The notes under the pieces were generated by a model, which was not told where the DNA came from, made no database searches, and saw only the letters and a program-made list of their open reading frames with translations. From a virus: a stretch of DNA of 43,954 bases. Made by a program: the position numbers and the translations under genes. This document shows, one piece after another, positions 1 through 43,954 of this stretch. The stretch spans positions 1-43,954 of the IMG/VR virus record IMGVR_UViG_3300035698_004542. The stretch is one strand, 5' to 3'. Numbering within the stretch: the first letter of the stretch is position 1; every line of letters begins with the position of its first letter.

Positions 1-51
1 CGTGGTCTCAATAGAGGTGTTCCAATCCTTAAGACTTACAACTACTGCCAT
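1..51 (-). CDS. Partial CDS: start of probable tail-completion gene
   Basis: Only the first 17 codons are inside the window. The reading frame opens with ATG, with a GAGGA ribosome site about 7 nt upstream, immediately after the stop of the HK97 gp10-like gene. In HK97-type phages the gene after gp10 is usually a tail-completion or tail-terminator protein, so that is the positional guess. The visible residues are too few to name a family. Confidence 0.5.
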   Translation of the reverse strand, partial: MAVVVSLKDWNTSIETT

Positions 52-52
52 G

Positions 53-430
53 TTATTTCCTCACAATCCTTCCAACTACTTCGCCAACTATGTCCACAAT
101 CGCATCCTTCTGATCGTCAAAAGCTCGTTGCAAATAGTGAACACGTTCCTCTTGTACAAGCGCATATGAGACGTTAGTTCCCACGATACCTTGCACCCCC
201 AGCCCGCGCCCGTATATACCCGTTGGGGCAACCTCCCCCGTTATGTTGGAGCGCAACCGACCAGTATCAACAGGCGCATTTTTCTTCGCGCCCCTGACCA
301 CGAGCAGCACCGCTTTCTGCATCCCGTCCACCATCAGGCGACCATGTAAGTCGCGGGCGACCTGTTCCATTTTTTGTTTGGTCTCTTCCAGACCGTCAAC
401 GTCGAAGGACACGCGCAGGTCATCCGGCAT
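53..430 (-). CDS. HK97 gp10-like head-tail/tail completion protein
   Basis: 125 aa, the usual size for the HK97 gp10-like family, which acts at the head-tail junction during virion assembly. The family signature is visible in the middle: a basic helix ending in AKKNAPVDTGRLRSNI (about residues 48-63), followed by a beta-rich segment with GIVGTNVSYALVQEE and a C-terminal helix. It lies directly after the gp6-like connector and a tiny membrane protein, the expected place for this family. A GGAGA site lies 9 nt before the ATG, and the start overlaps the 3' end of the small upstream gene. Confidence in family is good; the precise structural position in the virion is inferred. Confidence 0.82.
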   Translation of the reverse strand: MPDDLRVSFDVDGLEETKQKMEQVARDLHGRLMVDGMQKAVLLVVRGAKKNAPVDTGRLRSNITGEVAPTGIYGRGLGVQGIVGTNVSYALVQEERVHYLQRAFDDQKDAIVDIVGEVVGRIVRK

Positions 431-581
431 TAGATATTATCTCCATAATGGAACAAATTACAATTACTAACACCAAGAGCCCCAAAATCCCTAAGAGTAT
501 TTTATTTTCCAAGTTAGATTGCCTAACATATTCCTCTGAATACAAAGTGCCATAACTTGTATCTTCCGGTTTCTTTTTCAT
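420..581 (-). CDS. Small single-pass membrane protein (53 aa)
   Basis: A 53-aa frame fills the gap between the gp6-like and gp10-like genes. Its ATG overlaps the upstream stop as ATGA and its own stop lies 11 nt inside the next gene, so it is tightly packed into the operon. The N-terminal half is charged (MKKKPEDTSYG, then SEEYVRQ). Residues about 27-50 form one hydrophobic segment (ILLGILGLLVLVIVICSIM). The gap would otherwise be the only unused space here, which supports a real gene. The function is unknown; a phage inner-membrane peptide embedded in head genes is odd. Confidence 0.62.
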   Translation of the reverse strand: MKKKPEDTSYGTLYSEEYVRQSNLENKILLGILGLLVLVIVICSIMEIISNAG

Positions 582-1246
582 CGTACCGCCCCTATCGCTA
601 CTCTCCGATAGCGCCCTTTGTCCAGTATAGCTTGCGCTGACGGGTCAAGTCCCTTGATGTATTTTATTTCGCCAGTGTCGGGATTGCCAAGTGCATCCGC
701 CATATGCGCTTTCAATCGTTTGTACCAATAGGCAACTGTCATTATTGTTGCTAAGTGGATGTCGTCAGGAACGGTCACGCTGTATCCCCATTTGGCGGTG
801 ACTTGCACCGTCGGCAGATACCGCCCGCCGTAGCTGCCCTTATAGAAAAACGTGAACGGTGGATCGCCAACGGCGCTTATCATAATGCCCTGGTATGGCC
901 TCCCGTAAACTAGCGGTTGGAAGCTCGGGTTCATAGGGTCTCCAGCGAAAGCCACGTAATCGTCGTCATCCCAGTCGGTGTAATCAGTATCCGTAACGCT
1001 GTCCTTGACGGCGACCAATGTCACCTCTACGAATTCCGGCAAATATAGATACGAGTGTCCCAGCCCGGTGAACACCCGCGCAGTGGCTACCGCGTCGGCC
1101 TCAAAACCGTCCGGCCGATTGCAATAACCGTTGATTAGTTTGGTCGCCGCTTTTATATCGTCACCGATGACGACATCATCGTCCACCGCCGGAAGTGTTT
1201 CAGCTTGCAATTGTGCCTTAACTTCGTCTACTGTTGCGTAGGCCAT
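578..1246 (-). CDS. gp6-like head-tail connector protein
   Basis: 222 aa. The N-terminus (MAYATVDEVKAQLQAETLPAV, then a helix with IKAATKLINGYCNRP) and the pattern of beta segments ending in a helix with PDDIHLATIMTVAYWYKRL are typical of HK97 gp6/phage_gp6 connectors, which bind under the portal after packaging. It is longer than HK97 gp6 itself (about 110 aa) but fits the larger DUF-type relatives. In most phages this gene closely follows the capsid gene; here about 16 kb of cargo lies between them. The ATG has AAGGA about 7 nt upstream. Confidence 0.75.
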   Translation of the reverse strand: MAYATVDEVKAQLQAETLPAVDDDVVIGDDIKAATKLINGYCNRPDGFEADAVATARVFTGLGHSYLYLPEFVEVTLVAVKDSVTDTDYTDWDDDDYVAFAGDPMNPSFQPLVYGRPYQGIMISAVGDPPFTFFYKGSYGGRYLPTVQVTAKWGYSVTVPDDIHLATIMTVAYWYKRLKAHMADALGNPDTGEIKYIKGLDPSAQAILDKGRYRRVAIGAVR

Positions 1247-1248
1247 GA

Positions 1249-1959
1249 TTATTCCTTACTCTGACATTTCCACTTCCCATCAGATAATTGCCAACCGTCA
1301 CCAAAATGAGCGATACCGTTAAGCGCCTCATTAGCTTGTCGAACAAAACCTACCATGCCTACGTTTTGACGGTCTATGATTTCAACGTCAAAGTCACGCC
1401 CTAAACTGTCGCGCATTGCGTTACATATATCATACACCGGTTGGCACGGACGTTTGCTGCCGGTGGGGGCGTAGTCGTGAAACAATATCATCCCACCTGT
1501 TTTGAGTTCGTTAAACCAGTCTAAGTCTTTGGCGAGACAGTTATGGTTTCCATCAACGAATATAAAATCCAATTTCTGATTCATGTGCTGCCATTGCACT
1601 AAATAATCCCATGACATCACCCGGTCTACATAAACATTGTGATATGGCTTCAAATTAATTACCGCCTCCACGAACTCTACTTGCTTGGGATTGAGCGTAA
1701 TCACCCGTCCCTCGCTCAGCGCTTGCGCCAGTACCGCAGCGCTGTACCCGGTTGCGGTTCCAATCTCTAGCGCTTGACTACCCTTCACATTGTATCTACT
1801 GGAAAGGGCATATAAACACGCCGCCTGATAATGCCAAATCTCACGCTTGGTTTGTTTGATGTTCGAGCGCGCGTTATACAAGGCATCCGGCAGTTTGGGA
1901 TAATCATCTAACGGCGCAATATAGGCTAAAATCTCATCTGGCGTTCCGGTTATTTTCAT
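1249..1959 (-). CDS. Class I SAM-dependent methyltransferase (Methyltransf_24 type)
   Basis: 236 aa. Rossmann-fold methyltransferase signs are clear: motif I ALEIGTATGYSAAVLA (about residues 62-77), an acidic-type loop after ITLNPKQVEFV, and DFIFVDGNHN followed by GGMILFHDYAP, where the conserved D and H resemble the metal-assisted O-methyltransferases of the Methyltransf_24/macrocin-O-methyltransferase type. Such enzymes commonly methylate sugar hydroxyls. It is the last gene of the sugar cassette, next to an epimerase and glycosyltransferases, so methylation of a glycan is the likely role (inference). The second of two ATGs is chosen because GGAG lies 5 nt upstream of it. Confidence 0.8.
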   Translation of the reverse strand: MKITGTPDEILAYIAPLDDYPKLPDALYNARSNIKQTKREIWHYQAACLYALSSRYNVKGSQALEIGTATGYSAAVLAQALSEGRVITLNPKQVEFVEAVINLKPYHNVYVDRVMSWDYLVQWQHMNQKLDFIFVDGNHNCLAKDLDWFNELKTGGMILFHDYAPTGSKRPCQPVYDICNAMRDSLGRDFDVEIIDRQNVGMVGFVRQANEALNGIAHFGDGWQLSDGKWKCQSKE

Positions 1960-1974
1960 CATATCTCCAGTATA

Positions 1975-2874
1975 TCATACTTTATTTCGACTGTCCCAAG
2001 TTAGCTGTAATCCGTCGCGCAACGTCACGGTAGGAGTCCATCGTAACACGCGCCGAGCGCGTTCTATGCTCATCACCCGGCGGCGTACATTGTCGATGTC
2101 GCGGTTTTCAACTCGGATAAAATCCGAATCTCCATGTTTGCAATATATCATTCGTGCCAATTGGTTAACATTAGTCTCAATCCCCGTTCCGATGTTCATC
2201 GTTTCACCGACTGCGCGTTCATTATCTATTGACCACATTAACGCCCGCACAACATCATCAACATAGGTGTAATCCCGTGTCTGTTGACCATCTCCGCAAA
2301 CAGTTATCGATTTACTTTCTCGCACGGCCTGCATAAATATTGGTATCACCCCCACCCTTTGCCGGGGCCCGTACACGTTCGACAATCTAAATACCACCAC
2401 CGGCAACCTGAAACTCTCGTAAAACGCCTGACAATATAACTCACCCGTGTACTTGCTGGCGGCGTATGGGGTCAACATATAAGCGGGCGTGTCTTCGGTT
2501 ATTGGAAGCTGTGATGAGTTGCCATAGATAGATGCTGAGGAGGTGTAGATAACTCGCTTAACATCATACCGCCTAGCATAATCTAAGACGCTAAATGTCC
2601 CTTGTGCATTTGAAGTAAAATCACTATATGGACTTTTGGTGGACGCGATAATGTTCTTGGCGGCAAGATGGTAAATCACATCAAACCTGTTGTGGTCGTT
2701 AGTTGATGAGATACACTCTACCGGAGTTTTACTAAAATCATTTATACCCTGTAGTTTTTCTATTGCCGGATGCGACATATCATCCAACACCGTCACATCA
2801 TGCGCCTTTTCCACCAACGCATCGACCAGGTGCGAACCAATGAATCCCATTCCGCCCGTGACTAACACCTTCAT
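1975..2874 (-). CDS. NAD-dependent sugar-nucleotide epimerase/dehydratase (extended SDR)
   Basis: 299 aa, full length for the GalE/RmlB-like extended short-chain dehydrogenases. The nucleotide-binding GGMGFIGSH motif is at residues 7-15, the catalytic Ser/Thr region TSSASIYG at 111-118, and the YAASK catalytic pair at Tyr137/Lys141. The LSNVYGPRQ and GDGQQTRDYTYVDDV segments bind the nucleotide sugar in this family. The likely reaction is epimerisation or dehydration of an NDP-sugar, supplying donors for the neighbouring glycosyltransferases; the exact sugar cannot be read from sequence. The start overlaps the upstream gene's stop (ATGA) with GAGGAG 8 nt ahead. Confidence 0.9.
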   Translation of the reverse strand: MKVLVTGGMGFIGSHLVDALVEKAHDVTVLDDMSHPAIEKLQGINDFSKTPVECISSTNDHNRFDVIYHLAAKNIIASTKSPYSDFTSNAQGTFSVLDYARRYDVKRVIYTSSASIYGNSSQLPITEDTPAYMLTPYAASKYTGELYCQAFYESFRLPVVVFRLSNVYGPRQRVGVIPIFMQAVRESKSITVCGDGQQTRDYTYVDDVVRALMWSIDNERAVGETMNIGTGIETNVNQLARMIYCKHGDSDFIRVENRDIDNVRRRVMSIERARRVLRWTPTVTLRDGLQLTWDSRNKV

Positions 2875-3755
2875 ATCTTGAACTCCTCGAATATAATCTG
2901 TCTCAACTCTTGCGCCCGTGTCGCCCAGGTGTGATATTGCCGCACAAGCTCATAACTTCTATCGGCTATCTCTCGCCATTTTCCATTTGCCATTAAAGTT
3001 GTGAGAACGTCGGCAAGCTGCTCCCAGTTCCCGAACTCAACATAGTGTTCTCCAGGCTCCCGTTTTTCGCCTGATACCATTGGCAATGTATCAGTCACCA
3101 GACACGACCTTGAGGCCATGACATCAAATACGCGGTGATTGCGACACGATGAATTATAAATAGTGTTGACACTAATTTTAGCCCGGTTGAAACTATATGG
3201 ATAATCTAATTTACTACGTTTGCCGCCCATGTATTTATATCCCTGCTGAGAACAAAATTCGGTTAACCATTGGTGCATATCTTTGCGGCGCTGGTCAATT
3301 GGGCGGGCGTGAAAACAAATATCAACATCCTTCTCCAGTTCATAATCCTTGAAAAATTCATCATTGACGCAATATCCCAAACGCCTAGTTGGGATATTTA
3401 GATGCTGGAAGCGCGACAGCTTATCCTGCTCAATCAATAACAAATCATGCTGTGGCGCAGTCCGCAACCGTATCTTGTAATGATCCTTGCTGGCCGGGCT
3501 GTCAACTATGTAATAAATGGCCGGGATAACTGCATCTCGTTTCAATCTCCCAAAACACTTGTGATCTTCACGGAATATCAAATCAAAGCCCATACTTTTG
3601 TATTCAGAACGCCTCACAGAACTGTCGCGCCCTATGCCAAAATGCGTCACCTCGAACTCTGGCACAGCGTAAGACCAAAACCCGACGGCCCGATCAAACT
3701 GGCGGGGATTATCATAGTGGACTAACGCGACCTTCAATCTAGATAAAATCTTCAT
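2871..3755 (-). CDS. CgeB-type glycosyltransferase, copy 1
   Basis: 294 aa. It begins with a Rossmann-like strand (LKVALVHYD) and ends in the domain seen in CgeB/Glyco_trans_1_2 glycosyltransferases: NHRVFDVMASRSCLVTD (about residues 206-222), an acidic segment around GEHYVEF, and a terminal HTWATRAQELRQII helix. The family transfers sugars from NDP-donors. It is one of three intact paralogues in this cassette; this one and the copy right of the radical SAM gene share the FDVMASRSCL block. The upstream ORF would allow a longer N-terminus, but the ATG with GGAGG just ahead aligns with the paralogues' starts. It overlaps the radical SAM gene by about 17 nt. The acceptor is unknown. Confidence 0.82.
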   Translation of the reverse strand: MKILSRLKVALVHYDNPRQFDRAVGFWSYAVPEFEVTHFGIGRDSSVRRSEYKSMGFDLIFREDHKCFGRLKRDAVIPAIYYIVDSPASKDHYKIRLRTAPQHDLLLIEQDKLSRFQHLNIPTRRLGYCVNDEFFKDYELEKDVDICFHARPIDQRRKDMHQWLTEFCSQQGYKYMGGKRSKLDYPYSFNRAKISVNTIYNSSCRNHRVFDVMASRSCLVTDTLPMVSGEKREPGEHYVEFGNWEQLADVLTTLMANGKWREIADRSYELVRQYHTWATRAQELRQIIFEEFKI

Positions 3756-4752
3756 GCCCCTCCGGTTCGCTAAAAACATTCTCCACCGCTTTGTTTGGGA
3801 TATGCCCTCGACACATCACCCGGCACCGACCATCAACCTTCGCCATCGGCACCCGTTGCCAGATTGATGCAAAGGTTTCTTTGTTTATATCCCCCAGGCA
3901 ATCTCCATCGAAACCTCTGCGATTCAAACACGTCCACACTTTGCCGTTAGGCGTGATGACGCTCTGAGCTTTTGACCACCGGCAATTGATATATCCGTGC
4001 CCATCCCAGTTGAGATACATCGCAAACCGTCTCGCATCGGCAAATACTTTCGTCTCACCACGCTCCAGCAACAGGAGCCCATCAATAGCGGTCTCAATCC
4101 AGTCCATATTGTCGTATGCGTCAATGGCGGGGCGGAACTGGACATAATCGGGATTGATTTCAATGTTCACAAAATCATACATGCGCTGAATATTGTGGGC
4201 ATTGTCAGGCGTGACCAGCATCCCCACACCGATTGTCGCCCCCCCCTCGGCGGCCTTCAATCGTTCTATGCCATCCAGCACCCAATCGAATATTTCCGGC
4301 TTCACTCTTTTGACGGTTGCAAACTCTTTCCCACTGATACAATCCAAACTCACGTATACCCACGTACAGTGTCGCTTGATGACATTAGCAAGCGTGGTCG
4401 GCATACTCACGCCGTTGGTGTACATCCCTTGCGGCAGGGCAGTCGCCTCTATGATGTCTATGATATGAGGATGCAACGTCGGTTCGCCGCCGCCCGCCCA
4501 CGTAACCGACCTGACCCCAAACTCTTTTAATTCCTGGACAATCTTCAACGCTAACTTTCGTCCCATCATATCCCCGCAAACCGGGTCAAGCTTACATCCC
4601 TTGACGTGCTTGCCTTTGCTGTGCGTATACGCGAAATGGCAAAATTTACACCCAAGATTACATCTGTTGCTCAAGTCAACCTCAACGTTAACAGGAGGGG
4701 GATGATCGCGGAATCTATCTAGATATTTGAGAACCTTGTTCGTGTCAATCAA
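3739..4752 (-). CDS. Radical SAM/SPASM-type protein
   Basis: 337 aa. The radical SAM cluster motif CNLGCKFC (Cys31, 35, 38) follows VNVEVDLSNR, and AGGGEPTLHP gives the SAM-binding GGEP motif. The C-terminal third has the cysteine pattern of a SPASM-like auxiliary cluster domain (NCRWS, VWTCLNRRGFDGDC, RCRVMC). Two extra cysteines (GCKLDPVC) lie right after the main cluster. The family performs radical chemistry on peptides, sugars or other small molecules. Wedged between two glycosyltransferases with small overlaps, it probably modifies a sugar or the glycosylated acceptor (inference). The start is a TTG with AAGAGG 7 nt upstream, overlapping the previous stop; an earlier TTG would lack a ribosome site. 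Confidence 0.85.
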   Translation of the reverse strand: MIDTNKVLKYLDRFRDHPPPVNVEVDLSNRCNLGCKFCHFAYTHSKGKHVKGCKLDPVCGDMMGRKLALKIVQELKEFGVRSVTWAGGGEPTLHPHIIDIIEATALPQGMYTNGVSMPTTLANVIKRHCTWVYVSLDCISGKEFATVKRVKPEIFDWVLDGIERLKAAEGGATIGVGMLVTPDNAHNIQRMYDFVNIEINPDYVQFRPAIDAYDNMDWIETAIDGLLLLERGETKVFADARRFAMYLNWDGHGYINCRWSKAQSVITPNGKVWTCLNRRGFDGDCLGDINKETFASIWQRVPMAKVDGRCRVMCRGHIPNKAVENVFSEPEGHEDFI

Positions 4753-5641
4753 CTTGGAACCTCTTCGTTCTTGGAATATCAAAATGATGTCTGATGATGT
4801 CCGCCAGTTGTCGGGCGCGCACCGCCCAAGTGTGATGTTCCTGTATCAGTTCATAGCCTGCATTAGAAATCGCTTGCCATTTACTAGTTTTCAAAAGCAC
4901 TAATATCATCGTTTCTAATTCGCCATCTTTATATATTCCATAACATCCGTCTCCCTTTAATTCATCGGATACCGTTGGCAGTGGGGAAGTCAGCAAGCAT
5001 GACCTCGAAGCCATCACATCAAAACAACGGTGCGTTCGTGTCTCTGGATTGCGATTCAAATTGATGTTGATTTTACACCGCGCCAAACTCTTAGCATAAG
5101 CCACGCCGCCGCGCTGTCCGAACTGGTAAGTATACCCGTTGTGTTTACAGAGTTTAAATATTCCCTCATGTAGCTGTAATCGTTCCGGCGTATGGTGGAA
5201 AAAGAAACCCACATCGGTTGTGTAGTCGCCATATTTCGGGGCGAACATTCTATCGTTAACACAATGCGACAAACGGCGTACCGGCGCGCTCCCCGCGAAC
5301 CGTTCCAATCTATCCCAGTCAACCAGCACAAGGTCGGCTTGCTCCGCCGCCACCCTTCGCTCACGGTAATGATTAGAAGACAACGTGCTGTCTACCACAT
5401 AGTAAATCAAAGGCGTGTCACCCTTATCATTCCACGTCACCCTCATTCTGGCATCCTCCTGGAATATCACGTCAAATTCTTGGAATTGGAGGCGTGATAA
5501 ATCAACGTATTTCTCCTGTGGGAAGCGAGTGACCTCAAACTCCGGCACGGGATATGACCATATGCCGACCATTCGACTATCTTTGTGGCGGGGATGGTCT
5601 GCATGTACAAGTGCTACTTTAATCGGCCTCATCTCTATCAC
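4745..5641 (-). CDS. CgeB-type glycosyltransferase, copy 2
   Basis: 298 aa, same architecture as the other two CgeB-type copies: N-terminal IKVALVHADHPRHKDSR, then GIWSYPVPEFEV, and C-terminal HRCFDVMASRSCLLTS with the terminal HTWAVRARQL helix. The N-terminal 'SYxVPEFEV' and C-terminal blocks are shared with copy 1, indicating duplication within the cassette. Likely role: a sugar transferase in the same pathway as the adjacent radical SAM protein. The start is GTG with AAGGA 6 nt upstream; ATG three codons on is an alternative. It overlaps the preceding small gene by about 20 nt. Confidence 0.82.
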   Translation of the reverse strand: MIEMRPIKVALVHADHPRHKDSRMVGIWSYPVPEFEVTRFPQEKYVDLSRLQFQEFDVIFQEDARMRVTWNDKGDTPLIYYVVDSTLSSNHYRERRVAAEQADLVLVDWDRLERFAGSAPVRRLSHCVNDRMFAPKYGDYTTDVGFFFHHTPERLQLHEGIFKLCKHNGYTYQFGQRGGVAYAKSLARCKININLNRNPETRTHRCFDVMASRSCLLTSPLPTVSDELKGDGCYGIYKDGELETMILVLLKTSKWQAISNAGYELIQEHHTWAVRARQLADIIRHHFDIPRTKRFQVD

Positions 5642-5837
5642 CTATTTTCCTTGCCGCCAGATAAACGATCATTGCCGGAACATCCAACGTTTGCTCACCT
5701 TTAGAGCATGTAAACTTAAATCTAACTACACTCTGATTATCTTCGTCAATCATTGATTCTACAGAGTGAACTTTAGTAGTATTCGGAAACCCTAGGAGAC
5801 CTAAAATTTCCTTCGGTGATGCTTCAGCCGGTTTCAC
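5619..5837 (-). CDS. Hypothetical protein (72 aa) in glycosyltransferase cassette
   Basis: No family recognised. It is a small mixed-charge protein beginning with KPAEASPKEILGLLGFPNTT and carrying VRFKFTCSKGEQTLDVPAMIVYLAA. The GTG start overlaps the previous stop (ATGTGA) with GAGGTG ahead, and the 3' end overlaps the next glycosyltransferase, so it is translationally embedded in the operon. It may be an accessory subunit, but nothing in the sequence shows this. Confidence 0.6.
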   Translation of the reverse strand: MKPAEASPKEILGLLGFPNTTKVHSVESMIDEDNQSVVRFKFTCSKGEQTLDVPAMIVYLAARKIGDRDEAD

Positions 5838-6172
5838 ATTTTCACCTCAAGTTGCCAGATTTCATATTCTCCTAACTCGCCTATTTTCTTATATTCTCTG
5901 AGAATTTCTTGGCCTATCTCAGGACATATTTCATCAGTTTTATTTATATGAACCTCAGCCCCTATAGGTAATTCGCTCGGAACAACATGATTTTCCAATA
6001 GGTGACCGTAATATCCAGGCCAATAATCTCTTTTGTCTGGTTGATACTCAACACGAAATTTTCCTAAAACAATCGGGAATTCCCTATTGAGTATTCTGTA
6101 TCGATAATCCTCTATACCATAGATCGTCAACACTCGGTACTTTAATTCATTCATGCTAATCTTGTCGCTCAT
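5834..6172 (-). CDS. Hypothetical protein (112 aa)
   Basis: No family recognised. It is rich in aromatic residues (YRYRILNREFPIV, PDKRDYWPGYYGHLLENH) and in charged residues toward the C-terminus, with no membrane segment or signal peptide. The ATG overlaps the upstream glycosyltransferase stop (ATGA-type) with GAGGAG upstream, so it is co-translated with copy 3 of the CgeB-type enzymes. Confidence 0.6.
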   Translation of the reverse strand: MSDKISMNELKYRVLTIYGIEDYRYRILNREFPIVLGKFRVEYQPDKRDYWPGYYGHLLENHVVPSELPIGAEVHINKTDEICPEIGQEILREYKKIGELGEYEIWQLEVKM

Positions 6173-7026
6173 ATCCCCAACTCCTCACTCAATATCTGAC
6201 GTAATTGTGTCGCCCGCTTCGTCCAGGTGTGATGTTTTTGCACCAACTCATAACCGCGCTGTCCTAAGTCCCGCCACATTCCGCTTTTAAGGAAGTTAAT
6301 AACGAACAAATTCAATTCCTTGACGTTCTTAAAAGTGGCGTAAATCTTCGCCACGTCAGGGTCTAGCTCCGGGACAGGCGTGGTCAGTAAACACGTTCCA
6401 CATGCCAACGCCTGGAGAATGCGGTAGGAGAAATTATCGGGATTGTAAGATACATTCACGCTGATTCGGCTCCTCGCAAAACTCTTTGGATACTTTGTGC
6501 CATCACGCCAACCCGATTGGTATCTATATCCCTTACGGTCACACAAGCCCGATAGTTTCCAGTCATAATAGCGGCGTTTTGTAGTGCCTGCGAAAAAATA
6601 ACCGACATCGGTTGTTTTGTCTCCATAACCGGGATGGAATAGGTTTTCATCTATGCACATCATCCAACGGCGAACAGGTTTGCCAATGTCCGTAAAGCGC
6701 TCCAACCTATCCTGTGTAAGCAAAATCAAGTCCGCCCCCTGCGCTTGTGTGTGACGGATACCATAATGCCAATCTGACATAATACTATCGCCTACCCAAT
6801 AAACAACCGGAACGCCTTCTCCGACAATAGTTCCGAGTGCGTGCGAGTCCTCAATCAACACAAAATCATATTCCGCATAATCCGCACGGTCTATAACATA
6901 CCCGTCGCTTACTTTCGTTCGTTGCCATGTGAACTCTGGCACCGGATATGACCATGCACCGTGCATACGTTCTGTCGTTTGCTCACGATGATATGAGTGG
7001 ATGACGGCGACTTTAAGTGAGTTCAA
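6169..7026 (-). CDS. CgeB-type glycosyltransferase, copy 3
   Basis: 285 aa. The N-terminal LKVAVIHSYHRE and GAWSYPVPEF match copies 1 and 2; the C-terminal block is more diverged (YRILQALACGTCLLTTPVPE) but still has the HTWTKRATQLRQIL end helix. The start is TTG with GGGGAG 7 nt upstream, overlapping the previous small gene by 14 nt. The identical arrangement (small gene then TTG start of a CgeB-type enzyme) is duplicated about 670 bp upstream, where only the first codons of the enzyme survive. Likely role: transfer of a sugar in the same pathway. Confidence 0.82.
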   Translation of the reverse strand: MNSLKVAVIHSYHREQTTERMHGAWSYPVPEFTWQRTKVSDGYVIDRADYAEYDFVLIEDSHALGTIVGEGVPVVYWVGDSIMSDWHYGIRHTQAQGADLILLTQDRLERFTDIGKPVRRWMMCIDENLFHPGYGDKTTDVGYFFAGTTKRRYYDWKLSGLCDRKGYRYQSGWRDGTKYPKSFARSRISVNVSYNPDNFSYRILQALACGTCLLTTPVPELDPDVAKIYATFKNVKELNLFVINFLKSGMWRDLGQRGYELVQKHHTWTKRATQLRQILSEELGI

Positions 7027-7324
7027 CCTTGTGCTCCCCTTTATCTAAGATAGCTGTTATTTTAGATTCTAAACCTAATAACCAGAATTCCGCATCAAAG
7101 ACCCCCTCTTGAATATAACCCCACTCTTCATCGGTTAGTTCATAATGTACTCTCCAATCACCGTGAACCGACTCTTCAAAATTAAATGTAAGAAGTAAAC
7201 TGAGCGGTTTATCTGGGGTTCTTGGGTTATGTAGCCTTATACACCGCCCTTTAACAAATTCAACCTCTTGGAATTGTTCACACCACTTTTTAATATTATC
7301 CGCTACGTTTTCAGGTACTTCCAT
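6997..7324 (-). repeat. Direct repeat copy A (about 328 bp)
   Basis: The unit contains one 103-aa gene plus the first roughly ten codons of a CgeB-type glycosyltransferase. It matches copy B, 674 bp to the right, with roughly 90% identity by eye and no length difference across the gene, so it is a recent tandem duplication. Confidence 0.85.
7013..7324 (-). CDS. Hypothetical protein, duplicated copy A (103 aa)
   Basis: No family recognised. It is an acidic small protein nearly identical to its copy upstream (NIKKWCEQFQEVEFVKGRCI and LDKGEHKVE are shared). The start chosen, MEVPEN, has AAGGAG about 7 nt ahead and gives exactly the same length as the other copy; the longer frame would extend into the preceding gene. 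Pairing with a glycosyltransferase start in both copies suggests the protein belongs functionally with a CgeB-type enzyme, perhaps as an accessory subunit (inference). Confidence 0.7.
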   Translation of the reverse strand: MEVPENVADNIKKWCEQFQEVEFVKGRCIRLHNPRTPDKPLSLLLTFNFEESVHGDWRVHYELTDEEWGYIQEGVFDAEFWLLGLESKITAILDKGEHKVELT

Positions 7325-7325
7325 T

Positions 7326-7625
7326 TCATTTCTCCTTTTCAACTTTACACTCCCCAACACCTTCCCATCTGTCGTTTTTAAACTTCGATTGCGTTAGAAC
7401 TGTCATCCATTCGTACATTAAATTCAACTCGAACAATTCCCTCACTACCATGTTGAGTAATCGTAAGTCGGCAGTATCAACATCGTGCTCTTTGCACCAC
7501 TCAAACAATCGATTAGAAATAGTTTTAGTTTGTGGCCTCAACTCTTCCAACAACTCCATGAAATCATCGGTGTACTCACCATTAAAATTTAGAATTTTGC
7601 TGTTAAATGGTTTGTCAATTTTCAC
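7326..7625 (-). CDS. Hypothetical protein (99 aa) replacing a deleted glycosyltransferase
   Basis: The open frame can be read back to a TTG encoding KPLKVAVIHSHDRG, the N-terminus of a CgeB-type glycosyltransferase, but the better start is an internal GTG with GGGAGG 5 nt upstream, giving KIDKPFNSKILNFN and onward. The remaining protein (helical, LRPQTKTISNRLFEWCKEHDVD) is not a glycosyltransferase and I do not recognise it. The layout indicates that a glycosyltransferase between the two 103-aa copies was deleted and this gene now sits at the junction. Confidence 0.55.
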   Translation of the reverse strand: MKIDKPFNSKILNFNGEYTDDFMELLEELRPQTKTISNRLFEWCKEHDVDTADLRLLNMVVRELFELNLMYEWMTVLTQSKFKNDRWEGVGECKVEKEK

Positions 7626-7700
7626 TCCGTCCTCCCGTCTAACTCTTTCAGATATTCCTCGGTCATGCGAATGGATTACGGCGACTTTAAGCGGTTTCAA
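7626..7700 (-). pseudogene. Remnant of a fourth CgeB-type glycosyltransferase
   Basis: It encodes KPLKVAVIHS, matching the start of copy 3 (NSLKVAVIHS), with the same ribosome site and TTG start overlapping the 103-aa gene. It then breaks off. The right end carries the 14-bp GACGGGAGGACGGA that also forms the last codons (DGRTE, stop) of the large glycosyltransferase upstream, as if the start of one transferase gene had been joined to the end of another by internal deletion. Confidence 0.6.
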
Positions 7701-7998
7701 CCTTGTGTTCCCCTTTATCTAAGATAGCTGTTATTTTAGATTCTAAACTTAATAACCAGAATTCCGCATCAACAATCTCCTCTTGAATAGAATCCCACTC
7801 TTCATCGGTTAGCTCATAATGCACACTCCAATCACCGCGAACCGACTCTTCAAAATTAAATGTAAGAAGTAAACTGAGCGGTTTATCTGGGGTTCTTGGG
7901 TTATGTAGCCTTATACACCGCCCTTTAACAAATTCAACCCCTTGGAACTGTTCACACCATTTTTTAATGTTATCCACTACGTTTTCAGATACATTCAT
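7671..7998 (-). repeat. Direct repeat copy B (about 328 bp)
   Basis: Partner of the repeat 674 bp to the left. It contains the second 103-aa gene and the first codons of a glycosyltransferase whose body is missing. Confidence 0.85.
7687..7998 (-). CDS. Hypothetical protein, duplicated copy B (103 aa)
   Basis: Paralogue of the 103-aa protein downstream. Differences are scattered substitutions, for example EEIVDAEFWLLSLE against EGVFDAEFWLLGLE. The ATG has GGGAGG ahead and overlaps the stop of the large glycosyltransferase. No known family is recognised. Confidence 0.7.
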   Translation of the reverse strand: MNVSENVVDNIKKWCEQFQGVEFVKGRCIRLHNPRTPDKPLSLLLTFNFEESVRGDWSVHYELTDEEWDSIQEEIVDAEFWLLSLESKITAILDKGEHKVETA

Positions 7999-9638
7999 TC
8001 CGTCCTCCCGTCATATTCCTTAACTTTGTTCCACGCTTCTTTGCTGTCATTACGTCCCATGATAATCCCCTTGTGCCGTCGCGCCGTCATGGGATAATGA
8101 AGGATGCCCGCCGTGCGTTCCGGGTCATTGTAATCTGCTCTTATAACCGTGTTCCACTCCTGACCGAGTACATAGATGCGAAGCGGAGACGTGTACAGAA
8201 GGCGCGTAAACGAGGCCTGGTCGCGTTTCCCATATCTATCCCATTCCGAGTACCATTTAGCCATTAACTCGCGTGTACGCTCATTTCGACGGTATCCAAA
8301 AACACCACCATTTAATTGTAAAACCTCATCCGTGCCAACCAGTGTCGATGTCTCGTCTATCTCATCTCGGTTGTCAGGTCGCTTGCTATCTCTCAGCAGC
8401 ACGTATCTGTCCGGTTGCACGCACATGAAAAATTCCCAACCAACTTGAAGCAGATCGAGCAGAAACGGAACCGGATTGACCAGTACCGTATCGGCATCCA
8501 TAAACAAAACATACTTCCAATGTTCCGGGGTGCGCGTTTCTATTTGCGTCTTAATCCACCTTGCCCCCACGCCTTTGTCCTCTTCCTCAATATACCAATC
8601 CTCAATCCCGATAGGGGAGGTGGATACCAGCATTATCTCGACTTCCGGCATATACTTACGCCAGCTTTCCATAGCCGTCTTTGCACAGGCGCGCGCCGGT
8701 TCTCCAAAGGCCACAAAGTATACCCCGCTGCAATCGCGCCAGTCCGGTAGATGTTCATCGACGGACAACGGCTTGCAAAAGAATTCCTCAAATATTTCTA
8801 TGTGGTCATTGCGAAAACGGTCAGGGGTGAACTGATTAGCTACCCTGCGATAATCTGAGATGTCCACAGTTTCTCCTCTGGACAACTGTCCCAAAACATA
8901 TTCGAGAGCGCCTATCATATCCTCATAATTACCCTTGTAATAAGGATGCGAACCATCTAACAATTCAAGATCATCTATTAAGCCGACTCCATGAGGCAAT
9001 ACACATGGCACCCCACAAGCTATTGCCTCCAACGGCGGCATGGGAATTCCCTCCGCCAGCGACGTACACAAAAACACATCTAAACTCTGATAGAATTTTT
9101 GCAAATCTACCCACCTGTATTCTTTCGTCGGGATCGGCCAACCTTTCCCACTAGCTACTAATTTAATCCGCTGTCCGAGTTCGCTTTGTGCCAGTTGCGC
9201 AACCAAGTCCTCCCCCTTGCGCCCTCCCTTGTACACGTAACCGCTGACTCCCACAACCGGAACGGGATTGGACGGTCTGTCTACTGGCACGAACTTCTCT
9301 AACTCTATCGGCGGCAATGCTATATGCGCCTCCCCAATACTGGCGATGTTGCGCTGAGCGTTCGTTATCCGCAGGTCAACACGCTCTGCCACCTCAACCC
9401 ACATCTCCCCCTTACGCTTGCTGTGATATGTATCGTGGTGCGTGAAGTAAGCCGCGAGTGGAGTGCTGTTGAAATCGGGAAAATCTATCCCCAACAAATA
9501 TGGATAAAAATAGTTTATATCCGCCTTCGGGTTTGGTTTTTTGCCAACCGTGAAGCCCGGTATCTCTAATAGCTCGCGGATATGCCGCGCCAGTATTTGG
9601 CTGGACTTCCATTCAATCGCTACAATGTGTATGTGCAT
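7995..9638 (-). CDS. Two-domain glycosyltransferase: GT4-like (GT-B) plus GT-A domain
   Basis: 547 aa with two catalytic halves. Residues about 1-290 look like a GT-B family 4 enzyme: GVSGYVYKGGRKGEDL, the donor-binding segment YQSLDVFLCTSLAEGIPMPP with the E196/E204 pair, then CGVPCVLPHGVG. Residues about 305-540 form a GT-A domain with a DADT metal motif at 381-384 and NGGVFGYRRNERTRELMAKW. The second half resembles the separate GT-A protein encoded about 1.3 kb upstream (both start GVYFVAFGEPARA or GICYVAYGDKARA). Such a fusion can add two sugars in sequence. AAGGGTG precedes the ATG. The acceptor is unknown; context suggests virion or surface glycan synthesis. Confidence 0.85.
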   Translation of the reverse strand: MHIHIVAIEWKSSQILARHIRELLEIPGFTVGKKPNPKADINYFYPYLLGIDFPDFNSTPLAAYFTHHDTYHSKRKGEMWVEVAERVDLRITNAQRNIASIGEAHIALPPIELEKFVPVDRPSNPVPVVGVSGYVYKGGRKGEDLVAQLAQSELGQRIKLVASGKGWPIPTKEYRWVDLQKFYQSLDVFLCTSLAEGIPMPPLEAIACGVPCVLPHGVGLIDDLELLDGSHPYYKGNYEDMIGALEYVLGQLSRGETVDISDYRRVANQFTPDRFRNDHIEIFEEFFCKPLSVDEHLPDWRDCSGVYFVAFGEPARACAKTAMESWRKYMPEVEIMLVSTSPIGIEDWYIEEEDKGVGARWIKTQIETRTPEHWKYVLFMDADTVLVNPVPFLLDLLQVGWEFFMCVQPDRYVLLRDSKRPDNRDEIDETSTLVGTDEVLQLNGGVFGYRRNERTRELMAKWYSEWDRYGKRDQASFTRLLYTSPLRIYVLGQEWNTVIRADYNDPERTAGILHYPMTARRHKGIIMGRNDSKEAWNKVKEYDGRTE

Positions 9639-9880
9639 TTTTCACCCTTAAACAATACAACAGGCTTTTCAGAATCCGTATGTCCGTGCGCTTCATTCAA
9701 TTCAAACACCCGACACAAATGAACGCCCTGTGGCGTGATGATAAATTTATCGCCCATGACCCGGCTCAAAAAGTTATTGGTCGCAAGGATAGTCGCCTGC
9801 AACAAATCCTCTTTATCCACCTTCACCATCTTGCCGCTATTTGTTTCTTTGAGTATCCTGATTTGATATTCTGTCAACAT
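9620..9880 (-). CDS. Small winged-helix-like protein (86 aa), paralogue 1
   Basis: MLTEYQIRILKE, then FLSRVMGDKFIITPQGVHLCRVFELNEA. The 'L.Q..IL......FIITP.G' pattern resembles a small winged-helix fold of the kind in transcriptional regulators, but DNA binding is not proven. It is clearly related to the next gene upstream (same FIITPxG and ELNA segments). ATG is taken after GGAGGAGG, overlapping the upstream stop. Confidence 0.55.
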   Translation of the reverse strand: MLTEYQIRILKETNSGKMVKVDKEDLLQATILATNNFLSRVMGDKFIITPQGVHLCRVFELNEAHGHTDSEKPVVLFKGEKCTYTL

Positions 9881-10161
9881 CACCCATCCTCCTCCTTTTG
9901 GAACTCGTTTACAGCGTCAAAAAAACTACACTTATCGGGTTTAGCTATTCCTTCTTTGTCAAACTGCAATGCGTTCAATTCCGATACATCGCAAAGACTT
10001 TTACCTATAGGGGTAATGATAAAGGTATCATAGCCTACCCGCTCCATAAACCCACACGCCACAAGTGGCATTACATGGTCAAAATATGCCTTGTCCACAC
10101 GTCTTTTTGTACCGAAGTACGCCGTCTTGAGAATGCCAATTTGCTCATCTGTTAATATCAT
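9880..10161 (-). CDS. Small winged-helix-like protein (93 aa), paralogue 2
   Basis: MILTDEQIGILKTA, RVDKAYFDHVMPLVACGFMERV and FIITPIGKSLCDVSELNAL align with the neighbouring 86-aa protein, so the two genes are tandem duplicates that have diverged considerably. A helix-wing layout is plausible. AAGGAG lies 7 nt before the ATG, and the start overlaps the upstream gene. It may regulate the cassette or be a moron protein; nothing more can be said. Confidence 0.55.
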   Translation of the reverse strand: MILTDEQIGILKTAYFGTKRRVDKAYFDHVMPLVACGFMERVGYDTFIITPIGKSLCDVSELNALQFDKEGIAKPDKCSFFDAVNEFQKEEDG

Positions 10162-10411
10162 CACCTGACTCCTTCATAGAATTGATTATCATACGTTGCC
10201 TATGCCAGTCAGCAATCAAATAAGGGATTGCAGGAACATACCGCGCCACATTCCCTAAATCATAATCTGGCAATTCGCAACCCATACTTTCGATTTCAGC
10301 CTCGCATAAATCATTTAACCATTTTAGTATCTGCTGATAGTTCTTGGAGTCTTCCTCCAATTGTGCTAGTTCTTTCCACAACCGTTCTATAACACTGCGT
10401 TGATATATCAT
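10145..10411 (-). CDS. Hypothetical protein (88 aa)
   Basis: No family recognised. Helical, with IYQRSVIERLWKELAQLEED and a C-terminal half with VARYVPAIPYLIADWHRQR. The start context (GGAGTAGGTGATGAT) is nearly the same as in the two neighbouring genes, hinting at shuffling at the gene starts. Confidence 0.55.
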   Translation of the reverse strand: MIYQRSVIERLWKELAQLEEDSKNYQQILKWLNDLCEAEIESMGCELPDYDLGNVARYVPAIPYLIADWHRQRMIINSMKESGDDINR

Positions 10412-10421
10412 CACCTACTCC

Positions 10422-10646
10422 TCAATCGAACTCTACAATCGCACCGATTCTGCACTCGTCAACTGTGTATATTTCAAGCGCCTCGCACTTATCAAGGTAG
10501 ACAGATATTTCATCAAGGCTACATTGCCAATCGCAATCGACAAAAGCTATCCAGTATAGAACCACTCCGACAACTAGTGAGACAGTTACTAGACCTGCCA
10601 CAATCCCTAACACTTCCCATACTGTTGGGTTTTTAAAATCGATCAT
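10422..10646 (-). CDS. Small membrane protein (74 aa)
   Basis: One hydrophobic helix is clear at about residues 9-34 (WEVLGIVAGLVTVSLVVGVV), followed by a cysteine-containing acidic tail (DCDWQCSLDE, YTVDECRIG). The tail with four cysteines could lie outside the membrane as a disulfide domain if the N-terminus is inside (inference). GGAGG lies upstream in the same AGGTGATGAT start context as its neighbours. Function unknown. Confidence 0.6.
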   Translation of the reverse strand: MIDFKNPTVWEVLGIVAGLVTVSLVVGVVLYWIAFVDCDWQCSLDEISVYLDKCEALEIYTVDECRIGAIVEFD

Positions 10647-10649
10647 CAC

Positions 10650-10934
10650 CTACACCTCCGGTATCTCTAACGTCACAACCCTACCATCATCAGCTCGCAA
10701 CTCAAAAATATTGGGAGCGATTGACTCGTCAATGATAATATCTATACCAAACAAGCTGTCTGGAAGTTTTTGAGCGTCTGGCATTAAAACAATCTTCCTT
10801 TGAGCTACAACGTAATCTTTAAATCCACCGCCCACATACCACTTGTAATAAGGCATTAAAGCACCGCAAGGAATTAGTTTCTCAAAAGCCTCATAACACG
10901 CCTGCATAAATTCCATATGAATTTTACTACTCAT
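10650..10934 (-). CDS. Hypothetical protein (94 aa)
   Basis: No family recognised. MSSKIHMEFMQACYEAFEKL is helical, followed by a beta-rich half (YKWYVGGGFKDYVVAQRKIV, then VVTLEIPEV). The ATG is preferred over an upstream GTG that would sit directly on the GGAGG site. The start overlaps the stop of the GT-A gene. Confidence 0.55.
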   Translation of the reverse strand: MSSKIHMEFMQACYEAFEKLIPCGALMPYYKWYVGGGFKDYVVAQRKIVLMPDAQKLPDSLFGIDIIIDESIAPNIFELRADDGRVVTLEIPEV

Positions 10935-11539
10935 CGTCTGCACCCTCCAAAATTATGCTGGATAACAGTCGTGCCATTGAATGGCCTGCCAAGTAACCAG
11001 TACCGCACAGGCACGCGATGGATAGCCCGCAATAATGCGCCCTGGTCTTGACCGTTCCACCGTTCCCACTCCTCACGCCATACTCTGAACAATTCCATCA
11101 CCCGCTTTGTCTTACGAAACGAGAACACCCCTGCCTGTAACTGTACTGATAAATACCCCACCTCGTTGAAAGTTGTCTCCCGTTCCTGTTCGCCCACATG
11201 CCATAACAGATGATCACGTCCCTGCTGCCTACTCGGTGTGATGCACAATTCAAAACCAGCGTGCAAAACCTCGAATAGCAACGATAGATCGGCACGAATA
11301 CGGGTATCGGCATCTATGTATAACGTGTTCTCGTATGGCGACCATTCATCTAAATTCAGCTTTGCCCACCGTCCGCCCAAGTCGATTTGCGGCGCATACT
11401 TAAAAACCGCCCTCGGAAACGGTTGGTCACTGATGACCGTCACGGGATAACGGTGAATGCGTTGCAACGTCTCAATGCTGGCCTCGCACTCTGCGCGCGC
11501 TTTGTCGCCATACGCTACGTAGCATATTCCGTCTGTCAT
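10931..11539 (-). CDS. GT-A glycosyltransferase (nucleotide-diphospho-sugar transferase)
   Basis: 202 aa. A DxD-type motif, YIDADTRI (residues 74-81), binds the metal and NDP-sugar, and VQLQAGVFSFRKTKRVMELF plus EEWERWNGQDQGALLRAI form the acceptor-side region. The same elements appear in the C-terminal half of the two-domain enzyme in this cassette, so this is a stand-alone version of that domain. Likely role: addition of one sugar. It starts with ATGA overlap on the preceding gene, and the longer upstream frame is unlikely. It lies among small unknown genes rather than next to the epimerase. Confidence 0.8.
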   Translation of the reverse strand: MTDGICYVAYGDKARAECEASIETLQRIHRYPVTVISDQPFPRAVFKYAPQIDLGGRWAKLNLDEWSPYENTLYIDADTRIRADLSLLFEVLHAGFELCITPSRQQGRDHLLWHVGEQERETTFNEVGYLSVQLQAGVFSFRKTKRVMELFRVWREEWERWNGQDQGALLRAIHRVPVRYWLLGRPFNGTTVIQHNFGGCRR

Positions 11540-11886
11540 TTCTTTGTTTGCCAATCTAACCATGCTGCACAAATAGCAAGAGACATTGACTTGGCTTCGC
11601 CTTCACCTATAAGATCACGGTCATTATCTGCCACGGCATGGTCGGATACTGATATAAACCACTTTTTATCTTCATGACTATAACCCGCTTCTATCCACCC
11701 AATGTCGGGCAACTTCATTGCATCATTCAAGTTAGTAGGATAATTCACTACATTGCGGTTACCCTTTACGTCGCCTACAATGACTCTAATTACTGCCTCA
11801 ATTTCCCAGATAGCATCCTCCCATCCATCTTCATTTTCATCAAGGCCATTGATTTTTTCAACTAATACCCGCCAATCTGTCTCCAT
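11536..11886 (-). CDS. Phage ABA-sandwich-like protein (116 aa)
   Basis: The C-terminal half, KLPDIGWIEAGYSHEDKKWF, then an Asp-rich turn and ending AKSMSLAICAAWLDWQ, resembles the Phage ABA sandwich domain found in many siphophage genomes, a fold of unknown function. The start METDWRV is chosen because AGGAGG lies 6 nt upstream, whereas the longer frame has no site. The 3' end overlaps the GT-A gene (ATGA), so the two are coupled. Confidence 0.6.
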   Translation of the reverse strand: METDWRVLVEKINGLDENEDGWEDAIWEIEAVIRVIVGDVKGNRNVVNYPTNLNDAMKLPDIGWIEAGYSHEDKKWFISVSDHAVADNDRDLIGEGEAKSMSLAICAAWLDWQTKK

Positions 11887-11933
11887 TTCATTCCTCCTAT
11901 GGTCACGACCTTTAGCCGCGTAACTCCCTGACA

Positions 11934-12152
11934 CTATCTCTTACCGTCTGTAGTCGTTGGAATGTAATATTCGATAATTGGCTGAAATGGAGTATACGTT
12001 AATTGGTATCGATATGGCCCCGGCGCGTAATCAATAATAACATCAGCACTATCAGCACTGCTACCTTGACCTGTAGAAATGTGACAATCACAGCTTTCAA
12101 CCCACGGCGACCACACCTTACAACATACTGGACACTTCCAACCTTCTCTCAT
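11934..12152 (-). CDS. Small zinc-ribbon-like protein (72 aa)
   Basis: REGWKCPVCCKVWSPWVESC followed by DCH has the CxxC...CxC spacing of a zinc ribbon; the rest is polar with a Tyr-rich end. A GGGAG site lies 8 nt before the chosen ATG; an ATG 14 codons earlier is also possible. No named family. Confidence 0.5.
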   Translation of the reverse strand: MREGWKCPVCCKVWSPWVESCDCHISTGQGSSADSADVIIDYAPGPYRYQLTYTPFQPIIEYYIPTTTDGKR

Positions 12153-12227
12153 TTCAGTATCTCCCACTCCACTTTCCTCCATTGTTTCGTACATTGTTCC
12201 ATTATAAGAACTTGGACTTTACAAAGG

Positions 12228-12452
12228 CTATCCACCATACTCATTAGCCGCCGCCCAATATAGCCTATGCAGTATGTCTTCGATATTCTCATGCGATATT
12301 CCATACAGGCATAACCGCTTAGCAACATCGCAATAAACATCATATCCTGATGACTTCCACCAATCATCCTCACCACGGATTTTCCTAGCTATATCTTCCA
12401 ACCGCTTCAGGCTTTCCATCCGTTTTTTCTCGGCAATCGTTTTTTCATTCAT
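12228..12452 (-). CDS. Hypothetical protein (74 aa)
   Basis: MNEKTIAEKKRMESLKRLED is strongly helical and charged, then SGYDVYCDVAKRLCLYGISHENIEDILHRL. AAGGGAG lies upstream of the ATG. A competing overlapping frame on the same strand lacks a ribosome site. No family recognised. Confidence 0.55.
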   Translation of the reverse strand: MNEKTIAEKKRMESLKRLEDIARKIRGEDDWWKSSGYDVYCDVAKRLCLYGISHENIEDILHRLYWAAANEYGG

Positions 12453-12479
12453 TTCAATCTCCCTTACAACCTATACTTT

Positions 12480-12511
12480 ATATGTACGTAAATAAACATT
12501 TTCGTACATAT
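12480..12511 (-). repeat. Inverted repeat, copy 1 (ATATGTACG hairpin)
   Basis: 9-bp perfect arms (ATATGTACG / CGTACATAT) separated by 14 nt lie in the gap between two small genes. A closely related hairpin with 11-bp arms and a similar loop lies at about 15.05 kb. There is no following T-run, so a terminator is not obvious; a protein operator or an RNA element is possible. Confidence 0.75.
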
Positions 12512-12530
12512 TCGCTGGTTTAACATGTAG

Positions 12531-12833
12531 TCAAATCGCTTCAATTTCTCTACAGTCTTTAATATTCTTGACATGTCGTGTCAACCATCCACTCCCGGCA
12601 CACCAATTGCAATGAGGCGTGTCGTTGCACCCGCAAGGAACTGTCGCACTCTTGCATGGGCCAACTACAAACTCACCACCAGCTATACCCACTTTTTTTG
12701 AGCTATCAGCCCATAACTCAGAAGCCAGTGACATCATCTCACCATAGCCAATTTCCAGCAATGATTTCAACATTTCTTTGTGTCGCTTGCGGACTTGCTC
12801 ATTCATCTGCGTTATTTCTATAATTCTGTCCAT
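12531..12833 (-). CDS. DnaJ-type zinc-finger-like small protein (100 aa)
   Basis: The N-terminal half is helical (MDRIIEITQMNEQVRKRHKE). The C-terminal half holds GPCKSATVPCGCNDTPHCNW and CAGSGW; the CxxCxGxG-like spacing resembles a single DnaJ zinc-finger repeat, which binds one zinc. GGAGGGG lies just before the chosen ATG, and an earlier TTG would overlap that site. Its function is unknown; such fragments are common in phage accessory regions. Confidence 0.55.
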   Translation of the reverse strand: MDRIIEITQMNEQVRKRHKEMLKSLLEIGYGEMMSLASELWADSSKKVGIAGGEFVVGPCKSATVPCGCNDTPHCNWCAGSGWLTRHVKNIKDCREIEAI

Positions 12834-12846
12834 TTTCCCCTCCAAT

Positions 12847-12907
12847 ATAGCGCATGTAAATTGAGTTCACGAACATTATCTGCCACTTATTCTACCGCCT
12901 GGTGGTC
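12847..12907 (-). repeat. Dispersed 61-bp repeat, copy 1
   Basis: It covers the end of the upstream gene (encoding RPPGGRISG), the intergenic stretch with GTTCGTGAAC and TTTACATGCGCTAT, and the lead-in to the next ribosome site. It matches the copy at about 15.6 kb at 58 of 61 positions by direct comparison. Confidence 0.85.
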
Positions 12908-13232
12908 GCTCGTCGAATTTCCACTTCTCTTCCGAATCGTCAAATGGAATATCAACCGTCTCGCTCATATCCCATTCTTTCGGCTTCCGTTTGCGCTTAC
13001 GTTTCGGCTTTGTTCTCTCACCGCAGAGAATGTCCAAAATCACATCAAGCCAATACTCTACAAAATCTCTCATCGCTGATTCTTTATACCTTTGATAGAG
13101 TGTTGGTTGCGGCAACGGTGTTCCCGCTGGTGGATAAGGTGGCGGCGGTGGTATCGGTATTTCAGGCTTACCTTTTGGGTCATGTGCGCGTGGCGGTCTC
13201 TTTGGTCGTGGGCCACTACTCATTCTTCTCAT
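12876..13232 (-). CDS. Proline-rich, basic hypothetical protein (118 aa)
   Basis: It has three parts: a basic/proline N-terminus with a poly-proline run (PEIPIPPPPPYPPAG), a helix (YKESAMRDFVEYWLDVILDI), and a Lys/Arg cluster (KPKRKRKRKPKEW) followed by an acidic segment and the tail RPPGGRISGR. The KPKEW plus RPPGGRISG tail is shared with a protein encoded about 2.7 kb upstream, so they are partial paralogues with different N-termini. GAGGAG lies 6 nt before the chosen ATG. Function unknown. Confidence 0.55.
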   Translation of the reverse strand: MRRMSSGPRPKRPPRAHDPKGKPEIPIPPPPPYPPAGTPLPQPTLYQRYKESAMRDFVEYWLDVILDILCGERTKPKRKRKRKPKEWDMSETVDIPFDDSEEKWKFDERPPGGRISGR

Positions 13233-13280
13233 TTCCATCTCCTCTAAACCGTCGTATAACAGTGGTAATATGTAGTCAAA

Positions 13281-13739
13281 TTATTCCTTGAGCAATTCGA
13301 TTACATACTCCAAAAAACCTATCGCACTCATGTCGCTCGATAAATCCACATCTTCTTTAACAAAGAGGAATTCGCCCTGTTCATCCATGCCCCCCTCAGT
13401 AGTATAGGAGGCTCGAATGCACCGCAATTCATCGCCAGTCATGCGAATGAAGTAATAATCCTCCCACTTTCCCGCTGTGGCGTAATTGACACCCAACATG
13501 ATTAAAGGCTTACCATATTCTTTGGCGCTAATCTTGAGCATCGATTTAAGCTGGCGTTCAAATACCACTTCTGGTTTTTCTTTTCCCGCTGAACCTATAT
13601 GTTCTTCTGTTGCCATTTCGTCTCCTATCAGGCGAGGTTTAATTCTACCTGTATACGTGAGGTTTATCTTGACCGGATACCTCTTCAACGGCTTGTATGT
13701 CAGTACATCATCTATCAGGACATCATCATCTTCACACAT
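13281..13739 (-). CDS. Hypothetical protein (152 aa)
   Basis: No family recognised. The acidic N-terminus (CEDDDVLIDDVLTYKPLKRY) is followed by an alpha/beta part (KPLIMLGVNYATAGKWEDYY, FIRMTGDELRCIRASYT). Two in-frame starts have good ribosome sites; the first (GGAGG 6 nt ahead) is used, and the internal MATEEH start (AGGAG) would give about 111 aa. It might therefore be produced in two forms. Confidence 0.55.
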   Translation of the reverse strand: MCEDDDVLIDDVLTYKPLKRYPVKINLTYTGRIKPRLIGDEMATEEHIGSAGKEKPEVVFERQLKSMLKISAKEYGKPLIMLGVNYATAGKWEDYYFIRMTGDELRCIRASYTTEGGMDEQGEFLFVKEDVDLSSDMSAIGFLEYVIELLKE

Positions 13740-13807
13740 TTTCACCCTCCAATATAGCGCGTGTAAATAGGAATTTTAATGCGCTATTATTTTCCCTGCC
13801 AATACGC

Positions 13808-14059
13808 TTATTCTGGATAAGAGCCAAGTATAATTTTATCCATTATGCGTTGTGCGAGATTTCGCCGTTTCTTTACTAGTTCCCTACTTGGCTCATCGTC
13901 ACGTGTATATAGGTCGTATAGTATATTCGCCTTTAGTTTCACTAACGATCTCGCTGATCTTTCTTGTTGTATCCGCTCATCAATGCGTTCTTCTAAAGTC
14001 ATCTTAGACATCTCTTCAGCCACCTCTTTGCTAGTTTTACTAGGTTTAGCTGTTGCCAT
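13808..14059 (-). CDS. Small helical basic protein (83 aa)
   Basis: Highly charged and helical (SKMTLEERIDERIQQERSAR, then SRELVKKRRNLAQRIMDKII), without cysteines or membrane segments. GAGAGG precedes the ATG; the gene overlaps its upstream neighbour by 14 nt. It may be a nucleic-acid-binding or coiled-coil peptide, but no family is recognised. Confidence 0.5.
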   Translation of the reverse strand: MATAKPSKTSKEVAEEMSKMTLEERIDERIQQERSARSLVKLKANILYDLYTRDDEPSRELVKKRRNLAQRIMDKIILGSYPE

Positions 14060-14291
14060 CGTTCATTCCTCTCTCATGCGCTATCCATCTTCCAACTTTA
14101 TATACCTCAGTGATTTTGCCGCCACTTTCCATGCGTAGTGTCATGGGGGCTTTGCCTATCGTGAACGAGACGCGGTATCTTTTGCGACCACGGCAACCAA
14201 TGACTTCATACCTTCCAGGCGACTCAACGGTAAAGAAGTTGCTGGGGTTGGATACCAGATTGCCCTGTTCCTCAATCGCTACAATTTTCAT
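14046..14291 (-). CDS. Hypothetical protein (81 aa)
   Basis: Beta-rich (RYEVIGCRGRKRYRVSFTIG, PMTLRMESGGKITEVYKVG), probably a small beta barrel. AAGGA lies 7 nt before the ATG. No family recognised. Confidence 0.5.
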   Translation of the reverse strand: MKIVAIEEQGNLVSNPSNFFTVESPGRYEVIGCRGRKRYRVSFTIGKAPMTLRMESGGKITEVYKVGRWIAHERGMNDGNS

Positions 14292-14294
14292 GCG

Positions 14295-15011
14295 CTATTC
14301 CTTTTCCTCATCATCCCAATATGGTATATCATCCGGTTGAATTGGGAACTCCGGTCTGATACTAGGTGGATTGATTTTGGCATATTTAACAGCATGTCCA
14401 CCGCTCCACGTTGAGAAACTTTCCCCCTGCGAATTCAGCCAGCCGGCGATGCGCCCGGCGAGTAATTCGATCAGGGTCTCGCGAATTCTCTCAATGGTGA
14501 TGTTGGCGGCCTCCAGTTCGGTTTCCAGTTCTTGCACCCTTCTATCAACTGCCTCATGAGACGTTAAAAGAACATCACAATTGCGTTTGCTAATGTCCAG
14601 TTTGGCTATTTTAGCTTTTGCTTTGTCTAGTGCGAGAGCTAAATCGTTATTAGCATATCGCTGTATCGCAACGGTTTCTTCCAGTTCGGCTACTTGTTTA
14701 TGCAGCTTCTCATTTGCTGGTATACACTGGTCAACGACTGCCTGTTTCCCTTTCATGGTGCGGCGCATTTGGGCGTTATCGGCCTCCAGTTCGGTTTTCT
14801 GTGTTTCGCTTATTTCCCGGTAGCGCCGTGAATTTGCTAGATAAACAGTAGAACATTCTCGTGTCGCTTCCAGTTCGGTTTCCAGTTCGGCTATGTGCTG
14901 CTGTAGGCGAATGGCTTCTTTGTTTAACCGCCTGACTTCTTTGTTCAATCTCCACTCTGTGGACTTGGCTGCTTTCCGCTCCAACTCCTTGCGCTTGCGT
15001 TTCTTGCTCAT
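14295..15011 (-). CDS. Long coiled-coil protein (238 aa)
   Basis: After a basic N-terminus (SKKRKRKELERKAAK) almost the whole chain is a predicted coiled coil with heptads such as LQQHIAELETELEATRE, NEKLHKQVAELEETVA and DRRVQELETELEAANITIER. The last 50 residues are less helical (LAGRIAGWLNSQG, FSTWSGGHAVK). AGGAG lies before the chosen ATG. Function unknown; it could be a scaffold-like or tether protein, but it is not in the usual scaffold position. Confidence 0.65.
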   Translation of the reverse strand: MSKKRKRKELERKAAKSTEWRLNKEVRRLNKEAIRLQQHIAELETELEATRECSTVYLANSRRYREISETQKTELEADNAQMRRTMKGKQAVVDQCIPANEKLHKQVAELEETVAIQRYANNDLALALDKAKAKIAKLDISKRNCDVLLTSHEAVDRRVQELETELEAANITIERIRETLIELLAGRIAGWLNSQGESFSTWSGGHAVKYAKINPPSIRPEFPIQPDDIPYWDDEEKE

Positions 15012-15034
15012 ATTGTCTCCTGTATCGAACAAAT

Positions 15035-15070
15035 GTATATGTACGTAAATAACCCTTTTCGTACATATAC
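15035..15070 (-). repeat. Inverted repeat, copy 2 (GTATATGTACG hairpin)
   Basis: 11-bp perfect arms (GTATATGTACG / CGTACATATAC) around a 14-nt loop, related in both arms and loop to the element at about 12.5 kb. It is followed (on the plus strand) by TGTAGTCA, complementary to the TGACTACA found just after the stop of the neighbouring gene in both places. Confidence 0.78.
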
Positions 15071-15076
15071 GTGTAG

Positions 15077-15562
15077 TCAGTTTCCCTGATACCCCAATTC
15101 AATCTCAACCCACTGGCGAGTTTCGTCATGTAATTTAATCTTGTCTTGATTTGCCTTATACCATGCCCGCGTGTCCGGTTTGCCTTGAGCCTTGCCAGCA
15201 CCGCGCCAGTCTGCAATCATCTCGCGCCTATACTTATCTGTCATTGGCTGGTAACTCCAAACCCCGTCGCCATTGACAATGCCCCAAAATTCCCAATGGT
15301 GAGGATTAGTATATGCGTGATTTTGAGAAGCGTAATCAAAGTCACTATCCCCTGTATCATCTCGTCTGTGATAGCCTGTTTCTGCCATTGCAGGCGGCCT
15401 ATCTCCATAAAAGTGATTGGCATAAACAATCCACGATTTAGGGTTGAATTTGCTCAGATCGTGTACAATCCCCTGCCGATACAAACCCATGCGCCAGCAT
15501 TCAATCAACACATACCATTTGTGCCTGAGAACATACTTCAGATATTTCCAGTGTTTACTCAT
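15077..15562 (-). CDS. DUF5662 family protein (161 aa)
   Basis: The N-terminal pattern KYLKYVLRHKWYVLIECWRM, then LYRQGIVHDLSKFNPKSW, and later TNPHHWEFWG and EMIADWRGAGKAQG, match the DUF5662 family: an all-helical phage and bacterial protein with conserved His/Asp residues reminiscent of HD-type metal sites. Biochemical function is not known. AGGAGG precedes the ATG. It lies between the two repeated linker elements. Confidence 0.75.
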   Translation of the reverse strand: MSKHWKYLKYVLRHKWYVLIECWRMGLYRQGIVHDLSKFNPKSWIVYANHFYGDRPPAMAETGYHRRDDTGDSDFDYASQNHAYTNPHHWEFWGIVNGDGVWSYQPMTDKYRREMIADWRGAGKAQGKPDTRAWYKANQDKIKLHDETRQWVEIELGYQGN

Positions 15563-15575
15563 TTCCCCCTCCTAA

Positions 15576-15636
15576 ATAGCGCATGTAAATTGAGTTCACG
15601 AACATTATTTGCCACTTATTCTGCCACCTGGTGGTC
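15576..15636 (-). repeat. Dispersed 61-bp repeat, copy 2
   Basis: Second copy of the linker seen at 12.85 kb, again spanning the tail of one gene (RPPGGRISGK), the intergenic GTTCGTGAAC and the leader of the next gene. A third, shorter relative of the ATAGCGCRTGTAAAT part lies at about 13.75 kb, also just upstream of a ribosome site. Confidence 0.85.
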
Positions 15637-16006
15637 TATCAGGTGACATAGACTTGACCTTAATCCCTGGTTGAAAAATCAAAGTATCATCCTCATCAAT
15701 ATATACCCATTCTTTCGGCTTGCGCTTCGGTTTCTCATCATAGGGCGCAATCCAATCAAGGAACGATTCAAATGCGATCTGTAGCCACTCCCACCGGGTG
15801 AACATCTTTTGCTCTATGCGCTGGTATTCGTCTGCCAAACAGGTTAATTTATCTGCCAGTTCTTTATGCTCAAGTACATAACCGTGTAAATTCAACCTCG
15901 CAAACTGTCCACCGTTTTCTAACTTCTCTGTTATTTCATCTAGTTGAGCAGAACAGTAATTCATCTCCGATTCTATACCAGCCAATTTTCTTTCAGCAAA
16001 CATCAT
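15605..16006 (-). CDS. Hypothetical coiled-coil protein (133 aa)
   Basis: The N-terminal half is helical (MFAERKLAGIESEMNYCSAQ, LDEITEKLEN) and the middle has RWEWLQIAFESFLDWIAPYD. The C-terminus repeats the KPKRKPKEW...DRPPGGRISGK tail of the proline-rich protein about 2.7 kb downstream. The start is placed at the ATG pair after GGAGGGGGAAGGG, overlapping the upstream stop. Function unknown. Confidence 0.55.
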   Translation of the reverse strand: MMFAERKLAGIESEMNYCSAQLDEITEKLENGGQFARLNLHGYVLEHKELADKLTCLADEYQRIEQKMFTRWEWLQIAFESFLDWIAPYDEKPKRKPKEWVYIDEDDTLIFQPGIKVKSMSPDRPPGGRISGK

Positions 16007-16677
16007 CCCTTCCCCCTCCACCTTGTCGGCAACGCACATATCAACGGCTTCACGTCCCATAGCGCACAGAGAAACGCAAGATTGGCATCCTTAACCTGCT
16101 TCCGCCAGTCGCCCCACACCTCCAGTAATCGTCGTGTATCAGGACAGCGACGAACGAACATCAACCGCGTATCGTATACCGGAACCCGTAAATCTAATAT
16201 CTGTTGTTTGGTTATGTTCCTGTCGCTCTCTGAACCGCGATAGACGGCTAAATCCTTGCTGCTATACCCAATAAAAGGGACAGCAATCTGCCATCGATCT
16301 AACTCTTTAATTACTTTATCCACTTCCTCTTTTACACTTAACAAGCCTATGCCAACTGGCAATAAACCAGGACGCAAAGTAATTCCTTCACTGATGATCA
16401 CAGTGCGCGCAAATGGCAATGGGTTTTCTCGTTCTTCAGGGCGAACTTCTATATCATTGTAAACTGCTTGCAACGCGGTTGCCTTAACGCCAGCGGGCAA
16501 TGTAACGCCAACCCCGGCCAAGTTAGCAATCAAGTTGTAATCCATCACCACCGCGTCACCCTCAGCAACCCAACGCATGGCAAGATGCTTGCCAATGTCT
16601 ACCCAATCACCGGGATAGTACGTTTTCGTACTGCCGGCAAGCTCAATTTGCTTGACAGTCAATAGTTTAACCCACAT
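16003..16677 (-). CDS. Phage protein with GT-A glycosyltransferase-like C-terminus (224 aa)
   Basis: The first 45 residues (VKLLTVKQIELAGSTKTYYPGDWVDIGKHL) look like the short phage proteins placed after capsid genes. The C-terminus, DTRLMFVRRCPDTRRLLEVW then DWRKQVKDANLAFLCALWD, lines up with the acceptor-side region of the two GT-A enzymes in this window (for example GVFGYRRNERTRELMAKW and RDQASFTRLLY). No DxD motif is visible, so it may be a degenerate or non-catalytic relative. AAGGAT lies before the ATG. The function is uncertain. Confidence 0.5.
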   Translation of the reverse strand: MWVKLLTVKQIELAGSTKTYYPGDWVDIGKHLAMRWVAEGDAVVMDYNLIANLAGVGVTLPAGVKATALQAVYNDIEVRPEERENPLPFARTVIISEGITLRPGLLPVGIGLLSVKEEVDKVIKELDRWQIAVPFIGYSSKDLAVYRGSESDRNITKQQILDLRVPVYDTRLMFVRRCPDTRRLLEVWGDWRKQVKDANLAFLCALWDVKPLICALPTRWRGKG

Positions 16678-17026
16678 TATAAATCCTTATAGCGTCTTTT
16701 GGCACAGTACACTCATCATCATTTTCATTATACTTAACATCATAGAAATCTAGCCCTATCCCAACGATTTTACATATATCCCCCTTCTCAAAACCAGCTT
16801 CGTCGTACATCTTTGGGTCTCTCGCTATCACGCCAACAATATCCAACTCTTCCAAGCCTTTATTGAGATTGGCGCGACGTTGGTCTTTTTCTTTGTATGC
16901 TGTCAAGTCGGGATGCTGTTCAAATGCTGCTAAATACGATGCATAATGCACTTGCATCTCATTAAGCAGCGTCAATATCTCATCTTGCATTTCGCGGAAT
17001 TTGTCATATGGGGATTTATCGGACAT
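16667..17026 (-). CDS. Hypothetical protein (119 aa), first gene of the cargo operon
   Basis: Helical N-terminus (SPYDKFREMQDEILTLLNEM) and a beta-rich C-terminus (GDICKIVGIGLDFYDVKYNE). No family recognised. The chosen ATG follows GAGAGGCACTTG, a start region (CACTTGATGTCCGA) that is also found at the gene between the portal and protease genes. A promoter with an extended -10 lies about 25-60 nt upstream, making this the first gene of the unit that contains the glycosyltransferases. Confidence 0.6.
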   Translation of the reverse strand: MSDKSPYDKFREMQDEILTLLNEMQVHYASYLAAFEQHPDLTAYKEKDQRRANLNKGLEELDIVGVIARDPKMYDEAGFEKGDICKIVGIGLDFYDVKYNENDDECTVPKDAIRIYNVG

Positions 17027-17057
17027 CAAGTGCCTCTCTGAAGTATACATTACAGGG

Positions 17058-17085
17058 AGTATAGCACAAAACAGTGAAAATGCAA
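17058..17085 (-). promoter_or_regulatory. Sigma70-like extended -10 promoter of the cargo operon
   Basis: TATACT (5/6 of the -10 consensus) preceded by TGC (extended -10), 16 nt from TTGCAT. It fires leftward just after the terminator of the capsid unit and is about 30 nt upstream of the first cargo ORF. Confidence 0.6.
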
Positions 17086-17101
17086 AATCATGTGCGGAAT
17101 C

Positions 17102-17124
17102 AAAAAGGCAAGCCGAAACTTGCC
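17102..17124 (-). terminator. Intrinsic terminator after the capsid unit
   Basis: GGCAAG-TTTCGG-CTTGCC followed by TTTTTG on the minus strand, 45-70 nt beyond the stop of the decoration-like gene. It separates the capsid transcription unit from the cargo operon. Confidence 0.82.
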
Positions 17125-17169
17125 CCTCTGAGTTAATTGTTATAGCTGGAGGTTATGTTGATTATAACT

Positions 17170-17607
17170 CTACAGCACAATCTCATTCCAGTTGGTGACG
17201 GCTACCGGTTCATAACTGGCGACGTGACCGAGTACAAAGGCTGCGAATTCTACCGCCGCCACTGCCGGGGTCAACGTCACAAGCACCCAATTGAAACCGC
17301 CGTCAACGTCAAGCTCTTCGGTGCGCAACTCAATGCAGTTGGCGAGATCATCATCCGCCGCTGTCAGTTCAGTTGACGCTTTGCCTGCGATGGCCTTGGC
17401 GTTGCCGCCAGTGCCGGTGTCGTCTTGCGTGATAGCGCAATTAAATGTACCCGCGCCCGCAATGTCTCCAACGCTGATCATCACCACGAGGCGTTGATAT
17501 ATCTCCATATTCAACCAGCCGCTATTAACAGCGACGGTCTCCGAGTCTGCCGGAACATGCGCCAACAGATTGAACTCTTCCGTGAAGTTAGCTGTGAATG
17601 TAGTCAT
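17170..17607 (-). CDS. Probable capsid decoration/adaptor protein (145 aa)
   Basis: It lies immediately after the major capsid gene (2-nt gap). The protein is beta-rich and Ala/Thr/Asp-rich, with MTTFTANFTEEFNLLAHVPA, a central MEIYQRLVVMISVGDIAG and FNWVLVTLTPAVAAVEFAAF. Small beta-rich proteins in this slot are usually head decoration or stabilising proteins in HK97-type phages. I see no exact family, so the role rests mainly on position. Confidence 0.6.
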   Translation of the reverse strand: MTTFTANFTEEFNLLAHVPADSETVAVNSGWLNMEIYQRLVVMISVGDIAGAGTFNCAITQDDTGTGGNAKAIAGKASTELTAADDDLANCIELRTEELDVDGGFNWVLVTLTPAVAAVEFAAFVLGHVASYEPVAVTNWNEIVL

Positions 17608-17609
17608 CT

Positions 17610-18941
17610 CTATGTATCCTTATCTCCCAAAATCACGAAGGGCGAGACTTGTTGAGTTCCGTCCTGAAGAGTCAACGGAGCCGATAACCATGGTCTGCCA
17701 TCTACACGATGCACGGCGCGCCATGTGGTTTCGTCACTCTCAAACCGATTGTGCATGGATGTATCGATAGTTGTATTCTGCCGGTCTCCAATCAGATAGA
17801 AAGCCCAGTCAGCCAGGATAACGTCGCCAGCATTTCCGATAGTTGGATTTTTCTCAGTCCAAATAACGGGGAAGCCGAGCAATCTGTTGGGCGCACCTTC
17901 TACGGCGCTCCCCCAGATGAAAGACGCATTACCGGCCGGGCCGTTGAGTTGCAACATATCCGACATTAGAGATTGATTGATAAGCCATACGCCGCTGCCG
18001 GACGGGAGGAAGTTCTCTCTCATATTGCAAAGGTCAGCATATCCCACCGCCGCAGCCGCGGCGCGTGCAACTGTGATAGTAGCCGGTGCAGGAATGACCC
18101 CTAAAGGCTGCCCCGCGCCAGTACCTTGAATGAATGTGTAATCCTCCTGCCAGGATATTACGCCTGGAAAGCCCATGGGCCCCGTCAGGAACGCATCAAG
18201 CGCAATCGCGCTGTCGTCCAACAGTTCATCGGAACTGTAGGTGATCAAAGCGAGTTTATGCGCCGTCAGAGTCACTAATTTGAACTGTGGACTATCCTCG
18301 GTTTTATCAGAGGCTTCTTCTGTCCAGCGAGCATAGATGCCGCCAAACTGATGAGGTTTTCCCGCCGTTGTTCCGGTCTGATCCACAACCGGCATCTGCA
18401 TCTGGCGACGCGACATCGGTATCACCGTGGCACGATCACGCACAATCGACAACTCCGCTGCTAGTGCTCGGAGTTGCGCTTGATATTCGATTGGAACCAG
18501 AAAACCGCCGTCAGCGCCAACACGTTCCACCATTGCTTTAACGTCGCCGGGGGCGCTTGCGCTTTCATCAGCACCGCCCATGTACTGGAGACGGGGGTCA
18601 TAAAATCCTAGCCCCTGTTCCCGTACCTGCATCACCGCTTTGCAAAACTCTCCCATATGGCGAAAGCCGCTTGCGGATTGTGTCTGGCGGTCTTGTTTCA
18701 GTTTTATCTCTTCCGTTTCTTTCTGCGCTTTGAAAGCGGACATCATGTCGGCGTTGATACCCTGAAGACGGCTCGATCTCTCTGATAGAGATTTCGCTTC
18801 GATCATCAGATTTTCAGCGCGCTCAACTTCTTCAGCAGAGGCTTCAACGTTTTCTAGCAAAGAAATCGCCTCTTGCTGCTTCAGAATAGCCGCCTCCATA
18901 AACTTATCGTTGCCCTTATCGTTATCGTTATCGTTAGCCAT
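17610..18941 (-). CDS. Major capsid protein, HK97 fold
   Basis: 443 aa. Residues about 10-95 are a charged helical delta-domain that acts as internal scaffold and is normally cut off by the prohead protease. The rest is the HK97-fold shell protein: GADGGFLVPIEYQAQLRALA with RDRATVIPM, then the E-loop/P-domain region (KLVTLTAHKLALITYSSDEL), QGTGAGQPLGVI and the terminal YLIGDRQNTTIDTS. It overlaps the protease gene by 8 nt and has GAGGAG before the ATG. The N-terminus carries a short hexanucleotide repeat (NDNDND) that could vary in length. Confidence 0.93.
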   Translation of the reverse strand: MANDNDNDKGNDKFMEAAILKQQEAISLLENVEASAEEVERAENLMIEAKSLSERSSRLQGINADMMSAFKAQKETEEIKLKQDRQTQSASGFRHMGEFCKAVMQVREQGLGFYDPRLQYMGGADESASAPGDVKAMVERVGADGGFLVPIEYQAQLRALAAELSIVRDRATVIPMSRRQMQMPVVDQTGTTAGKPHQFGGIYARWTEEASDKTEDSPQFKLVTLTAHKLALITYSSDELLDDSAIALDAFLTGPMGFPGVISWQEDYTFIQGTGAGQPLGVIPAPATITVARAAAAAVGYADLCNMRENFLPSGSGVWLINQSLMSDMLQLNGPAGNASFIWGSAVEGAPNRLLGFPVIWTEKNPTIGNAGDVILADWAFYLIGDRQNTTIDTSMHNRFESDETTWRAVHRVDGRPWLSAPLTLQDGTQQVSPFVILGDKDT

Positions 18942-19881
18942 TGATTTTCTCCTCTTTTATTCTGGCTAATAGTCTTTGCCGTTTGGTTTCTGCATCTTCC
19001 TCGGCGGGCATGGAAGCCTGTGTTCCGTTGTCTGACCCGACCTGCTCAGGTGTTTCGCCATCGACCTGTTCACTCTGTAATTGCTTCACAAATCCCTGAG
19101 CAATCTCTATCAGGGACTCAAGTTTATTTATCAATTCTTTACTGTCATCATATAGCCTGACACCCCCCAATTCCGGCGTTGTGTCAGTAGAAGTTGTATC
19201 CAATTCTTGCTCAATCTGTTCTATGATTTCATCCGGGGTTTCATCAACCAGTTCAACCGGCGTTGTGTCCGCATCCGGGTCAACTGTATTGCCGTTCTGA
19301 TTCTTGACGTTAGTCGTCGCCGTCGCGCTGTTCATGGCAAATACAACCGGGCTGAATTCCCATAACCGCACCGTGCGAATGTTCCGAATCGGGCGCTCAT
19401 CATCCCCTTCGCCTTCCATCGTTACGTCAGTATCAAATGCGTCGTAACCAATACTCCACTCTGAAATCATGCCAGCTTTAATGCGGCGGAATATTTTAGC
19501 CGATTTATCAGTTGGCTCATCTAATAAAAATTGCGAGCGCGTCCATAACCCACCAGCCGCATCAGGGAATTGTGTCAATATCTCGGTAGGCAATTCCTCA
19601 CGTCCAACTTCGCGGATGTCCAGTACCTTACCGATTGCATTCTCCGCGCTCATCCAATTGTGACTGTCCAGCACACGAATTTTATTACCGCGCTCCGCAA
19701 TGGTCATGGCGAACGCGCCGGGATGTATGATGTCATCCCCATCATCTATGTTGCCCATCACGGCCACAATCGCCTCAACAATACCGGCATCATCACCCTC
19801 TTGCTTAACACTGGTGATGTACGTCGGGCAGTTTTTCTTTTCCATTCTTTCGTCTGGTGCTATTGGTTTTCTGCGTCCCAT
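18934..19881 (-). CDS. Prohead (caudovirus) protease, HK97 U35-like
   Basis: 315 aa. The serine protease core spans about residues 15-185: GNIDDGDDIIHPGAFAMTI, the catalytic His in LDSHNW (His74), the catalytic Ser in MISEWSIGY (Ser143), and the WEFSPVVFAMN strand. It cleaves the delta-domain of the capsid protein in the procapsid. The C-terminal 130 residues are a low-complexity, Asp/Thr/Glu-rich region ending in a helix, longer than in HK97 and perhaps a fused scaffold-like tail. A strong terminator stands just upstream and no clear ribosome site precedes the ATG, so expression is puzzling. Confidence 0.88.
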   Translation of the reverse strand: MGRRKPIAPDERMEKKNCPTYITSVKQEGDDAGIVEAIVAVMGNIDDGDDIIHPGAFAMTIAERGNKIRVLDSHNWMSAENAIGKVLDIREVGREELPTEILTQFPDAAGGLWTRSQFLLDEPTDKSAKIFRRIKAGMISEWSIGYDAFDTDVTMEGEGDDERPIRNIRTVRLWEFSPVVFAMNSATATTNVKNQNGNTVDPDADTTPVELVDETPDEIIEQIEQELDTTSTDTTPELGGVRLYDDSKELINKLESLIEIAQGFVKQLQSEQVDGETPEQVGSDNGTQASMPAEEDAETKRQRLLARIKEEKING

Positions 19882-19907
19882 GTTGGTATACCTATGGTTG
19901 TCTAAAC

Positions 19908-19931
19908 AAAAAAAGCGCCCCTTTAGGCGCT
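19908..19931 (-). terminator. Intrinsic terminator between the Com-like gene and the prohead protease
   Basis: AGCGCC-TAAAGG-GGCGCT followed by seven Ts on the minus strand, starting about 50 nt beyond the Com-like stop. It is one of the strongest terminator-like elements in the window and sits inside what is otherwise the head operon. Confidence 0.85.
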
Positions 19932-19981
19932 CTCGGCACTCGTAACTTAAAGTTATAATCTCTATATTGAATTTGTAACTT

Positions 19982-20182
19982 CTACTTGGTCTCGCTTGGG
20001 CCCCGGCGCTTGCCGCGTTCCGTTACCACGTCAGGGAATTCATTACTCACGTCGGTTGGATACTCTAACGTCGCGCTGCAACGAGTACACCTGATTTGTA
20101 TCTGCCCGGTTGCGGTAAATTTCAAATCGGCCTTGAATAACAACTTGTGACATACCGGACAACGTACTTCAATCTGATTCAC
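19982..20182 (-). CDS. Com-like zinc-ribbon protein (66 aa)
   Basis: IEVRCPVCHKLLFKADLKFT followed by GQIQIRCTRC is the two-CxxC zinc ribbon of the Mu Com family. In phage Mu, Com binds the mom mRNA and activates its translation. Starting at the GTG that overlaps the previous stop gives 66 aa, close to Mu Com; the longer frame runs in the shadow of the upstream gene. No mom-like DNA modification gene is visible, so here Com may act on another RNA, or mom lies elsewhere (inference). Confidence 0.72.
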   Translation of the reverse strand: MNQIEVRCPVCHKLLFKADLKFTATGQIQIRCTRCSATLEYPTDVSNEFPDVVTERGKRRGPSETK

Positions 20183-20636
20183 CTTTTGGTCTTTCCTTGC
20201 ATTTTTTACATTTCTCTTTATAGTATTCGTGAGTGTGTTCCAATATTGAGACTTCACGGTCTGTATACCCTCTACCGTTTCCAGATGATTTTGAACCTTT
20301 CGCATACCCTTCTTTGTACGCCTTTTGTTTAACGTTCTCTTGCCTCGCATACCTTAACTCTCCATCAGTAGGCGGGCGTTGTTTAATTACCAGAGTGTGC
20401 CCATCGTCAGACCCGAACTTGTATTCATTTGGCTCGTCGGACTTGATGTACTTATCGATTGATAGGCTGCAATCAAACGCTTCAGCAATGTCGTCTACTA
20501 CACCCTCTATATACCAACAAACAGACCCGCGATATACTACATCGTCGCCCTTATACAATATATACTCTAATATTGGGGCCTCTGCGTTTATCCTGTTGAA
20601 ATTAGATTCGTCAAGCATCAATAGCTGTTCGGACAT
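20169..20636 (-). CDS. Hypothetical protein (155 aa) between portal and protease genes
   Basis: No family recognised. The N-terminal half is alpha/beta (NRINAEAPILEYILYKGDDV, VCWYIEGVVDDIAEAFDCSL) and the C-terminal third is basic and helical with a possible zinc pair (EKCKKCKERPKGE). The start shares the leader CACTTGATGTCCGA with the first cargo gene at 17.0 kb. It ends overlapping the Com-like gene. Confidence 0.6.
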   Translation of the reverse strand: MSEQLLMLDESNFNRINAEAPILEYILYKGDDVVYRGSVCWYIEGVVDDIAEAFDCSLSIDKYIKSDEPNEYKFGSDDGHTLVIKQRPPTDGELRYARQENVKQKAYKEGYAKGSKSSGNGRGYTDREVSILEHTHEYYKEKCKKCKERPKGESD

Positions 20637-20707
20637 CAAGTGTCTCTCCTATACTTACAATCTATCTAAACATACTACCATATATTTTACAAACCGCGCA
20701 ACCTGTA

Positions 20708-22957
20708 TCAGGCCTCTAAACACGGCAACTCCGTACAGCGACAACGGATAGTCTCTTCGGCGCTACCGGATGGGTCGCCGGGATACATCAACTGGCTGTT
20801 CCCGACCTTAAACGCCTGTGACATCTTTATCGGACCAGGGTTGCCGCCTTCAGAATATGCGTAGTGCGCCTCTTCATGTGACAATCGTTGGCGACCATCC
20901 AATTGCGCCAGCCACTCTTTGCGCGGCACTCCCCACCGCTCAAATAACCCGTTGGCTCCGGCGTTGCTGGCGCGGATAGTCTCGGTGCGGGCTATCATCT
21001 CCGTCCGGTACGGCGGCATACGCTCCGACATCCACTCAAAATCCTCTGGGCTTTGCCCCCCTACCATCCATTGGTCAAATGTCTGCTCTAATCGATTGGA
21101 CGTTCTATCAATAGACCATCCCTCAGCTTGCGCCTGTGCCAGGATAGAATGTATACCGTTGCGGGTGGTGGGCGTGATTTCATTCTGCGCAAACGTCAGG
21201 CTATATCTTTGGAACCACGCTTCGCCCTCTATATTGCCTATGCCTTGCGCTTGCGTGCCCAGCGAGGCCGTCCAGAAATTACCAACGTCGGTCACTGTGC
21301 CAACGAACAGCGGAATGAATAACCCCTGCCAGTTCTCCGGGCTGCCCTGCGCCATGTACGCCGCGATGCCCTGCCCGATTATATCCCAACGGATAGTTGC
21401 CTTGCGCGCGTGCGCGGCTGATTTCTCCTTGCTCAATATCGCCAGCACGTTTCGCTTGTCAGCTTCAAACGCTTCCAGTACCGCTTTTTCATATCTTCGT
21501 TCCCAACTGACCGCGATATTATCAACCGCCTTGCCCAACACCTGCTTTTGTTCAGCATTCCAGCGCCCTTTGGTCTCCGGCTCAATCTCAGCGGCGGCCT
21601 CTTCAACTTCCTCTTGTTCTTCCTCAGCGGTAGGCACGTCGTCAAGCGTGCGGTCTGTATCATCTTCCGCTATCCGGTTGCCGGTTGCTATCATATTGAC
21701 GGGCATATAACTCACATCATCATCCGCCATGGGCGGGAATGACAACCCCGCCGCATCAGCCGCCACGCCTCTAGGAACGCCGCTGCCGATTAGCTTCACG
21801 AAATTATCAACCTGCTCAGTTTTGTTTGGTTGCAAGGCGGCGACTTCGGATGTATCAAATGCTACGAACTCCCCGTTTTCACCCCTTAGATAATGTTGTA
21901 AGTCCACCTCAAACAATAACAACTCCGGTGTCATGGTATTCTGCCAGAATATTTTCTGCGATTCCTGGTAGTTGCTAAAGGTGGATGATGTTAACCCAGC
22001 GGTTGTGCCAAGCAGAATGGCGGGCACTCTGAAGGCCTGGAGAATGCGCGTCTCGTTGCGCGCGTCCAACTCCGCTATTTCCATCTCAGAGAAGGTGGGA
22101 CTTAGATTGCGATACTTGCCGCCCTGGTCTAATATCATTGGCTTTGACCAGCCACGCGCCGATCCGCCGTAAAGTTCTTGATATTGCTCCCGCATTTGCG
22201 CTATGTCATCGTCTTCAAATTCCTGCTCGTACTCAAATATGGCCGTCGGGCTGATGCCCTTTTGCCAGAATACATTTAAATAATTGGTCATCATGTTATC
22301 GACGTCGGCGCTACGGGCAATCGAACTCAGCGGACTCAGACCGTAACCACGTCCCTCTAGCGGGTCACGCGGGTTCGGTCTCTTGATGTGAATCATTTCT
22401 TCCGGCGCAATTTGGAACGCTTTGTCTAACGGTTGCTCGTGCAGGTGATAGACATATCCCAAAATATTCTTAGTGCCCTTTTGCGGGACGATGAATACCC
22501 GGTCAGGGCGTAATGAAATCATTTCACTTGGCAAATTCTCGCCGGGATTAATAGGCGCGTAAATGTACACGTTGCCCGCGATGTTCAAATAAGTTACGCA
22601 TTGCTGCATGAACTCCATCATACTCTGGTGGATATTAGGACGCGCCACAAGCTGAGACAGCGGGTTGTCCAGTTCCAACGCTTCCGGCGCATTAACGCTG
22701 CCGCCATACGCCCTGAGAGGCGCTGACGATACGCTGTCGGCCTTGTACATGATGGCCGAATATATCAACGAGTTGGCGTTGAAACCTTCGTTGACATATG
22801 CTTCATAATCGATTAACTGACGCTGTACCTGGCCTTCGATGTTTTTGGGCCAATACTGCATTTTGGCCTTGCTGTTGCGTGGCTGTATTGAGCGCGACGC
22901 TAATGGTCTGCCACGTATAACATCTATTGCCAACCGTGTTCTCTGTCTTAAGTTCAT
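20708..22957 (-). CDS. Portal protein fused to a Mu gpF-like (MuF) domain
   Basis: 749 aa. Residues about 30-430 are an HK97/SPP1-type portal: NEGFNANSLIYSAIMYKADS, the SLRPDRVFIVP strand, EEMIHIKRPNP, SPLSSIARSADVDNMM and FRVPAILLGTTAGL. A Glu-rich linker follows, then a helical region and the MuF signature at the end: KEWLAQLDGRQRLSHEEAHY, MSQAFKVGNSQLMYPGDPSG and TIRCRC. Portal and MuF proteins are usually separate neighbours; here they are one chain, so the MuF part would be fixed to the portal vertex. The ATG overlaps the terminase stop (ATGA). Confidence 0.92.
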   Translation of the reverse strand: MNLRQRTRLAIDVIRGRPLASRSIQPRNSKAKMQYWPKNIEGQVQRQLIDYEAYVNEGFNANSLIYSAIMYKADSVSSAPLRAYGGSVNAPEALELDNPLSQLVARPNIHQSMMEFMQQCVTYLNIAGNVYIYAPINPGENLPSEMISLRPDRVFIVPQKGTKNILGYVYHLHEQPLDKAFQIAPEEMIHIKRPNPRDPLEGRGYGLSPLSSIARSADVDNMMTNYLNVFWQKGISPTAIFEYEQEFEDDDIAQMREQYQELYGGSARGWSKPMILDQGGKYRNLSPTFSEMEIAELDARNETRILQAFRVPAILLGTTAGLTSSTFSNYQESQKIFWQNTMTPELLLFEVDLQHYLRGENGEFVAFDTSEVAALQPNKTEQVDNFVKLIGSGVPRGVAADAAGLSFPPMADDDVSYMPVNMIATGNRIAEDDTDRTLDDVPTAEEEQEEVEEAAAEIEPETKGRWNAEQKQVLGKAVDNIAVSWERRYEKAVLEAFEADKRNVLAILSKEKSAAHARKATIRWDIIGQGIAAYMAQGSPENWQGLFIPLFVGTVTDVGNFWTASLGTQAQGIGNIEGEAWFQRYSLTFAQNEITPTTRNGIHSILAQAQAEGWSIDRTSNRLEQTFDQWMVGGQSPEDFEWMSERMPPYRTEMIARTETIRASNAGANGLFERWGVPRKEWLAQLDGRQRLSHEEAHYAYSEGGNPGPIKMSQAFKVGNSQLMYPGDPSGSAEETIRCRCTELPCLEA

Positions 22958-37687: not shown

Positions 37688-37962
37688 CCGCTAATCCTTA
37701 CGTATACACGCCCAGCAACATGGCACGCGGATTCAAAATGTATCTGTACTGGAGCGGGCAACGCCGGGCATTGGCGGAAAACAACTTGAGACTTTACAAC
37801 ATATACAAAACTAACCGTTGCCCTGCCCTAATGCACAACGCCCCCGCCACCAATACTTACGCATTCAAACTCGAAGGCGACAAACTACGCGCCATGGCGC
37901 GCCACTGCGAAGAACGCGCGAATTGGTGGCGGCGATGGTTGCTGGAATTGAATAATGGCTGA
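37684..37962 (+). CDS. Hypothetical protein (92 aa)
   Basis: Helical and basic (SGQRRALAENNLRLYNIYKT, DKLRAMARHCEERANWWRRW). No family recognised. The start overlaps the upstream stop (ATGA). Confidence 0.55.
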   Translation: MTANPYVYTPSNMARGFKMYLYWSGQRRALAENNLRLYNIYKTNRCPALMHNAPATNTYAFKLEGDKLRAMARHCEERANWWRRWLLELNNG

Positions 37963-38191
37963 CGAACTCACATCACGCCAGACAGAGCGCATTGAATTTC
38001 AACGGGAGTTAATCCGGGAGTTAATCGCAGAAGCATATCAAAGTATTGTGTCAACACGTCGTGAAATTGAATTAGATGAGCAATACATCCAACAGCGCGA
38101 ACGTGACATTCGCATCTACGAAACTAATATTGCTAGAATCGAAGACGATTCCAATCATCCTGTACAGCCCGACGATTCCGAGAGGGACTGA
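37955..38191 (+). CDS. Small coiled-coil protein (78 aa)
   Basis: Almost all helical with heptad spacing (ERIEFQRELIRELIAEAYQS, EIELDEQYIQQRERDIRIYE). It overlaps the previous gene. No family recognised. Confidence 0.55.
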   Translation: MADELTSRQTERIEFQRELIRELIAEAYQSIVSTRREIELDEQYIQQRERDIRIYETNIARIEDDSNHPVQPDDSERD

Positions 38192-38193
38192 CG

Positions 38194-38463
38194 ATGAAAA
38201 TAACTGACAACAAGTTCAACATCGGAGATGTGATAACAATTGAATGGGATGGTAATTCAAGACACGGGAATCTTGGAAAGATCGTCGGAGCATGGGGTAG
38301 TTGCAATATATTGTTATCCAAAGACTATCCATATCCCCCACTCAATATCGATTGCCAGTGGGTGTATAACGTGGAATTCAATGATGGAATAGGATTAAAT
38401 ATAGGAGAATACTCTGAACCAGTATTGAAAGCCCCTTTACAATCCGACAGCGAGGGGGAGTGA
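38194..38463 (+). CDS. Small beta-barrel (KOW/SH3-like) protein (89 aa)
   Basis: FNIGDVITIEWDGNSRHGNL and GKIVGAWGSCNILL have the pattern of a KOW/SH3-type barrel, followed by acidic residues. Its 3' end (TTTACAATCCGAC) is repeated at the 3' end of the 142-aa gene downstream. Function unknown. Confidence 0.55.
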   Translation: MKITDNKFNIGDVITIEWDGNSRHGNLGKIVGAWGSCNILLSKDYPYPPLNIDCQWVYNVEFNDGIGLNIGEYSEPVLKAPLQSDSEGE

Positions 38464-38525
38464 CGTTACAATCCGGGTAGAGTTTTCTAACTATTCTAAA
38501 CCTATACCGTGTAGCGTTAAGCGGG

Positions 38526-38531
38526 TATAAT
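38526..38531 (+). promoter_or_regulatory. Perfect -10 element upstream of the tRNA-like gene
   Basis: TATAAT about 14 nt before the tRNA-like sequence; no recognisable -35. Spacing fits a short leader ahead of a tRNA. Confidence 0.45.
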
Positions 38532-38544
38532 TATGAGGCAACAA

Positions 38545-38619
38545 TGCGGCGTTAGCTCATTGGGAGAGCGCAATGTTGAGTAAGACATTGAGGGACTGGG
38601 TTCGATTCCCAACGCTGCA
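38545..38619 (+). tRNA. tRNA-like gene, isotype undetermined, enlarged anticodon arm
   Basis: Canonical A-box and B-box are visible: TTAGCTCATTGGGAGAGC and GGGTTCGATTCCC. The acceptor arms pair (TGCGGCG with CGCTGCA, or GCGGCGT with ACGCTGC), the D-stem is GCTC/GAGC, and the T-stem is TGGG/CCCA. The anticodon arm is 20 nt rather than 17: CAATG, a 10-nt loop TTGAGTAAGA, CATTG; or 6 bp with an 8-nt loop. No CCA is encoded. The anticodon cannot be assigned with confidence, so it could be a diverged phage tRNA, a decoy or a frameshift-suppressor-like RNA. Confidence 0.6.
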
Positions 38620-38641
38620 CTAGCATCAATTGAATCGAAAA

Positions 38642-38660
38642 GGGACACATATAGTGTCCC
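38642..38660 (+). other. Hairpin after the tRNA-like gene
   Basis: GGGACAC-ATATA-GTGTCCC, perfect 7-bp stem, 22 nt after the tRNA-like gene. The following plus-strand sequence (CTATAAAAAT) is not a T-run, so it is not a good rightward terminator; it may be a processing signal. Confidence 0.55.
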
Positions 38661-38674
38661 CTATAAAAATCGAA

Positions 38675-38697
38675 GGCGCGACTTTGGGAAGTCCGCC
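38675..38697 (+). other. Second leader hairpin with TGGG loop
   Basis: GGCG(C)GACTT-TGGG-AAGTCCGCC: nine base pairs with one bulged C, about 30 nt before the ATG of the 142-aa gene, leaving its AGGGAGG site exposed. Confidence 0.55.
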
Positions 38698-38726
38698 TGG
38701 ATGGTAGCCTACAAGGGAGGCGACAT

Positions 38727-39155
38727 ATGAATGATACCAAGAATACCCCCAAAACGCAAGACAAAAACCAACAAGTATCCATTACCATTACGGAAGCGAC
38801 TACAATTGAGTTTTACCGCGAACGACGTTGGAATGGCGTTGACCCTTACTCATGGTGTAAAGAGAATGATCGCTATATCGATAAGTTGAGTAAAGCATCT
38901 TTGCACCGCCTAATTCGTGTGGCTGAAAACCTTCAATGGGAACACCGTGAACACGACAACGTATACATGGGCGGTTATTATGCGCCGTCCATAAGTGTAG
39001 AACAGATATTCACCCTTGTCTCAAACGGTGACGGTAGCGGCAACTTCCTTGCAGGCTGGTTACGCCAGTTGTGCGGATGCCCCCTTTGTTGGGATGATGA
39101 AACGGGCGCAATCACCACTTTACAATCCGACGAAAATAAGCTAGAATCGGAGTAG
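38727..39155 (+). CDS. Hypothetical protein (142 aa)
   Basis: ATTIEFYRERRWNGVDPYSW and a middle helix (KASLHRLIRVAENLQWEHRE), then LCGCPLCWDDETGAITTLQS. CGCPLC is a possible zinc half-site. No family recognised. AGGGAGG lies before the ATG, and the 3' end carries a promoter for the downstream RNA. Confidence 0.55.
   Translation: MNDTKNTPKTQDKNQQVSITITEATTIEFYRERRWNGVDPYSWCKENDRYIDKLSKASLHRLIRVAENLQWEHREHDNVYMGGYYAPSISVEQIFTLVSNGDGSGNFLAGWLRQLCGCPLCWDDETGAITTLQSDENKLESE
39119..39147 (+). promoter_or_regulatory. Internal promoter for the pseudoknot leader
   Basis: TTTACA (5/6), 17 nt, TAGAAT (5/6), inside the last codons of the 142-aa gene. The expected start (near 39154) is exactly where the structured RNA begins. 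Confidence 0.7.
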
Positions 39156-39290
39156 AAAAAAGTGGACTGACCGCCACCAAAGTAACATACCATCACGCCC
39201 GAATCCTGTTTTTCGAGCGACTCTTGACTACCCTTGTGATGGGGGGAGCGGTCAGCTAAGAGTCTAGAGCCGCTCAAAGAATGGGATTTT
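39154..39290 (+). ncRNA. Candidate pseudoknotted leader RNA (possible riboswitch)
   Basis: Three perfect helices are visible. Stem a: CTGACCGC (39167-39174) with GCGGTCAG (39248-39255). Stem b, nested inside: CCATCAC (39190-39196) with GTGATGG (39236-39242). Stem c: GACTCTT (39219-39225), inside the loop of b, with AAGAGTC (39258-39264) outside stem a, extended by GAGC (39215-39218) with GCTC (39272-39275). The crossing order makes an H-type pseudoknot with stem a' and c' almost adjacent (2 nt), suited to coaxial stacking. It forms the 5' leader of the 173-aa gene (AGGAG ahead). I do not recognise a known class. Confidence 0.62.
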
Positions 39291-39310
39291 TGATTACCTA
39301 GGAGCAAGAC

Positions 39311-39832
39311 ATGAAAGGCGAAAGCAGAAACGAACACCTGATGGGAAGTTGGTACACGATAGTATCCAAACTTGCATTAACACGGACATTCATTGGTCAG
39401 GTTTCTACTGGTTACATAAGTAACTTGCCAGCTACTTTGGTTGATGTAAAAAATCTGCCATTCCTTGATTATGACAATCCCCCAGACACCCCGCACGCCA
39501 TAATTGGTACTACCAGAGAATGGCTGCCCAAACATTTCGCAGTCCCTCATATTGCCATGTTTATTGGGTATCGATACATCAAATCAGGATATATCTATGA
39601 AATGGCTTATCACGCCAAACATATCGGGCACGATGAAGTTAAAATCGAATCAGACAGTGATAACAATTTCGATATTGACAAAATTCACAACGAAGTAGGT
39701 ACGTCACGACCACGTCTCTATGTCACCCGACAAATCAAGGCATGCTTGATGATTCTAAACAAACGCGACAATCCTATTTACGTGCTACCTGAAGATATTA
39801 CAGAAATCAATGAGGCGGTGGATAATGGCTGA
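39311..39832 (+). CDS. Hypothetical protein under the pseudoknot leader (173 aa)
   Basis: Residues 20-110 look alpha/beta (LTRTFIGQVSTGYISNLPAT, AIIGTTREWLPKHFAVPHIA) and the C-terminal region is helical (RLYVTRQIKACLMILNKRDN). No family recognised. AGGAG lies 6 nt before the ATG. If the leader is a riboswitch, this gene or its followers would be its target. Confidence 0.62.
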   Translation: MKGESRNEHLMGSWYTIVSKLALTRTFIGQVSTGYISNLPATLVDVKNLPFLDYDNPPDTPHAIIGTTREWLPKHFAVPHIAMFIGYRYIKSGYIYEMAYHAKHIGHDEVKIESDSDNNFDIDKIHNEVGTSRPRLYVTRQIKACLMILNKRDNPIYVLPEDITEINEAVDNG

Positions 39833-40985
39833 GGAATTCGACATTAAAAAGACTATCATTCGCGCTGAGCGCACCAGCGAACACCCTTACTTCTATGCAC
39901 CCCGCGCAACCGCACAATGCACCGAGCTATCATTCGAGGCAAGAGGATTATTGTTTTACCTTTTGAGCAAGCCGGATGATTGGAAGGTGCAAGTACCAGA
40001 CCTCGAACAGAAGTGCAAATCAGGGCGCGTCTATCGCATCTTAGACGAACTGGTTGAACACCGATACATCAGAAAACCACAGCGATTGAAGACCAAAGAC
40101 GGTAAGTTTAACTGGACACCTTATTTAGTCTATGCGAAACCATACCCTGAAAAACCATCCATGGCTGAACCATATATGGAAAATCAGGGTATATACATAC
40201 AAGAGACTCAGAAACAAGAGAAAACAGAAAAAGATTCTGCATCGCAAAAAAGCAGCGATGCAGGCACGCCCGAAAATTCATTCGTTCCAAAGCAAACTCC
40301 AATCCCATACACCGGACACGTTGACACTTTGAACCAACACCGTGAAATGCTTAAAACTCAAACAGTACCGCGGGCGGTATACGATGAGGATAACTACATC
40401 AGTGATAGCCACATCAAATTCCCGATTGAATCAGAGACAGCACTTATTGATTCAAAGCAAAGCGTTGAACCGGATAACAGTTCCGCCGCGCCAGACGGTT
40501 GGAGGCGCACAGAAGTCGAGGCAACTTGCAGCGAGTGCGCCAATGATGCGGCGTGGGAGAATGAGGGGCGCTTGTATTGCGAGTATCACTATACTGAGTT
40601 GACCCAGGGCGTAGAGGTGTCTGGCGAACCACCTCCACAGCAACCAAAGCGCAAGCGCAAAGGAAAACAGTTGGCGAATGACAAAGTGGTTGATGCGCTG
40701 GTGATAGAGTTTAAGTACACCGCGCCAACCAACAGCGATTACAACAATCTCAGAGGCGTGGCAAAAGAGTTGCTGGAAGTCGGGTTGACGCATGAGGATA
40801 TACCAGGGCTGGTTAAATCGGTTCGGGCTGAATCAAAGAACGAAGGCGACTGGAAGGTATCGGCGCGGTCTCTGTTGGGCAACGGCAGGGTAGGGCGTTA
40901 TATCAATCGCAGAGATATTCCGGCGGCGCAAGAGTACGCGCCTAACGCTGACACCAGCGTGTGGGGGGAACAAGGTGATGGTTAA
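39825..40985 (+). CDS. Winged-helix replication-initiator-like protein (386 aa)
   Basis: Residues about 20-100 form a winged helix typical of phage replication proteins (YAPRATAQCTELSFEARGLL, DLEQKCKSGRVYRILDELVE). The middle is disordered with a zinc motif (TCSECANDAAWENEGRLYCE plus YHY), then a basic stretch (PKRKRKGKQ), and the C-terminus is helical (NNLRGVAKELLEVGLTHEDI), similar to DnaD-like or phage O-like proteins. It probably recognises the origin and loads the primase-helicase encoded two genes downstream (inference). GAGGCGG precedes the ATG, overlapping the previous gene. Confidence 0.6.
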   Translation: MAEEFDIKKTIIRAERTSEHPYFYAPRATAQCTELSFEARGLLFYLLSKPDDWKVQVPDLEQKCKSGRVYRILDELVEHRYIRKPQRLKTKDGKFNWTPYLVYAKPYPEKPSMAEPYMENQGIYIQETQKQEKTEKDSASQKSSDAGTPENSFVPKQTPIPYTGHVDTLNQHREMLKTQTVPRAVYDEDNYISDSHIKFPIESETALIDSKQSVEPDNSSAAPDGWRRTEVEATCSECANDAAWENEGRLYCEYHYTELTQGVEVSGEPPPQQPKRKRKGKQLANDKVVDALVIEFKYTAPTNSDYNNLRGVAKELLEVGLTHEDIPGLVKSVRAESKNEGDWKVSARSLLGNGRVGRYINRRDIPAAQEYAPNADTSVWGEQGDG

Positions 40986-41196
40986 CATATATGATTTTGA
41001 TACAGAATTTGTTGCCCCGGCTGATGATGAATACAATGCTTTAGAATGCTGTAAATGTTCAGGGGAGGGTCTATATATCATGGATTATGAACATGAGAAT
41101 ATCAGTGATGATTGCAGAGTGCAATTTATTGCATGTCCCCGTTGCGGAGCGAGAATGGTGCGGTTTGTATCTATTTCGAGGAATGGCGATGAATGA
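40978..41196 (+). CDS. Small zinc-ribbon protein (72 aa)
   Basis: LECCKCSGEGLYIMDYEHEN and FIACPRCGARMV: two CxxC pairs form a zinc ribbon. It overlaps both the initiator gene and the primase-helicase gene, so it is likely a co-translated partner. GGGGGG-type site upstream of the ATG. Confidence 0.6.
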   Translation: MVNIYDFDTEFVAPADDEYNALECCKCSGEGLYIMDYEHENISDDCRVQFIACPRCGARMVRFVSISRNGDE

Positions 41197-43261
41197 ACTT
41201 AAAGCTAGGGGAATTGATATAGCTGCTGGTCGTATGCACTGGCGCGTAGTTAAAGGCGGCTGGCAATATCCAGTCTGCAATACCAGCGGCGAACAGGTTG
41301 CAGAACGGTTCAAAGCATACAAAGGTGGCACGCCAAAGTATAGCTGGATACCATCTAAACCGGACAACGTTGATTACTACTTTGCACCGGGGGTCAAAGG
41401 TGCCATGGGCGGCAAGCTATGGTTTGCGTCAGGGGAGCCAGATGTCTTAACTCTGATGGAGGCGGGATATGAGAATGTTTTTTGCACCCTCCACACCGAA
41501 CTCAAGATACCCGATAGCTTTATACCCCTATTGCAGTGGCTAGAAATTGACACACTCCTCCACGCGCCCGATGTTGATGATACGGGGCGGGAGTCCGCGC
41601 GCAGGTTGCAAGTGGCGCTCAAGGACACCGGGATAGAGTTGCACCTGTACCAGCTTCCGGGCGAACCGGACAGCAAGGCAGACTTGAATAGCGTGTGGAT
41701 AGATTGTGAGTTCGACAAGTCACGGTTCAAAGTTGCGACAATGGAACGGATGGAATTGCCAGCGATTGAGATTGAACCAATGGATGAAATGTTTCGCCCG
41801 TCGCATCATCCCGAACATTTGACGGGAAGCGGAGATGTGCCGCCAACATTCCTGGCGGCGATTGTTGGCAAGTTGAGAGAGACAACTGGGAATCCAATTC
41901 ATTTTGGTTCAAGTGGGTGGACTACCAAAAATTTCAAGTGCATCTGCCCCAACCATGATGACAAGATAGCCAGTGCGGGATGGAAGTTCGACGGTGTTTA
42001 TAACTGCTTCGTGTGTGGCGCGATGAATGCCAAACAAACAGGAGAGTTATTGAATCTCAATATTCGGGATTACTACGAGGATGAGCCAGTGCCGATTGTA
42101 ACATCATCAATGATACCGCCAGCAGTACCAGAGGTTGAAACGGTTGTCCAATCGCCAGCGGAGAAGGCGCGGGCGGTATTGGAGGGCGAACCGGAACCGG
42201 AAAGCAAAACGCCACAGTTGTATTACAATGGCAACGATTTATTGACGGGATATATCGGTTTCATCAACGGCGACAAAGAATACATGGGTCGCCCGGTGAA
42301 GTTCCCATTCCGTAATATGCACAAGTTCGGCGGGTTCTGTCGGGATATTTTAACCGGTATGGTAGTGTTAATCGGCGGTGAAAGCGGTAGTGGTAAAACT
42401 ACACTGCTTGAAACTATGTCAGACAACCTGTGCGAGCGCGGCGTAAACAATGTTTACATTAGTAAAGAGTGGGGCAAGAAACCAATTACCGGGCGGCGCA
42501 TTGGGCGCAACATGACTGACGGAACATTCACACTGGAGGATGCTCTGGCGTATGCCTCGAATGGATACGAACTGCCAGCGAAAAAACGGCAAGCGATAGC
42601 GGAGGTCTGTAAGCGCTTGCGGTCATTACCCGGTACGGTTCATGTTTTTGGAAAAGAGAAAAAAGACGGCACGCGCCATTATCTGGAGGATATGCTGGCA
42701 AAATTAACAGTCTATATTCTACAACACCGGGCAAGTAATCATGACATTCGGGTTGTGTTCTGGGATTACGTACAGCTATACAGCCTGCGAAAATATATAC
42801 CCGGTTCAAGCAATGTAGAGGAAACCAAACTGGATGTATTCAAAGACTACTGTGAGATAATGGACGTAGTAGGCATTACGACATCGCAGATAACGCAGGG
42901 TGCATCCAACCGGGTTCGGGGTCATGGGCAAAGTCATTACGGCGGCTGGCTGAATCTGCTTGATTGTCAATTCCTACGGGAAGACAAGGCCAATCTGGGT
43001 TTAATGTGGCAACAGAAATACTACACCGTCGAACAAATGCAATCCAAGTTATCCGACAAGGAATGGATTGATGCTTGTATTCGTAACGCTGGTTATTCCG
43101 ATAAGGTCAATCGGGGATGGATCTATCACGATGAGATTGGCGATCCGGTCAAGACTGGCGATGCGGTTCTACTGGTACGCAAGAACAGTCTACAAAGCAC
43201 CGATAGAGCTATTGGTAAATTCGAGATGGACTGGAAACACGGAAAGGTGGTGGAACGGTGA
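41189..43261 (+). CDS. Primase-helicase (Toprim, CHC2-like zinc, DnaB/RecA-type helicase)
   Basis: 690 aa. The N-terminal region has Toprim signs: FASGEPDVLTLMEAG (Glu83) and DTLLHAPDVDDTG (Asp128, Asp130). A zinc motif of the CHC2 primase type follows (CPNHDDK about 253-256 and CFVCG about 273-276), i.e. after the Toprim rather than before. The helicase half has Walker A GGESGSGKTTL (about 396-406), Walker B IRVVFWDYVQLY (Asp526) and the DnaB-like TTSQITQGASNRVRGHGQSH. It should unwind DNA and make primers at the phage fork. GAGGA lies 6 nt before the ATG, overlapping the previous stop. Confidence 0.88.
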   Translation: MNELKARGIDIAAGRMHWRVVKGGWQYPVCNTSGEQVAERFKAYKGGTPKYSWIPSKPDNVDYYFAPGVKGAMGGKLWFASGEPDVLTLMEAGYENVFCTLHTELKIPDSFIPLLQWLEIDTLLHAPDVDDTGRESARRLQVALKDTGIELHLYQLPGEPDSKADLNSVWIDCEFDKSRFKVATMERMELPAIEIEPMDEMFRPSHHPEHLTGSGDVPPTFLAAIVGKLRETTGNPIHFGSSGWTTKNFKCICPNHDDKIASAGWKFDGVYNCFVCGAMNAKQTGELLNLNIRDYYEDEPVPIVTSSMIPPAVPEVETVVQSPAEKARAVLEGEPEPESKTPQLYYNGNDLLTGYIGFINGDKEYMGRPVKFPFRNMHKFGGFCRDILTGMVVLIGGESGSGKTTLLETMSDNLCERGVNNVYISKEWGKKPITGRRIGRNMTDGTFTLEDALAYASNGYELPAKKRQAIAEVCKRLRSLPGTVHVFGKEKKDGTRHYLEDMLAKLTVYILQHRASNHDIRVVFWDYVQLYSLRKYIPGSSNVEETKLDVFKDYCEIMDVVGITTSQITQGASNRVRGHGQSHYGGWLNLLDCQFLREDKANLGLMWQQKYYTVEQMQSKLSDKEWIDACIRNAGYSDKVNRGWIYHDEIGDPVKTGDAVLLVRKNSLQSTDRAIGKFEMDWKHGKVVER

Positions 43262-43653
43262 AAGCAATCACGATACGGCAACCGTGGGCAACGTTGATAG
43301 CTGACGGTGTGAAGTTATTCGAGACTCGTAGCTGGAAAACGAACTATCGTGGCAGACTAGCAATTCATTCCGCCAAGAAGTGGGATAGATATGGACAACA
43401 GGCCCTAGAAGCGTTCTATCCAAAGTTGATTGAATACCGGACAAAAGCAATGCCATGTGGGTATATTCTGGCGATTACAACATTGGTTGATGTTGTGCCG
43501 GTTGAAAAAATCCGGTACAAGTTAACGCCGCTGCAACTACATATTGGACATTATGATAATGGATGGTATGCGTGGAAACTGGAAGATGTTGAATGGCCGA
43601 CTTTCCCTATTCCGGTTACGGGTAAACTCGGATTGTGGGAGTGGAACAGATGA
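43258..43653 (+). CDS. ASCH-domain protein (131 aa)
   Basis: The ASCH pattern is complete: KAITIRQPWATLIADGVKLF, ETRSWKTNYRGRLAIHSAKK and a C-terminal WKLEDVEWPTFPIPVTGKLG. ASCH domains bind RNA or modified nucleotides, and some are N4-acetylcytidine amidohydrolases (YqfB) or nucleases. In phages they often lie beside replication genes. GTG start overlapping the helicase stop. Confidence 0.87.
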   Translation: MKAITIRQPWATLIADGVKLFETRSWKTNYRGRLAIHSAKKWDRYGQQALEAFYPKLIEYRTKAMPCGYILAITTLVDVVPVEKIRYKLTPLQLHIGHYDNGWYAWKLEDVEWPTFPIPVTGKLGLWEWNR

Positions 43654-43925
43654 AAATCCAGCGCGATAAATTCTATCTATACATCGGATATACCAAGTCA
43701 GAGACGAAATGGACATGGGATTTTGAACTGTCCAAACCGAGTTATTTGTGGCTGTTGGCAGATATAGGTGTTTTACACAGGTGCTTATCCATTAGCGTAC
43801 GTGTTGGAAAGTGCCAAATCGTGCGTAAACAAGGGCAGGGTGACGTTTCCAGTGATAATTCACCCCGATATAGCCACAAGCCCGTTACGTTTGATGGTGA
43901 CGCTTGGTTGGACTGGGAACTGTAG
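43650..43925 (+). CDS. Hypothetical protein (91 aa)
   Basis: KIQRDKFYLYIGYTKSETKW and TWDFELSKPSYLWLLADIGV, then a basic C-terminal half. No family recognised. GGAG lies 7 nt before the ATG, which overlaps the ASCH stop (ATGA). The 29 nt after it hold nothing visible. Confidence 0.55.
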   Translation: MKIQRDKFYLYIGYTKSETKWTWDFELSKPSYLWLLADIGVLHRCLSISVRVGKCQIVRKQGQGDVSSDNSPRYSHKPVTFDGDAWLDWEL

Positions 43926-43954
43926 GCAAACAGGTAGCAAAATTCAGACCGAAA

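What the first reader, a model, noticed from the sequence alone, without database searches (positions are those of the whole stretch)
39119..39310. Promoter-driven pseudoknotted RNA leader upstream of an unknown gene
Three perfect helices of 7-8 bp cross to form an H-type pseudoknot (stems a, b and c in the ncRNA entry), and a TTTACA-17-TAGAAT promoter in the end of the preceding gene predicts a start within a few bases of the structure. A 155-nt gap is rare in this compact genome. A leader riboswitch, an RNA-protein regulatory site or a stand-alone RNA are all possible; I recognise no known class.
Basis: partly seen in the sequence, partly recalled or inferred. Interest (0 to 1): 0.8.

Follow-up and report, generated by a model that had tools for sequence, protein, structure and literature searches.

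The report
Folded leader RNA before phage replication genes
Just before the DNA-copying genes of an uncultured bacterial virus lies a short non-coding stretch whose RNA would form one long hairpin, with a loop that exactly matches the RNA's own beginning; it is probably a built-in control element, but no relative has been found to prove it.

Summary
Their exact crossing arrangement is rare: 1 of 2000 shuffles, 0.2% of genome windows. This is a 29-bp imperfect hairpin (P3, 39201-39229/39261-39289; 22 Watson-Crick pairs, 4 G-U, 3 mismatches), the best ungapped stem of its size in the 44 kb. None of 20,000 shuffles reach it. Helices a and b are the pairing of P3's 31-nt loop with the RNA's 5' tail. 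With P3 held fixed, 0 of 4000 shuffles reproduce that pairing. Helix c is a weaker register of P3's own letters and is probably not formed. Full-length P3 and a+b strain each other. Nascent-chain folding predicts that b and then a form first and later yield to P3. The element precedes an orphan 173-aa gene, a RepO-like gene and a primase/helicase. I read it as a cis-acting leader switch for the replication operon, with phage P4 CI RNA or P1 C4 RNA as closest analogues. No Rfam match and no homologue turned up in phages, IMG/VR, plasmids or genomes, so covariation is untested and the mechanism is inferred. Structure likely real (about 0.75); mechanism about 0.4.

The parts
39119..39147 (+). sigma-70-like promoter TTTACA-17-TAGAAT inside the end of ORF 38727-39155; predicted start about 39154
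   Evidence: consensus scan, 10 of 12 matches; start position inferred from usual -10 spacing
39156..39310 (+). non-coding gap holding the structured RNA
   Evidence: stops in all + frames; the minus ORF 38978-39337 that crosses it scores below phage genes on codon use
39167..39174 (+). a, 5' arm (tail block) CTGACCGC
   Evidence: 8 bp perfect with 39248-39255
39190..39196 (+). b, 5' arm (tail block) CCATCAC
   Evidence: 7 bp perfect with 39236-39242
39201..39229 (+). P3, 5' arm of the long hairpin
   Evidence: 22 Watson-Crick + 4 G-U of 29 positions with 39261-39289; 0/20,000 shuffles as good
39230..39260 (+). P3 loop, 31 nt, carries both blocks complementary to the 5' tail
   Evidence: tail-loop duplex -29.9 kcal/mol; 0.1% of 31-nt genome windows pair as well
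39236..39242 (+). b, 3' arm GTGATGG in the P3 loop
39248..39255 (+). a, 3' arm GCGGTCAG in the P3 loop
39261..39289 (+). P3, 3' arm
   Evidence: base-pair probability 0.0 against about 1.0 for P3; duplex -7.5 against -31.5 kcal/mol for P3
39287..39291 (+). run of five U at the foot of P3; possible weak terminator tail
   Evidence: sequence; not called by the terminator scan, which only takes loops of 3-8
39300..39304 (+). Shine-Dalgarno AGGAG of ORF 39311
   Evidence: sequence; mean unpaired probability 0.58 free, 0.49 with a+b forced
39311..39832 (+). ORF of 173 aa, no known family; first gene after the RNA
   Evidence: no significant match in Pfam, NCBIfam, PADLOC, PHROGs, PDB, phages, plasmids, IMG/VR or genomes
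39810..40985 (+). replication-initiation (RepO/DnaD-like) protein
   Evidence: phrog_428 E=2.3e-11 and others
41087..43261 (+). primase/DnaB-like helicase
   Evidence: phrog_239 E=8.3e-8, phrog_19 E=7.6e-6

Best explanation
A cis-acting leader RNA controls the phage replication operon (orphan 173-aa gene, RepO-like gene, primase/helicase, ASCH gene). Shown by computation: the 5' tail (39167-39196) is exactly complementary in two blocks to the 31-nt loop of a 29-bp imperfect hairpin (39201-39289), and both features exceed chance. Predicted: as the RNA is made, tail and loop pair first (b, then a); when the 3' arm of the hairpin emerges near 39285 the long hairpin becomes the favoured fold. Upper P3 could coexist with a+b as a pseudoknot; full P3 hardly can. 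Inferred: the balance between tail-loop pairing and the finished hairpin sets how much of the operon is transcribed or translated, or how it is processed. What shifts the balance (a protein such as the downstream gene product, ribosomes ending ORF 38727-39155 eleven bases upstream of block a, or a second copy of the hairpin acting as antisense) is not known.
For: P3 scores 36 against a maximum of 31 in 20,000 dinucleotide shuffles and is the best ungapped stem in the window on either strand; the + strand reading scores better than the minus (36 against 30) because four of its seven non-Watson-Crick positions are G-U on the + strand. With the P3 arms held fixed, 0 of 4000 shuffles of the rest give nested perfect helices of at least 8 and 7 bp between tail and loop. 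Nested folding of growing transcripts: b present at 39245, a at 39255-39280, P3 from 39285 on. Duplex energies: a -13.8, b -9.1, P3 upper -17.3, P3 lower -10.8 kcal/mol. A promoter-like site places the 5' end about 13 nt before block a. Position directly before replication genes.
Against: No homologue, so no covariation. Total folding energy is not unusual (z = -1.15). The Shine-Dalgarno site is not clearly closed in either state (0.58 against 0.49 unpaired), so a simple translational switch is not supported. The U-run lies partly inside a weak lower stem, so a simple attenuator is not supported either. In the other phage DNA held (about 278 kb) a comparable hairpin with a complementary tail and short loop occurs once (L017:5117-5185), inside an ORF, so the combination is not unique.
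Confidence: 0.4

Rival explanations
1. A trans-acting self-antisense RNA that works like phage P4 CI RNA or P1/P7 C4 RNA: the hairpin is cut out of its own leader, and its loop pairs with the 5' tail of other copies of the same transcript, switching off the replication operon.
For: Same order as in P4 as described in PMC4825925: the target (seqA) lies upstream of the processed RNA, ahead of replication genes. C4 also uses two loop blocks, a' and b' (PMC5320573). Short linkers (4, 6 and 5 nt) strain pairing within one molecule when P3 is complete, but not between two molecules. P3 is about as long as these RNAs (89 nt; C4 is 77).
Against: No Rfam C4 match even at E<=10. No downstream second target like P4 seqC: pairing of tail with 39311-39450 is matched by 19% of genome windows. 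No integrase or repressor recognised among the proteins scanned, so no sign of lysogeny.
Confidence: 0.15
2. A hairpin for RNase III or another host nuclease that separates the upstream transcript from the replication operon mRNA; the tail-loop match is secondary.
For: 26 paired positions without bulges is long enough for a double-strand nuclease (general knowledge of RNase III); intercistronic place.
Against: Does not explain the tail-loop complementarity (0/4000).
Confidence: 0.1
3. A DNA element (replication origin, protein-binding inverted repeat or remnant of a mobile element), not an RNA.
For: Lies next to replication genes; the inverted repeat is visible on both strands (36 and 30).
Against: No iterons or tandem repeats in the gap; the gap is not AT-rich (GC 0.48-0.50); pairing scores better on the transcribed strand through G-U positions.
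Confidence: 0.15
4. Chance or a decayed sequence, with no function.
For: One genome only; a comparable combination turns up once elsewhere in the phage DNA held, inside an ORF; searching a whole 44-kb genome for striking folds raises the chance of finding one.
Against: Both parts are rare independently and fall in one of the few sizeable gaps, next to a promoter-like site.
Confidence: 0.13
5. A ligand-sensing riboswitch of an unknown class.
For: Leader position and crossing pairings.
Against: No conserved core can be shown; no Rfam match; neither a clear expression platform nor a metabolic gene downstream.
Confidence: 0.05
6. A type III toxin-antitoxin pair (pseudoknotted RNA antitoxin before a toxin of about 170 aa).
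For: Order RNA then a gene of 173 aa.
Against: Antitoxin RNAs are tandem repeats followed by a terminator (PMC5086642); there are no direct repeats here and no toxin family match.
Confidence: 0.02

Closest known systems
Phage P4 CI RNA and its leader (seqA - CI - seqC) before the replication genes
   Same: Leader RNA at the head of a replication operon; target block upstream of the processed RNA in the same transcript
   Different: No second downstream target found; processing, termination and lysogeny unknown; no sequence match found
C4 antisense RNA of phages P1/P7
   Same: Two short loop blocks complementary to target mRNA; similar length
   Different: C4 has three stem-loops with its blocks in separate loops, and targets a ribosome-binding site; here one long hairpin with both blocks in one loop; no Rfam match
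T4 gene 32 leader pseudoknot (autogenous control)
   Same: Phage leader pseudoknot upstream of a replication-related gene
   Different: The T4 pseudoknot is small and lies 67 nt upstream of the start; gp32 is a known single-strand binding protein, whereas the protein here is unknown; the fold here has a 29-bp hairpin
Type III toxin-antitoxin RNAs (ToxI, CptI, TenpI)
   Same: Pseudoknotted RNA before a gene of about 170 aa
   Different: No tandem repeats, no strong terminator, no toxin homology

Membership tests
Any Rfam 15 family | Covariance-model score at or above gathering | tested here: not met
   no match at gathering; best chance match 19 bits against a cut-off of 101.7
H-type pseudoknot (structural class) | Two helices whose strands cross | tested here: met
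   a and b cross c and also P3; formation in solution not tested
P4 CI RNA-type control | Hairpin loop complementary to an upstream leader target | tested here: met
   0/4000 shuffles
P4 CI RNA-type control | Second target downstream (seqC) | tested here: not met
   downstream pairing at chance level, 19%
P4 CI RNA-type control | Processed stable RNA that causes premature termination | not testable with these tools
   needs RNA from infected cells
C4 antisense RNA | Rfam C4 model match and three stem-loops | tested here: not met
   not listed at E<=10; single long hairpin
T4 gene 32-type autogenous leader | Pseudoknot bound by the protein encoded downstream | not testable with these tools
   downstream protein is an orphan and its fold prediction failed (pLDDT 33)
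Type III toxin-antitoxin | Tandem repeat antitoxin array | tested here: not met
   no direct repeats in 39100-39320
Type III toxin-antitoxin | ToxN/CptN/TenpN-like toxin | tested here: not met
   no Pfam, NCBIfam or PADLOC match; a fold comparison was not possible
Intrinsic terminator/attenuator | G+C-rich stem directly followed by a U-tract | tested here: inconclusive
   U5 at 39287-39291, but the lower stem is A-U/G-U rich and the loop long

The most novel reading that the evidence does not exclude
A previously undescribed class of phage control RNA: a long hairpin that carries in its loop two blocks matching its own transcript's 5' end, so that each new replication-operon transcript is checked by earlier copies of the hairpin (replication control by a self-targeting RNA, convergent with P4 CI RNA).
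Probability: 0.14. Interest if true: 0.65.

Novelty: new variant of a known kind. Interest (0 to 1): 0.42.

Why it matters
Control of phage replication genes by RNA pairing within or between leader transcripts is well described in only a few phages. A single compact element of this shape in an unrelated phage would give a clean system for testing how a nascent RNA chooses between crossing folds. It also shows that the strongest signal in such a gap can be a long, loose hairpin that a reader looking for perfect helices overlooks.

Tried and rejected
Homologue searches: megablast, blastn and tblastn against phages, plasmids, IMG/VR protein scans, genome contigs and two IMG/VR DNA-pattern scans, whose hits lie in unrelated sequence without the rest of the structure. 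Terminase relatives are only 45-47% identical and hold nothing like the gap beyond chance. An attempt to compare gene order with held relatives returned nothing and is not used as evidence. Second target for the tail in the downstream gene: suggested by one MFE fold, rejected (19% of genome windows as good). Translational switch through the Shine-Dalgarno site: not supported. Programmed frameshift or readthrough at the end of ORF 38727: AAAAAAG lies after the stop, and the in-frame continuation meets TGA after four codons (sequence). Coding on the minus strand: codon score -0.03 against 0.12-0.22 for genes. Type III toxin-antitoxin: no repeats. Structure of the 173-aa protein: single-sequence AlphaFold2 unusable.

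Full report
Where it is. The window is a 43,954-base virus record from IMG/VR. It shows terminase (45-47% identical to the nearest phages and contigs), portal, head protease and major head protein on the minus strand, and a short + strand operon from 37,305 on. The finding sits in that operon, between ORF 38727-39155 and ORF 39311-39832, both without any known relative. A RepO-like gene, a primase/DnaB-like helicase and an ASCH gene follow.

The observation. All three helices are in the sequence at the places given. The exact three-helix topology (b nested in a, c crossing both) occurs in 1 of 2000 dinucleotide shuffles of the gap and in 0.2% of genome windows of the same size. The promoter-like site TTTACA-17-TAGAAT at 39119-39147 exists and is the best of its kind on the + strand of this region, but such sites are only slightly more frequent there than in shuffles. 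It would start a transcript about 13 nt before block a.

The most unusual thing is an imperfect hairpin, P3, with arms 39201-39229 and 39261-39289: 29 positions without a bulge, 22 Watson-Crick pairs, 4 G-U pairs and 3 single mismatches. Scored on an ungapped scale it reaches 36; 20,000 shuffles reach at most 31, and no other stem in the window comes close (next 29, apart from its own minus-strand image at 30). Its pairs have probabilities near 1 in the nested ensemble. Stem c uses the same letters in another register and has probability zero there; its duplex energy is -7.5 against -31.5 kcal/mol for P3. I therefore replace c by P3.

The loop and the tail. Stems a and b survive this correction and gain meaning. 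Their 3' arms both lie in the 31-nt loop of P3 and their 5' arms both lie in the 5' tail. With P3's arms held fixed and the other segments shuffled, 0 of 4000 shuffles give two nested perfect helices of at least 8 and 7 bp between tail and loop. The tail-loop duplex of -29.9 kcal/mol is matched by 0.1% of 31-nt windows of the genome. P3 and the tail-loop match are thus two separate rarities in one gap. A warning: in the other phage DNA held (about 278 kb, both strands) one comparable hairpin with a complementary tail and short loop exists, in L017, inside an ORF. The combination is rare, not unique.

Can they form together? This step is inference. Only 4 nt separate block b from P3, 6 nt separate P3 from the 3' arm of b, and 5 nt separate the 3' arm of a from P3. 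A full 29-bp A-form stem (about 80 angstrom) would need these linkers nearly stretched. If only the upper 15 positions of P3 form, a+b+P3 is an easy pseudoknot; the lower 13 pairs are weak (-10.8 kcal/mol). Nested minimum-energy folding of growing transcripts puts b first (39245), then a (39255 to 39280), then a flip to P3 from 39285. This is a prediction from a nested model that cannot represent the pseudoknot itself.

What it might do. No output step is shown. The Shine-Dalgarno site of ORF 39311 is about half open in either state, so a plain translational switch is not supported. Five U follow the foot of P3, but inside a weak A-U/G-U stem, so a plain attenuator is not supported either. The closest known arrangement is the phage P4 leader, where CI RNA, processed from the leader, pairs with seqA upstream and seqC downstream and stops transcription of the replication genes (PMC4825925). 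The two-block loop pairing resembles C4 RNA of P1/P7 (PMC5320573). The T4 gene 32 leader is a precedent for a phage leader pseudoknot under control of the encoded protein (PMC3014915). None of these is a membership claim: there is no Rfam match, no second downstream target, and no sign of lysogeny genes among the proteins scanned.

What could not be done. The fold of the 173-aa protein could not be predicted.

Verdict. Function inferred: leader control of the replication operon.

Noticed in passing
38545-38620 (+): tRNA-like gene (Rfam tRNA 40.9 bits, above its cut-off of 29, in a sensitive scan; missed by the whole-window gathering scan) whose anticodon loop is 8-10 nt long; ARAGORN cannot assign an amino acid and offers a four-base anticodon, agta.
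   Followed up: partly
38536-38726 (+): The neighbouring 263-nt gap is also structured (z = -2.85): the tRNA-like unit is followed by hairpins GGGACACATATAGTGTCCC, GGCGCGACTT/AAGTCCGCC and GCCT/AGGC around the ribosome-binding site of ORF 38727.
   Followed up: partly
38436-38448, 38465-38477, 39119-39131 (+): TTTACAATCCGAC is exactly repeated just upstream of both non-coding gaps of the + operon, with a third, weaker copy 29 bp after the first; possibly a phage promoter or regulator site, but not consistently placed as a -35 or -10 element.
   Followed up: partly
L017:5117-5185 (+): A terminase relative carries a 23-bp imperfect hairpin (ATCAAGTCCGAC...GTCGGACTTGAT) with a loop complementary to the sequence upstream, inside a 122-aa ORF.
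   Followed up: partly
32365-33910 (-): Two adjacent, slightly overlapping ORFs both match the phosphoadenosine phosphosulfate reductase family phrog_424.
   Followed up: no
26995-27129 (-): A 44-aa ORF with a hydrophobic stretch, in front of the ParB-like gene, contains a long G-U-rich self-complementary stem.
   Followed up: no
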